A DNA stretch of 64,000 bases from Vibrio sp. SCSIO 43136 (GTDB lineage: Bacteria; Pseudomonadota; Gammaproteobacteria; Enterobacterales; Vibrionaceae), in NCBI RefSeq assembly GCF_023716565.1, contig NZ_CP071848.1, positions 2,604,001 to 2,668,000 on the forward strand, written 5' to 3'. Below, piece by piece: positions 1 to 64,000 of this stretch. How positions within the stretch are numbered: the first letter of the stretch is position 1; each line of letters opens with the position of its first letter. Made by a program: the position numbers and the translations under genes. The notes beneath the pieces were generated by a model. The model made no database searches and was not told where the DNA came from. It saw only the letters and a program-made list of their open reading frames with translations.

Positions 1-753
1 AGAAACGTAGATACCATCTTCTTTCGCTTCTACTGCTGTCACCTTAGTCTCAAGCATCAAGTTGAACTTGTTCTTAATACGCTTGGTGTAAACTTTAACG
101 ATGTCTTTATCCGCTGCTGGGATCACTTGATCGAACATCTCAACAACGTCAACTTTAGAACCTAGTGAGTGGTAAACCGTACCCATTTCAAGACCGATGA
201 TACCGCCACCCATGATAAGTAGTTTCTCAGGAACTTCTTTCAGCTCTAGCGCATCCGTTGAATCCCAAATACGTGGGTCTTCATGTGGAATAAACGGTAG
301 CTTGATCGGGCGAGAACCCGCAGCAACGATAGCGTTGTCAAAGTTAACAACTGTTGTACCGTCTTCACCTTCAACTTGGATAGAGTTAGGACCTGTGAAT
401 TTACCGTAACCGTTGATTACGTTAACTTTACGCATCTTAGCCATACCGCCAAGACCGCCAGTCAGTTGGTTTACAACTTTTTCTTTCCAGATACGGATCT
501 TGTTGATGTCAGTTTGAGGTTCACCGAACACAACACCATGGTCTGCCATCGCTTTCGCTTCTTCGATAACTTTCGATACGTGAAGCAGTGCTTTTGATGG
601 GATACAACCCACGTTTAGACACACACCACCAAGAGTGCTGTAACGTTCTACTAGTACGGTTTCAAGACCTAAATCTGCACAACGGAATGCAGCTGAGTAA
701 CCAGCAGGACCAGAACCAAGTACAACAACTTGGGCTTTAATTTCTTTGCTCAT
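1..753 (-). CDS. lpdA: Dihydrolipoamide dehydrogenase (E3), partial
   Basis: This is the FAD enzyme that reoxidises dihydrolipoamide with NAD+ for the pyruvate and 2-oxoglutarate dehydrogenase complexes. Only the first 251 residues are present; the C-terminal half lies beyond base 1. Visible features are the N-terminal FAD-binding glycine motif (VLGSGPAGYSAA), the redox disulfide region GGVCLNVGCIPSK, and the start of the NAD domain (GGGIIGLEMG). The start codon is at 751-753. A terminator separates it from aceF upstream, so a separate promoter in 754-928 is likely, although I found no convincing -35/-10 pair there. Confidence 0.97.
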   Translation of the reverse strand, partial: MSKEIKAQVVVLGSGPAGYSAAFRCADLGLETVLVERYSTLGGVCLNVGCIPSKALLHVSKVIEEAKAMADHGVVFGEPQTDINKIRIWKEKVVNQLTGGLGGMAKMRKVNVINGYGKFTGPNSIQVEGEDGTTVVNFDNAIVAAGSRPIKLPFIPHEDPRIWDSTDALELKEVPEKLLIMGGGIIGLEMGTVYHSLGSKVDVVEMFDQVIPAADKDIVKVYTKRIKNKFNLMLETKVTAVEAKEDGIYVS

Positions 754-928
754 TTTGACCTCTTGTAGTCATTATCCCTAACAGGCTGAGTGGGTATGGA
801 GTTGTATTTATATTCAAACCGTCAACAGTTTACAGAGATGTTAAAGGTGTGAAAAGTAATTCCATTTAGCCTGTGAGCCAGCCAACAATTCAATTGAGTA
901 ATCCGGTGAATTGTCAGGGTATTCATCT

Positions 929-953
929 AAATAAAGGCGGCTAAATAGCCGCC
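929..953 (-). terminator. Rho-independent terminator after aceF
   Basis: An 8-bp GGCGGCTA/TAGCCGCC stem with a two-base loop is followed on the minus strand by a T-rich run. It lies directly downstream of the aceF stop and ahead of lpdA. Confidence 0.85.
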
Positions 954-969
954 TCAGATTTTATTGCGA

Positions 970-2871
970 TTACAGAACCAGACGACGGATATCGCTTAGA
1001 CAGCCGTTTAGGTAAGTAATGAAACGTGCACCTTCTGCACCGTCAATCACACGGTGGTCGTATGAAAGTGATAGTGGAAGCTGTAGACGTGGTTCAAACT
1101 CTTTACCGTTCCACACAGGTTTCATCTCAGACTTAGATACGCCTAAGATACCAACTTCTGGTGCATTCACGATTGGAGTAAACGCTGTACCACCGATGCC
1201 ACCTAGGCTTGAGATGGTGAAACAGCCGCCTTGCATGTCTGCCGCTGTTAGCTTACCAGCACGTGCTTTCTTAGAAACTTCCATTAGCTCCGCAGAAAGC
1301 TCGTAGATACCTTTCTTGTTCACATCTTTGAACACTGGTACTACAAGGCCGTTTGGCGTATCAACAGCGATACCCACGTTGACGTATTTCTTAAGGATAA
1401 TGCTTTCGCCATCCTCAGAAAGAGAAGAGTTAAACGCTGGGAATGCCTCAAGAGCTTTTGCAACAGCTTTCATGATGAACACAAGTGGAGTGATCTTCAT
1501 GCCTGAATCTTTCTTCGCTTCGATAGCATTCTGTTCTTTACGGAACGCTTCTAGCGCAGTGATATCTGCGTTATCCCACTGTGTAACGTGTGGGATCATT
1601 ACCCAGTTACGGTGCAGGTTGGCACCAGAAATTTTCTTAATCTTAGAAAGCTTCTGAACTTCAGTTTCACCGAACTTGCTGAAGTCAACTTTAGGCCATG
1701 GAAGTAGACCAAGAGCACTGCCGTCACCTTTACCAGATGCCGCTGCTGCCGCACCAGACTCTAGGCGCTTAAGCGCTTCCTTCACGTAAGACTGTACGTC
1801 TTCTTTCAGGATACGGCTCTTACGACCAGTACCTTTCACCTTAGATAGGTTAACGCCAAACTCGCGAGCTAGACGGCGTACCACTGGTGATGCGTGAGCG
1901 TAATCGTTGTTCTCTTGGAAGTCATTCGCTGCTGGTGCTGCTGCCGAAGCTTCTTTTGCTGCTGGCGCAGAAGGTGCTGGTACCGCAGATGGAGCAGGAG
2001 CTGCTGCAACCGGAGCTGCCGCTGGTGCTTCACCTTGGGTTTCAAACACCATGATTAGTGAGCCAGTAGTCACCTTATCGCCTTCGGCAATTTTGATTTC
2101 TTTTACTGTGCCCGCAAATGGTGCCGGAACTTCCATTGAAGCCTTATCGCCTTCAACCGTGATTAGCGATTGCTCTTCTTCAACACTGTCACCGACAGAA
2201 ACCATGATTTCGGTTACTTCAACTTCATCGCCACCAATATCAGGAACGTTTACTTCTTTTCGGTCCGGCGTTCCGGCAACAGATGCTGCTGGAGCTGCCG
2301 CCGCCGGAGCTTCGGCTACAGGTGCTGCTGCGCCTGAACCTGCTACCTCGAATACCATGATTAACGAGCCAGTTGTTACTTTATCGCCAGCCGCAACTTT
2401 GATCTCTTTTAGAGTACCCGCAAACGGCGCAGGTACTTCCATAGAAGCTTTGTCGCCTTCGACCGTTAGAAGAGATTGCTCTTCTTCAATGCTGTCGCCA
2501 ATCGCTACCATGATCTCGGTAACTTCAACTTCGTCGCCGCCGATATCAGGTACATGAACTTCTTTTAGTTCTGCTGCAGCTGGTGCTGGTGCCGCCACTG
2601 GTGCAGCTTCTGCCGCAGGAGCAGGCGCCGCAGCACCCGCCTCACTTTCAAAAACCATAATCAAAGAACCAGTAGAAACCGTGTCGCCTTCCGCAACTTT
2701 GATTTCTTTAACGATGCCCGCTTGAGATGCAGGAACTTCCATAGAAGCTTTATCGCCTTCCACTGTGATCAGTGACTGCTCTTCTTCAACCTTGTCGCCA
2801 ACGCTTACAAGGATCTCAGTAACTTCAACCTCATCCGCACCGATGTCAGGTACATTAATTTCGATTGCCAT
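970..2871 (-). CDS. aceF: Dihydrolipoamide acetyltransferase (E2 of PDH)
   Basis: This is the core of the pyruvate dehydrogenase complex, which transfers acetyl groups from lipoamide to CoA. Its 633 residues hold three tandem lipoyl domains, each with the GDKASMEV lipoylation motif (Lys41, Lys141, Lys243), joined by Ala/Pro-rich linkers. A peripheral subunit-binding domain follows at about 325-365, then the acetyltransferase domain with the catalytic DHRVIDG motif (His606, Asp610). It starts 19 bases after aceE and is clearly in the same operon. The three lipoyl repeats match the E. coli domain number. The long Ala/Pro linkers create a spurious opposite-strand ORF at 1907-2557. Confidence 0.98.
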
Positions 2872-2890
2872 TGCTTATTTACCTTCTAAA

Positions 2891-5557
<2,667 letters not shown>

Positions 5558-5605
5558 GGCGATCTATCCTTTTGTTAGTTGGATCTACTAAACAAACAAA
5601 GGTCG

Positions 5606-6373
5606 TTATGACTCTTTGCCTTGCTGGATTCGACGTAGAGAGCGCTCTCTACGACTCTCTTCTCGGGTCAAATCCAACAATGTTTCTTCGATGTAAGCTA
5701 AGTGCGATTGCGACATTTCTCGCGCCTCTTCAGGCTGACCAGAAATAATTGCAGTCACGATATTAGCTCGGTGTTTACTGACTTTTTCCACCACATCAGA
5801 GCGGCGGTGCAATAGTTTTAAGTTTTGTAATACGTTTTGCTCAAGCAATGGAGATAGGCTGCGCACGATATGAAGCAACACCACATTATGGGCAGCTTCG
5901 GTTAATGCGATAAGAAGTGCCATAACAGCAGCCGCTTCGTTCTCTACATTGCTTTGTGCTTGAGCATCATCAATTTGCTCAAGACACTGCTGAATTCTTT
6001 CAAAATCTTCGTCGGTACCGCGAAGGGCTGCAAAGTAAGCGCTCAAGCCTTCTAATGCGTGGCGAGCTTCCAACAAATCCAGTTGGGTTTCAGAATGCGT
6101 TGACAATAAATCTAGCAGAGGATCAGAGAAACTCTTCCAAAGGCTCTCACTGACAAACGTGCCTCCGCCCTGCTTACGGGTGAGTAGGCGTTTAGCCTCC
6201 AAACGTTGAATCGCTTCTCGGATAGATGGACGTGACACGTCAAATTGCTTAGCCAGCTCACGCTCAGGTGGGAGCTGTTGGCCAGGTGACAGTGTTCCTT
6301 CCAGTATCAGCCGCTCCAACTCTTGTTCAATCACGTCGGAAAGCTTTGGCTGACGAATCCTTTGATAAGCCAT
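5606..6373 (-). CDS. pdhR: Pyruvate dehydrogenase complex repressor
   Basis: This is a GntR/FadR-family transcription factor that represses the pdh operon and is released by pyruvate. The 255 residues comprise an N-terminal winged helix (residues about 10-75, with [21 protein letters not shown]) and a helical FCD effector domain. It is the first gene of the pdh operon. The upstream region 6374-6666 carries one perfect and one near-perfect PdhR operator, so autoregulation is expected. Confidence 0.97.
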
Positions 6374-6413
6374 ACTTATTGTTCTTCTTCTGTTGTTCTA
6401 TTTACTTGCAGTC

Positions 6414-6430
6414 AATTGGTATTACCAATT
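6414..6430 (-). promoter_or_regulatory. PdhR operator 1 (perfect palindrome)
   Basis: AATTGGTATTACCAATT is a perfect 17-bp palindrome matching the PdhR consensus ATTGGTnnnACCAAT, 41 bases upstream of the pdhR start codon. Binding here would block transcription of pdhR-aceEF. Confidence 0.92.
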
Positions 6431-6550
6431 TCAAGATGGACAGAAAAATAACACAATTAAAACACCACTGTCTAGTGAAAACTTGATTCAAATCATAGAA
6501 CCAGCCACCCCGTAAAGAGCTGATAACATTTGCACACTAAAACAGCTAAC

Positions 6551-6567
6551 TAATGGTCTTACCAATT
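6551..6567 (-). promoter_or_regulatory. PdhR operator 2 (near-perfect)
   Basis: TAATGGTCTTACCAATT matches the PdhR consensus with one substitution in the left arm. It is centred 137 bp from operator 1. A further half site (ATTGGT) occurs near 6626. The site may support looping or act on the ampD side. Confidence 0.7.
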
Positions 6568-6631
6568 TTTAATTATGCACATAAAAATTTATTTCGATGT
6601 TAAAAATAAATCGAGCAAAGGAAAAATTGGT

Positions 6632-6658
6632 AAACAAAGGCACATGAGTAATGTGCCT
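6632..6658 (-). terminator. Rho-independent terminator after ampD
   Basis: The stem AGGCACAT/ATGTGCCT with a 5-base loop is followed on the minus strand by TTTGTTT. It begins 8 bases after the ampD stop. Confidence 0.8.
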
Positions 6659-6666
6659 GAATACAA

Positions 6667-7212
6667 TCACTTAAGAAGAGAACGGTAAAATGGCCAATCA
6701 AAGGTTAGGCCTGGATCGCTTTTTCGCAGCGGAGAAATGAACTGGTGACCAGTAATTCGGGATGGGGAAATTTTATCGTAACGAGACATCAACAATTGGC
6801 TCAGTTTGGCCAATGCAAGGTATTGCGATGGGGTATAAGCATCAAATTCACTGCCTTCTAATTCAATGCCAATAGAGTAGTCATTGCACCTATCACGCCC
6901 AGCAAAAGAAGAAATACCGGCATGCCACGCTCGCTTATCGAATGGCACGAACTGGATGATCTCTCCATCTCGTCGAATCAAACAGTGAGCAGAAACACGC
7001 ATTTTTTCAATCACCTTGAAAAAAGCGTGCCTATTCGGGTCAAGTGTTCCCGTAAAAAAGGCCTCGATATCCTCACTGCCGTATTCAAACGGCGGCAGAC
7101 TAATGTGGTGTATCACTAACAGTGAGATATCGTCACTGTCGGGCCGCAAATCACAATGACTTGAAGGCACCTGACGAACCTCACTCAAGAGGTGGTTATC
7201 GTCTATCTTCAT
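6667..7212 (-). CDS. ampD: 1,6-anhydro-N-acetylmuramyl-L-alanine amidase
   Basis: This cytoplasmic zinc amidase cleaves the stem peptide from anhydro-muropeptides during cell-wall recycling. In enterobacteria its loss derepresses AmpC. The 181 residues match the family (E. coli 183). Amidase_2 features are visible: VIHHIS near residue 33 with a zinc His, the HAGIS segment, and GHQFISPLRKSDPG near the C-terminus with the second zinc His and the catalytic Lys/Asp. It is divergent from nadC, as in many gammaproteobacteria. No ampE follows; pdhR is next. Confidence 0.95.
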   Translation of the reverse strand: MKIDDNHLLSEVRQVPSSHCDLRPDSDDISLLVIHHISLPPFEYGSEDIEAFFTGTLDPNRHAFFKVIEKMRVSAHCLIRRDGEIIQFVPFDKRAWHAGISSFAGRDRCNDYSIGIELEGSEFDAYTPSQYLALAKLSQLLMSRYDKISPSRITGHQFISPLRKSDPGLTFDWPFYRSLLK

Positions 7213-7303
7213 ACATTATCGTTCTTCATAGACCAGAGTTAAAATTAAATAAAATCGGTTATGGTAATTATACCCATTTCACAGGGGAGAAAAATTGCGA
7301 TAA

Positions 7304-8260
<957 letters not shown>

Positions 8261-8277
8261 CTCAAACTATTTTGATG

Positions 8278-8301
8278 AAGGAGGCAATTGCCTCCTTTTT
8301 T
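8278..8301 (+). terminator. Rho-independent terminator after nadC
   Basis: The perfect stem GGAGGCAATTGCCTCC is followed by TTTTTT 19 bases after the nadC stop. It separates nadC from the pil genes. Confidence 0.93.
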
Positions 8302-8475
8302 GTCTAATATATTGAATCGCATACTTTAAATTTGAGATGCGTCGAACCACCCCTGCAACATTACGCAAGCCAACGCGTAAAAATTCAAACTGACTCCCTA
8401 GCTGAAAAACTTCCTATATAGCTGATTTCTTAGGTTTCTTATGCTGGCTAAGTAAACCAACTTATGGAGAAAGTG

Positions 8476-8889
8476 ATGAAAAAACAACAGGGCTTTACAC
8501 TGATTGAATTGATGATTGTTGTGGCGGTGATTGGCGTATTGGCGATGGTAGCTGTACCGCAATATCAAAAATACGTTGGCAAATCAGAAGCAGCTAGTGC
8601 TTTAGCTTCTATTACCGGCCTAAGAACAAATGTTGAAACTTATGTAATTGATAACGGAGCATTTCCAGCAAACTCTGCCGCTGTAGCGATTCCAACCATT
8701 ACAGGGGCAACAATTTCATTTCAAAGCATCAGCGGCGCTGGGGGCACAATTCAATATCTGTTCAGCAGCTCTGGCAATAGTGCAAATGTTAACGGTAAAA
8801 AAGTTAACCTAATTAGAACTGGTGATGGGAACTGGAGCTGTAGCTCTGATATCAATGACACTGACATTGAGCCTAAAGGTTGTAGTTAA
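8476..8889 (+). CDS. pilA: Type IV pilin major subunit
   Basis: This is the structural subunit of a type IV pilus; the chitin-regulated PilA pilus of vibrios serves DNA uptake and attachment. The start at 8476 is preferred over 8464 because GGAG lies 6 bases ahead and it gives the short leader MKKQQG before the class III cleavage site G/FTLIE. Glu5 of the mature protein and the hydrophobic helix (LMIVVAVIGVLAMVAV) follow. Two Cys near the C-terminus (SCSSD and KGCS) would form the D-region disulfide. The precursor is 137 residues. The C-terminal two thirds is typically hypervariable between strains. Confidence 0.95.
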   Translation: MKKQQGFTLIELMIVVAVIGVLAMVAVPQYQKYVGKSEAASALASITGLRTNVETYVIDNGAFPANSAAVAIPTITGATISFQSISGAGGTIQYLFSSSGNSANVNGKKVNLIRTGDGNWSCSSDINDTDIEPKGCS

Positions 8890-8892
8890 CTG

Positions 8893-10569
8893 ATGCCCAA
8901 CACTCTCGCTCTAGTGTTGAACCATGCTAAGTTGCTGAATGATCAGCAACTTAGCTCAATCATCGAATATGCGAGCTCATCAAAACGTAGTATTTTCTCT
9001 AGCATAGTAGATCTATCTATTTTTACATCGGAGCAGTTACTACAGCATATTTCTGTTCTACATGGCCTACCCATAGTAGCCATAGATCCTGAAACTAGCT
9101 TTGCACTCAGTAACCAACTTCTCCTATCAAAGTTGGTCATTGAGCATCAAGCTCTTCCAATATCACTTTCGAATGGTAACCTTTGTATTGTGGTCAGCGA
9201 CCCTACAAATAATGAAATTGAAAGTGATTTTGCGTTTGCATCTGGCTGCAGTATTACTTTATCTCTAGCTGATGAAGCAGATATACAAGCTAAAATACGC
9301 CAACTCTTCGGAACTCAAATTGAAGGGGAGCATCAATTTCATCAAGAGATATCTTCTGAAGAATTAGGTGAGTTTTCTTCCCAAGCAAGTATTGAAGAGT
9401 CACAGCAGCCAATAACTCAATTAGACAACGCCCCAGTCAGCCGCTTCATCCACCAAGTCATCACCGACGCCATCCGCAAAGGTGCATCTGACATTCATTT
9501 CGAGCCGTTCGAAAAGCACTACCAAGTTCGGATTCGTTGTGATGGTCTATTGCACGCCGCCCACGCTCCCCCACCTGCGCTAGCGGGGCGACTTGCTGCA
9601 CGGCTGAAGATCCTTTCCAACCTAGATATTGCTGAAAAACGTCTGCCGCAAGATGGACGTATTAAGCTGCAGTTAGGGACGGACAAGTCGGTTGATATTC
9701 GCCTCTCAACCATGCCGACCTTATGGGGTGAAAAGGTGGTGCTGCGAATTCTTGACAGCTCCCAAGTCAGCCTCAAACTTGAAGACCTAGGTTTAAATAC
9801 CAACCAATACCAAAATGTTCAGCAAGCCTTGAGTCGCCCGCAAGGGATGATACTGGTGACAGGCCCTACAGGCAGCGGTAAAACTATTACGCTTTATAGT
9901 AGTTTGAACTTACTCAACACCCAATCTCGCAACATTTCCACCGCCGAAGACCCCATTGAAATCAACTTACCGGGTATCAACCAGTTACAAGTTGAACCCA
10001 AGATTGGTCTACATTTCTCAACCGCATTAAAAGCCTTTCTACGCCAAGACCCAGATGTGGTCATGGTGGGGGAAATACGTGATTTTGAAACAGCAGAAAT
10101 TGCGATAAAAGCGTCGCAAACAGGTCACTTAGTGCTTTCAACACTTCACACCAATTCAGCGCTTGAGACCATTCTTCGCCTCAAGAACATGGGCATCGAG
10201 GGTTATCATATTGCCGCTTCACTCAGCCTGATAATCGCTCAACGCTTAGTGCGAAAACTTTGCCGCACTTGCCGAGTGGTGGATAACCAACACTATCCAG
10301 AACTACCTACTGATCGGCCCGTCATCTATACCCATTCAGAGCAAGGTTGCCCTGAGTGTAACGGTGGGTATCGAGGTCGAACGGGCGTTTTTGAGGTGCT
10401 GACTTTTAATGAAGCGATTAAAAACGCCATCGCATCTGATGCTCATGCTGCCGACTTAAAACAGCTCACACAAGAAAACCAAATGTGCTCCCTTGCCGAG
10501 TCTGGTTACGACAAGCTGATACAAGGCATCACCAGCTATCAAGAGCTCAAACGAGTGCTCTATATCTAG
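8893..10569 (+). CDS. pilB: Type IV pilus extension ATPase
   Basis: This is the hexameric cytoplasmic ATPase that powers pilin polymerisation. The 558 residues include an N-terminal GspE/MshE-like domain (about 1-140), a linker, and the secretion ATPase domain from about 176 with Walker A GPTGSGKT at 324-331, an Asp box, Walker B near DPDVVMVGEIRD, and a four-Cys zinc motif (CRTC and CPEC) near 455-500. It starts 3 bases after pilA. The first ~540 bases look more AT-rich than the rest, with a visible break near 9425 at the domain boundary. Confidence 0.96.
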   Translation: MPNTLALVLNHAKLLNDQQLSSIIEYASSSKRSIFSSIVDLSIFTSEQLLQHISVLHGLPIVAIDPETSFALSNQLLLSKLVIEHQALPISLSNGNLCIVVSDPTNNEIESDFAFASGCSITLSLADEADIQAKIRQLFGTQIEGEHQFHQEISSEELGEFSSQASIEESQQPITQLDNAPVSRFIHQVITDAIRKGASDIHFEPFEKHYQVRIRCDGLLHAAHAPPPALAGRLAARLKILSNLDIAEKRLPQDGRIKLQLGTDKSVDIRLSTMPTLWGEKVVLRILDSSQVSLKLEDLGLNTNQYQNVQQALSRPQGMILVTGPTGSGKTITLYSSLNLLNTQSRNISTAEDPIEINLPGINQLQVEPKIGLHFSTALKAFLRQDPDVVMVGEIRDFETAEIAIKASQTGHLVLSTLHTNSALETILRLKNMGIEGYHIAASLSLIIAQRLVRKLCRTCRVVDNQHYPELPTDRPVIYTHSEQGCPECNGGYRGRTGVFEVLTFNEAIKNAIASDAHAADLKQLTQENQMCSLAESGYDKLIQGITSYQELKRVLYI

Positions 10570-10576
10570 GAGGTTA

Positions 10577-11800
10577 ATGGTGAGAGAAAAGCAAAAAATG
10601 CGCAGCTTTCGCTGGCAAGGAATAAATTCTGCGGGCAAAAAGGTGTCTGGAGAGTGTTTGTGTTTTAGTGAACACGAAGTGCGAATCCAGCTTTCAGAAC
10701 AAAAAATTCAGCTACGTAAATTGCGTAAGAAAAACCTCTCTAGCTTTAGCCAGCTGAGTCATCGAGTGAAGGCCAAAGACATCATGCTGTTTACTCGCCA
10801 AATGGCGACTATGTTGGCCACCGGAATATCATTAGTGCAAGCGCTTGATCTTATTGCCGATAGTCACCACAAAGCAGAAATGAAAAACCTGCTCAGGAAG
10901 CTAAGACGAGCCGTTGAAGCTGGTACGCCAATCTCTAAAGCCATGCGAACCTCCAGCCCATTTTTTGACAGTTTTTACGTTGATATGCTCAAAACCGGAG
11001 AACAAACAGGTAACCTATCCAAAGCGTTTGAACGTCTTGCTGAATACTTAGAAAAGAGCGCCCAACTTAAGGCCAAAGTGATAAAAGCGATGATCTACCC
11101 TGCGATGGTGATGCTCGCAGCTATTGGCGTCACTTACCTAATGCTCACCATGGTGATCCCAGAGTTCGAAAAAATGTTCACTAACATGAATGCAACCCTG
11201 CCATGGTTTACCGAGAAAATCTTAACGCTGTCACATTGGGTCCAAAGTTACGGTGCTTATCTTTTACTCGGATTAATTATCACCATATTAGGCACGAAAA
11301 AAGCCTGCCAACAATGGTCTGATTTTCATCATGGGTTAAGCAAGTTGAGCTTTAGACTGCCAATCTTTGGCGATGTGATGATCAAGGCTTCAATAGCAAA
11401 ATTTGCCCGCACACTCGCCACCAGCTTTACCGCAGGCGTGCCGATTTTAACTGGTCTACAAAGCAGTGCTCGAACCGCAAACAACCCAGTGTTCTATCGA
11501 GCCTTGCAGCAAGTACACCAAGAAACCGCAGCAGGCACGCCCTTTTATTTAGCGATACGCCATTGTGGTGCCTTTCCTAAACTGGTTGAACAGATGGTGA
11601 TGATTGGAGAAACCTCTGGTCAGTTGGATGATATGCTCAACAAAGTGGCCAACCTCTATGAAGATCAGGTCGATGATACTGTCGATAACTTAGGCAAACT
11701 TCTCGAACCGCTTATCATCATGGTATTAGGTGGATTAGTTGGAGGCCTAGTGGTCGCAATGTATCTGCCGATATTTAACTTAATGAATGTATTAGGCTAA
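10577..11800 (+). CDS. pilC: Type IV pilus inner-membrane platform protein
   Basis: This polytopic protein couples PilB to pilus assembly. The 407 residues contain two T2SSF repeats with membrane helices near 170-200, 225-245 and 375-400. AGGAGG at 10568-10573 overlaps the pilB stop codon. It sits only 3 bases from the ATG at 10577 but 6 from the in-frame GTG at 10580, so translation may start at either; ATG 10613 is a third option. The gene is tightly coupled to pilB and pilD. Confidence 0.96.
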   Translation: MVREKQKMRSFRWQGINSAGKKVSGECLCFSEHEVRIQLSEQKIQLRKLRKKNLSSFSQLSHRVKAKDIMLFTRQMATMLATGISLVQALDLIADSHHKAEMKNLLRKLRRAVEAGTPISKAMRTSSPFFDSFYVDMLKTGEQTGNLSKAFERLAEYLEKSAQLKAKVIKAMIYPAMVMLAAIGVTYLMLTMVIPEFEKMFTNMNATLPWFTEKILTLSHWVQSYGAYLLLGLIITILGTKKACQQWSDFHHGLSKLSFRLPIFGDVMIKASIAKFARTLATSFTAGVPILTGLQSSARTANNPVFYRALQQVHQETAAGTPFYLAIRHCGAFPKLVEQMVMIGETSGQLDDMLNKVANLYEDQVDDTVDNLGKLLEPLIIMVLGGLVGGLVVAMYLPIFNLMNVLG

Positions 11801-11830
11801 AATAGTTTTTTTACCCAATTTTGAGCACCC

Positions 11831-12706
11831 ATGGCTGCGTTTGATATTTACCCTTGGCTTTACCCCCTCTTTGCTGGTCTATTTGGCTTAATCATCGGCA
11901 GCTTCCTTAATGTGGTGATCCTTCGCTTACCTGTCATGATGGAGCACGGTTGGAAAAAAGAGTTCTCCGAAACCTTTCCAGAGCTTTGCCCTGACCCAAA
12001 ACTACCTGAGCAACCATACAATCTCAGCACGCCTCGCTCTCATTGTCCGAGCTGTAAAACACCGGTTCGGGCCATAGATAACATTCCAGTCATTAGCTGG
12101 TTATTGCTCAAAGGAAAATGTCGTAAGTGCCAAACTAAAATAAGCTGGCGCTACCCAGCTATTGAGCTGCTCACCGCAATCACTTGTGCGACCGTCGCGG
12201 CCACATTTCCTCTTAGCTATTTCAGCATTGCACTGCTCTTTTTTACCTTTGTGTTAATCACTGCCACCTTCATTGATTTAGATACATTACTGCTGCCAGA
12301 TCAACTGACACTGCCACTCACTTGGGCAGGCATCGCACTCGCTCTTAGTGGGGTATCTCCAGTGACACTACAAGATTCAGTGATTGGTGCGATGGCAGGT
12401 TACGTCAGTTTATGGAGTGTCTACTGGCTGTTTAAGGTCATCACGGGCAAAGAAGGCATGGGTTATGGTGATTTTAAGCTACTGGCCGCTCTTGGTGCAT
12501 GGCTCGGCTGGCAAAGCCTGCCAATGATCATCTTGCTCTCCTCACTTGTAGGCGTCGTATTTGGATTAATTCAATTACGTTTGCAGAAGAAAGGAATTGA
12601 GCAGGCGTTTCCCTTTGGCCCGTACCTCGCCATTGCTGGCTGGTGCTCACTAATATTTGGCGAGCATATTCTAGGCTGGTACTTTGCTTACCTTGTGGGA
12701 GTCTAA
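11831..12706 (+). CDS. pilD: Prepilin peptidase / N-methyltransferase
   Basis: This membrane aspartyl protease cleaves type IV prepilin and type II pseudopilin leaders and methylates the new N-terminus. The 291 residues show a first membrane helix, a cytoplasmic zinc loop with CPSC and CRKC pairs, then several helices bearing the two catalytic Asp motifs (FIDLD and GYGD). In vibrios this one enzyme (VcpD type) serves all type IV pili and the type II secretion system. It ends 2 bases before coaE. Confidence 0.96.
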
Positions 12707-12708
12707 TC

Positions 12709-13314
12709 ATGGCAAAGCCATTTATTGTCGGATTAACTGGCGGTATCGCCAGCGGTAAAACCACGGTCGCCAATTTGTTTGCTGAGCGCTATGGCATCGA
12801 CTTAATTGATGCTGATATTGTCGCCCGTGAAGTAGTCGAACCCGGAAGTGAAGGGCTCAAACAAATCGCGGCTCACTTTGGTCCGGACGTGATTCAAACC
12901 GATGGCAACTTAGACCGAGCTAAACTGCGGGAGTGTATTTTCTCCGACCCCGAGCAAAAAACATGGCTAAATGCTTTGCTGCACCCAATGATCCGTCAAC
13001 GAATGCAAGAACAGATGGCGCAGGTGAGCTCGCCTTATGGTTTGTTGGTTGTTCCATTGCTGATTGAAAATGACCTGACCTCTATGACAGATCGAGTGTT
13101 AGTGGTTGACGTGGATCGCAAACTACAGCTGCAACGAACCATGCAACGTGATAATGTATCCGCCGAGCAAGTCAAAGCCATTCTCGCTTCACAATGTAGC
13201 CGTGAGCAACGCTTGGCAAAAGCCGATGACGTGATCACCAACCAAGGCTCAAGTGAGCAGCTTGTGACTCAAATCGAAAAATTACACCAGAATTATCTAG
13301 AATATTGCCGCTAA
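12709..13314 (+). CDS. coaE: Dephospho-CoA kinase
   Basis: This enzyme performs the last step of CoA synthesis, phosphorylating the ribose 3'-OH of dephospho-CoA. The start at 12709 gives MAKPFIVGLTGG with a GGGAG ribosome site; the frame opens 22 codons earlier inside pilD. The 201 residues carry the P-loop GGIASGKTT (residues about 11-19) and the DADIVAREVVEPG substrate segment. The pilD-coaE-zapD-yacG order is conserved in gammaproteobacteria. Confidence 0.96.
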   Translation: MAKPFIVGLTGGIASGKTTVANLFAERYGIDLIDADIVAREVVEPGSEGLKQIAAHFGPDVIQTDGNLDRAKLRECIFSDPEQKTWLNALLHPMIRQRMQEQMAQVSSPYGLLVVPLLIENDLTSMTDRVLVVDVDRKLQLQRTMQRDNVSAEQVKAILASQCSREQRLAKADDVITNQGSSEQLVTQIEKLHQNYLEYCR

Positions 13315-13367
13315 ATTGGTTGAAATAACCTAAAGCGGATACGATCGAAGAAGGCTTTCACCCAACT

Positions 13368-14108
13368 ATGTTGACGCACAAGTTTGAACATCCTCTCAAT
13401 GAGAAAACCCGGATCTACCTTCGTGTGGAGTCGTTGTTGCGTCAAATGAACCACGCTTCTGAGCAAGTCGATAGTATGCACTATCAGCTCTTCTTTCGAC
13501 CTATGTTTGACCTGCTCGATATCTTCGAACAGATTCAGCTAAAATCTGAGCTTGCCAAAGATCTTGAGAAGCAACGCTTGGCCTATAAATCTTGGCTAAA
13601 TGTTGAGGGTGTCGATCAATCAACACTGCAAGGTCTGCTTAACAATATCGATGTAGTACACAAAGAGTTGATGTCAGCACCACGATTTGGCATTGCTTTG
13701 AAAGAAGACCGCCTGTTGAGCACGATTCGCCAGCGTTTTGGCTTACCCGGTGGCTCTTGCTGCTTTGATTTGCCCTCTTTGCATTACTGGCTGCATCAAA
13801 ATGAAAACGCACGATTAGCAGATATTGAGCGCTGGCTGACTAGCCTTCGTCCATTGACGAATGCGCTGCACTTGTGGCTGAAGCTGTGCCGTGAAACTGG
13901 CTTTGAAAAAGCCCAGATTGCTCGCGCAGGTTTTTTCCAAAGCGACGCCGAAGAAGCCAATATCTTACGTCTTTCGATCCCATTGGATTATGGTGTATAC
14001 CCGATGATTTCAGGCCATAAGAATCGCTTTGCCATCAAATTTATTGATTTTGAAACGGGCCAAGCCTTTTCAAATGACGTTGAGTTCCAACTAGCTATCT
14101 GTAATTAG
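13368..14108 (+). CDS. zapD: Cell division protein ZapD
   Basis: ZapD is a cytoplasmic FtsZ-binding protein that bundles FtsZ filaments and stabilises the Z-ring. The 246 residues (E. coli 247) begin with [19 protein letters not shown], a typical family signature. An all-helical N-terminal part precedes a small beta domain. It lies between coaE and yacG and ends 5 bases before yacG. It is one of three Z-ring accessory genes in this window. Confidence 0.95.
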
Positions 14109-14113
14109 AAATT

Positions 14114-14308
14114 ATGACCAAAGTGACTACTGTAAAATGCCCTACCTGCCAAGAAGCCGTTGTATGGGGTGAGCAAAGCCCATACCGCCCATTTTGCAGC
14201 AAAAAATGCCAATTGATCGATTTTGGTGAATGGGCAGAAGAAGAGAAATCGATTCCCGGCGCCCCAGATATGTCGGATTCGGATGGGTGGTCGGAAGACA
14301 ATTATTAA
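14114..14308 (+). CDS. yacG: DNA gyrase inhibitor, zinc-binding
   Basis: This 64-residue protein binds GyrB and inhibits gyrase in E. coli. It has the zinc motif CPTC near the N-terminus and CSKKC about 17 residues later, followed by IDFGEWAEE and an acidic tail, all typical of the family. It is the last gene of the pilD-coaE-zapD-yacG run. Tandem heptamers begin immediately after its stop codon. Confidence 0.93.
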
Positions 14309-14343
14309 CGGCGAACGGCGAACGGCGAACGGCGAACGGCGAA
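14309..14343. repeat. Five tandem copies of a 7-bp unit (CGGCGAA)
   Basis: CGGCGAA is repeated five times without interruption from the base after the yacG stop. The copy number of such a heptamer could vary by slippage. It sits in the convergent yacG/mutT gap, next to a fragment of the GTCCGTTAGC repeat family. Confidence 0.97.
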
Positions 14344-14379
14344 AGTTTATATTAGCCCAACCTGTGTCAATCTCTTTCG

Positions 14380-14415
14380 CCCTTAACGCAAGTGTCCGTT
14401 AGCCGTTAAACCGAT
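14380..14415. repeat. GTCCGTTAGC-family intergenic repeat, copy A
   Basis: The segment around 14392-14407 contains GTCCGTTAGCCGTTAA, related to the copies at 14941-14978 and 60316-60357. Its function is unknown. Confidence 0.7.
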
Positions 14416-14420
14416 TACCG

Positions 14421-14822
14421 CTAGTCCTTCACCCATTCAAACAATTCCTTAATCACCGGCGCATTCGCTTCTGGAAACTCATATTCTTCCAGTTCATCAA
14501 GAGCAATCCACTTCGCTTCTTGACCTTCTTTGCCATGCGGTTCTCCGGCAAACTGCGTGACCACAAAAAAATCAAATGCCAGCGACTTGTCTGGGTAGTC
14601 ATGATTTAGACTGATCAGCGATGTAATTTCTTGAACCTCGATGCCAACCTCCTCGTGAAGCTCACGAATGCTCGCTTGCTCAGCGGTTTCACCACTTTCG
14701 ACTCCACCCCCAGGAAACTCCCAGAAGCCCGCTTTATGCTTTTTAGCAGGGCGTTTAGCGATAAATACGTTTTGCTTAGCGCTGTCCAAGATCACCGCAG
14801 CAGAGATATGAATTCTTTCCAT
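14421..14822 (-). CDS. mutT: 8-oxo-dGTP diphosphatase
   Basis: This Nudix hydrolase removes oxidised guanine nucleotides and prevents A:T to C:G transversions. Its 133 residues contain the Nudix box GGGVESGETAEQASIRELHE followed by EVGI. The position just downstream of secA matches the conserved secA-mutT neighbourhood. The C-terminus is EWVKD. I saw no clear ribosome site upstream of MERIHISAAV. Confidence 0.95.
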   Translation of the reverse strand: MERIHISAAVILDSAKQNVFIAKRPAKKHKAGFWEFPGGGVESGETAEQASIRELHEEVGIEVQEITSLISLNHDYPDKSLAFDFFVVTQFAGEPHGKEGQEAKWIALDELEEYEFPEANAPVIKELFEWVKD

Positions 14823-14940
14823 TGATTATGCTATTCCAGAATAACTGATAAGTTGCTAGTTTAATAAGAAGATTGGATATCAGGTGACGCAACAAACCTC
14901 ACCAAAGGTGAGCCCGCTCTCCCCCTTTACCCTTTTACCC

Positions 14941-14978
14941 TTAGCGCCAGCGTCCGTTAGCGCCAGCGTCCGGCCGTT
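14941..14978. repeat. GTCCGTTAGC-family intergenic repeat, copy B
   Basis: Two partial units occur in tandem: TTAGCGCCAGCGTCCG at 14941-14956, then GTTAGCGCCAGCGTCCGG. It abuts the secA terminator and resembles 60332-60354 almost base for base over about 20 positions. Confidence 0.8.
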
Positions 14979-15003
14979 AAAAAAAGAGCCGCATCAGCGG
15001 CTC
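14979..15003 (-). terminator. Rho-independent terminator after secA
   Basis: The stem GAGCCGC/GCGGCTC with a TGAT loop is followed on the minus strand by TTTTTTT, 12 bases after the secA stop. Confidence 0.93.
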
Positions 15004-15014
15004 ATTTCACTATC

Positions 15015-17735
15015 TTAAATTTTCCCGTGACACTGTTTGTATTTCTTACCAGAACCACAAGGACACGGCTCATTTCGGCCAACTTTGCGTTCTTCACGCT
15101 GAATTGGTCGCTGCTGAGCATCAGCTTCTTCACCATCAGCCAGTTGGTTTTCTGGGCTCTGGTGGTTAAGCTGTTGGCGACGAGCGGCCTCTTCTGCCTG
15201 TGCACGGCGCTGAGCTTCCATGCGCTCAACTTCTTCTTGCTGCTGAACGCGTACTTTACTCAAAATGGTAATCACATCCATCTTAAGCGCCTCTAGAAGC
15301 TCCTGGAACAGCTCAAACGACTCACGCTTGTACTCTTGTTTCGGGTTTTTCTGAGCGTAACCACGCAAGTGAATACCTTGACGTAGGTGGTCCATCGCAG
15401 CCAAGTGCTCTTTCCACAAGGTGTCTAGCGTTTGCAGCATGACTGACTTCTCGAAGTTACGCAGTACGTGCTCGCCAACCACTTCTTCTTTTTCTTTGTA
15501 AACGCGTTTCGCAGTCTCAAGAATACGCTCACGAAGCGCCTCTTCGTACAGCTTGTCGTCTTCGTCCAACCACGACTGCACAGGTGCATCTAGATCAAAG
15601 TCTGCTTTCAAGCGCTCTTCTAGACCTTTCACATCCCACATCTCTTCAAGCGATTGCGGTGGAATGTACTCAGCGAAGATAGCATCGAACACATCTTCAC
15701 GGTTTTGGTCAATCATATCGCTGATGTCTTCAGCCACCATCAGCTCATCACGTAGCTCGTAAACCACTTTACGTTGGTCATTCGCCACGTCATCGAATTC
15801 AAGTAGGTTCTTACGGATATCGAAGTTACGGCCTTCAACTTTACGTTGAGCTTTTTCGATTGAGCGAGAAAGCATCTTACTTTCAATCGCTTCACCTTCT
15901 TCCATACCACTCTGAATTAAGCTCGCCATACGGTCAGACGTAAAGATACGCAGCAGTGAATCTTCCATTGATAGGTAGAAACGAGAAGAACCCGCATCAC
16001 CCTGACGACCAGAACGACCACGTAGCTGGTTATCAATACGGCGAGACTCGTGACGCTCAGTACCGATGATGTGCAGACCACCCGCTTCTAGAACCGCATC
16101 GTGAACCTGTTTCCACTCTGCTTTAATCGCATCGATTTGTTCCTGAGTTGGGTTTTCAAGCTTAGCGACTTGCGCCTGCCAGCTGCCACCCAACACGATA
16201 TCCGTACCACGACCCGCCATGTTGGTTGCGATGGTTACCGCTCCCGGCGTACCTGCTTGCGCAACAATTTCTGCTTCCATCTCGTGGAACTTAGCGTTAA
16301 GTACGTTGTGCTTGATTTTTGCTTTCTTCAGAGCGTTAGACAATAGCTCAGATTTCTCAATAGAAACGGTACCCACTAGGCTTGGCTGGCCTTTCGCTAC
16401 ACGCTCTTTGATATCTTCAATGATGGCATTGAACTTCTCAGCTTCGGTGCGGTAAACCACATCCGGCATGTCATCACGAACCATTGGCTTGTTGGTTGGG
16501 ATAACAACGGTTTCAAGACCGTAAATAGACTGGAATTCAAACGCTTCGGTATCTGCTGTACCTGTCATACCAGACAGCTTCTCGTATAGACGGAAGTAGT
16601 TCTGGAATGTAATCGATGCTAGCGTTTGGTTTTCGTTTTGGATCTTAACGCCTTCTTTCGCTTCGACCGCTTGGTGAAGACCTTCAGACCAACGACGACC
16701 TGGCATAGTACGGCCAGTATGTTCGTCAACGATCACTACCTCGCCTTCTTCGGTCACAATGTAGTCAACGTCACGTTCAAACAGTACATGAGCACGCAAT
16801 GCCGCATTCACGTGGTGCAATAGGCTAATGTTTGCTGGTGAATAGAGAGTGTCACCTTCTTGCATTAGACCATTTTTAATCAATAGCTCTTCAACAAACT
16901 CTTGACCATTTTCCGTCAAGTGTACTTGTTTTGATTTTTCATCCAGCGTGTAGTGTCCATCGCCACGATACTCTTCCGAATCTTCTTGCTCTTGCTGCTC
17001 AAGTGATGGGATAAGCGTGTTGATGCGAGTGTATAAGTCAGAGCTGTCTTCAGCAGGGCCTGAAATGATCAGCGGTGTACGCGCCTCATCGATTAAGATG
17101 GAGTCCACTTCATCAACCACGGCGAAGAATCGTTCACGCTGAACTCGGTCTTCACTGCGGAAAGCCATGTTGTCACGTAGGTAGTCAAAACCAAACTCGT
17201 TGTTGGTTCCGTAGAGAATGTCTGCAAGGTACGCTTGCTTTTTCTCTTGTGGCGGCATGTTTGGCACGTTAATACCCACTGACATGCCAAGGAATTCAAA
17301 TAGTGCGCGGTTAGTTTCGGCATCACGCTTAGCTAGGTAGTCGTTCACCGTTACGATATGAACTGCACCTTTTAGTGCGTTTAGATACGCAGGCAGTGTT
17401 GCGGTAAGCGTTTTACCTTCACCTGTACGCATCTCAGCGATCTGGCCAGAGTTTAGGACCATGCCACCAATCATCTGTACGTCAAAGTGACGCATACCAA
17501 ATACACGCTTAGAAGCTTCACGCACGGTAGCGAAAGCTTCAGGTAGTAGACTATCTAAATCAGCGCCTTCTTCTATGCGAGTGCGGAATTCAACCGTCTT
17601 AGCTTTTAGTTCTTCATCGCTTAATGCTTCGAAGGTAGGCTCAAACTCGTTAATCTGTTTAACGATTTTTCTTAGGCGACGCAGCGTTCTGTCATTTCGA
17701 CTGCCAACGATCTTTGTCAGTAGCTTAGTTATCAT
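15015..17735 (-). CDS. secA: Preprotein translocase ATPase SecA
   Basis: SecA is the motor that drives preproteins through SecYEG. The 906 residues show Walker A in MRTGEGKTL (about 102-110), the DEAD-like [15 protein letters not shown] (about 208), the GRGTDI and RGRSGRQGD helicase motifs, and a C-terminal zinc domain [14 protein letters not shown] that binds SecB. In E. coli, secM sits directly upstream and regulates secA by translation arrest. Here the 371 bases between lpxC and secA hold no such ORF, so SecA must be controlled differently. Confidence 0.98.
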
Positions 17736-18055
17736 TTTATTTGAATCTCTCTATTCAGATCGCACGCGATCTACCCAAATTTTTCCATCAGTCTCTAACA
17801 GGCGTTACCCAAGAATACTGAGATAAATCATTACTTGTGGATATTGTGGCGCAAAGGGTAAGTTTCAAGCGTCAATCACAAATTTGCCAAGTATATTAAG
17901 GGATTCTTCCCAATTGCTCCAAGGCTATTGTGATTAGTTTGAGATGGGTTAGGAAAAAGTCTTATTTATTGGTTAATAAAGGAGCGCGGAGTTTATTAAT
18001 TTCTATAGCTTTTAGCTCTCCCCCTTGAAAAGGGGGAGGATCTCATTCAGCACAT
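17736..18055. other. secA upstream region without a secM-like gene
   Basis: This is gene-free DNA between secA and the lpxC terminator. On the minus strand I see no ORF of useful length with a signal peptide or an arrest motif. It contains the C-tract/G-tract hairpin at 18018-18038 and presumably a secA promoter, but no pair of hexamers stood out. Confidence 0.6.
18018..18038. repeat. C5/G5 hairpin repeat, intact copy
   Basis: CTCCCCCTT-GAA-AAGGGGGAG is a perfect 9-bp stem with a 3-base loop, located between secA and lpxC. A disrupted relative lies at 35405-35452. Confidence 0.85.
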
Positions 18056-18087
18056 AAAAAAATACCCCGAGGAAAACCTCAGGGTAT
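18056..18087 (-). terminator. Rho-independent terminator after lpxC
   Basis: The stem ATACCCTGAGG/CCTCGGGGTAT (one wobble pair) with a TTTT loop is followed by a T run on the minus strand. It marks the end of the dcw-lpxC transcript, ahead of secA. Confidence 0.92.
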
Positions 18088-18106
18088 TTATTTGAAATCT
18101 TAGTTT

Positions 18107-19024
18107 TTACGCTAGAACCATATTTGGTTCAGCAAATGCGACTGGTGAGCCAACTTCTTCTTCGAATGTCGCCCATTCCCAAGCTTCTTGATCCGCAAGC
18201 ACTGCACGCAGTAGCTTGTTGTTCAGTGCGTGGCCAGATTTGTAGGCTCGAAGTTCACCAACAATGCTGTGGCCACACATGTATAGATCGCCAATGGCAT
18301 CCAATACTTTGTGAGTCACGAACTCGTTGTCGAAGCGCAGACCATCTTCATTAAGAATACGGTATTCATCCAATACGATCGCACAGTCAAAACTTCCTCC
18401 TAGACAAAGATTTTGTGACTGCAAATACTCGATATCTTTCATAAAGCCGAAAGTACGTGCTCGAGAGATGTTTTTCACAAATGCTGTCGTAGAGAAGTCA
18501 AATAGGAGGCGTTGTTCGTCAGCATCGATTGCAGGATGTTCGAATTCAATTTCGAAATCCATACGGAAACCATTGTGTGGTACCAGTTCAGCCCACTTAT
18601 CACCATCTTCTACACGAATCTTTTTCTTGATGCGTACAAAGCGTTTTGGTGCATTTAAGGTTTCTACACCTGCAGATTGAAGCAAGTAAACGAATGGACT
18701 CGCACTACCATCCATAATAGGAATTTCAGGTGCGTCGACTTCGATAATGATGTTATCGATACCCATACCCGCTAAAGCAGCGTTTAAGTGCTCAACTGTA
18801 GAGATACGTACGCCTTGATCATTGACCAACGCAGTACATAGCATAGTGTCACGCACAGAAGCAGGGTCCGCGGGGAAGTCCACAGCAGGCTCCAAATCGG
18901 TGCGACGGTAGATTACACCGGTATTTGCTGGTGCAGGACGAAGCGTAAGCGTAACTTTACGTCCAGAGTGAAGACCCACTCCAGTCGCTTTTACGATTTC
19001 TTTTAGCGTACGTTGCCTGATCAT
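18107..19024 (-). CDS. lpxC: UDP-3-O-acyl-N-acetylglucosamine deacetylase
   Basis: LpxC is the committed zinc-dependent step of lipid A synthesis. The 305 residues match E. coli length. Zinc ligands are visible as His79 ([10 protein letters not shown]), His238 and Asp242 ([12 protein letters not shown]). It follows ftsZ by 95 bases, the conserved end of the dcw region. Its leader carries a 10-bp hairpin at 19052-19079. The C-terminus is AEPNMVLA, hydrophobic as in LpxC proteins degraded by FtsH in E. coli. Confidence 0.98.
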
Positions 19025-19051
19025 TAAAATGCCTCTACTACTTAACTCGGG

Positions 19052-19079
19052 TGTGCAGCCGAAACTTCACGGCCGCACA
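19052..19079 (-). promoter_or_regulatory. Leader hairpin upstream of lpxC
   Basis: On the minus strand TGTGCGGCCG pairs with CGGCTGCACA across an 8-base loop, a 10-bp stem with one G-U pair, 28 bases before the lpxC start. There is no T run, so a terminator is unlikely. The G-U is an A-C mismatch on the plus strand, which favours a role in the lpxC-sense RNA. Confidence 0.7.
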
Positions 19080-19119
19080 TCCTACCACATTCTTGACGAA
19101 TATCAAAAAAGGTCAAAAA

Positions 19120-20355
19120 TCAGTCAGCTTGGCGACGCAAAAATGCCGGAATATCTAGATAACCATTTTCGTTATCTTGTTGATTTTGCGGCGCTGTGCT
19201 CGCATTACCTGCACTTGGCTGGCTTGCTGGTGCACTTGCTGGCGACTGAGGTTTCACCTCTGGTTCCTTTGGAGTATTTGCCTGCAAAGGTTGTGCCACT
19301 TTTGGTTCCGCCGCTGGCGCTGATTGCTGTACTGCTGGCTGAGTTGGCTGCACCGCTGGTTTAGCATTGCCCGTCACCAAAGTGATCTCTGGTTTCTTTT
19401 CATTGCCAATACCAGTCGCAACGACAGTAACACGGATTTCTTCAGACATATCGGGGTCTAGAGAAGTACCGATAACTACGGTTGCGTTATCTGATGCAAA
19501 CGCTTTAACAGTATTACCAACAGTTTCAAATTCATCAAGGCGCATATCCAAACCTGCTGTAATGTTCACAAGAACACCACGCGCACCGGCCAGATCGATG
19601 TCTTCAAGCAGTGGGCTAGAAATTGCCATCTCTGCCGCTTCTTCCGCTCGGTCTTCACCTTGAGCAACACCGCTACCCATCATTGCATGACCCATTTCAG
19701 ACATTACGGTACGTACGTCCGCAAAGTCGACGTTAATCATGCCTGGGCGAGTAATAAGCTCGGCAATACCCTGAACTGCATTCTTAAGCACATCGTTTGC
19801 ACTAGCGAAAGCTTCTAGCAGAGTGATACCGCGACCTAGTACTTTAAGTAGCTTCTCGTTTGGAATCGTGATCAAAGAATCAACGTGCTTAGAAAGCTCT
19901 TCGATCCCTTGTTCAGCAAATGCCAAACGCTTCTTACCTTCAAAACCAAATGGCTTGGTCACAACAGCAACAGTTAGTACACCCAGTTCTTTAGCCACTT
20001 CAGCGATCACTGGAGCGGCACCTGTACCAGTACCACCGCCCATACCTGCTGCGATAAATACCATATCGGCACCAGTTAGAGATTCTTTAAGTTTATCTCG
20101 ATCTTCAAGAGCAGCTTCACGGCCAACCTGAGGGTTAGCACCTGCACCCAGACCTTTAGTGATATCACCACCGATCTGAATTACTGTGTTTACTTGGGTT
20201 TTACGAAGAGCTTGGGCATCGGTGTTAACACTGATAAATTCCACACCTTCAATAGACTCACGTACCATGTGCTCAACGGCATTACCACCACCGCCACCAA
20301 CACCAACGACTTTGATTACTGCGTCGTCAGACATTTCCATCATCGGTTCAAACAT
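19120..20355 (-). CDS. ftsZ: Cell division GTPase FtsZ
   Basis: This tubulin homologue forms the Z-ring. The 411 residues have the nucleotide motif GGGTGTG at 106-112, a GTPase domain to about 320, a Pro/Gln/Ala-rich flexible linker (about 330-390) and the conserved C-terminal tail [13 protein letters not shown], which binds FtsA, ZipA and ZapD. It lies 31 bases after ftsA. The linker is of ordinary Vibrio length. Confidence 0.99.
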
Positions 20356-20386
20356 TTGTTATCTCCGTTAATCCTGTTGCTCAGGG

Positions 20387-21652
20387 TTAAAATTCTTTTT
20401 GAATCCAATTACGCATCTTTTGCCACAAACCAGCAACATTTGCTGTGCGCTTAGGCTCATTATAGTCACCGTCGTCGCTAAAATGGGCATCTCTTGCGTA
20501 ATGAAGTAATCCTACCGCCGTTGAGTGATACGGCGCTTTTACATAATCAGTAAGCCCACTCACTTCTAATGGCTTACCAACTCGGACTTGGTTTCGGAAC
20601 ACTCTTTCAGCGCACTCGACCACACCTTCAATCTGTGCCGCACCACCTGTTAAGACGACGCCAGCCGCCAAATGGTGTTTGATCCCTTCGTTACGAAGTT
20701 TTTCTTGCACACTATCTATGGTCTGATTTACCAAGCCCATTAATTCTGTATACCTTGGCTCAATCACTTCAGCCAAAGTTTGTCGCTGTAAGCTACGAGA
20801 AGGTCGACCGCCAACGCTCGGTACGTTAACCGTGTCGTCTTTGCTCACCATCTCACTTAGCGCACAACCATACTTAACTTTTATTTCTTCTGCATCACTT
20901 ACAGGCGTACCAAAAGCAAATGCAATATCACTGGTGACGGCATTTCCCGCATAGGAAAATACCTCAGTGTGGCGCAAAGCACCGCCAGTCCAGATCGATA
21001 CGTCCATCGTTCCTGCACCGATATCGACGACACATACGCCAAGTTCACGCTCATCTTCAGTGATCACAGCGTTACTTGATGCTAACCCAGAGAAAACTAA
21101 CTGTTCAACTTTCAGTCCGCAGCGTTCGACAGCTTTGATAATGTTACGTGCCATATCGTTATGGCAAGAAATAAGATGAACACTTACTTCCATACGAACA
21201 CCTGAAAGGCCCAGTGGGTTTTTAATACCTTCTTGGTAATCGATGGTGAATTCTTGAGGAATGACGTGCAGGATCCTTTGCTCATCACCAATCTTAATGG
21301 ATTTAGCCGTATGAATCGAACGATCCATATCTTCTTGTGAGACTTCCTCGTCAGAGATAGTCCCCATACCTTTCTCAATTCGGCTCGCAATATGGCGGCC
21401 AGACAGAGAAATAAATACATTGCTAATACGGCACTCAGCCATCAGTTCCGCTTGGTCAACAGCACGTTGCACAGATTTAACCACCGACTCTAAGTCGTTA
21501 ACCCCGCCTTTGTCCATGCCGCGAGATGGGCTAGTACCTGCACCAATAATGTTAATTTGACCATCTGGTAAACACTCACCAACCAAGGCTGAAACTGTCG
21601 CTGTACCGATATCTAGACCAACAATTATGTTGTCTTCTGCGGTCCTAGTCAT
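20387..21652 (-). CDS. ftsA: Cell division protein FtsA
   Basis: This actin-like ATPase tethers FtsZ to the membrane. The 421 residues show the phosphate 1 motif VGLDIGTATVSAL near the N-terminus, a 1C domain, phosphate 2 (VVDIGAGTMDVS), and the C-terminal amphipathic membrane helix GLWQKMRNWIQKEF. Its start overlaps the end of ftsQ by 8 bases, suggesting translational coupling. Confidence 0.98.
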   Translation of the reverse strand: MTRTAEDNIIVGLDIGTATVSALVGECLPDGQINIIGAGTSPSRGMDKGGVNDLESVVKSVQRAVDQAELMAECRISNVFISLSGRHIASRIEKGMGTISDEEVSQEDMDRSIHTAKSIKIGDEQRILHVIPQEFTIDYQEGIKNPLGLSGVRMEVSVHLISCHNDMARNIIKAVERCGLKVEQLVFSGLASSNAVITEDERELGVCVVDIGAGTMDVSIWTGGALRHTEVFSYAGNAVTSDIAFAFGTPVSDAEEIKVKYGCALSEMVSKDDTVNVPSVGGRPSRSLQRQTLAEVIEPRYTELMGLVNQTIDSVQEKLRNEGIKHHLAAGVVLTGGAAQIEGVVECAERVFRNQVRVGKPLEVSGLTDYVKAPYHSTAVGLLHYARDAHFSDDGDYNEPKRTANVAGLWQKMRNWIQKEF

Positions 21653-22421
21653 TTGCTCTCTCTTGCGCTAAATCCTGCTCTGGGAACCAACCAACAGCGG
21701 CCCCAGTATCATATCTCAGGTCAATATGGCTGATCGTCTCAACCTTACCACCTAGCTTTTTGTATAAAAGAGCAAATCGCTCTATTCGCTCTGGTAGCGC
21801 TTCCTTGCCAAGCTCAAGGCGAATACCGTTAGACAAAATCACCTGCCAAGCTCGTCGCTCGTTTAACACCAGTGACGAAGTTTCCAAACCCAGCGGTTTA
21901 AGCATCGAATCTATCTGTTTCCATGCATCAACCACTTGGTGATTACTGCCTTGTGGGCCGTACAGTTTTACCGCTTCACGTTCAAGATCCGCCACATCGC
22001 CTTGAAAGACGTCACCGTGGCTATTCAATAACGATATGCCATTCCAGACAGCGAGCGGTTGATGCTCAACCAAGAAGACCTTTACCGTTTCTGGCCACTG
22101 CTTGCGAATAGATACTTGAGCTACCCACGGCAGAGCAATTAAAGCATTTTGCAACTCATCCACATCTTGAGACATAAAGGTACCAACATGCGGAATGATA
22201 GACAGTGCTTTCTGTACATCCTGGGGCTGGGTGTAATGTAGCTCACCTTTAACCACTAATTGGGATAAAGGAAGTTGTTCATCGTCTAGCATCCAACCGA
22301 GCGTTGTACCAAGTACCCAACTGATGGCAATGACGACAGCGAGAAAAAAAGCCACGCCGATCTGCTTGTAGCGATTGGTGTGGGTTTTAGTTGGCATCTC
22401 TGCCGCTGCTGCATTACTCAT
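21645..22421 (-). CDS. ftsQ: Cell division protein FtsQ
   Basis: FtsQ is a bitopic divisome protein that links FtsA-side and periplasmic partners (FtsB, FtsL). The 258 residues contain a single membrane helix at about 21-45 (IGVAFFLAVVIAISWVLGTT), a POTRA domain starting near LSQLVVKGELHYT, and a beta domain. The expected neighbour ddl is absent: murC lies directly upstream with a 196-base gap that holds a promoter-like sequence and an inverted repeat. Confidence 0.95.
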   Translation of the reverse strand: MSNAAAAEMPTKTHTNRYKQIGVAFFLAVVIAISWVLGTTLGWMLDDEQLPLSQLVVKGELHYTQPQDVQKALSIIPHVGTFMSQDVDELQNALIALPWVAQVSIRKQWPETVKVFLVEHQPLAVWNGISLLNSHGDVFQGDVADLEREAVKLYGPQGSNHQVVDAWKQIDSMLKPLGLETSSLVLNERRAWQVILSNGIRLELGKEALPERIERFALLYKKLGGKVETISHIDLRYDTGAAVGWFPEQDLAQERAND

Positions 22422-22448
22422 CCAGTATCATACCAAGAACATAACCCT

Positions 22449-22479
22449 AATAGGAATAAGGCATTATGCTGTTCCTATT
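22449..22479 (-). promoter_or_regulatory. Inverted repeat in the ftsQ leader
   Basis: AATAGGAA and TTCCTATT are perfect 8-bp inverted repeats flanking a 15-base loop, between the putative ftsQ promoter and the ftsQ start. They could form an RNA hairpin or bind a protein. Confidence 0.55.
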
Positions 22480-22525
22480 TTCGGCCCAAAATCTATAGAG
22501 ATTGCCCATTTCACTTAACCTACCG

Positions 22526-22553
22526 ATTATACTGACGAACTTTGACGTGTCTA
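22526..22553 (-). promoter_or_regulatory. Putative sigma-70 promoter for ftsQAZ
   Basis: On the minus strand a -35 TAGACA is separated by 16 bases from a perfect -10 TATAAT, about 100 bases upstream of ftsQ. A promoter here would feed ftsQ-ftsA-ftsZ-lpxC. Confidence 0.65.
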
Positions 22554-22617
22554 TCACGGTGAATCAGAAAAGTGAGCTAAGCAAACTCCTCGCTCAATCT
22601 ATGAGCATCTTGAGTGT

Positions 22618-24078
22618 TTAAGCCTGCTTCAAACGTTCAATATTCAACTCAAGGCTGGCAAGTTGCTTAGCAACTTTGCCGACATCACCCGCACCTTGCG
22701 TCAGCACAAGATCGTTGTCTTGCAGCACATTGGCTAACACGGCTGGCAACTGTTCTTTTTCTGGAACAAAGATCGGCTCAAGTTTCCCGCGGCTTCGGAT
22801 GGTGCGGCATAAGGCTCGGCTATCTGCATTAGAGATAGGTTTCTCCCCCGCAGCGTACACGTCTAGCATGATCAACACATCAACCTGATCGAGCACGTTA
22901 GCAAAATCATCATAGAGGTCACGAGTACGGCTGTAACGGTGTGGCTGGAAGATCATTACTAGACGCTTATCATTCCAACCCGCACGTGCAGCTTGAATCG
23001 TCACATCAACTTCGCTTGGGTGATGTCCGTAGTCATCAACAAGCATCGCTTGGCCGTTACCTGTTTCAAACTCACCAAGATGATCAAAGCGGCGACCTGT
23101 ACCCTGAGTACCAGCCATTGCTTTCAAAATTGCTTGATCTGAGATGTCATCTTCAGTGGCTACTGCAATTGCAGCAGAGGCGTTCAAAGCGTTATGGCGA
23201 CCTGGGATATTCAAAGTGATATCTAAATCATCTTTGCCCTGACGTACGACAGTAAACTTACCTTGCTGGCCTTCTTGGCGATAATTTTCAATTCGCACAT
23301 CTGCATCTTCAGAAAATCCGTAAGTGATCACTTGACGGCTAATACGAGGCAGAATTTCACGAACTACAGGGTCATCGATGCACATGATCGCTTGACCATA
23401 GAAAGGCAACTGATGCAGAAAATCTACGAAGGTTTGCTTAAGCACTTCAAAATCACCACCGTAAGTATCCATGTGATCCGCTTCGATGTTGGTCACAATG
23501 CTTACCATTGGCTGTAGATGCAAGAAGGATGCATCGCTCTCATCGGCCTCGGCAATAAGGATTCGGCTTGATCCGAGACGAGCGTTAGTACCCGCACTTT
23601 TCACCAAACCACCATTAACGAACGTTGGATCCATTCCAGCTTCAGAATAAATCTGGGTAACTAGTGCAGTCGTGGTGGTTTTGCCATGCGTACCAGCAAC
23701 GGCAATACCGTGACGAAAACGCATCAGCTCCGCCAGCATCTCTGCGCGGCGTACCACTGGGATACGGCGCTCTTTAGCAGCGACAAGTTCAGGATTATCT
23801 TGGCTGATTGCCGTCGATACCACGACCACACTCGCCTGCTCGACATTTTGCGCTTGATGACCAAAAAAGATCGTCGCCCCTTTTTCGGTCAGGCTTTGAG
23901 TCACTGGGTTTTCTGCAAGATCAGAACCTGTGATCTGGTAGCCTTCATTAAGTAAAACTTCAGCAATGCCGCTCATACCAGCGCCACCAATCCCAACGAA
24001 ATGGATGGTTTTAACGCGGCGCATTTCTGGGATAAGCGCTCGAATTTTTGCAATATCTTGAGTGTGTTTAACTGTCAT
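22618..24078 (-). CDS. murC: UDP-N-acetylmuramate--L-alanine ligase
   Basis: MurC adds L-Ala to UDP-MurNAc, the first peptide step of peptidoglycan precursor synthesis. The 486 residues contain the N-terminal Rossmann motif [17 protein letters not shown] and the ATP-binding P-loop GTHGKTTTT near residue 126. The C-terminal Mur ligase domain includes the [12 protein letters not shown] segment. It follows murG by 10 bases. E. coli MurC has 491 residues. Confidence 0.98.
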
Positions 24079-24088
24079 CGCTGTTTTC

Positions 24089-25159
24089 TCAATTTTCGGT
24101 TAACTGTTGGATCGCATCAGCGACTACTTTATCGGCATCGAGTTTCGCCTGATTTCGAGCATTTGTCGCCATCTCCAATAAGCGATGTCGATCCAAGCTA
24201 TCAATGGTTTGTGCCAATTTTTCGGCACTAAGTTCTGGCTGCTCAATCATTAGAGCGGCATCTGCTTCAACCAAATGGTCAGCATTGAGCGCCTGTTGGC
24301 GATCTTTATGCATGAAAGGCACAAATATGGCTGCCACGCCTGCTGCGGATAGCTCAGATACCGTTAGCGCACCAGAGCGACAAACCACAAGATCGGCCCA
24401 CTCGTAAGCCTTAGCAACATCGTCAATGAACTCCGTCACTTTGACTTGCTCAATACTGCGCTGCTGGTAATCATTCTGCACAGATTCAGCATTGCCTTTA
24501 CCCGCCTGATGCCAAATCTCTACCGGCTGCCCAATCAGCTTAGCGCTGTCAGGCAAAGTGGTATTTAAAATTCTCGCACCTTGACTGCCCCCCATCACTA
24601 AGATGCGAAGTGCTCCTTGTCTCCCTGCTAGTCGCTCAGTGGGCGCAGCAATTTGCGTCACATCTTGGCGCACTGGGTTACCTACAACTGCTGCATCAGG
24701 GAATGCCCCAGTGAATGCTTGGAAGACTTTACGGGCAATTTTAGACAGCCACTGATTGGTCAATCCTGCCACGGCGTTCTGCTCATGCAGTACCACGGGA
24801 ATCCCACTCATCCAAGCGGCAACGCCACCTGGGCCACTGACATAGCCGCCCATGCCAAGTACCACATCCGGTTGCCAAGCTTTGATATGCTTTTTGGCTT
24901 GAACAATGGCGTTAAGGATCTGAAAAGGCGCTTTAAGCAGACGCAATATGCCCTGACCACGAAGCCCTTTCACTTTAATAAAATCGATTTCAATACCATG
25001 CTTTGGTACTAAGTCAGCTTCCATGCGGTCAGCCGTACCCAACCAGCGGATCTGCCAGCCTTGCTGCTGCAGTTGTTTGGCAACCGCAAGCCCCGGAAAA
25101 ACATGTCCTCCAGTACCGCCAGCCATTACCAATAATTTTTTATTCTTGTTTGCCATCAT
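24089..25159 (-). CDS. murG: Undecaprenyl-PP-MurNAc-pentapeptide GlcNAc transferase
   Basis: This peripheral membrane glycosyltransferase makes lipid II from lipid I. The start was set at [15 protein letters not shown] (356 residues), giving the [12 protein letters not shown] donor/acceptor loop at the expected position. The frame is open to 25231, but that extra stretch lies entirely inside ftsW. The gene overlaps the 3' end of ftsW by about 20 bases. The second glycine-rich segment [10 protein letters not shown] and the C-terminal [11 protein letters not shown] part are visible. No strong ribosome site was seen, so coupling to ftsW is likely. Confidence 0.96.
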
Positions 25160-26336
25160 TCTGTTTTGTTTCAATTCTTGTTCTTTGGGTTTCCAAGCGG
25201 GTCTCGTGGTCAATGCGGATAAGAATCGCAACCGCCACGCTCATAACAATCAAACTTGAACCACCATAACTTATCAGCGGTAAGGTCAAACCTTTGGTTG
25301 GCACCATGCCTGCTGCCGCTCCAACGTTAACCAGGGTCTGAAAAGCAAACCAAATACCGATGCCAAAACCTAAATACCCACCAAAGTTAAGCCGAGCTTC
25401 AAAAGCTCGTTTAGCAATGAATAACGCTTTGACAACCAGCGCAAATATCAGCAGCAGAACCAGTGTCACGCCAATAAAACCAAGCTCTTCGGCAATGACT
25501 GCAAAGACAAAGTCGGTGTGCGCTTCTGGTAAGTATTCAAGTTTTTGAATCGAGTTACCTAGCCCTTGACCAAACCAACTGCCACGGCCAAATGCCATCA
25601 AAGACTGGGTGAGCTGATAACCGCTACCAAATGGGTCTTCCCATGGGTCAAGGAACGAGGTAACTCGTCGGATACGATAAGGCTCGAGCAAGATCAATAC
25701 GATCACGCCACCAATGCCCACCAGCACTAATGCTAAAAACTGCCACAGTTTAGCGCCAGCAATGAAAAGCATGCCAAACAGCGTGACTAGCATCACGACA
25801 ACTGTACCTAAGTCAGGTTGTCCTAGCAGCAAGATAGCCAATAAGCCAAATACAATGATCGGTTTACCAAAGCCTCCGAAGAAGGTCCGTCTCACCTCTT
25901 CTTGCTTACGTACTAGGTAACCAGCCATAAACACAAACAGTGACAGTTTGGCGATTTCTGCGGGCTGAAGGTTAAACAGCCCCAAAGGTATCCATCGCGC
26001 TGCACCATTTACTGACTTGCCTGCCACCAATACCACAACCAGTAAGCTTAGAGAGAGCGTCAGTAAGATGGGGCTAAATTTCGCCCACTTTTCCAAAGGT
26101 ACTTGCACCATCACGGCGGCAGCACACAAAGAAAGGAATAAGAAGATGGCGTGACGATACATAAAGTGGAATGGGCCATCGGTTAAGCGAGCACTCACAG
26201 GGAAAGAGGCAGAGGTCACCATTACCAACCCAATCAGCATCAATGTAAACGCTAACCAAACCAGTTGACGATCGTACCAAGCTTCAGGGCTAGGACGATT
26301 AAACCATTGCCTTAGTTGTGATGCTTTATGCTTCAT
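25140..26336 (-). CDS. ftsW: Lipid II polymerase FtsW (SEDS family)
   Basis: FtsW is the septal peptidoglycan glycosyltransferase that works with FtsI. The 398 residues form about ten membrane helices with the SEDS signatures [11 protein letters not shown] and [18 protein letters not shown], including the catalytic Asp region. The C-terminal cytoplasmic tail is basic and Gln-rich. It sits between murD and murG as in the standard dcw order. Confidence 0.97.
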
Positions 26337-26342
26337 CTTGCC

Positions 26343-27650
26343 TTATCCCTGGCAGTAAGATTGCGCTAACCCAGTAAAAGCGTCGCCGCGTTTCATAAAG
26401 TTGGGGTATTGATCAAAGCTGGCACAAGCAGGCGAGAGCATCACAATGTCACCCGCAGTCGTGCGTGGCGCAATATTCGCTAACGCCTCATCCATTGTTT
26501 GCCAGCGCTGCGCCGATGGGTGCAAGTCCATAAAGGCTTCGCCATCTCGGCCATAGCAATGCAGCTCAACTTTTATTTGCGCTAGCGGCTTTGCCAACTC
26601 AGTAAAGTCTGCACCTTTACCATCACCGCCAACCAAGAGATGCAGTGTGCCCGCACACTCAAGCCCTGACAGTGCCGCCAAAGTACTGGCCAGGTTCGTT
26701 GCCTTAGAATCATTAACCCATTTAACACCATCACATTGCGCAACCACTTGGCAGCGATGCGTAAGACCGCAATATGAGCGCAGGGCATCCATCCCTTGCT
26801 GATAATCAATGCCAGCTGCGGTCAACAGTGCCATCACCACAAGGGCATTGCTCAGGTTATGTTGACCAATCAGGGCTAGCTCATCGGCTACAATGATCGG
26901 TGAAGCATGCTGTGCCAGCCACGTTTTGCCTTGATGCTCAATCAAGCCAAATTCCCCTTGATCTTGACCAAACGTCACCACTTGCCCGCCAAACCCTGCG
27001 TTTGGAAAGGTCGCCTTGTCTTGTCGATTCACCACAGCCACTTGGCTATGGGCAAAAATACGCTGCTTCGCAGCCCCATAATCCGCCATCCCTTGATAGC
27101 GATCCATGTGATCTTCAGACAAGTTTAAATAAGCAGCAGCGACCAGCTTCAGGCTGCTAGTAGTTTCTAACTGAAAACTGGAAAGCTCAAGCACATACAA
27201 ATCTGCATCTTGCTCAAGCAAATCAAGCGCAGGCACGCCAATATTGCCACCCACTGCGGTGTTAACACCGCAAGCATTGGCCATCACACCAGTCAAATCA
27301 GTGACGGTGCTTTTACCGTTTGAACCCGTGATCGCAATAACAGGTTTTTGCACCGCTTGGGCAAACAGTTCGATATCACCAATCACTGCTGTGCCTTTGG
27401 CAATCGCAGGTTGTAGCTCAGGAGTAGCTAAAGCAATGCCAGGGTTGGCAACAATGAGATCCGCTTCCATCAGCCACTCTTGTTGCCAGCCGCCGCAATG
27501 TAGCTCTACATCGTCAGGTAAATGTTCTGCACCCGCTGGGTTTTCTCGAGTGTCTATCACTTTCACCGACCACTTCGGTTTTTCACGATGTAGATAGCGC
27601 ACTACTGACAGACCAGTAATGCCTAAACCAACCACCAGCACATTTTTCAT
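26343..27650 (-). CDS. murD: UDP-N-acetylmuramoylalanine--D-glutamate ligase
   Basis: MurD adds D-Glu to UDP-MurNAc-L-Ala. The start at 27650 ([15 protein letters not shown]) is preferred because GGAG lies 6 bases upstream; the in-frame ATG at 27662 lacks a site. This gives 435 residues (E. coli 438). The P-loop [11 protein letters not shown] occurs near 110. The C-terminal domain holds the [12 protein letters not shown] and [12 protein letters not shown] segments. It ends 6 bases before ftsW. Confidence 0.96.
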
Positions 27651-27677
27651 TCCCTGCTCCATAGACAGCTATTTGTA

Positions 27678-28760
27678 TTATCGAACTTTAAGTGTGGCTA
27701 GGCCGATCAGCACTAGCACGATAGAAATAATCCAAAAACGCACGATAACACGAGGTTCTGGCCACCCTTTTAGCTCGTAGTGGTGATGAATAGGTGCCAT
27801 ACGGAAGATACGTTGACCTCTAAGCTTGTAGGAACCGACTTGCAAAATTACCGACACGGTTTCCATCACAAACACGCCGCCCATAATCACTAGCAAAAGT
27901 TCTTGGCGAACCAATACAGCAATGGTGCCCAGTGCGCCGCCGAGTGCTAGCGAGCCCACATCGCCCATAAAGACTTGCGCTGGATAGGTGTTAAACCACA
28001 AGAAGCCAAGACCAGCACCAACAATCGCTGTACAGACAATCACCAGCTCACTTGCATAAGGTAAGTGCGGGATGTGCAGGTACTCAGAGAAATTAACGTT
28101 ACCCGTTGCCCAAGCAATGACTGCAAAACCTGCGGCAACAAGTACTGTTGGCAAGATCGCAAGACCATCAAGGCCATCAGTTAGGTTAACCGCATTACTG
28201 GTGCCAACAATCACAAAATAGGTCAAGATAATGTAGAACAAGCCAAGTTGCGGCATGATCTCTTTAAAAAATGGCACCACAAGTTGGGTTGCAGCGGTAT
28301 CTTTACCGTGCACATAAAGGGCAAATGCCACGACTAAAGCGATGCTTGATTGCCAAAAGTATTTCCAACGAGCAATCAAACCATCGGTGTTTTTTCTTAC
28401 CACTTTACGGTAATCATCGACAAAGCCAACCGCACCATAACCAAGCAACACCGTCATTACTGCCCAAACATATGGGTTAGATAAATCAGCCCATAAAAAT
28501 ACCGTGATGGTGATGGCCGATAGGATCATCAAACCGCCCATGGTTGGTGTACCGCGCTTACTAAAATGCGATTCTGGGCCGTCATTACGAACCACTTGAC
28601 CAATTTGCAGCAGTTGCAGACGCTCAATCAGTTTCGGCCCCATCCACAGTGATAGACCCAGTGCGGTCAAAATCGCAACGATGGCTCGAAATGACAAATA
28701 ATCGATCAAGCGAAAAAACGAAAAGTATGGCTGGAGTAGGTCTGCAAGCCAAATAAACAT
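27678..28760 (-). CDS. mraY: Phospho-MurNAc-pentapeptide transferase
   Basis: MraY transfers phospho-MurNAc-pentapeptide to undecaprenyl phosphate, forming lipid I. The 360 residues match E. coli length. Ten membrane helices and the catalytic cytoplasmic motifs [21 protein letters not shown] and the C-terminal [11 protein letters not shown] are visible. Its ATG overlaps the murF stop by one base (TAATG), a typical translational coupling. Confidence 0.98.
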
Positions 28761-30124
28761 TAGTGGTTCTCCTTTAAAGCAGCGACGACCTGGCTCATGC
28801 CAGCGCTGTTAGCTCCTTTCACCAGCAAAGTGTGTTTCACACCAGACTCCGCGGCAAGTTGCTGCTTAATATATGTAATCATTTGTTGGTGAGTGTCGAA
28901 GTGGCGGCTATCGCCTCCACAAACGTCGCTGATCACTTTCGTGTCCTCACCGTACGTCAGCACATGTTCAAACTGAAATGGGGCAGCATGTTGTCCGACT
29001 TGTCGGTGAAGTTCAAGACTTTCCTCACCTAATTCGGCCATAAAACCCAAAATCAGCCAGCGTTGGCCACGATAGTTTGCCAGTAAGTCCACTGCCGCTT
29101 TCATTGCAGGCACACTGGCGTTGTAACTATCATCAATCAAGCGGATATGTTCGCTTAACTCAATCACCTCAACGCGGCCTGACATATTGGTCATATTAGC
29201 CAGCCCATGTTGGATTTGTGTAAGGCTAGCGCCAGAGTTTTGTGCGAGTGCTGCGGCAGCTACGGCATTAGCCACATTATGTTCACCAACGACACTCAGT
29301 GCGACTTCTACTTGGCCTTGTGGCGTGTGGAGAGTAAAGCGTGCAAGGCTACTTTCATCCATCACCAAGTCCGAGGAGAAAAAGTCAGCCTCGACATTGC
29401 TTTTCGCAATGGTCACTCGCTGTTTGTCCGCCAGAGCCTCCTGCCAGTAGTCATCACCTTGGCTATCTAAGTTAATGACAGCAATACCATTCGGTTTAAG
29501 CCCCTGATAGATTTCCCCTTTGGCTTGTTTTACGCCATCGATAGAACCAAAACCTTCAAGGTGAGCCGCTGCCACATTATTTACCAAGGCAATATCCGGC
29601 TTAACCAGCGCACTGGTGTATTGGATCTCGCCGATGTGATTCGCACCAAGTTCAATCACACCAAAATCAATACTGTCATCGGCACGCAGCAAGGTTAACG
29701 GCACGCCGATTTCATTGTTAAAGTTGCCAGCCGTTGCGAGTACCTTGCCTTTTTGTTCCAAGATAGCGGCCAACATCTCTTTTACTGTGGTTTTGCCGCA
29801 ACTGCCAGTTAGGGCAATCGTAGGAATCGAGCACTGCTGATAAACCCATGATGAGGCTTTGCCTAATGCCAATTGTGTATCGGTAACCACCAGTTGTGGG
29901 ATATCAAGGTCTAAACGACGCTCAACCAAAATCGCACTTGCGCCTGACTGTTTTGCAGCATCGCAAAAGTTGTGGGCATCAAAACGTTCACCAACAAGCG
30001 CAACAAATAGCGAACCAGGGGCTAAGGTTCGGGTATCGGTCGAAACCTGATCAATGAGACAGTCGTCACCATATAACTGACCATCTAGCACCTTAGCTAA
30101 TTGACTTAAACTCACTTCAATCAT
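28760..30124 (-). CDS. murF: UDP-MurNAc-tripeptide--D-alanyl-D-alanine ligase
   Basis: MurF adds the D-Ala-D-Ala dipeptide to complete the pentapeptide precursor. The 454 residues have the P-loop [12 protein letters not shown] near 110, the [20 protein letters not shown] region, and a C-terminal Mur ligase domain with [15 protein letters not shown]. It overlaps murE by 8 bases and mraY by one. The D-Ala-D-Ala ligase itself is not encoded in this window. Confidence 0.98.
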
Positions 30125-31598
30125 GACAAGGTTTATCCTTTAGTAGTTGCAGCGCAGTTTCTCGGTCCGAGTAGTGCACTTCACCCGACCCCAGCACTTG
30201 GTAGTCTTCATGCCCTTTACCAGCCAGTAAGATAATATCTTTTGGCTGCGCATAGCGAATGGCGTATTCACAAGCGCGATAACGATCATGCTCGGTGACG
30301 GCATTTTCAGGGCAGGTCATGCCCGCAAGCATATCTTCAACAATGCGTAGTGGTGATTCACTCCGAGGGTTATCGTCGGTCAATATCACATGGTCAGCCA
30401 AACGCTCAGCGATCTCAGCCATCATTGGGCGCTTGCCAACATCACGGTCGCCACCACAGCCAAAGATGGCCCACAACTTACCTTCACAATGCACTCGCAG
30501 TGCGCTGAGTGCTTTTTCTAGTGCATCTGGTGTGTGGGCATAATCAACAACCACTTTGGGTTGGTTTTCTGCCGTGAATAGCTCCATACGACCTATCACA
30601 GGACGTAGCTTTGGCGCCGTATCGATAAGGCTTTGCTTATCGACCCCAAGCTTAAGCAAAGTGGCAAATGCCAACATCACGTTGCTGGCATTAAATGCAC
30701 CGATAAGAGGTGCGCTTAACTTGCCATCTAGCCAACTGCCATCGAAGTCAATATCAATGCCTTGCTCAGAATAACGAACACTTTTAGCAAACAAAACTTG
30801 ATTAGCTTCAGGCTGATAATGAAGAGAAACCGCCACACTGTTATCCAGTTGAGCAAGCCAAGTCTTACCCACTTGGTCATCGGCATTGATCACTGCGTGT
30901 TCGCATTGGTGTTGATTAAACAAGGACAACTTAGCTTGAGCGTAGTTTTCCATGGTCTGGTGGTAATCAAGATGATCGCGACTTAGGTTGGTAAACACAC
31001 CTACCTTAAAGTTCAGGGCGCGCACACGACCTTGAACCAAACCGTGAGAAGATACTTCCATCGCCGCATAATCTGCGCCAAGCTTGGCTAATTGATTAAG
31101 GGTTTGACCCACTTCAATCGCGCTGCCGGTGGTATTTGCTGCGGTTTTTAGATCGTCCAAAAAGCCATTGCCTGTCGTCCCCATAACCGCCGCTTTTTCA
31201 TCCAGTAAACCAAGCCATTGAGCAATTAATTGGGTGATGGTGGTTTTGCCATTCGTCCCTGTCACTCCAATCAAGGACAACTCAGGCTCTCCATACACAC
31301 GCAAGGTAATTTCGGACAGACACAAAGCCAGCTCGTCACAATAAACAATCACGGCGTTATTGCGCAGCTCTGTCGAACCATGAGGGTACTGCTCACAAGC
31401 ATCTGCGATCACAGAGGTTGCGCCAGCATTAATTGCACTGTCGATAAAGCGTCGACCATCTAATTGATGACCTTTGACTGCGACAAAGGTGTCGCCACAA
31501 GCTACTTTGCGACTATCAATTTGCAGCCCAGATACCGATGGATACTCGCCTTCTGGCAAAGTCATCCAAGGTAAGAGAATATGATTTAAAGGTAGCAA
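30117..31598 (-). CDS. murE: UDP-MurNAc-tripeptide synthetase (meso-DAP adding)
   Basis: MurE adds meso-diaminopimelate to UDP-MurNAc-L-Ala-D-Glu. The 493 residues carry the P-loop [11 protein letters not shown] near 115. The motif DDNPRSE (about 410) is specific for meso-DAP rather than lysine, which fits a Gram-negative cell wall. It starts 11 bases after ftsI and overlaps murF. Confidence 0.98.
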
Positions 31599-31609
31599 GC
31601 CTTGGCCCT

Positions 31610-33352
31610 CTACTGAGTTTGAAACGAGTTCTGATCGGGTGCGATGTTGAGAATCTGCAACGCACCTTTCATAATTTCTGAAAATACCGGTGCCGCCACG
31701 GCGCCACCATAATACTGGTCACCTTGCGGCTCGTTGACCACGACCACAAGCGCCACTCGTGGGTCGCTTACAGGGGCAACCCCTGCGGTGTAGGCAAAAT
31801 ATTCGTTACTATAGCCACCCGCCGTCGCTTTGCGCGAGGTCCCCGTTTTAGCTGCAATGCGATAACCTGCCACTGCCGCCCGAGTCGCTGAGCCGCCTTT
31901 TTGTGTCACCTGCTCCATCATGTCGAGCACTTCACGAGTATAACCTTGGTCAAGCACTTGCTTAGACATGTCTTCCCCAGCATTGCCTTTAACAAGGTGC
32001 AGCGGGCGATAAATACCTTCACTGCCAAGCGTGGCATAGGCGTGCGCCAGCTGGATTGGCGAGACAGCTAAACCGTAACCAAAAGATAAGGTTGCAATTT
32101 CAAACTGCGACCAGCGGCGACGATCCGGGAAAATACCTATGGTCTCACCGACCAAATCTAAACCACTGTCTTGCCCAAAGCCCACTGAGCTATACATGCC
32201 AAGCAGAGCTTGCAATGGCATATCCAATGCCAGCTTCGCCACACCTATGTTGCTCGATTTTTTCAAAATGGTGGTCAGGTCCGCTTTACCAACTTTAGAG
32301 ACATCACGTACTCGGCTGCCGCCAAGTTGCATAATGCCGTTACCCGTATCAATCACGGTGTTTTCGTCCGCAGTGCCTTCTTCCAAAGCCGCGAGCACCA
32401 CAAATGGCTTCACCGTAGAACCAGGTTCAAAAGCGTCCGTGATTGCTCGGTTACGCATCCGGTAGGTTTGCAGCTGAGAGCGATTATTCGGGTTATAAGA
32501 GGGTGCATTCACCATCGACAACACTTCACCGGTTTTCACATCCAAAAGCACTGCCGATGCAGAGGTTGCATTGTGGTCAGCCACCGCTTGCTTCACTGCG
32601 CGATAAGCGATCGCTTGTAAGCGTTGATCAATGGTTAACTGCAAGGACTCACCTTGCTCTCGCTCTTGAAGAGAGATGTTTTCCACCACCCGGCCGTAGC
32701 GGTCTTTACGAATGGTTTGCTTACCCGCTTCCCCCGTAAGCCATTGATCGTAAGTACGCTCAACCCCTTCTAGGCCATGTCCATCAATCCCGGTTACACC
32801 AATCACGTGGGCACTTACTTCACCGCTTGGGTAATAGCGACGAGACTCAGGACGCAATCCAATCCCTGCCAGTTTTAGTTCACGAATATAGTTTGCCATT
32901 GCTGGGCTAACTTGACGCTGCAAATAGATAAAGCGACGTTTACGGTGCTTTTCAATACGGGCAAGCATCGCTTCACGATCTAAACCAAGTACATCTGCTA
33001 GTGCATGCCATTGAGCTTTGGGTTCAAGTCCGCCAGCTTTAAAAATGGTATATGGGTCAGCCCATACAGCGTCTACAGGCACACTTACCGCCAGTGGTTC
33101 GTTATTGCGATCAGAGATAATGCCTCGAGCTGAAGGTAAGGCTTTGACTCGTACTGAGCGCATGTCGCCTTGACGAATCAAATTATCTGGTTCAATCACT
33201 TGGATATAAGCAAGACGACCAATCAATGCGGATAATGCGATAAAGACAAACACCAAGACGGTGACAAATCGCCAACGAATTAAGATAGGACCATCCGCCA
33301 CTTTGACAGCGGTTTTCTTTGGGGTAGGTTTTTTAGCAGATTTACGGCTCAT
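31610..33352 (-). CDS. ftsI: Septal transpeptidase FtsI (PBP3)
   Basis: FtsI crosslinks septal peptidoglycan and is a beta-lactam target. The 580 residues have one N-terminal membrane helix (about 28-50), a pedestal domain with [15 protein letters not shown], and the penicillin-binding domain with Ser312 in STVK, SSN at 366-368 and KTG at 502-504. Its ATG overlaps the ftsL stop by 4 bases. Confidence 0.98.
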
Positions 33353-33672
33353 TTTAGCGAAATCACGACTTCTTTATCGCCATCTGGGCGAGACATTTCT
33401 AACTCTTGTGAAGCAATTTCTTGCACTCGACTATGCTCGGATAAGGCATTTTCTTCTAAGATTAGGTTTCGCCACTCATTATTTAAGCGATCGCGTTCAG
33501 CCATGGTCAGGTCGAGTGCGTGCACCGCTTGGCGAGTATCATGAGTGGTATGTACCACCCACATCGCCGACGCAAAAGCACACCCCAAGAGCAACGCAGG
33601 AATGCGCCCGACCGTGATTAGGTCAAGCGCAATGTGTTTAGCGAGGTTTTGCTGTTGCGGTGATTCATCCAT
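33349..33672 (-). CDS. ftsL: Cell division protein FtsL
   Basis: FtsL is a bitopic coiled-coil protein that forms the FtsQLB complex and signals to FtsWI. The 107 residues contain a cytoplasmic segment of about 25 residues, a membrane helix (IPALLLGCAFASAMWVV) and a periplasmic coiled coil with the ALDLTMAERDRLNNEWRNL heptads. It lies 25 bases after rsmH and overlaps ftsI (ATGA). Confidence 0.94.
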   Translation of the reverse strand: MDESPQQQNLAKHIALDLITVGRIPALLLGCAFASAMWVVHTTHDTRQAVHALDLTMAERDRLNNEWRNLILEENALSEHSRVQEIASQELEMSRPDGDKEVVISLK

Positions 33673-33697
33673 GGGTTAACACTGTCCGTTAAGAAAA

Positions 33698-34648
33698 TTA
33701 CAACTTCTCAGCGATTCGAAGCACAGAGCTGCGAGAACGTGCGTTAACTTCTACTTCGTTCTTAGATGGCTTGATTGCTTTGCCGACGGTTTTCATTGCT
33801 GCGCTGCCGAGCTCACGAATTTGCTGCTCAGTCATCGGGATACCGTGAGGCACTTGTGGTCCTTTGCTCTCTTTACGCATGAAGTGTTTTACCATGCGAT
33901 CTTCTAGAGAGTGGAAACTGATCACCGATAAGCGTCCTTCTGGTGCCAAGATCTTAAGTGCACCTTTAAGCGCAGTATCGATTTCATCAAGTTCACTGTT
34001 GATATAAATACGAAACGCTTGGAAAGCGCGCGTTGCTGGGTGCTTTTTCTCTTTAAAGCTTTTTGGCGCCGCCTCAGAAATAAGCTTAGCTAGCTGACCA
34101 GTACGAGTTAGCGGCTCTTTTTCTTCGTCTTCACGATGAGCGACGATCGCTTTGGCAATGCGCCATGCGTGTTTGTCTTCACCAAACTCGCGAATGACCC
34201 AAGTAATATCTTCAACGTCTGCTTCCGCAAGCCACTGAGATACTGGCATGCCTGACGTTGGGTCCATACGCATGTCCAAAGGGCCATCTTTCATAAAGCT
34301 AAAGCCACGCTCAGCATCATCAAGCTGAGGGGAAGATACGCCTAGATCAAGCAATACACCGTCTACTTTACCCACCAAGTCGTAACGCTCGGCATACTCT
34401 GCCATGCCTGAAAATGGGCCGTGAATAATGGTAAAGCGTGGGTCATCAATTTTTTGCGCTTCTGCAATCGCCGTTGGATCACGGTCAATGCTGTATAGGC
34501 GGCCATTGTCACCTAGCTTGGAAAGAATCGTACGACTATGACCACCGCGACCAAATGTGCCATCAATGTAGATACCATCTGGCTTGATCGCCAGTCCATC
34601 GATAGATTCGTTTAGCAGTACTGAAACGTGTTGAAAAGATTCGGTCAT
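33698..34648 (-). CDS. rsmH: 16S rRNA (cytosine1402-N4) methyltransferase
   Basis: RsmH methylates C1402 of 16S rRNA at N4 in the ribosomal P site. The start at 34648 ([15 protein letters not shown]) gives 316 residues, the family length; the frame is open further upstream to 34783, but that part is not conserved-looking. The SAM motif [10 protein letters not shown] and [12 protein letters not shown] are visible. It is the first gene of the dcw run here: mraZ, normally upstream, is missing, and rnpB lies 284 bases away. Confidence 0.97.
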
Positions 34649-34892
34649 GATGATCTCTTTAAGCCCATTTTTATTGGCAGACAAGCAAACCTCTAGTGTA
34701 CCTAAAACCACTCGAGTCGCCACTCCCAAAGCCACGAAATGCCGTGACTTCTCGCCAAGTTTATCGGATTGCACACCATTCAATAGAAATCACGCCCTGT
34801 TTATCGACTATCAAACGCATTTTGTGCCAGTTTCGATAGCCATTTTAGTCGCGCAATTTAAACATCTAATGTGCTTAGCGTTAATAAAATGC
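34649..34892. other. dcw promoter region lacking mraZ
   Basis: This non-coding DNA lies between rsmH and the rnpB terminator. MraZ (about 150 codons) cannot fit and no fragment of it was recognised. The main dcw promoter should lie here, but I saw no set of regularly spaced TGGGN boxes such as MraZ binds, and no confident hexamer pair. Confidence 0.55.
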
Positions 34893-34925
34893 AAAAAACC
34901 CACCACCACTTAACGCGGTGATGGG
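34893..34925 (-). terminator. Rho-independent terminator after rnpB
   Basis: On the minus strand ACCCATCACC pairs with GGTGGTGGGT (one wobble) and is followed by TTTTTT, about 10 bases beyond the mature RNase P RNA end. Confidence 0.88.
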
Positions 34926-34932
34926 TCTAAAT

Positions 34933-35330
<398 letters not shown>

Positions 35331-35336
35331 GCGGCG

Positions 35337-35365
35337 ATTGTATAGAGTTCACCGTAACCTGTCTA
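35337..35365 (-). promoter_or_regulatory. rnpB promoter
   Basis: On the minus strand -35 TAGACA, a 17-base spacer and -10 TACAAT are placed so that transcription would begin near 35330, exactly at the 5' strand of helix P1. Confidence 0.8.
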
Positions 35366-35404
35366 GGAATTTATGTGACGGCATTCAAAACGAGTAAAAA
35401 TCTG

Positions 35405-35452
35405 TCCTCCCCCTTTTCAAGCGGCCGGCGTTCCGGGGGGAGTTAGAGGGGG
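35405..35452. repeat. C5/G5 hairpin repeat, copy with enlarged loop
   Basis: CTCCCCCTTTTCAA is followed by a GC-rich insert (GCGGCCGGCGTTCC) and then GGGGGGAGTTAGAGGGGG. It looks like the 18018-18038 element with about 14 extra bases in the loop. It lies between rnpB and rsmI. Confidence 0.75.
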
Positions 35453-35502
35453 TTACACTGACGGTTAAATTTTGGACAAAACTTAATACTGAAGCACAAA
35501 TA

Positions 35503-36369
35503 TTAATCCAGATTCTCCAATCCCCACTTATAAAGCGCATTCTTCTTCAAGTTATAGATCTCGGCCGCCATTGCCGCCGCCTTCTTCAACGGAAGCTCTT
35601 TGGTCAGGATGGACAAGGTACGAGTTGCCTCATCCGGCAGACTATCATCGCTAGTGTTGTCACGGTAGCCATGAATAAGTACTACCATCTCACCACGCTT
35701 GCGGTTCTCATCTTCATTGATCCATTCAATAAGTTGCGCCAATGGCATGCCTTGGATGGTTTCAAAGGTTTTTGTCAGCTCTCGTGCTAGCACCACTTCA
35801 CGCTCAGGGCCCAGCACATCCAGCATATCTGCCAGAGAGTCCATGATACGATGTGGCGACTCGTAGAAAATACAAGTACGCTCAGCTTTAGCAATCTCAA
35901 GGAATTTGTCTTTACGACCTTTGCTCTTTGGCGGCAAGAAACCTTCGAAACTGAAGCGATCAGAAGGTAAACCAGACGCACTTAAAGCGGTAATCACCGC
36001 ACACGCACCCGGTAATGGCACAACTCTAACGCCCGCCTGACGACACTGGGTAACCAAGTGGTAACCTGGATCACTGATGAGTGGTGTTCCCGCATCTGAA
36101 ACTAAAGCAATCGAAAGTCCTTGCTGAAGTTTTTCGACCAAGGCTTGCGCTTTTTGCTGTTCGTTATGATCATGCAAAGCAAATGTGCGAGTCTGGATAC
36201 CAAAATGAGACAGCAAACGACCCGTATGACGAGTATCTTCGGCAGCAATCAGGTCAACACTGGATAAAACATCCAGAGAACGTTGAGTAATGTCGCCCAA
36301 ATTTCCGATCGGTGTCGGTACAATATATAGAGTTGGGATCTCTGTTGGGACTGTATTTGTTTGTGTCAT
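35503..36369 (-). CDS. rsmI: 16S rRNA (cytidine1402-2'-O) methyltransferase
   Basis: RsmI adds the 2'-O-methyl to C1402, the same nucleotide RsmH modifies. The 288 residues show the tetrapyrrole-methylase-like fold: [15 protein letters not shown] at the N-terminus, [28 protein letters not shown] and [13 protein letters not shown]. It is divergent from lpoA across 64 bases, the conserved arrangement in gammaproteobacteria. Confidence 0.97.
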
Positions 36370-36433
36370 TTGTTTACCATCACTTCAACGATTAATATAG
36401 AGACAATTTTACACACGGCGAAAAATAGAACTC

Positions 36434-38233
36434 ATGGCTATGAATTTGCATAACAAAATTAGTGTACCACGCCTTCTTACACCTATAGCACTGGCGATCA
36501 CCTTAGCTGCGTGTTCTTCCAAGCCGCAGGCTCCAACCAGCGTTGATATTGCGCTTGCGCCATCTCAAAGTGCGCAAGCATACCTTATTCAGGCCGATAG
36601 CACACAGGGTAGCGTGCAAAATGATCTGTTAATTATGGCGCTAAAAGCGGCGGTTGCAGAGCAAAACTGGTCTCAAGCAGAGCTACTGGCTAAGCGATTG
36701 TCACGTATGTCACTCTCTCCTGTGCAGATGGCAGAATGGCAACTTGCAAGAGCGCAAACTCGCGCCGCCACCAGCAGCGCAAAATTTGCACTGTCGCAAC
36801 TCAATTATCAAGCATGGTGGCCTTTAGCGGACTCACAATGGCTTGCTTACCACCAACTGCGAGCACAACTGTTTGAGCAAACAGGTGATCACCTAAATGC
36901 TGCACGCTCACTCGTTGCAAGTAACGCTTACTTAAATGAATCAGAGCACGCTAGTAACGCCGAAAACATCTGGCATAACCTGACCCAATATTCTGAGTAT
37001 GAAATCTCAGGCCTTATTGCCGAGCGCAGTGAAGCCGAGCTGGATGGCTGGTTGCAATTAGCCATTTACATGAAAACCATGGCTGGTAACCCAGGTCAGC
37101 TGAAAAATACGTTGCAGAAGTGGTTAGCGGAAAACCCTCAACATCCCGCTAACCTATACACACCGCAAGAAATCCAAGCAATTTTGGCGCTTGAGATCGT
37201 CAAGCCAAACAACACGGCGTTGGTGCTGCCACTAAGCGGTAAGTACGCCAAGCAGGGACAGTTGGTTCGTGATGGTTTTATCCACGCAATGATGGACGAC
37301 TTCAGCCGCGAAGAGACTGCCACACTGACAGTGCTGGACTCAGAGCAGTTGTCACTTGCCGAGCTTGAAAAAGAGCTGCAAGCACGTGGGGTTGATTTCG
37401 TGGTCGGCCCACTGCAAAAAGACGAAGTGGAAGAGCTTCAATCGGCAACTCAGCTACCAATGCTAGCACTGAATATTCCAGATAACCCACTGCGTGACCA
37501 TCGCGTCTGTTACCTGACCTTATCGCCAGAGCAAGAAGTGGCTCAAGCGGCAAAATACCTATTTAGCCAAGGTTACCAATACCCATTGATCTTAGCGCCT
37601 AAAAGCCGCTTAGGCGAGCGAGTCGCTATCGCCTTCCAAAACGAATGGAACAATTACAGCAAAAACACCGCAGCTGTAAGCTACTTTGGCAACAAGTCTC
37701 AATTGCAGAAGAACATCAACCAAGTGTTTGGGCTCACCGATAGCCAAGGTCGCATCGCTCAGCTTGAGCAAATAATCGGTATGGAAACTGAGTCGCAGGC
37801 ACGTAGCCGTCGTGATGTGGATGCGGTCTACGTGGTCGGGGCTAACAGTGACCTCACCTTGATCAAACCGTTTATTGAAGTTGCGATTAATCCAGACAGC
37901 ACACCACCTAAGTTGTTTGCCAGCTCGCGCAGTAACTCTGGAAGTAAGCACCAATATGAAGATCTTTCTGGGGTGGTTTACAGCGATATCCCTATGCTGA
38001 TCAACCATGACTCTTCTCTTAACGCCAAGATTGAAGCTCTATGGCCAAAAAGCAGCAACAGCGAGAAGCGTCTTCATGCCTTGGGGATGGATGCCTATCG
38101 CTTGATCCTAGAGCTGCCACAAATGAAAGTGGTGGAAGGCTACCGTTTTGCAGGCCAAACCGGAGAACTTTCTATCGATGAACAATGTGTTGTTCAACGT
38201 GAAGTTCAATGGGCTGAGCATGGCAAAAACTGA
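36434..38233 (+). CDS. lpoA: Outer-membrane lipoprotein activator of PBP1a
   Basis: LpoA spans the periplasm from the outer membrane and stimulates PBP1a transpeptidation. The 599 residues begin with a lipoprotein signal ending in the lipobox LAAC followed by SS. An N-terminal TPR-like domain (about 60-240) precedes a periplasmic-binding-protein-like domain starting near NTALVLPLSGKYAKQGQLV. It is shorter than E. coli LpoA (678), which carries an extra linker. An in-frame ATG at 36440 is an alternative start. Confidence 0.94.
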   Translation: MAMNLHNKISVPRLLTPIALAITLAACSSKPQAPTSVDIALAPSQSAQAYLIQADSTQGSVQNDLLIMALKAAVAEQNWSQAELLAKRLSRMSLSPVQMAEWQLARAQTRAATSSAKFALSQLNYQAWWPLADSQWLAYHQLRAQLFEQTGDHLNAARSLVASNAYLNESEHASNAENIWHNLTQYSEYEISGLIAERSEAELDGWLQLAIYMKTMAGNPGQLKNTLQKWLAENPQHPANLYTPQEIQAILALEIVKPNNTALVLPLSGKYAKQGQLVRDGFIHAMMDDFSREETATLTVLDSEQLSLAELEKELQARGVDFVVGPLQKDEVEELQSATQLPMLALNIPDNPLRDHRVCYLTLSPEQEVAQAAKYLFSQGYQYPLILAPKSRLGERVAIAFQNEWNNYSKNTAAVSYFGNKSQLQKNINQVFGLTDSQGRIAQLEQIIGMETESQARSRRDVDAVYVVGANSDLTLIKPFIEVAINPDSTPPKLFASSRSNSGSKHQYEDLSGVVYSDIPMLINHDSSLNAKIEALWPKSSNSEKRLHALGMDAYRLILELPQMKVVEGYRFAGQTGELSIDEQCVVQREVQWAEHGKN

Positions 38234-38588
38234 CAGGCGCAAGCTCGGACAGCACTATGAATCCGTGGCGCATCAACACCTTGAGCGCCACGGACTTCAA
38301 CTCATCAGTCGAAACTTCAACTGCAAAACTGGCGAAATCGACCTCATCATGCGGGAACAACAATGCATAGTGTTTGTCGAAGTTAAATATCGCCAACAAC
38401 AATCTTACGGTCATGCCGCCGAGATGGTGACCTATAGCAAACAACAAAAGCTATATAAAACCGCCTTGTATTGGCTAATGCGCCAAGGGTTAAACCCTGA
38501 CCATACCGAATTTCGTTTTGATATCGTTGCTATTCATCAACACGGCAAAGATATCGACTGGCTAAAAAATGCAATAACCCAAGGATAA
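38220..38588 (+). CDS. yraN: UPF0102 family protein YraN
   Basis: YraN is a small predicted endonuclease-like protein of unproven function. The start at 38220 (MAKTDRRKLGQHYE) gives 122 residues and overlaps lpoA by 14 bases; the frame is open 24 codons earlier, but that part lies within lpoA. The fold motif GEIDLIMREQQCIVFVEVKYR holds the D...E-x-K residues of the restriction-endonuclease superfamily. It sits in the conserved rsmI/lpoA-yraN-diaA-dolP block. Confidence 0.93.
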   Translation: MAKTDRRKLGQHYESVAHQHLERHGLQLISRNFNCKTGEIDLIMREQQCIVFVEVKYRQQQSYGHAAEMVTYSKQQKLYKTALYWLMRQGLNPDHTEFRFDIVAIHQHGKDIDWLKNAITQG

Positions 38589-38591
38589 GCA

Positions 38592-39182
38592 ATGCTAGAC
38601 AGCATTAAAGAAAGTTTTACCGAAAGTATCCAAATTCAAATTGCGGCAGCAGAAGCTCTGCCGGATCACATCATGCACGCCGCCCAAGCGATCGTGACTA
38701 GCCTTCTGAACGGCAACAAAATTCTCTGCTGTGGCAACGGCGGCAGTGCGGCGAATGCACAGCAGTTTGTCTCCTGCTTGCTTAACCGATTCGAAACCGA
38801 GCGCCCAAGCTTGCCTGCAATGGCCCTGACCGCTGACAACACCACACTTACTGCTGTTGCTAACGACTACCACTATGAAGAGATTTTCTCCAAGCAAGTG
38901 CGTGCTTTTGGTCAAGCAGGTGACATTTTGCTAGCGATTTCAACCAGTGGTAACAGCAAGAACATCATTAAAGCGATGGAAGCGGCGGTAACGCGTGATA
39001 TGACCATCATCGCCTTCACCGGTAAAGATGGTGGCGAGATGGCAGGTCTTCTAGGAGAATCTGATGTTGAGATCCGTATTCCAAGCCATCGCACGGCACG
39101 CATTCACGAAGTGCACATGGTTACTTTACACTGTCTATGTGACTTGATTGATCAGGTACTTTTCCCATCCCATGATGACTGA
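38592..39182 (+). CDS. diaA: DnaA initiator-associating protein
   Basis: This SIS-domain protein binds DnaA and promotes timely initiation at oriC in E. coli. The 196 residues match E. coli DiaA and resemble GmhA sugar isomerases: [31 protein letters not shown], and [17 protein letters not shown]. Position between yraN and dolP supports DiaA over GmhA. Together with the DnaA-box cluster at 45191-45693 it makes two replication-control elements in the window. Confidence 0.93.
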
Positions 39183-39217
39183 TTAGACCGAAAGTCTACG
39201 AGTAAAAGGAGTCTACT

Positions 39218-39805
39218 ATGTTGAAGCGTTGGCTATTAGTAAGCGCATGTATTATCGGTCTTTCTGGCTGTGCTGGTGTGATTGTGGCAGGGGCTGCTGC
39301 AACAGTAAATGTGGTGACAGACACCCGTAGCACTGAGCAAATTTGGCAAGATAATCAGCTTGAATTTGAAGTAGCTGGGATCATTAACAAAGCCCCTTTT
39401 AGCGGCAACACTAAAGTCACAGCGACTGCTTTTGATGGCAAAGTGATCTTAATTGGTCAGGCGGTGACCGAAGAGTATCGTCAACAGGTGGCCGACAAAG
39501 TCAGTCAACTCGATGGGGTAAAATCGGTATCAAACCAACTTCGTGTTAAGCCGCTGCTTGATCTTCAAACCATCAGTCACGACAGCTGGATCACCACTAA
39601 GGTGAAATCCTCACTGCTAACCAATAGTGAGCTGAACGGCGTTAAAATCAAAGTTATTACCGAAGATGGTGAGGTTTTCTTACTAGGTCTAGTAACCAAT
39701 GAACAGGCTGATATTGCGGTGGATATCGCTCGTAATATTTCTGGCGTAAAACGAGTGATTAAAGCCTTTGAAATAGGTGAACTGCCCCCTGCTAGTGAAG
39801 GTTAA
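39218..39805 (+). CDS. dolP: BON-domain outer-membrane lipoprotein DolP
   Basis: DolP (YraP) binds anionic phospholipids at division sites and supports outer-membrane integrity; in E. coli it belongs to the sigma-E regulon. The 195 residues start with a lipoprotein signal and lipobox LSGC, followed by two BON domains (about 48-115 and 125-190). AAGGAG precedes the start. A bidirectional terminator follows. Confidence 0.94.
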   Translation: MLKRWLLVSACIIGLSGCAGVIVAGAAATVNVVTDTRSTEQIWQDNQLEFEVAGIINKAPFSGNTKVTATAFDGKVILIGQAVTEEYRQQVADKVSQLDGVKSVSNQLRVKPLLDLQTISHDSWITTKVKSSLLTNSELNGVKIKVITEDGEVFLLGLVTNEQADIAVDIARNISGVKRVIKAFEIGELPPASEG

Positions 39806-39833
39806 CCTCGCACTCATTAATTAGTGATAAGCT

Positions 39834-39862
39834 AAAAAAACCAGCCGAGTGGCTGGTTTTTT
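39834..39862. terminator. Bidirectional terminator between dolP and thyA
   Basis: AAAAAACCAGCC-GAGT-GGCTGGTTTTTT has a T run on either strand, serving both convergent genes. Confidence 0.95.
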
Positions 39863-39880
39863 ATCATACAGGCTTTTTCA

Positions 39881-40732
39881 TCACACAGAGAATGGGTACT
39901 TGATTGGCTCATGGCTTTCGTAGCCAATCACTTCAAAGTCATCCAGAGTCACCCAAGTTTCAAGGTCTTCTAGGCTCTTGATCTTAGGGTTTATCTTAAA
40001 CTGTGGTGCCGCCAGTGGCTCACGCTTAAGCTGGACATCACGCATTAGCTCAAGTTGATCTTCGTAGATGTGTGCATTCACGATTTTGTGGTAAGCCATG
40101 CCCGGCTTTTTACCCGTGATCTGCGCCATAATCGCCAAAAATACATACACTTGAACCATATTGAAATTCAGGCCAAGCGGAACATCACAAGAACGCTGGG
40201 TACTGTTAAGGTATAACGTATCCCCTAGTAGAGAAAAGTGATGGCTGTACATGCAAGGGCGCAGACACCCCATGTGAAACTCACCTGGGTTATAAAAGTT
40301 CAAAATCTCGCCACGGTCATCAACACCACGAGTAAGATCATCCACGATTTTGCGCAACTGGTCGATATGACCACCATCTGGTTTCGCCCACGCACGACCT
40401 TGAACACCATAGACGCGCCCCATATCGTCGTCACCTTTGCGGTATGGGTTATTTAACCAAGCATCATTTAAGTTGGCGTTAGCATCCCAAGTCTTGGTGC
40501 CCAGCTTGCGAAAGTCTTCCGCATTATCATAACCACGGATGTACCCCAAAAGCTCCGCAACGGCAGCTTTCCAAAAACTTTTACGGGTAGTCACCAGTGG
40601 AAACTGGTTGTTGGCAACATCGTAGCTAAGGTCAGCATTAATCACCGTCAGACAGCGCTTGCCCGTACGCTCGTTCTCAACCCATTGGCCCTCATCAACG
40701 ATTCTCTGACAAAGATCTAGATACTGTTTCAC
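39881..40732 (-). CDS. thyA: Thymidylate synthase
   Basis: ThyA makes dTMP from dUMP using methylene-tetrahydrofolate. The 283 residues are longer than E. coli ThyA (264). The catalytic Cys160 sits in [12 protein letters not shown] rather than the usual PCH segment. The downstream signature [15 protein letters not shown] with Arg, Asp and Asn, and NAHIYEDQ, confirm the family. It lies 10 bases downstream of lgt, the standard lgt-thyA pair. Confidence 0.97.
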
Positions 40733-40742
40733 AGTGTTGTCC

Positions 40743-41552
40743 TCAATTATTTGTGGCGGTCTTAGCGTTGAACTTGTATGCCCAAGCCACCATCAGCGCA
40801 CCACCAATCACCATTGGCAGTGACAGAATTTGTCCCATCGAAATAAAGTCCCCAAACAGCCCAAGATGCGCATCTGGTTCACGGAAATATTCGACAATGA
40901 AGCGGAAGATACCATATCCAGCCAAGAATAAGCCAGAAACCGCACCCGCTGGGCGAGGACGTTTGATGAACCAGTTTAAAATCAAGAACAGTACAATGCC
41001 TTCTAGCACCGCTTCATATAGCTGTGATGGGTGACGTGGTAAATAACCACCGCTTGGGAACATCACCGCCCAAGGCACATCAGTCACTCGTCCCCAAAGC
41101 TCGTCGTTCATAAAGTTACCGACGCGCCCCATACCAAGTCCAAAAGGCACCAGAGGAGCAACAAAATCTGCCACGCCAAAGAATGTGCGTTTATTGCGGT
41201 AGGCGTACCAGAACATGGCGGTAATCACACCAATCAAGCCACCATGGAATGACATGCCTCCTGTCCAAACCTTAAATAAGTACAGAGGGTCAGCTAAGAA
41301 GAGGTCAAAGTGATAAAACAGCACGTAACCAACACGGCCACCAATCACTACCCCAAGAAAGCCTGCAAACAATAAGTCAGACACTTGCTCACGAGTCCAA
41401 CCACTATTGGGTTGATCGGCGCGGCGGTTTGCCAGCCACAAGGCAAACGCAAAACCAACCAAATACATGAGTCCATACCAGCGCAATGCAACTGGGCCAA
41501 TTTCAAAAATCACAGGATCGATAGTGGGAAAAGTGATGAATCCCTGAGTCAT
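40743..41552 (-). CDS. lgt: Prolipoprotein diacylglyceryl transferase
   Basis: Lgt is the inner-membrane enzyme that attaches diacylglycerol to lipobox cysteines, the first step of lipoprotein maturation. The 269 residues have about seven membrane helices with HGGLIGV and the signature [14 protein letters not shown]. It is co-transcribed with thyA. LpoA and DolP in this window are predicted substrates. Confidence 0.97.
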
Positions 41553-41570
41553 AATTTTTCTCTTTATTTC

Positions 41571-42368
41571 CTAAACAGGCAAAAGCATCTTCGCGGCGAT
41601 AAACAGCAAAAAGACGGCAAATATTTTCTTTAATATTGGGGTGGGAAGTGAGGTTGCAAGTCTTGCCCCTAATTTAGTAGTCAGCATCGATGTCGCCGCT
41701 ATCCCAAACAGAGCTGGCAAATAGACGTAACCAACACTATACGCAGGTAATCCCTGGGCATTTGCTCCATTGATTATGAAACCCGTCATGCCTGCAATCG
41801 CCAACACACATCCGCAAACAGAAGAGCTGCCAATTGCTCGACGCATTTCCACACCATAGCGATTTAGGTAAGGTACGGTCAACGAGCCTCCTCCTATTCC
41901 TGCTAAGCTTGAAATCACCCCAATAGCGCTGCCACTGACCAGCGTTTTGGCTTGCCCTGGCATAGGGCGAACCTTGCCAGTTTTAATCGACACAAACATC
42001 TGAATTGATAACATCAACACTATCGCTCCAAATACTTTGCCTAAATAGGCAGAAGGTATGGCATCGGCGATAAAAGCCCCTGCAGCACCACCAATGATCA
42101 CTCCGGGAAGCAACCACTTAACAACAAACATATCGACATTGCCGAGACGCAAATGGTTCCATGCAGAGGAGCCAGAAGTAAGAATAATCGAAGCGAGAGA
42201 AGTACCAAGTGCTAGATGCATGACGATATCTGGGTTCACTTGCGCCTGCGGCAGTAGCCAAACCAATGCAGGGACCACAATCAGCCCACCACCAATACCT
42301 AACAGCCCAGCCATAATGCCCACAAAAGCCCCGAGTAGTAAAAACTCGGCAATTAATACAACGTCCAA
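41571..42368 (-). CDS. TauE/SafE-family membrane permease
   Basis: This predicted exporter belongs to the sulfite/organosulfonate transporter family; its substrate is unknown. The 265 residues are almost entirely hydrophobic with about eight helices. Two related glycine-rich segments start the two halves: GIMAGLLGIGGGLIVVPALV (about 18-37) and VISSLAGIGGGSLTVPYLN (about 150). It lies between ptsP (11 bases) and lgt (18 bases), so it is probably co-transcribed with ptsP. Confidence 0.9.
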   Translation of the reverse strand: MDVVLIAEFLLLGAFVGIMAGLLGIGGGLIVVPALVWLLPQAQVNPDIVMHLALGTSLASIILTSGSSAWNHLRLGNVDMFVVKWLLPGVIIGGAAGAFIADAIPSAYLGKVFGAIVLMLSIQMFVSIKTGKVRPMPGQAKTLVSGSAIGVISSLAGIGGGSLTVPYLNRYGVEMRRAIGSSSVCGCVLAIAGMTGFIINGANAQGLPAYSVGYVYLPALFGIAATSMLTTKLGARLATSLPTPILKKIFAVFLLFIAAKMLLPV

Positions 42369-42379
42369 AATCGATCCTG

Positions 42380-44629
42380 TTAGTAACGGCCTGCGCGTAC
42401 GAAGCCTGAGAGCTGCTTACGATCAAGATATTCCAGCACACTTCGGTGAATATCTTTGCCATAAGCTTGTTTTAATGAAGATGTCGCTAGCTGTTGCAAC
42501 TCTTTAATTTCTACTTGGCGAAGGATGTATTTAACCCTTGCCACGTTCGAGGTATTCATACTCAGTGAGCGATAGCCTAACCCCACCGCAAGCAATGCAC
42601 CAATAGGGTCACCTGCTAATTCACCACAAATTGACACGGGCAGTTGGTAGCTCGAACAGATGCTCTGAATTTGCGCTAGTGCCTGTATCACTGATGGATG
42701 CACTGACTCGTACACATCTGACACTCGTGCATTGTTTCGGTCGACCGCAAGCAAGTATTGAGTAAGGTCATTGGTGCCCACCGAAACAAAATCAATTCGC
42801 TCAGCAATCAAAGGCAACAAAAACAAGATTGATGGGACCTCAAGCATGATGCCAATTTTCGGTCGCACCAACTCTGGGTAATCCTGAGACACTTCGCCAA
42901 ACGCCTGATCGATGAGAGTAATTGCCTCGTCGAGCTCTTGGCTTCCTGAAACCATTGGCAATAAGATGCTTAAGTTATTTAAACCCGCACTTGCACGAAG
43001 CATCGCCCTTAACTGGATCAGAAAAATATCGGGATGATCTAGGGTAAAACGAATGCCGCGCCATCCTAAGAATGGGTTATCTTCCTCTATCGGCAGGTAT
43101 GGCAGCGGTTTATCACCGCCCACATCCAGTGTGCGCATTACGACTTTTTGCTCAGGATAAGTCGATAGTACGGTCTTGTACTGCGCTGCTTGTTCATCTT
43201 CAGACGGAAAACGCTGCTTGAGCAAAAAGGAGATTTCGGTTCGGTAAAGGCCAACACCATCTACCCCTTGGTTAATTGCAATCTGGTTATCGGCACTTAA
43301 ACCGGCATTGAGCAGGACTTCGACTTCACAGCCGTCTTGGGTTGAAGCGCGTTGAGTCAGCTCTGACTCAACCAAGGCGGACAGTTCATGCTCTTCAACT
43401 TGCAGCTCTTGATACTCTTGCAGCAAAGGCGGCATAGGATCGACAAATACAGTACCGCTATAACCGTCAACGATCCCTTGTTTGCCAACCAAAGAATTCT
43501 GATTGATCGATGCGCCCATCACCGCAGGGATGCCTAGTGCTCTTGAAAGAATGGCTGCGTGAGAGTTGGCCGCCCCTTCCATAGAGACCACCGCCAATAA
43601 TTTATCTCTTGGCATACTGGCAAGCATAGAGGCCGTCAGTTCAGTCACCACCACGATCACCGGCTCTTTCCACTCTTGCTCATACCCTTCGCTAGTATGC
43701 AAAAAATGCAATAATCGCTGGCCGAGTTCTCTAAAATCTTGGGCCCGCTCACGCAAGTAAAGATCGGACATCTGTGCAAATCGACTCGAATAGCTATCGA
43801 TCACTTGGCGCAGTGCCCAGTCGGCTCGATCACGCTTATCGATCTGTAGCTTAAGATCTTTGCGTAACATAGGGTCGTTGAGCAAGTGGGTAAACAAGTC
43901 GAATATTGCCAAAGCGTCTTTATTGATTTCATTGTCGAATTTCTTACGCATCCGACGAAAATCCGTCAAGGCCGCTTCAATGGCGAGCGCCATCCACTCT
44001 TGCTCTTTATCAATATCTAAGGCACTAGCTGGATAGACTTCCGATAATTGGGGCTGATTGTCGTCCCACCAAAACTGACCAATCGCTACTCCAGGTGAAG
44101 CTGGGACACCTGAAATAGTTTGGCTTTTTGCATCATTGATCAACCAATGACCTTGTGCTTGAGCGTGGGCAATCAACACCGCAAGCTGGGCAGATAAGGT
44201 GACCAAAAAAGACTCTTCTGTCTCACTAAATTGGCGGGAAGTTTTTTGTTGAATAACTAGAACGCCTAATACCTGTTTGCGGTAAATAATCGGCGCACCT
44301 AGAAAGGAATGAAAAATATCTTCCCCAAGCTGAGGAAGATATTTGAATGCAGGGTGCTTAGACGCTTCAGCAAGGTTAAGTGGCTCAGCACTACGACGCA
44401 CCAAGCCCACCAAACCTTCAGGATAATCGATATGAATTGCATCGCCTTCAAACGTCAGGCCTTTGGTTGCCATCAGTTCCAGTCGTTGCAGCTCATCATT
44501 AGCAAAATAGACCGTACAACACTCAGTCTGCATCGCCAAGCAGGTTTCGTTGACCAGTACGTCCAGCGCTTGATGAATATTCTCGACTCGAGACACTTGT
44601 TCAACAATATCTCGCAACTGAGTGAGCAT
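42380..44629 (-). CDS. ptsP: PTS-Ntr enzyme I
   Basis: This is the first phosphotransferase of the nitrogen PTS, passing phosphate from PEP to NPr. The 749 residues comprise an N-terminal GAF domain (about 18-160), then PEP-utilising domains. The phosphohistidine lies in GAANSHAAILSRALGIP (about 360), and the PEP-binding segment contains GLYRTEISFL and GWRGIRF. It begins 5 bases after rppH; the rppH-ptsP pair is conserved. Confidence 0.97.
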   Translation of the reverse strand: MLTQLRDIVEQVSRVENIHQALDVLVNETCLAMQTECCTVYFANDELQRLELMATKGLTFEGDAIHIDYPEGLVGLVRRSAEPLNLAEASKHPAFKYLPQLGEDIFHSFLGAPIIYRKQVLGVLVIQQKTSRQFSETEESFLVTLSAQLAVLIAHAQAQGHWLINDAKSQTISGVPASPGVAIGQFWWDDNQPQLSEVYPASALDIDKEQEWMALAIEAALTDFRRMRKKFDNEINKDALAIFDLFTHLLNDPMLRKDLKLQIDKRDRADWALRQVIDSYSSRFAQMSDLYLRERAQDFRELGQRLLHFLHTSEGYEQEWKEPVIVVVTELTASMLASMPRDKLLAVVSMEGAANSHAAILSRALGIPAVMGASINQNSLVGKQGIVDGYSGTVFVDPMPPLLQEYQELQVEEHELSALVESELTQRASTQDGCEVEVLLNAGLSADNQIAINQGVDGVGLYRTEISFLLKQRFPSEDEQAAQYKTVLSTYPEQKVVMRTLDVGGDKPLPYLPIEEDNPFLGWRGIRFTLDHPDIFLIQLRAMLRASAGLNNLSILLPMVSGSQELDEAITLIDQAFGEVSQDYPELVRPKIGIMLEVPSILFLLPLIAERIDFVSVGTNDLTQYLLAVDRNNARVSDVYESVHPSVIQALAQIQSICSSYQLPVSICGELAGDPIGALLAVGLGYRSLSMNTSNVARVKYILRQVEIKELQQLATSSLKQAYGKDIHRSVLEYLDRKQLSGFVRAGRY

Positions 44630-44634
44630 CGCTC

Positions 44635-45153
44635 CTATCCTCTTCGGTTCTTCCGTTTACCCTTGGTTTTCTTCTCTCTAAACGGCATCGCCAAAGTCGC
44701 AAATTCCTTCATTGCTCGGCGGTATACATCGCGTTTAAATGAGACGACTTGACGGACGGGGTACCAATAACTAACCCATCGCCAACCATCAAATTCAGGT
44801 GTGACGCCTCGCTGCATATTGATGTGCGACTCATCGCAATCTAATCGCAGCAAAAACCACTTTTGTTTCTGCCCAATACAGACAGGTTTAGAATCCCAAC
44901 GCACTAAACGTTTTGGCAATTTATATCTAAGCCAATGGCGACTGGTCGCCAAAATAGTGACATCTTTTTTCGTTAAACCTACTTCTTCATACAACTCTCG
45001 GTACATGGCTTGCTCTGGAGTTTCGCCATCATCAATACCACCTTGTGGAAATTGCCAAGAGTGCTGTCCATATCGTTTCGCCCAAAACACCTGACCATGG
45101 TTGTTACATATTACGATTCCCACATTTAAGCGGTAACCATCGCCATCGATCAC
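44635..45153 (-). CDS. rppH: RNA pyrophosphohydrolase
   Basis: RppH (NudH/YgdP) removes pyrophosphate from mRNA 5' ends and triggers RNase E decay. The 172 residues begin [15 protein letters not shown] and carry the Nudix box [20 protein letters not shown] followed by VGL. The C-terminus is basic. Upstream is the 613-base non-coding block with DnaA boxes, and beyond it mutH, as in E. coli. Confidence 0.97.
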
Positions 45154-45169
45154 AGGCTAACCTCAATCA

Positions 45170-45700
45170 TAAATCTCTGTTAATGGTGATTTTTCCACAT
45201 ATCCCCAAGCGGGGCAAACTTCCATGTCGCATAACCTAATAATTTCTTTTTCACACCGCCACAACTGGATAACTTTCGACCAACTCCAGACTTATCAACA
45301 TTTAAATGAGACCTAAGCCACATTTATTCACCTTTTCTGTGAATAAGTGTGTGAAGAAATAGCATCTAACTCAGATCATAGAGAATAAACAGAACAATAA
45401 ACCATCTCATCATTTGTTGAATAAAGAAATAAACCATTAAAAATCAACAACTAAAACTCACTAGAATAATTTTTAAAGATCTATTTCTTCCATCTACCCA
45501 CTAGAAAATCAGATCGGTCAAAGATCCACCACAACTGATATTATCCACACAAGAGCGAATACTTTTCACCCTGTATCAAAAACTCAACCAATTTATTGCC
45601 CTACCAGGCCTGAATATTGATCCAGTAGTTTAGTATCTAGGTTACTTTCAAACCTAGCCTGTGGATAAGTAATAAAAAGGATCTTTATCCGCATTAGTGT
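45170..45700. other. DARS2-like DnaA-reactivating site
   Basis: This is a long AT-rich non-coding region between rppH and mutH with a cluster of DnaA boxes. Exact matches to TTWTNCACA occur at 45191-45199, 45247-45255, 45338-45346 (reverse), 45541-45549 and 45660-45668 (reverse); the last two are the strongest form, TTATCCACA. One-mismatch boxes lie at 45292-45300, 45324-45332 and 45685-45693. An IHF-like site (AATCAACAACTAA, one mismatch) lies at 45442-45454. In E. coli the mutH/ygdP(rppH) gap holds DARS2, which regenerates ATP-DnaA. Synteny and boxes argue for the same function, although activity is inferred. Confidence 0.8.
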
Positions 45701-45766
45701 TATTTCAAGGAACCTATGGGGAGTTGTGCTAAGATCTTGCGCTAGTGTTCAAACGACCGTCTCGAA

Positions 45767-46450
45767 ATGAAACCAACACCTACCTCAGAAGCAGAATTAC
45801 TCCAACGCGCTTGGGAAATATCCGGCTACAGCTTTGCGGAGCTCGCCGAAGAAGCTGGTATGACTGTGCCCGAAAATCTCAAACGTGAAAAAGGATGGGT
45901 TGGTCAGTTACTTGAATGGCATCTTGGAGCCAGTGCGGGCAGCAAACCTCAACCTGATTTTGTCGAGCTCGGTATTGAGTTAAAAAGCATTCCAATCAGT
46001 CATAAGGGAAAACCTCTTGAGACAACTTTTGTCTCAGTGGCTCCGTTGATTGGTGTGCATGGATTAACTTGGGAGCAAAGCCACGTCAGACATAAGCTTG
46101 CCAAAGTCTTGTGGATCCCTGTCGAGGGTGAAAGAGAGCTACCACTAGGTGAAAGAAAGGTCGGTTCACCTCTGATTTGGAGCCCAGATGAAGAAGAGCA
46201 GCTCCAGCTAAAGCAAGACTGGGAGGAGTTGATGGAGCTAATTGTGTTGGGGCAAGTTGAGCAAATTACGGCCAAGCACGGGCAGTGGTTGCAACTTCGT
46301 CCCAAGGCAGCAAACAGTAAAGCTCTGACCGAAGCTTATGGTGCTAATGGTAAACCGATCATGACGTTGCCCCGTGGGTTTTATTTACGCACCCAGTTTA
46401 CTGCTCGGATCCTTGCCAAGCATTTTGGTAGTGACTTAGTGGACGGATAG
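45767..46450 (+). CDS. mutH: DNA mismatch repair endonuclease MutH
   Basis: MutH nicks the unmethylated strand at hemimethylated GATC sites when activated by MutL. The 227 residues (E. coli 229) hold the catalytic D...E-x-K motif in [14 protein letters not shown], plus [17 protein letters not shown]. Its presence implies Dam methylation in the host. Its last 15 bases overlap the convergent gene at 46436-46741. Confidence 0.97.
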
Positions 46451-46741
46451 CTCGATATCGTGATATCCCACCGCTTGGTTGCTGCCGCACTCATCGTAAG
46501 CATTATGCAAACGAAGGTAAGCACTTTGTACTCCTAAACGATGAAGCTCGTCTTTTACCTGCTCTAGACTCTGAAAGTGAATGGGCTCATCTTCAATACG
46601 TATAGGCTCAAGATGATGCTTAAATTCCACTGCTAGTAAATAGCTGCCAATGTCAGCACAACTGATGACAAATATTTTTGGGTCTTGTTCATGCTCGAGA
46701 TGTTTGGCGTGCAGCCAGTGATCAAACTGTTCCTTTCTCAT
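46436..46741 (-). CDS. DUF6482-like protein of unknown function
   Basis: This 101-residue soluble protein has no known role. The start at 46741 is chosen because a perfect AAGGAGG lies 8 bases upstream; the frame extends 15 codons further without such a site. The pattern [15 protein letters not shown], then [15 protein letters not shown] and a C-terminal [13 protein letters not shown] resembles the DUF6482 family of gammaproteobacteria; this assignment is from memory of the family. It overlaps the mutH 3' end tail to tail. Confidence 0.75.
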
Positions 46742-46869
46742 CGATGGTGCCTCCTTGGCCAAGTTGATAAGTGCATTAATAAGCATAGACTATAGATCCA
46801 AAGATCTCTTCAAAGCTATTGACCTATCCCCACTCATAAGCGGTATAGTGAAAAGAAAAAGGAGATCCT

Positions 46870-47904
46870 ATGCAACTTCGGAAGCTACCCCACTCATCCT
46901 TAGAAGTGAGCCCGATCTGTTTGGGTACAATGACTTATGGAGAGCAGAACAGTCAGCAAGAGGCGAATTTACAACTCGATTACGCATTAGAGCGTGGCAT
47001 CAATTTCATCGATACCGCAGAAATGTACCCAGTCCCACCTAAAGCGACAACCCAAGGGTTAACCGAGACATATATAGGGAATTGGCTTAAGCAATCGGGC
47101 AAACGCGACAAGGTTATTCTCGCTACCAAAGTCGCAGGTCCTCGCAACGTACCACATGTTCGAGACAATATGTCTCTTGACCGACGCAATGTGCATTTGG
47201 CCGTTGATCACTCCCTCAAGCGTTTGCAAACTGACTATATTGATCTTTACCAAATCCATTGGCCGCAGCGTGAGACCAACTGTTTTGGGCAGCTCAACTA
47301 CCCTTACCCAGATGAGCAGCAACAGGTAACACTGATTGAAACTTTGGAAGCACTGGCCGAGTGTGTTCGCCAAGGGAAAATTCGCTACATCGGGGTATCA
47401 AATGAAACCCCATGGGGTGTTATGAGCATGCTGCATCTTGCAGACAAACATGATTTACCAAGAATTGTCTCGATACAAAACCCTTACAATTTGCTCAACC
47501 GCAGTTTTGAAGTGGGTCTGTCAGAAATCGCACACTATGAAGGGGTTGAATTGCTTGCCTATTCCCCACTTGCGTTTGGCTGCCTATCTGGCAAATATCT
47601 CGATGGTGCAAGGCCTAAAGGAGCAAGGTGTTCTTTGTATGAACGTTTTGTCCGTTACTTCACCCCTCAAGGTGAAGCTGCAACGAAAGAGTATGTTGAA
47701 GTGGCTCGTAAGTTTGGCCTAGATCCTGCCCAAATGGCATTAGCGTTTGTAAATCAAAGACCATTCGTCGCATCAAACATCATTGGTGCAACGACCATGG
47801 AGCAACTTAAGTCGAATATCGATTCTTTGGATATTCAATTGACCGATGAGATTTTGCAAGAGCTTCAAGCCGTCGGCATCAAGTACTCCAACCCTTGCCC
47901 TTGA
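46870..47904 (+). CDS. tas: Aldo/keto reductase, Tas family
   Basis: This is an NADP(H)-dependent aldo-keto reductase. The 344 residues match E. coli Tas (346), whose physiological substrate is uncertain. The family features DTAEMY with the catalytic Tyr near 55, LATKVAG with the catalytic Lys, and YQIHWPQRET are visible. AAAAAGGAG precedes the start. In E. coli tas is also close to mutH. The C-terminus is YSNPCP. Confidence 0.92.
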   Translation: MQLRKLPHSSLEVSPICLGTMTYGEQNSQQEANLQLDYALERGINFIDTAEMYPVPPKATTQGLTETYIGNWLKQSGKRDKVILATKVAGPRNVPHVRDNMSLDRRNVHLAVDHSLKRLQTDYIDLYQIHWPQRETNCFGQLNYPYPDEQQQVTLIETLEALAECVRQGKIRYIGVSNETPWGVMSMLHLADKHDLPRIVSIQNPYNLLNRSFEVGLSEIAHYEGVELLAYSPLAFGCLSGKYLDGARPKGARCSLYERFVRYFTPQGEAATKEYVEVARKFGLDPAQMALAFVNQRPFVASNIIGATTMEQLKSNIDSLDIQLTDEILQELQAVGIKYSNPCP

Positions 47905-47937
47905 TCGATTTTATTTTCTGATGATGGACAATAATAC

Positions 47938-47964
47938 GGGGCAGCCAATACAGGCTGCCCCTTT
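47938..47964. terminator. Terminator hairpin between tas and the DUF1127 gene
   Basis: GGGGCAGCC pairs with GGCTGCCCC across a 6-base loop in the convergent gap. The T run is short on both strands, so strength is uncertain. Confidence 0.75.
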
Positions 47965-47967
47965 AGG

Positions 47968-48222
47968 TTACGTTGCTATTCTAGATCGTAACAGTCGATT
48001 GAAATGACGAATACGGCGTTCGGCTTTTAACGCAGGGCTCTCTGCAGCAATACCAATTGCACGGCCATCGGTTTCTAAACCAATATCACGCAACAAGTGC
48101 TCACTGTGCCATGGTAAGTCATAAGCTGAGCGGCGTACTTTTCTTCGCCATTCACGCTCTTCACGTTTCAGTTCGGCTTTTACTAAAGTTAGTGCTAATC
48201 GAGTGTAAATTGAGTGACGCAT
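47968..48222 (-). CDS. DUF1127 small basic protein
   Basis: This 84-residue basic protein has a C-terminal half resembling DUF1127 (LPWHSEHLLRDIGLETDGRAIG). Members in alphaproteobacteria affect RNA turnover and phosphate or carbon metabolism; the function in vibrios is not established. The start at 48222 (MRHSIYTRLAL) has GGAG 6 bases upstream; the frame is open 7 codons more. It lies downstream of a 31-codon ORF and a strong intercistronic hairpin, probably on one transcript. Confidence 0.85.
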   Translation of the reverse strand: MRHSIYTRLALTLVKAELKREEREWRRKVRRSAYDLPWHSEHLLRDIGLETDGRAIGIAAESPALKAERRIRHFNRLLRSRIAT

Positions 48223-48293
48223 AATAGTCTCCAGTATATTCAAATACTGAGCTGGGAAGTGCGCCTAGGAATCTAAAGATTACTGCGGGGTTG

Positions 48294-48328
48294 ACCCATC
48301 TTGGCTGCATTTCCGCAGCCCAATGGGT
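48294..48328 (-). promoter_or_regulatory. Intercistronic hairpin upstream of the DUF1127 gene
   Basis: ACCCAT/ATGGGT and GGCTGC/GCAGCC form a two-part stem with a small internal loop and a 6-base apical loop, starting 9 bases after the small ORF's stop. No T run follows, so it is more likely a processing or attenuation structure than a terminator. Confidence 0.75.
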
Positions 48329-48337
48329 GCGGATTAA

Positions 48338-48433
48338 TTATCGTTTATCACTGCCAATGGCAGGCATACAGGTAGCGTTAGCGCTAGCCATAGCGAAGAC
48401 ACATGAATGCATTGCAGATACAAAATTAAGCAT
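48338..48433 (-). CDS. Putative 31-residue small protein
   Basis: This short ORF begins MLNFVSAMHSC and ends PAIGSDKR. GGAGG lies exactly 6 bases before its ATG, as good a ribosome site as any in the window. The middle is rich in Ala, Ser and Met, with Cys at positions 11 and 22 and one weakly hydrophobic stretch. A good promoter lies 90-115 bases upstream. I recognise no family. It could be a real small protein or a leader peptide controlling the DUF1127 gene. Confidence 0.6.
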   Translation of the reverse strand: MLNFVSAMHSCVFAMASANATCMPAIGSDKR

Positions 48434-48515
48434 GATGCGCCTCCGTACGTAATTAATCCAAGATAGGTAAGTTATTAATCACCAAACATAATTTCTAAGT
48501 AATCGTTTGGCTTCG

Positions 48516-48530
48516 GTTAAATATTAACCC
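48516..48530. promoter_or_regulatory. Palindrome over the -10 (candidate operator)
   Basis: GGTTAAATATTAACC has perfect 6-bp inverted arms and covers the -10 element of the promoter that serves the small ORF and the DUF1127 gene. Confidence 0.55.
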
Positions 48531-48548
48531 ATTAAATACATTTGGCAA
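48521..48548 (-). promoter_or_regulatory. Putative promoter for small ORF and DUF1127 gene
   Basis: On the minus strand -35 TTGCCA, a 16-base spacer and -10 TAATAT give a good sigma-70 match. The predicted leader to the small ORF is about 80 bases. Confidence 0.65.
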
Positions 48549-48649
48549 TATCTTATTCACAACAGTTATCAAAACATGGTATTCAACTAGTTATGCAACT
48601 AGGCAGATACAGAAATCAGAACAATTGGTAAGTTTACTAAGCTTTAAAA

Positions 48650-48680
48650 GCATAAAAGCGAGGCTTGTGCCTCGCTTTAT
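48650..48680 (-). terminator. Rho-independent terminator after vpsR
   Basis: AAAGCGAGGC pairs with GCCTCGCTTT around a 4-base loop, 29 bases after the vpsR stop. Confidence 0.85.
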
Positions 48681-48706
48681 CTCATTATCTGTTATCTCGC
48701 AGACAC

Positions 48707-50038
48707 CTAAACTTCGCCAGCCTCAGAAATGAGATTGTGCTTATTGAGCAATCGATACATGGTCGCTCGAGATACTCCCAGCTCTTTGGCCGCTAAAGTC
48801 ACCTGTCCTTCGTATGACTCCAGTACCATTAAGATAGCCTCTTTCTCACTGCGCTCACGGATCGCACGCAAGCTTCGCTTATTCTCCATACGCTTCGGAA
48901 GATCCAAGTGGCACTCATCGATCACAACAGAATCTGAAAGCAATACGACTCGTTTTATCTGGTTACTTAACTCACGTAAATTACCTGGCCAATGATACTG
49001 ACACAGTGCTTTCATTGCCGCTTCAGAGTAGCTTTTGGCTTGAGCGTTGTATTCTTGAGAATAGATATTGAGGTAATAGTTGGCCAAAAATGGAATATCA
49101 CTTGGCCTATCTTTCAAGCTCGGAACATTAACTCGTAACACGTTGAGTCGATGATAAAGTTCTTGGTTAAAGTCTCCATCGAGCAACGCTTTTTCCATGT
49201 CACTATGATTAGAAACCAATATACGAACATCAACATTGGCGACAGAATTGTTTGCCGACTCCACCGTACCTTCTTGAAGGTAGTCGAGCAGTCTCTGCTG
49301 GGAAGATGCCGACATACTCAAAATGTCATTGAACAATACCGTGCCACCATCCGCCTGCTCCAATACACACGGCTGGGTGTAATCCAAGCCAAACACTTCT
49401 CGCTCTAGGCGAGTTTCAGACATCGCACTGCAGTTTACGGCAATAAATGGCTTCTTAGAACGAGAAGAAGAATTGTGCACTGCTCGAGCCACCTTCTCCT
49501 TACCTGCTCCCGATTCACCAAAAATCAAAATGCTCACATCGGTAGGACCGACACGTTTTACCTGATCACGTAAGCGTTTGACCGTCATTGAGTCACCGAT
49601 GAGCCCTAAATCACCGTTGTCACCATAGTGTGGCCATACTTTTTTCTCAAGCTTAAGCATGCCTGATTGGTGGCCGATAGTACTAAGCAACTGTGCGTCA
49701 GGGATTGGTGCTGTGAAGAAGTCGATGCAGAAGTTAACGATAAACTGGCAGATGGTATCTGAGGCAAGCTGTGATTCGCGAACAAAGGCAATCCAGCGCA
49801 CATGTTTATGACTGCTGACTAAATTCGCCAAGCCGTTAAGGCTGAATTCATCCTGACTTAAGTCAACCACCCCAATACAGGGACCGACTTCGGTAAATAA
49901 TGTTTGTGCTTCACGTAAGTCATCACATCGTTGACAACGCCATCCTACCTGCTCTAGCACCTTCAACCAGGGTTCATGTATGCCACCAACCAACACCAAA
50001 GAACCCGGTATGGAATCCATACGGAACTGACTACCCAT
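48707..50038 (-). CDS. vpsR: Biofilm transcriptional activator VpsR
   Basis: VpsR is a cyclic-di-GMP-responsive regulator that activates Vibrio exopolysaccharide genes in V. cholerae. The start at 50038 (MGSQFRMDSIPGS) has AAGGA 7 bases upstream and gives 443 residues. Domains are an atypical receiver (about 8-140, sequence VGVDLS-like CIGVVDLSQDEFSLNG), an AAA+ domain with Walker A GESGAGKE and Walker-B-like GGTVLFNDI, and a Fis-type HTH (LAAKELGVSRATMYRLL). The GAFTGA loop needed for sigma-54 contact is missing, consistent with VpsR working with sigma-70. A long hairpin precedes the gene. Confidence 0.94.
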   Translation of the reverse strand: MGSQFRMDSIPGSLVLVGGIHEPWLKVLEQVGWRCQRCDDLREAQTLFTEVGPCIGVVDLSQDEFSLNGLANLVSSHKHVRWIAFVRESQLASDTICQFIVNFCIDFFTAPIPDAQLLSTIGHQSGMLKLEKKVWPHYGDNGDLGLIGDSMTVKRLRDQVKRVGPTDVSILIFGESGAGKEKVARAVHNSSSRSKKPFIAVNCSAMSETRLEREVFGLDYTQPCVLEQADGGTVLFNDILSMSASSQQRLLDYLQEGTVESANNSVANVDVRILVSNHSDMEKALLDGDFNQELYHRLNVLRVNVPSLKDRPSDIPFLANYYLNIYSQEYNAQAKSYSEAAMKALCQYHWPGNLRELSNQIKRVVLLSDSVVIDECHLDLPKRMENKRSLRAIRERSEKEAILMVLESYEGQVTLAAKELGVSRATMYRLLNKHNLISEAGEV

Positions 50039-50078
50039 GAGATTATCCTTGTTACTTAACTTTATTATTGTTAGCAAA

Positions 50079-50118
50079 CTAGGTTGCGAGCATTAGCCCT
50101 TAATATCTCGCAACTTAG
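50079..50118 (-). promoter_or_regulatory. Long inverted repeat upstream of vpsR
   Basis: CTAGGTTGCGAG and CTCGCAACTTAG are 12-bp inverted arms with one mismatch and a 16-base loop that can pair further (ATTA/TAAT). It lies 41 bases ahead of the vpsR ATG. It may be a leader hairpin or a dimeric protein site. Confidence 0.7.
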
Positions 50119-50322
50119 TGATTCTGCCTGTCTCGTTATTAAGACATAGTACAGCAAGGTAAAGGTTACAAGCTGGACAGATCAATGCATACCCATATTA
50201 ATAACAAATAATCATGCAAGAATGTATTTATATTTATGATGCATATGATCTTCGCCGAGGTTTGAAAAATAATTTATAAAATTAATTGGAGTAATGCGAA
50301 GGTAGGAATAAGCTGGAAGTAA

Positions 50323-50347
50323 TAAAAAAGCCGCATCAGAATGCGGC
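50323..50347 (-). terminator. Rho-independent terminator after sspB
   Basis: GCCGCAT pairs with ATGCGGC around a 4-base loop and is followed by TTTTTT on the minus strand. A second overlapping GCCGCA copy permits an alternative stem. Confidence 0.88.
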
Positions 50348-50360
50348 TGCGGCTTTTTAT

Positions 50361-50852
50361 CTATTTCACGACTCGTAAACTTGGACGACCTTTCGGACGT
50401 TCGGGATCTTCACTCGAGGTATTTGTTTCGACAGCTTCAGTCTCTTCAGGTTGCTCAGAATCAACCACATCAAATGAAGATGGTGACACTTCTTCTTCCT
50501 GTGACTGTTGCTCGATATCCATGTACGCCTCTTCTGGCTCAAACATAGTACCTGCGCCGTTTTCACGAGCATAGATAGCATGAACAGCGTACAAAGGCAC
50601 AATCACAGAGTGAGGACGCCCACTGAAACGTGCGTTGAAAGTGATCGCATCATTGCCCAGTTCTAACTGACCAACGGCACGTGGAGCAATGTTAAGAATG
50701 ATCTGGCCGTCTTGCACAAACTCCATCGGAACACGAACACCATTCAGAGTCGCATCAACGACAAGGTGCGGTGTTAAATCGTTATCAACTAACCAGTCAT
50801 AAAAAGCGCGCAACAGATAAGGGCGGCGCGCTGTCATTTGCTCGATATCCAT
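50361..50852 (-). CDS. sspB: ClpXP specificity-enhancing adaptor SspB
   Basis: SspB delivers ssrA-tagged proteins to ClpXP. The 163 residues have a folded domain (about 1-110, with TARRPYLLRAFYDWLVDN and YAVHAIYARENGAGTMF), an acidic flexible linker, and a C-terminal ClpX-binding peptide GRPSLRVVK. Its start overlaps the sspA stop by one base. sspAB downstream of petABC and rplM-rpsI is the classic order. Confidence 0.97.
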   Translation of the reverse strand: MDIEQMTARRPYLLRAFYDWLVDNDLTPHLVVDATLNGVRVPMEFVQDGQIILNIAPRAVGQLELGNDAITFNARFSGRPHSVIVPLYAVHAIYARENGAGTMFEPEEAYMDIEQQSQEEEVSPSSFDVVDSEQPEETEAVETNTSSEDPERPKGRPSLRVVK

Positions 50853-51487
50853 TAGCGAACCAGACGCATCTCACGCTCAGCTTCTGTTAGAGAAGCTAGG
50901 AATGAATCGCGTTCAAATACACGGTTCATGTACACTTTAAGTTCTTTAGAACCAGGGCCGATTAGGTCGATACCTAGCTCAGGAAGACGCCATAGTAGCG
51001 GAGCAAGGTAGCAGTCAATCAAGCTAAATTCTTCGCTCATGAAGTACTCGTACTCAGCAAAGATTGGCGCTAATGTCAGAAGGTCGTTACGCAGTTTGTT
51101 ACGAGCATTTTCAGCTTCTTCAGCATTGCCTTTCACGACTTTCTCAGCCAGTGAGTACCAGTTGTTTTCGATACGGAACATCATTAGACGGCTGTTACCA
51201 CGAGCAACTGGGTAAACAGGCATCAAAGGAGGATGAGGGAAACGCTCATCTAGGTATTCCATAATGATGTTAGAGTTGTAAAGCGCAAGCTCACGATCCA
51301 CTAGCGTTGGAACGGTTTTGTAAGGATTTAACTCAATCAGCTCACTTGGAAGATTATTTTCATCCACCAGCTCAACTTCAACACTTACACCTTTTTCCGC
51401 AAGAACGATACGTACCTGGTGGCTGTACATATCCGAGGCACTTGAGAAAAGAGTCATTACAGAACGTTTATTGGCAGCTACAGCCAT
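50852..51487 (-). CDS. sspA: Stringent starvation protein A
   Basis: SspA is a glutathione-S-transferase-fold protein that binds RNA polymerase and affects stress and virulence genes. The start at 51487 (MAVAANKRSVMTLFSS) has GGAGGG just upstream and gives 211 residues; the frame is open 10 codons further. A thioredoxin-like N-terminal domain contains NPYKTVPTLVDRELALYNS, followed by a helical C-terminal domain with SLIDCYLAPLLWRLPELGI. Confidence 0.96.
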   Translation of the reverse strand: MAVAANKRSVMTLFSSASDMYSHQVRIVLAEKGVSVEVELVDENNLPSELIELNPYKTVPTLVDRELALYNSNIIMEYLDERFPHPPLMPVYPVARGNSRLMMFRIENNWYSLAEKVVKGNAEEAENARNKLRNDLLTLAPIFAEYEYFMSEEFSLIDCYLAPLLWRLPELGIDLIGPGSKELKVYMNRVFERDSFLASLTEAEREMRLVR

Positions 51488-51577
51488 TGAGCCCTCCAGC
51501 ACATTAAAACCAATCAAAACAAGTATTTAATCAAAATTCTTTGCGTTAAATACTTACCGTGACTGTTGATACACATC

Positions 51578-51609
51578 AAAAAAACAATGGAGGCTAACTG
51601 CCTCCATTG
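51578..51609 (-). terminator. Rho-independent terminator after petC
   Basis: CAATGGAGGC pairs with GCCTCCATTG around a 5-base loop and is followed by TTTTTTT on the minus strand. It separates petABC from sspAB. Confidence 0.93.
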
Positions 51610-51639
51610 CACACAAATTAGCGCCGTATGATATCACAT

Positions 51640-52380
51640 TTAGTGAACATCACGCCAATACTCTTTCTTCAGTAGCACGACCACAATAGTGAAGATCACT
51701 AGGAAAGCCATTACCCACCAGCCCATCGCATGACGCTCAAGCTTAACTGGGTCACCTGAATATTCCAGAAAGTTGACTAGGTCGCGAACTGCGTCGTCGT
51801 ACTCTGTCGAGCTCAGTTCACCACGGCCGTTTGAACGTGTACCAACCACCACTTGAACTTCTTCACCATCAACCACTTGTGTTTCAAAGATAGGTTCAGG
51901 AATTCCCTGAAGCTCTTCTAACACGTGTGGCATACCCACGCTTGGGAAAACAATATTGTTTACACCAAATGGACGAGATGGGTCTGCGTAGAAAGTGCGC
52001 AGGTAGGTATATAACCAATCCGTACCACGAACACGAGCCACTAGTGTCAGATCGGGTGGCGGAGCACCAAACCAGTTACCCGCTTGCTTGTTCGGGATAG
52101 AGTTTTCCATCAAAGAACCCACTTTCACTTCTGGGTCAAAGATCAAGTTGTCTTTTAGAAGCTCTACTGGAATACCGATGTCATTTGCTACTCGTTCATA
52201 ACGTTGATACTCCATCGAGTGACAACCAAAACAGTAGTTCATGAACAGCTTGGCACCGTTTTGTAGCGACGCTTGATCGGTCAGATCATTGTTCGCCTTG
52301 TCCAGTGGCACACTTGAGCCACCTGCCGCCATCGCCAATGATGGCAACAGCGCAAAAAGCATTACAATCCACTTTTTCAT
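51640..52380 (-). CDS. petC: Cytochrome c1 of the bc1 complex
   Basis: This heme c subunit carries electrons from the Rieske centre to cytochrome c. The 246 residues have an N-terminal signal peptide (to about AMA at 18), the heme site C50-x-x-C53-H54, and a C-terminal membrane anchor (about 218-238) followed by KKEYWRDVH. Its start overlaps petB by 4 bases. Confidence 0.97.
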   Translation of the reverse strand: MKKWIVMLFALLPSLAMAAGGSSVPLDKANNDLTDQASLQNGAKLFMNYCFGCHSMEYQRYERVANDIGIPVELLKDNLIFDPEVKVGSLMENSIPNKQAGNWFGAPPPDLTLVARVRGTDWLYTYLRTFYADPSRPFGVNNIVFPSVGMPHVLEELQGIPEPIFETQVVDGEEVQVVVGTRSNGRGELSSTEYDDAVRDLVNFLEYSGDPVKLERHAMGWWVMAFLVIFTIVVVLLKKEYWRDVH

Positions 52381-53642
52381 TTGAATGTCACCCTCTCTGG
52401 CAATGGTTTCGTTGCTTCATTCTTGCTGTAGAAGAACAGCAATACAAAGAACATGAAGTAACCCAGACTAAAGATACGAGCAAGCAAGGTGTATAGGTCC
52501 GTTGCTGGCAGCGCACCAAGAATACCAAGCGCAATAAAGCTAATAGTAAACTGGATGATATTGATTAAGTGGAACTTACTGCGGTAACGGTAAGAACGTA
52601 CTTTACAGCGATCCAACCATGGCAATAGGAATAGCACTACAATAGCACCGCCCATTGCGATAACACCTAACAGCTTGTCTGGAACCGCACGCAAGATGGC
52701 GTAAAACGGTGTGAAGTACCAAACTGGAGCAATGTGCTCTGGTGTCTTCAGTGGGTTCGCCGCTTCAAAGTTAGGTGGCTCAAGGAAGAAGCCGCCCATC
52801 TCTGGGTTGAAGAACAACACGTAGCAGAACAAGAACAAGAAGCCAGCCACACCAATCAGATCTTTTACCGTTCCATAAGGGTGGAAAGGAATTGAATCGA
52901 TGATGTCATATTTCTTCGAGTAGTAATCGTGGAACTTAAACTGAGTCTGGTAATCATCGCCCATAGTGCCTTTTGGCAACTTGGTTTCGATACCGTCAGG
53001 GTTGTTTGAGCCCACTTCATGCAGAGCGAGTACGTGCAGTACCACCAATAGCAGCAATACGATTGGTAGTGCGATCACGTGTAGTGCGAAGAATCGGTTT
53101 AGCGTTGCACCTGAAATTACATAGTCACCACGAATCCATAGCGTTAGGTCATCACCAATGACAGGAATCGCACCAAACAGTGAGATAATTACCTGCGCAC
53201 CCCAGAAAGACATCTGTCCCCAAGGCAGTAGGTAACCCATGAACGCTTCCGCCATCAGCACCAAGAAGATCAACATACCGAAGATCCACAGCAGTTCACG
53301 AGGCTTTTGGTAAGAACCGTAGATGAGGCCACGGAACATGTGCAGGTAAACCACGACAAAGAACGCCGAAGCACCCGTTGAGTGCATGTAGCGTAGCAGC
53401 CAACCGTACTCTACATCACGCATGATGTATTCGATTGACGCGAATGCACCTTCGCCAGAAGGAACATAGTTCATGGTCAGCCAGATACCGGTAACGATCT
53501 GGTTAACAAGCACCAGCATCGCCAGTGAGCCGAACAGATACCAGAAGTTAAAGTTCTTTGGCATCGGGTATTCAGAAAGGTGCTTTTTGTACGCATTCAT
53601 TGCGGGTAAGCGTTTTTCTACCCAATCAAGTAGAGCTTGCAT
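52377..53642 (-). CDS. petB: Cytochrome b of the bc1 complex
   Basis: This membrane subunit holds two b hemes and the quinol/quinone sites. The 421 residues contain eight predicted membrane helices, paired His ligands in helices B and D (about MHSTGASAFFVVVYLHM and FFALHVIALPIVLLLLVVLH), and the Qo-site motif PEHIAPVWYF, in which the usual PEWY signature has the form PVWY. It overlaps petA and petC, so the three are translated together. Confidence 0.97.
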   Translation of the reverse strand: MQALLDWVEKRLPAMNAYKKHLSEYPMPKNFNFWYLFGSLAMLVLVNQIVTGIWLTMNYVPSGEGAFASIEYIMRDVEYGWLLRYMHSTGASAFFVVVYLHMFRGLIYGSYQKPRELLWIFGMLIFLVLMAEAFMGYLLPWGQMSFWGAQVIISLFGAIPVIGDDLTLWIRGDYVISGATLNRFFALHVIALPIVLLLLVVLHVLALHEVGSNNPDGIETKLPKGTMGDDYQTQFKFHDYYSKKYDIIDSIPFHPYGTVKDLIGVAGFLFLFCYVLFFNPEMGGFFLEPPNFEAANPLKTPEHIAPVWYFTPFYAILRAVPDKLLGVIAMGGAIVVLFLLPWLDRCKVRSYRYRSKFHLINIIQFTISFIALGILGALPATDLYTLLARIFSLGYFMFFVLLFFYSKNEATKPLPERVTFK

Positions 53643-54235
53643 TAGGCTTCCTCCCCTTCATCGACACCGATAATAACTTTCGTATCCGATAGATATTTAT
53701 GTGGTGGAATTACTAGGTTATATGGTGCAGGAACACCAGAGAATACTCGACCCGCTAGGTCGAACTTCGAGCCGTGACATGGGCAGAAGAAACCTGACTT
53801 AACCCCTTGAACATGTTCACCAAAAGTTTCTGGCAAATGGGTCGGAGAACAGCCAAGGTGGGTACATATCCCAACGGCGATAAAGAATTCTGGTTTAATC
53901 GAACGGAACTCGTTTTGAGCGTACTCAGGCTGCTGTTCAACTTGAGATTGAGGGTCAGCAAGCTGATCTTCAATTTTCTTCAAGTCATCCAGTGCAGGCT
54001 GACCACGTCGAACGATCCAAACAGGTTTACCCCGCCATTCGACACGTAACAGGCCCCCTTCTTCCAGTTTGCCGATATCGACCTCAACTGGAGCACCAGC
54101 AGCTTTCGCTTTGGCACTAGGGTTCCAAGATTTGATAAATGGTACGGCAACGCCAACCGTTCCCAAACCACCGACTACAGCTGTAGTGGCAGTCAGAAAA
54201 CGCCGACGACCGCTATTTACAGGCGCATTGCTCAT
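53642..54235 (-). CDS. petA: Rieske iron-sulfur subunit of the bc1 complex
   Basis: This [2Fe-2S] protein oxidises quinol. The 197 residues start with a Tat-type signal/anchor (GRRRFLTATTAVVGG). Cluster ligands are Cys124 and His126 (CTHLGC) and Cys151 and His154 (CPCHG), with the extra disulfide pair Cys129/Cys153. It is the first gene of petABC, preceded by a good promoter at 54332-54360. Confidence 0.97.
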   Translation of the reverse strand: MSNAPVNSGRRRFLTATTAVVGGLGTVGVAVPFIKSWNPSAKAKAAGAPVEVDIGKLEEGGLLRVEWRGKPVWIVRRGQPALDDLKKIEDQLADPQSQVEQQPEYAQNEFRSIKPEFFIAVGICTHLGCSPTHLPETFGEHVQGVKSGFFCPCHGSKFDLAGRVFSGVPAPYNLVIPPHKYLSDTKVIIGVDEGEEA

Positions 54236-54621
54236 CCAACATTTCTCCCATCTGCTCCGTTGAGTTATTAATTTCCTATCAAGAGCATGGCTAACAAATC
54301 ACGAACTTAGTTGTATTTATTTTGATGAGAAATGATAAAGAAAACCCTACTTTTTGACAAGATAAAGCTACCTTTTTGTAACATCTGTGAGGTAAATCGC
54401 CAGTGAAGTCACAAAAGGAAGGATAAGTGAATGTGATCCGTGTCGGGTTAGTAAGTTAGCGGTGATTGAGGGCACATTAACTGTGCTTTCGAGCAAGAAT
54501 TCTGACTATAAAACTTGGAGTTTTTTACAATATTGTAATAGCAATGATATGTGCTCGAAGAGAAATAGTCTGCGAAGGGAAAATCGTGTTTTAGTATAAA
54601 AATGTGGGAGTGGATAGATAC
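54236..54621. other. petA upstream region
   Basis: This gene-free, AT-rich stretch lies between petA and the rpsI terminator. Apart from the petABC promoter at 54332-54360 I see no ORF, repeat or hairpin of note. Confidence 0.6.
54332..54360 (-). promoter_or_regulatory. Putative petABC promoter
   Basis: On the minus strand -35 TTGTCA, a 17-base spacer and -10 TATCAT lie about 100 bases upstream of petA. Fit to the sigma-70 consensus is good. Confidence 0.65.
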
Positions 54622-54646
54622 AAAAAAGCTCGGCATAAGCCGAGCT
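54622..54646 (-). terminator. Rho-independent terminator after rpsI
   Basis: AGCTCGGC pairs with GCCGAGCT around a 4-base loop and is followed by TTTTTT on the minus strand. It lies 60-90 bases beyond the rpsI stop. Confidence 0.92.
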
Positions 54647-54708
54647 TTTGATTCCACAATCTGACCGAAGCCAGAGCGTAGTGTTCGAGCGACAAAGTCG
54701 CAGGAAAA

Positions 54709-55101
54709 TTAACGCTTAGAGAATTGTGGACGACGACGTGCTTTACGTAGACCAACTTTCTTACGTTCAACGCAACGAGCGTCACGAGTAACGTAACCAG
54801 CTGCACGTAGAGCAGGACGTAGAGTCTCATCATATTCCATAAGAGCGCGTGTGATACCGTGACGGATCGCACCAGCTTGACCAGAAATACCGCCACCTTT
54901 AACAGTGATGTATAGGTCAAGTTTTTCAGCTAGTTCAACAAGCTCAAGAGGTTGCTTAACAACCATACGAGAAGTTGGACGACCGAAGTACTCTTCAAGC
55001 GTACGCTTGTTGATTACGATGTTGCCGCTGCCTGGTTTGATGAAAACACGAGCTGCTGAGCTTTTGCGACGGCCAGTGCCGTAGTATTGATTCTCTGCCA
55101 T
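54709..55101 (-). CDS. rpsI: 30S ribosomal protein S9
   Basis: S9 has a C-terminal tail that reaches the ribosomal P site. The start at 55101 ([15 protein letters not shown]) gives 130 residues, the family length, with GGGGAT upstream; the frame is open 5 codons earlier. The basic C-terminus [17 protein letters not shown] is typical. It follows rplM by 15 bases. Confidence 0.98.
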
Positions 55102-55116
55102 TTTCGAAATCCCCAA

Positions 55117-55545
55117 TTAGATGTCTAGTACTTGTGGTTGTTGAGCAACGTGGTTGTGCTCAGCACCAGCGTAAACTTTCAGCTTACGGTACATAGCGCG
55201 GCCTAGAGGACCACGTGGTAGCATACCTTTAACTGCTAGTTCAAGAGCCATCTCAGGCTTACGATCGATCAGCTTTTCAAAAGTGATTGATTTTAGACCA
55301 CCTGGGAACTCAGAGTGACGGTAGTAAACCTTACCCTTAGCTTTGTTACCAGTTACAGCAACTTTCTCAGCGTTTACAACGATGATGTAATCACCAGTGT
55401 CAACGTGAGGAGTGTATTCAGCTTTATGCTTGCCACGTAGGCGAGAAGCGATTTCAGATGCAAGACGACCTAGAGTTTTACCTTCAGCGTCTACAACATA
55501 CCAGTCACGTTTTACAGTTTCTGGTTTAGCAACGAAAGTTTTCAT
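55117..55545 (-). CDS. rplM: 50S ribosomal protein L13
   Basis: L13 is an early-assembly protein of the large subunit. The 142 residues begin [20 protein letters not shown] and match E. coli length. It heads the rplM-rpsI operon. The 130-base leader contains several hairpins, consistent with the known autogenous control of rplM by L13 in E. coli. The start has no strong Shine-Dalgarno sequence, which suits a structure-controlled initiation site. Confidence 0.98.
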
Positions 55546-55675
55546 GCTAATAATAACCCGTTAATTAAAATTTACACTTAAGGAGCAATATGCTCCCACT
55601 GTCTAAGAGCCCAGTCATCACCCCTTCGAGTGGGTGGCACTCTCGACCCCAAAAGGGTCTGCAGTAACGGTGGGT
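55546..55675 (-). promoter_or_regulatory. Structured leader of rplM-rpsI
   Basis: On the minus strand the leader contains a GACCC/GGGTC stem with a short T loop near 55645-55660, a CACCC/GGGTG arm near 55620-55637, and GGAGCA/TGCTCC (55582-55596) about 37 bases ahead of the start. Ribosomal protein binding is inferred, not shown. Confidence 0.6.
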
Positions 55676-55681
55676 CGCAGG

Positions 55682-55687
55682 ATTATA
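55682..55687 (-). promoter_or_regulatory. -10 element of the rplM promoter
   Basis: A perfect TATAAT on the minus strand is followed by a GC-rich discriminator (CCTGCGACCC), the pattern of stringently controlled ribosomal promoters. The -35 (GTGATT) is weak. Confidence 0.65.
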
Positions 55688-55769
55688 GGGAAGTCCGTAG
55701 AAAAAATCACCTCTTTTCGTGCAAAAAAGTCAATTTTTTCTACGTTTTTTTTAACTTTTGGTGAGATCG

Positions 55770-56885
55770 CTAGGCTAGATGCGCCAAAGCCAAGTATTCA
55801 TGACTTTGCATTTCCGTCAAACGTGACTGACAACGTTTAAACTCAAAGCTCAATTGCCCTTCAGTATAGAGTTCATCCATGGCAACTTCTGCCGAGATAA
55901 TCAGCTTGACCTTTCGCTCATAAAACTCATCGACTAACGCAATAAAACGCCTTGCAGCATCGTCTTTAGTCGCTCCCATTTGTGGGACGCAAGCCAGCAA
56001 CACCGTATGATAGACCTTAGATAACTCGATATAGTCATTTTGGCTTCTGGCAGTTTCACATAACTGAGCAAATGAAGCATACAATACGTCATCGTGCGCA
56101 TTCACCACTTCCAATAGGCGATGATTAACTTCTATCACTTTTTGCGCCGTGTAGTCGTGATGACCTATCAGTTGCTGATAATACTTTTCGAGGTTTTCCC
56201 CAGCTTGCTGATCTAAAGGGAAATGATAAATCTCGGCTTGTTGCAGAGTTCGCAATCGATAATCAATCCCACTATCCACATTGAGGATCTGACAGTTTTG
56301 GTTAATCAACTCAATAGCCGGCAAGAACCTCGCACGCTGCAAACCATTGCGATACAGATCATCTGGCGGAATGTTTGACGTTGCGACCAACACGATATTG
56401 CGGGCGAACAGAGCCTGCATCAAAGTGCCCAAAATCATCGCATCGGTGATGTCGGAGACAAAAAACTCATCAAAACAGATAATATCCACTTCCGCTTTGA
56501 AACGATCGGCTACTTTCTCGAGCGGATTTTCCACGTTGCCAAGCTCGGTCAATTCATCGTGTACACGGTGCATAAAACGATGAAAATGCATGCGAGATTT
56601 GCGAGATGTGGGCAAGGCCTCGTAAAAGGTATCCATTAGATAGGTTTTGCCTCGACCAACGCCTCCCCAGAAATATACCCCTTGAGGCGGCTTAGGCTGC
56701 TCAGCTTTTTTACCCAGCCATTTTTGCCAGGTTGGCAGCTCTGCCCTAGGTTGGTTTTGATAGTGGATAATATCTTGAAACAATCTGTCGAGCATTTCGA
56801 CCGCTCGCCACTGCGCCTCGTCTTCCGCAAAGCCGTTGTCATTGATATCTTTCAAATATTGTTGTTTAGGCGTTAGATTTTGCAT
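55770..56885 (-). CDS. zapE: Cell division AFG1-like ATPase ZapE
   Basis: ZapE is a P-loop ATPase that acts on the Z-ring during stress and low oxygen in E. coli. The 371 residues (E. coli 375) contain Walker A GGVGRGKTYLMD near 72, Walker B ICFDEFFVSDITDA, and the C-terminal AFG1 segment RFIALVDEFYERKVKL. It lies upstream of, and in the same direction as, rplM-rpsI, and is divergent from zapG. Confidence 0.95.
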   Translation of the reverse strand: MQNLTPKQQYLKDINDNGFAEDEAQWRAVEMLDRLFQDIIHYQNQPRAELPTWQKWLGKKAEQPKPPQGVYFWGGVGRGKTYLMDTFYEALPTSRKSRMHFHRFMHRVHDELTELGNVENPLEKVADRFKAEVDIICFDEFFVSDITDAMILGTLMQALFARNIVLVATSNIPPDDLYRNGLQRARFLPAIELINQNCQILNVDSGIDYRLRTLQQAEIYHFPLDQQAGENLEKYYQQLIGHHDYTAQKVIEVNHRLLEVVNAHDDVLYASFAQLCETARSQNDYIELSKVYHTVLLACVPQMGATKDDAARRFIALVDEFYERKVKLIISAEVAMDELYTEGQLSFEFKRCQSRLTEMQSHEYLALAHLA

Positions 56886-57100
56886 AGGCTCAAATCAGGT
56901 ACAAAGTACTCTATCCCCTTATCCTTGGGCGCTTTTTTCTTTATTGGTTGTGGCACTCATAGTACCATGAGCCCGCTTTACAGGTAACGTTACAGTAACA
57001 TTTGGCGGATCACATTTTAAAAATCTAAATCCGCATCAATCACCATATTCGTGATTTACTACCCGAAAAGAACAATAAAACGTTACAGATTTCCCACCAC

Positions 57101-57118
57101 TATCAATCTCCATTGATA
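57101..57118. promoter_or_regulatory. Inverted repeat upstream of zapG
   Basis: TATCAAT-CTCC-ATTGATA has a perfect 7-bp stem, 30 bases before the zapG start. It could be an operator or a leader hairpin. Two copies of AACGTTACAG lie further upstream at 56986-56995 and 57079-57088. Confidence 0.5.
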
Positions 57119-57147
57119 GGGTATTCAACTGTTAAAAAGGAGCATGT

Positions 57148-57594
57148 ATGCCTTGGATGTATGCAGTGATTGGCTTAGTTGTCGGTTTAATCATCGGTTA
57201 CGCCCTTTCACGCTTTATGACACCGGATGCAAATAAGCAAAAGTCGGTGCAAAAAGAACTCGATAGCGCAAAGTTTGAATTGGAACAGCAGCGACAAGAG
57301 CTTGCAGACCATTTTTCTCAAACAGCAGAGCTGCTGGATGTGCTTGGTAAAGACTACACCAAACTTTACCAGCACATGACCACTACCTCAGCGGAACTGT
57401 TGCCAAATCTGCCTGAGCAAGACAACCCGTTCATCAAGGCCGTGGCCGATGCTCAACCAAAAGAAGAGCAAAAAGAGGCAAGTCCTGAAGCTCAACCAAA
57501 AGATTATGCTCATGGCGCAACTGGAATGCTCAAAGACGAAGAAAAAGAGATCATTGAGAATCCGCAAACTGTGATTGAGAAAAAGAGCGCTTAA
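57148..57594 (+). CDS. zapG: Envelope/division protein ZapG (YhcB, DUF1043)
   Basis: ZapG is an inner-membrane coiled-coil protein linked to cell-wall synthesis and division. The 148 residues have an N-terminal membrane helix (MYAVIGLVVGLIIGYALSRF), a coiled coil (about 30-65), a TTTSAELLPNLP segment, and a long acidic Gln/Glu-rich tail. AAAAAGGAG precedes the start. Location next to zapE and degQ matches E. coli. Confidence 0.92.
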   Translation: MPWMYAVIGLVVGLIIGYALSRFMTPDANKQKSVQKELDSAKFELEQQRQELADHFSQTAELLDVLGKDYTKLYQHMTTTSAELLPNLPEQDNPFIKAVADAQPKEEQKEASPEAQPKDYAHGATGMLKDEEKEIIENPQTVIEKKSA

Positions 57595-57610
57595 TCCAAA
57601 ACCTTGATTT

Positions 57611-57637
57611 AAAAGGGAGCTTCGGCTCCCTTTTTTG
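57611..57637 (+). terminator. Rho-independent terminator after zapG
   Basis: GGGAGC-TTCG-GCTCCC, a UUCG tetraloop, is followed by TTTTTT. Confidence 0.95.
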
Positions 57638-57665
57638 TTTTTCTAGGGGTTGAAAAATGAGCAGT

Positions 57666-57694
57666 GGAACTTTATGTCATGGCTTGAGTCATAA
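57666..57694 (+). promoter_or_regulatory. Putative sigma-E promoter of degQ
   Basis: A perfect -35 GGAACTT, a 16-base spacer and TCATAA closely match the RpoE consensus (GGAACTT-N16-TCAAA). It lies about 25 bases before the degQ start, giving a short leader. Confidence 0.72.
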
Positions 57695-57718
57695 TTTTAC
57701 CTAACAGAAAGGAGCCTT

Positions 57719-59089
57719 ATGATGAAAAAACCTATGCTCGTTTTGACTGCATTGACGCTTAGCTTAAGTTCCATCATCACCCCAATTTCTGCTCAAGCCG
57801 CACTCCCCGTGGCTGTGAGTGGTGAACAATTACCTAGCCTCGCTCCCATGCTAGAGCGAGTCACTCCCGCTGTCGTTAGTATCGCCGTGGAAGGCAAGCA
57901 AGTTTCCCAGCAGCGAGTTCCTGATGCATTCCGTTTCTTCTTTGGACCCGACTTCCCTGCCGAACAGATGCAGGAGCGACCTTTCCGTGGCCTTGGTTCC
58001 GGCGTCATCATTGATGCAGATGAAGGTTATATCGTCACAAACTTCCACGTCATCAAAGGCGCTGACGAAATCAGAGTTCAACTTCATGATGGCCGCGAGT
58101 ATGACGCAGAGCTCGTTGGCGGCGATGAAATGGCCGACGTGGCGCTGATAAAACTTGAAGAAGTCGATAACCTGACTGAAATAAAACTGGCAGACTCAGA
58201 TCATTTAAGGGTTGGTGACTTTACTGTTGCTATCGGTAACCCATTCGGCCTCGGTCAAACTGTCACTTCCGGCATTGTTTCTGCGCTGGGTCGCAGCGGA
58301 TTAAACATCGAAAACTTTGAAAACTTCATTCAAACCGATGCTGCTATCAATAGTGGTAATTCAGGTGGTGCACTAGTCAACCTTAATGGCGAACTTATTG
58401 GTATTAATACCGCCATCTTAGGGCCAAACGGTGGCAATGTCGGCATCGGCTTCGCTATCCCGGCCAACATGATGAAGAACCTCACCGACCAGATCCTAGA
58501 GCACGGTCAAGTGAAACGCGGCATGCTCGGGGTTCAAGGGGGTGAACTCAATGCTGAACTCGCCGAAGCGCTCGGTTACAAGTCCAGCAAGGGGGCATTC
58601 GTCAGCCAAGTGGTGCCAGAAAGTGGCGCAGACAAGGCAGGTATTAAAGCTGGCGATATCATCGTCTCGCTTAACGATAAGAAAATCTCCACCTTTGGTG
58701 AGCTAAGGGCCAAAATTGCCAGCCTTGGTGCTGGTAAAGAGATCACCATAGGCGTCGTTCGTGATGGCAAAAAGCAAACCTTTGACGTAACACTGCAAGA
58801 AGCCAATGACGTTAAGACCAAAGCGGAAAAACTTCACGAAGGCTTAACCGGTGCAGAGCTTGCCAACACCGACTCAAGCGACGATATTCAAGGGGTTAAG
58901 GTAACGGATGTTGCCAAAGGCTCAGCAGCAGAAGCTTATCAGCTACAAAAAGGTGACATCATCATTGGCGTCAACCGTGTTCGCGTGAAGAACTTAGTTG
59001 AACTGCGCGCCATCGTTGATAAGAAACCGGGTGTGCTGGCGTTAAATATCCAGCGTGGTGAGCGTACGCTCTATCTCGTAATTCGCTAA
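57719..59089 (+). CDS. degQ: Periplasmic serine protease DegQ/DegP
   Basis: This is a housekeeping and stress protease of the HtrA family. The 456 residues have a signal peptide ending near SAQAA (28), a protease domain with His110, Asp140 and Ser215 (NSGNSGGALVN), and two PDZ domains (about 265-350 and 370-455). GGAG lies 4 bases before the ATG at 57719 and 7 before the in-frame ATG at 57722, so the second may be used. Length is like E. coli DegQ. A sigma-E-like promoter precedes it, as for E. coli degP. Confidence 0.95.
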   Translation: MMKKPMLVLTALTLSLSSIITPISAQAALPVAVSGEQLPSLAPMLERVTPAVVSIAVEGKQVSQQRVPDAFRFFFGPDFPAEQMQERPFRGLGSGVIIDADEGYIVTNFHVIKGADEIRVQLHDGREYDAELVGGDEMADVALIKLEEVDNLTEIKLADSDHLRVGDFTVAIGNPFGLGQTVTSGIVSALGRSGLNIENFENFIQTDAAINSGNSGGALVNLNGELIGINTAILGPNGGNVGIGFAIPANMMKNLTDQILEHGQVKRGMLGVQGGELNAELAEALGYKSSKGAFVSQVVPESGADKAGIKAGDIIVSLNDKKISTFGELRAKIASLGAGKEITIGVVRDGKKQTFDVTLQEANDVKTKAEKLHEGLTGAELANTDSSDDIQGVKVTDVAKGSAAEAYQLQKGDIIIGVNRVRVKNLVELRAIVDKKPGVLALNIQRGERTLYLVIR

Positions 59090-59110
59090 TTCTCCACCCT
59101 TTACACTATT

Positions 59111-59143
59111 AAGGGAAGCGGTTGTTACCGCTTCCCTTTTCTT
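59111..59143 (+). terminator. Rho-independent terminator after degQ
   Basis: AAGGGAAGCGG pairs with CCGCTTCCCTT around a 6-base loop and is followed by TTCTTT. It makes degS at least partly independent of degQ. Confidence 0.88.
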
Positions 59144-59202
59144 TATGCCTAAACCAGTGATATCCTTTTTTATTCACGGATTTAACTCGACCTGAGGACG
59201 CT

Positions 59203-60267
59203 ATGGTCAAATTCATTATGCGATCGACACTATTAGGGTTAGCGACTGCTGCCATTTTATTGGTATCAGTGCCTTCGTTGCGTCAATCTGCACTCAATAT
59301 CCCAACGCCCTCTTTAGATAGCACCATAGGTGCGCTTCAGGTCTCATTTAGCAGTGCCGTGCGACGAGCAGGCCCTGCTGTGGTCAATATTTATAGTCGC
59401 CAGTACATCAAAGAAGATAAGCTAGAGCTCAAAACCCAAGGCCTTGGGTCTGGGGTTATCGTCAGCGAAAAAGGCTATATCATCACCAACTACCACGTCA
59501 TTGCAGAAGCGGATCAGATCATCGTTGCACTGCAAGATGGCCGCTACTCGGCGGCAAACCTAATCGGAAAAGATCGACGCACCGATATTGCGGTACTAAA
59601 AATTGAAATGACGGGCTTACCTGTTATCCCGCTAAACCCTGAGTATCAACCTAACGTTGGCGATGTTGTGCTCGCGATTGGTAACCCGTATAACCTAGGA
59701 CAGACCACCACCTTCGGCATTATCTCAGCAACAGGCCGCTCATCGATCAGTGCCGATGGTCGTCAGGCATTTATTCAAACCGACGCAGCTATCAACCAAG
59801 GTAATTCAGGCGGCGCACTGGTCAACACTTCTGGCGAGTTAGTCGGCATTAATACCGCATCTTTCCAACAAGCAACCGATCTTGAAACCTACGGCATTTC
59901 CTTTGCTATCCCCTACTCGCTAGCCAATACCATCATGGAAAAGATCATCGCAGATGGTCGAGTGATCCGAGGTTATATCGGCATTGATGGCCAAGACATC
60001 AACGCTGTTTCTGCCCGCTTACTTGGTGGTGACTACGTGGGAGGTATCATCGTTATGGGCATCGACCCAACAGGCCCTGCTGCACTCGCAGGCTTTCAAA
60101 AACAAGATGTGATCCTTGAAATCGACGGCCAGAAAATCAACGGTCGCGACAGTGTACTAGAAATCGTCGCACAACTACGTCCGGGCACCGAGGTTAAAAT
60201 GACCGTATTACGTAAAGGTGAACTGATGACGATGGATGTGATTGTTGGGGATGATCCTAAAGGGTAA
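59203..60267 (+). CDS. degS: Site-1 protease DegS
   Basis: DegS senses misfolded porins and cleaves RseA to release sigma-E. The 354 residues have an N-terminal membrane anchor (about 5-24), a protease domain with His98, Asp128 and Ser202 (NQGNSGGALVN), and a single PDZ domain (about 255-345). The degQ-degS order is standard. By its role it could control the sigma-E-like promoter found ahead of its neighbour. Confidence 0.97.
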   Translation: MVKFIMRSTLLGLATAAILLVSVPSLRQSALNIPTPSLDSTIGALQVSFSSAVRRAGPAVVNIYSRQYIKEDKLELKTQGLGSGVIVSEKGYIITNYHVIAEADQIIVALQDGRYSAANLIGKDRRTDIAVLKIEMTGLPVIPLNPEYQPNVGDVVLAIGNPYNLGQTTTFGIISATGRSSISADGRQAFIQTDAAINQGNSGGALVNTSGELVGINTASFQQATDLETYGISFAIPYSLANTIMEKIIADGRVIRGYIGIDGQDINAVSARLLGGDYVGGIIVMGIDPTGPAALAGFQKQDVILEIDGQKINGRDSVLEIVAQLRPGTEVKMTVLRKGELMTMDVIVGDDPKG

Positions 60268-60315
60268 TCTCGGCTAACGGCCATTAAATCAAAAACAACT
60301 AAGTTCCATTCCAAC

Positions 60316-60357
60316 CGAAGCCGTTAGTGGAACGTCCGTTAGCACCTGCGTCCGCTT
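60316..60357. repeat. GTCCGTTAGC-family intergenic repeat, copy C
   Basis: ACGTCCGTTAGCACCTGCGT followed by CCG shares nearly all positions with copy B, and a GCCGTTAG unit lies just before it. It lies between degS and the shared terminator. Confidence 0.8.
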
Positions 60358-60368
60358 TTCCCTTTACC

Positions 60369-60402
60369 GAAAAAAAAACCGCCAAACTGGCGGTTATTTT
60401 TT
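60369..60402. terminator. Bidirectional terminator between degS and parC
   Basis: AACCGCCA pairs with TGGCGGTT around a 3-base loop, with an A run before and a T run after, so it works for both convergent genes. Confidence 0.95.
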
Positions 60403-62681
60403 TACTCTGAACTCTCACCCGAACCTTCGGCTCCATCGCCTTCCAGTTCGATTCTAGTCACTCGCTGCAAGCCTCTTGGCAGTAAACTGCCTCGGCGGCC
60501 GCGCTCGCCACGGAAATTGTCTAGGTCAGCAGGTTTGAGACCAAGCTTACGCTTACCTGCATACAAGGTAATTGTTGCGCCTTGTGGGATGGCAATCAGT
60601 TGCGACACCAACTCTTCACGAGCTTTGGCTTTCGCCCCCGGAATATTAATGATCTTATTCCCTTTACCCTTACTCAATTGAGGCAGGTCTTTAATCGGGA
60701 ACAACAGCATCCGCCCTTGGTTCGTGATCGCCAAAATTTCATCACTATCAATATTGGCCACAGGCTGTGGCACAATCAGCTCTGACGCTTCTGGTAAGTT
60801 GACCAGAGCTTTACCGCTGCGGTTTTTCGATAGCAAGTCCGCGCCTTTACACACGAAACCGTAACCCGCATCGGAACCTACCAACCATAGCTGATCATCT
60901 TCACCCATTAGCACCTGAGTTACCGAAGTACCCGCAGCGACGTTCAAGCGACCAGTGATAGGCTCACCTTGGCTTCGAGCAGATGGTAGTGTATGCGACT
61001 CTAAAGAGTAACTTCGCCCATCTGAACCCATAAATACCGCTTGCTGATTACTCTTACCTCGGGCATGGGCAAGATATTTGTCACCGGATTTATAGTTGAG
61101 GCCAGCGGCGTCCACGTCGTGGCCTTTAGCGTGACGAATCCAACCTTTTTCAGACAACACAACCGTGATCGGCTCACTTGGTACCAAGTCACGCTCAGTC
61201 AATGCTTTGGCTTCTGAACGCTCAACCAATGGAGAACGGCGGTCATCACCATACTTCTCAGCATCCGCTTGAATTTCTTTCTTAAGCAGGGTGTTCATGC
61301 GGCGCTCTGAGCCCAGCAACTGCTCAAGTTTCTGACGCTCTTTTTCAAGCTCGTCTTGTTCACCACGGATCTTCATCTCTTCAAGTTTGGCTAAGTGACG
61401 AAGTTTAGTATCTAGGATCGCATCGGCTTGAATATCGGTAATACCGAAGCGCTCCATCAGCACCGCTTTTGGCTCATCTTCGGTACGGATGATCTCAATC
61501 ACTTCATCAAGGTTGAGATAAGCAATCAACAAACCTTCTAAGATGTGCAAACGAGCCAAAACTTTATCGAGACGGTACTGCAAACGACGACGCACAGTTT
61601 CACGACGGAAAGTGATCCACTCTGACAGGATCTGCACCAAGCCTTTCACCTGCGGGCGATTGTCGAGGCCGATCATGTTGAGGTTTACACGATAATTCTT
61701 TTCAAGATCAGTAGATGCAAACAGGTGATTCATCAACTGGTCACAGTCAATCCGATTCGAGCGAGGCACCACTACGATACGAGTTGGGTTCTCGTGATCC
61801 GACTCATCGCGCAAGTCATCCACCATTGGCAGTTTCTTAGCACGCATCTGGTTAGCAATTTGCTCAAGCAATTTCGCCCCAGAAACTTGATGAGGAAGCG
61901 CAGTGATGACGATTTCACCGTTCTCTTTGCTCCATACGGCACGCATTTTGATGCTGCCTTTACCCGTACGGTAGATCTTTTCAAGATCCGATGCCGGGGA
62001 AATGATTTCTGCTTCGGTTGGGTAATCTGGGCCTTTGACGTACTCCATGATATCCGGAAGTTCAGACTTCGGATGATCGATAAGATGAATAGCGGCGTTA
62101 GCCACTTCACGCACGTTGTGTGGCGGAATATCTGTCGCCATACCGACGGCGATACCCGTAACCCCATTGAGCAGGATGTGTGGTAGGCGCGCAGGTAGCA
62201 TTTGCGGCTCTTTCATCGTGCCATCAAAGTTAGGTTGCCACTCCACGGTGCCTTGGCCTAATTCACCAAGCAAGACCTCAGCAAACTTAGATAGCTTGGC
62301 TTCGGTATAACGCATCGCAGCAAAGGACTTCGGATCATCTGGCGCACCCCAGTTACCCTGACCATCAACCAGAGGGTAACGGTAAGAAAACGGCTGAGCC
62401 ATGAGTACCATCGCTTCATAACACGCCGAGTCACCATGTGGGTGGTATTTACCTAGTACATCACCAACGGTACGTGCAGATTTTTTATATTTCGCCGCCG
62501 CCGAGAGACCAAGCTCAGACATAGCGTAAATAATACGTCGCTGAACCGGCTTAAGACCATCACCAATGTATGGCAAGGCACGATCCATGATGACGTACAT
62601 TGAGTAGTTAAGATAAGCGTCTTCCGTGAACTTGCGCATCGGCAACTGTTCAACGCCATCGTATGTAATTTCGTTAGACAT
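60402..62681 (-). CDS. parC: Topoisomerase IV subunit A
   Basis: ParC cleaves and rejoins DNA to decatenate chromosomes. The 759 residues have the catalytic Tyr125 in [10 protein letters not shown]. The quinolone-determining segment [10 protein letters not shown] has Ser85 and Glu89, the wild-type, susceptible form. A beta-pinwheel C-terminal domain is present, ending in an acidic Gly/Ser tail. It starts 2 bases after parE, an operon typical of vibrios. Confidence 0.98.
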
Positions 62682-62683
62682 TG

Positions 62684-64000
62684 TTAAACCTCAGCCAAAT
62701 CACCGTTATGTTGCAACCAAGAACGGCGATCATCCGCTCGCTTCTTGCCCAGCAACATGTCCATCATTTCGTTGGTCGCTTCGCTATCATCAATGGTCAG
62801 CTGAACCAGACGACGGGTGTTTGGATCCATCGTAGTTTCACGCAACTGCAGTGGGTTCATTTCACCCAGACCTTTGAATCGCTGCACGTTGATTTTGGCT
62901 GTCTTCTTCGAAAGACGTTCTAACACCCCTTCTTTCTCTTCATCATCAAGGGCGTAAAACACTTCCTTACCGCAGTCAATTCGATATAGTGGCGGCATAG
63001 CAACGTAGATATGGCCCGCTTCCACCAACGAGCGGAAATGACGAGTAAATAGCGCACACAGTAGAGTGGCAATATGAAGACCATCCGAGTCCGCATCGGC
63101 TAGGATACAGATCTTACCGTAGCGTAACCCGCTAAGATCATCGTTATCTGGGTCGATACCCAAAGCCACAGAAATATCATGCACTTCTTGCGATGCTAGT
63201 ACCTGATCGGCAGAAACTTCCCAAGTGTTGAGGATCTTACCACGCAGTGGCATCACCGCTTGGAACTCACGATCTCGAGCTTGCTTAGCTGAACCACCCG
63301 CCGAGTCACCCTCGACAAAGAAGATTTCAGTACGAGCGAGATCTTGTACCGAACAGTCAGTCAACTTACCCGGCAATGCAGGGCCTGAGGCCACTTTCTT
63401 ACGCACCACTTTTTTACTGGCACGCATGCGTCGATGGGCATTAGCAATACAAACTTCTGCCAACTGCTCAGCTAACTGAGGCTTTTCATTCAGCCATAAG
63501 CTAAAGGCATCTTTTACTACCCCTGAAACAAAGGCAGCCGTTTGGCGAGAAGACAAACGCTCTTTAGTTTGGCCCGCAAACTGAGGATCTTGCATCTTGA
63601 CCGATAAGACATAAGAACAGCGGTCAAAGATATCGTCACCCGTGAGCTTAACACCGCGAGGCAACAAATTGCGGAACTCACAAAACTCTCGCATCGCATC
63701 AAGCAGGCCTTGGCGCAGGCCATTAACATGGGTACCACCTTGTTTGGTCGGAACCAAGTTAACGTAGCTCTCGGTGATCATCTCACCGCCTTCCGGCTGC
63801 CAGATCACCGCCCAAGTCGCCATTTCTGTTTCTGCGGTAAACTCACCGATGTAAGGTTCTGCAGGCAGCACTTCGTAGCCTTTTACGCCTTCGGCCAAGT
63901 AATCTTTAAGGCCATCTTCATAAAACCACTTGTGCTCTTCGTTATTCACTTTATCGCTAAAAGTGATTTCAAGGCCCGGGCACAGCACCGCTTTTGCTCG
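62684..64000 (-). CDS. parE: Topoisomerase IV subunit B, partial
   Basis: ParE is the ATPase subunit of topoisomerase IV. The N-terminal part, with the start codon and most of the GHKL ATP-binding domain, lies beyond base 64000; about 438 C-terminal residues are here. The reading frame continues to the window edge ([14 protein letters not shown]). Visible are the transducer domain with the [18 protein letters not shown] segment, the Toprim motif [14 protein letters not shown], and ILADADSDG with the metal-binding Asp residues. Confidence 0.97.

Follow-up and report, generated by a model that had tools for sequence, protein, structure and literature searches.

A probable DARS2 element between rppH and mutH of Vibrio sp. 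SCSIO 43136, and related sites on both chromosomes

The gap between rppH and mutH in Vibrio sp. SCSIO 43136 most probably contains the DARS2 of the primary chromosome, at positions 45191–45668 of the 64-kb stretch of DNA that was analysed (the window). E. coli DARS2 is an established chromosomal site believed to recharge DnaA, the protein that starts replication. We put the probability that the Vibrio element is a DARS2 working as in E. coli at about 0.9; this reading is based on the observed place of the element, its DnaA boxes, their order, spacing and conservation, and the recharging activity would follow by analogy.

The identification as such is not new, since DARS2 and DARS1 have already been reported in V. 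cholerae. The covered passages of PMC6090056, which cite Fujimitsu 2009, place V. cholerae DARS-like sequences at uvrB and mutH, and Figure 8 of PMC8682772 counts V. cholerae in its set of DARS2 sequences, described there as having the core, FBS2-3, and box V or low-affinity boxes; its likeness to the window is taken from the figure legend, which does not name the species of the window. The present analysis places the DARS2 core in vibrios and adds an rppH-side box that is specific to Vibrionaceae among the loci compared. In the literature passages covered, we found no test of DARS activity in a vibrio.

The gap, its flanking genes and the DnaA-box cluster

The gap spans 45154–45766 (613 bp). 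Its flanking genes had been named as rppH and mutH in a preliminary description made from the sequence alone, and NCBIfam equivalog models confirmed both: rppH, encoding RNA pyrophosphohydrolase (44635–45153, minus strand), matched NF001934 with 337 bits versus a cut-off of 241, and mutH (45767–46450, plus strand) matched TIGR02248 with 339 bits versus 230. The models also identified ptsP beyond rppH, the gene order being as in E. coli, and the location of the gap is that of DARS2, between rppH (ygdP) and mutH. Unlike the window, the E. coli gap carries an annotated ygdT gene. Downstream of mutH, a small DUF6482 (PF20090) protein of unknown function is encoded on the opposite strand (46436–46786).

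The gap is AT-rich, as described before (64% versus 53% for the window). Its reported length of 613 bases was correct, but its description as the longest non-coding block is only roughly right, because its rank varies with the ORF cut-off: it is the first when ORFs of at least 60 aa are treated as coding, the second at 100 aa, and outside the top six at 150 aa. All five exact TTWTNCACA boxes mentioned previously were located in the gap (45191, 45247 and 45541 on the plus strand, 45338 and 45660 on the minus strand), and four one-mismatch boxes were found where at least three had been claimed (45292, 45324 and 45685 plus, 45350 minus). In 1000 dinucleotide shuffles of the gap, the mean numbers were 0.09 exact boxes and 1.79 boxes with at most one mismatch, and none of the shuffles reached either of the observed values of five and nine. 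The window as a whole contains 9 exact boxes versus 7.5 expected, i.e., without enrichment, and the cluster is therefore local. The exact box TTTTTCACA at 45247–45255 (plus) was rejected as a conserved box, since among the 57 aligned genomes it was found only in the genome under study.

The gap contains seven GATC sites; of 1268 sliding windows of equal length, 52 reached this number, which is therefore unremarkable, and GATC enrichment was rejected. Searches revealed no Rfam match in 44600–46000, no terminator-like site in 45100–45800, and no tRNA in the 64-kb window.

Architecture, conservation and proposed function of the element

To determine which parts of the gap are conserved, sequences from 57 genomes of the genus, including the one under study, were aligned, four genomes (G054, G058, G016 and G026) being left out. 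The predicted DARS2 core is 45324–45358. It consists of box I, TTATTCACC (45324–45332, plus), box II, TTATTCACA (45338–45346, minus), lying head to head with box I, and box III, TTCTTCACA (45350–45358, minus). Boxes I and III have at most one mismatch in all 57 genomes and are identical in E. coli; box II is exact in 53 genomes, within one mismatch in all 57, and reads CTATCCACA in E. coli. The whole core, TTATTCACC-TTTTC-TGTGAATAA-GTG-TGTGAAGAA, is nearly letter for letter the same as that of E. coli DARS2, TTATTCACC-TTTTC-TGTGGATAG-AGT-TGTGAAGAA (from position 1563 of locus L032). According to the covered part of PMC8682772, boxes I and II of a DARS core are opposed in orientation, and such an arrangement was found here (45324 plus, 45338 minus, followed by 45350 minus).

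Two conserved boxes precede the core. The nearer one, a one-mismatch box TTATCAACA (45292–45300, plus) located 32 bp before the core, is present with at most one mismatch in 56 of the 57 genomes and has an E. coli counterpart, TTATAAACA, at the same offset. The other lies beside rppH, 133 bp before the core, where the exact box TTTTCCACA (45191–45199, plus) is followed by a weaker one, ATATCCCCA (45199–45207, plus). It is exact in 56 of 57 genomes, with a mean major-base frequency of 0.99 across 45190–45207, and is additional relative to E. coli, whose sequence at this position is TGTTTCATA. A wider comparison comprised 21 loci, 12 from other genera of Vibrionaceae and 9 from other families; one of the 12, L155, is not a DARS2. 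Of the remaining 11 Vibrionaceae loci, 8 carry an exact box between −133 and −135, whereas none of the 9 DARS2-type loci from other families does; all nine of these have exact boxes at +208 to +211 and at +325 to +330. Among the loci compared, the extra rppH-side box was confined to Vibrionaceae and is a trait of this family.

Downstream of the core, the IHF-like site proposed at 45442–45454 was confirmed: the sequence AATCAACAACTAA (plus) differs by one mismatch from WATCAANNNNTTR, occupies the place of E. coli IBS1-2, and is the one predicted IHF site between the core and the Fis region. The best match was located at +118 or +119 from the core in 37 of 57 genomes (+118 in the window, +109 in E. 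coli), and 35 genomes have a site with 0–1 mismatch in the interval +95 to +140, versus about 8 for shuffled letters. The step from the core to the IHF site exceeds that of E. coli by 9 bp, or roughly one helical turn. In the covered part of PMC4245941, shifting the E. coli IHF site by 5 bp from the core is described as leaving partial activity, and by 10 bp moderate activity. In view of these data and the one-turn-longer step, the direction of bending may be the conserved feature.

Next comes the Fis-region block GGTCAAAGATCCACCAC (45515–45531, plus; mean major-base frequency 0.89), which aligns with GGCGAAAGATCAACCA of E. coli and is the putative counterpart of its FBS2-3 region; the written Fis consensus, however, is matched only with two mismatches here, a point against the DARS2 reading, and with one or two in the other genomes. 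Within this block, the GATC at 45523 is shared by 55 of 57 genomes and by E. coli, and is the only widely kept GATC of the gap; given its location, Dam methylation or SeqA might affect Fis binding. Beside the Fis region lies the exact box TTATCCACA (45541–45549, plus; exact in 53 of 57 genomes), named as the counterpart of E. coli box V by its position, which is +217 from the core versus +211 for the same sequence in E. coli, i.e., 6 bp farther. A conserved block of unassigned role (45611–45625; mean major-base frequency 0.82) separates it from the distal box, again TTATCCACA (45660–45668, minus), which is exact in all 57 genomes and in E. coli. The distance between box V and the distal box is 119 bp in both the window and E. 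coli.

Altogether, the element shares with E. coli DARS2 the gene pair, the three-box core, the −32 box, the IHF-like site, the Fis-region block, box V and the distal box. Gene context, the near-identical core, the order of the accessory sites and the near-equal spacing support the earlier proposal that the gap carries a Vibrio DARS2. The mean major-base frequency is 0.90 for the 125 columns of the element versus 0.56 for the remaining 488 columns of the gap, with the limits of the element having been drawn on the same alignment, and the conserved islands in the otherwise diverged gap coincide with the boxes, the IHF site and the Fis-region block. One could suggest instead that the boxes passively titrate DnaA, absorbing it without a change of its nucleotide. 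Nine boxes with at most one mismatch within 613 bp would suit such a cluster, and chromosomal titration has been argued for E. coli in the covered part of PMC12371093, but for titration there would be no need of fixed spacings (5 bp and 3 bp within boxes I–III) or of conservation of an IHF site and a Fis-region block, which makes this explanation very unlikely. Another cluster of DnaA boxes with an IHF site, E. coli datA, is similar by its description in PMC8682772 (as far as covered); it differs in promoting ATP hydrolysis on DnaA and in its location.

The mutH gene was found in all 61 genomes of the genus that were examined, and in 57 of them the element is present upstream of it in clear form; in one more, G054, it lies beside rppH. 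Conservation of the boxes across vibrios and in E. coli, which had been named as a check on the DARS2 proposal, was thereby observed. In G054, mutH is located elsewhere and the whole element, with boxes at −133, +14, +219 and +340, is retained beside rppH. Points against the DARS2 reading are the damaged box I of G058, the poor box III of G016, which keeps boxes I and II, and G026 (1.0 Mb), where no core was found at mutH. A two-box pattern with at most one mismatch occurs in 120 of 121 Vibrionaceae genomes, a count that takes in other convergent pairs as well.

Another possibility is that the boxes are operators in a DnaA-controlled promoter region of rppH or mutH. In its favour, the gap is common to these two divergent genes, and the Vibrionaceae box at 45191 is separated from the start codon of rppH by 37 bp; on the other hand, the core is 443 bp away from mutH and remains intact in G054, where mutH is gone, which makes this genome a natural experiment speaking against promoter function at mutH. 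A promoter scan found one promoter-like site versus 2.2 expected by chance, which is weak evidence either way. Taken together, these data leave the promoter explanation an even slimmer chance than titration.

In the preliminary description the boxes at 45660 and 45685 were suggested as the core, and the convergent pair at 45324–45346 as a second arrangement; the pair does exist, but as part of the core itself together with box III, whereas the one-mismatch box TTATCCGCA (45685–45693, plus) was found in none of the 56 aligned relatives and the core of E. coli DARS2 is matched in the alignment by 45324–45358, so that the 45660/45685 arrangement, despite a 45660 box conserved in all 57 genomes and in E. 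coli, can practically be dismissed.

As DARS2, the element would be expected to work as follows, by inference from the covered parts of the E. coli studies PMC8682772 and PMC4245941. Two ADP-DnaA molecules, one on box I (45324) and the other on box II (45338), would face each other head to head, aided by a third on box III; the paired molecules would lose ADP, and the departing apo-DnaA would take up ATP. IHF bound at 45442 would bend the DNA so that Fis in 45515–45531 reaches the core and switches it on, while ATP-DnaA accumulating from box V (45541) would displace Fis and switch the core off.

DARS1, crtS and their order on chromosome 1

A second three-box core was found on chromosome 1 of the same genome at 960140–960174, with one mismatch to the search pattern. 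The start of uvrB lies 388 bp after the start of this core; in E. coli, the DARS1 core is about 420 bp before uvrB. E. coli DARS1, located between bioD and uvrB and not at the DARS2 locus, has the same geometry of box I (plus), 5 bp, box II (minus), 3 bp, box III (minus), and the site at 960140 is its counterpart and putative DARS1 by the presence of a three-box core upstream of uvrB. The uvrB gene was present in 19 of 20 fetched loci with such a core, being absent from the stretch L107. The reversed-pattern control of the three-box scan gave 0 to 2 matches per genome.

A convergent pair of DnaA boxes, TTATCCACAATTTCTGTGGATA, was also noted at 1177693–1177714 of chromosome 1, in the spacer between ORFs that by eye resemble a formate transporter and an ABC permease; a third box at the spacing of a DARS core is lacking.

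The crtS site of Vibrionaceae resembles the element in being an initiator-remodelling site away from the origin, and has been likened to DARS (PMC3937223 and PMC6139311, in the passages covered), but it acts through RctB on chromosome 2 and lies elsewhere: a match to the crtS consensus was found at 602557–602581 of chromosome 1. The published consensus was matched in all 31 genomes (25 of the genus and 6 of other genera) used to establish the order of sites on chromosome 1, with origins placed by mnmG. For E. coli, the comparison of distances from the origin used what we take to be the coordinates of oriC and DARS1. DARS2 is located at 0.36 of the half-chromosome (sd 0.04), compared with 0.64 (sd 0.07) for the uvrB-side core, the two being on one arm in 16 of 31 genomes. 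Relative to ori1, crtS is farther out than DARS2 in all genomes but G007 (30 of 31; by a median of 104 kb), the two lying on opposite arms in 8, and is closer than the uvrB-side core in all 31. The order outward from ori1 is DARS2, crtS, DARS1. Much of it may be due to synteny combined with origin-centred inversion; as an order of replication, it provides a frame for testing the timing of both chromosomes.

A DARS-like site near the terminus of chromosome 2

Chromosome 2 of the studied genome carries a three-box DARS-like core at 915517–915551, flanked by genes for a YbbP-type permease and an FAD oxidoreductase and located 28 kb from a dif2-like site. Of the 61 genomes of the genus, 60 matched the pattern TTATCCACANNNNNNGTGGATAANNNTNNGGATAA written for it when up to two mismatches were allowed, and none matched the reversed pattern; since this and the three-box pattern were written from the same sequence set, the counts indicate conservation and not independent discovery. 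Of the 60 matches, 54 have no mismatch and 6 have one, and the genome lacking a match is 65% complete. Alignment of 14 loci showed the 35 bp of the site as a conserved island in a diverged spacer. The geometry of box I (plus), 5 bp, box II (minus), 3 bp, box III (minus) is retained, but box II ends in C or T in most genomes and box III often deviates by two mismatches, which speaks against a DARS. DnaA is stated to prefer paired boxes 2–3 bp apart in the covered part of PMC11317965. On these grounds the site may be said to resemble DARS, without being classed as one.

In the stretch around the site, as retrieved from 17 genomes of the genus, the YbbP-type permease gene is present in 17 and the FAD-dependent oxidoreductase gene in 15. 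In two genomes of another genus, g11, a related site precedes the same FAD-dependent oxidoreductase gene in the absence of the YbbP-type permease gene, and the match in G026 adjoins neither gene. Distances to the terminus were obtained with what we take to be the dif motif. The site and a dif-like match are on the same second contig in 28 of 37 genomes (24 of the genus and 4 of g11); the nine left out are G055, with no dif match on that contig, and eight genomes of genera g8 and g3 without the site. The distance between the site and the dif2-like match is at most 60 kb in 25 of the 28, with a median of 28 kb. It is larger in G036 (111 kb), G047 (384 kb) and G034, where it is 889 kb linearly or about 217 kb round the 1,106,395-bp contig. 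On chromosome 1 of G003, the distance between mnmG and the dif1 match is 0.27 of the chromosome, which makes either the assembly or the match doubtful.

One could hypothesise that vibrios carry on chromosome 2, beside the terminus, a third DnaA-recharging site, i.e., a working DARS, although we regard this as unlikely. Replication would reach such a site only shortly before chromosome 2 is finished, so that completion of this chromosome would act back on the following initiation of chromosome 1. If so, the feedback from chromosome 2 would mirror crtS, coupling the chromosomes in both directions, and the two-chromosome cycle would have three points at which DnaA recharging rises, DARS2 being copied before and DARS1 after crtS. 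Recharging of DnaA by a chromosome 2 site was not found in the literature titles, abstract openings or passages covered. Against the hypothesis, some genomes of other families also have three core-like sites (G197, G255 and G292). The site may also have been kept near dif2 through conserved gene order alone, and it may have a promoter or terminator role. An intrinsic terminator is not favoured: five T in the eight bases after the hairpin occur only in the locus of the studied genome, and on one strand, while the other 13 aligned loci have at most four.

A single fixed chromosome 2 core for the whole family was rejected, as the smaller replicon of g8 and g3 has other box pairs in other gene contexts. 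Thirteen genomes of other genera were chosen for this comparison because the two-box scan had listed extra sites in them; among them, a match at one mismatch was present in 8 of 8 genomes of g8 searched, themselves picked for extra sites. In g8, two three-box sites are located in a different place on the smaller replicon, e.g., at 940418 and 758708 of chromosome 2 in G067.
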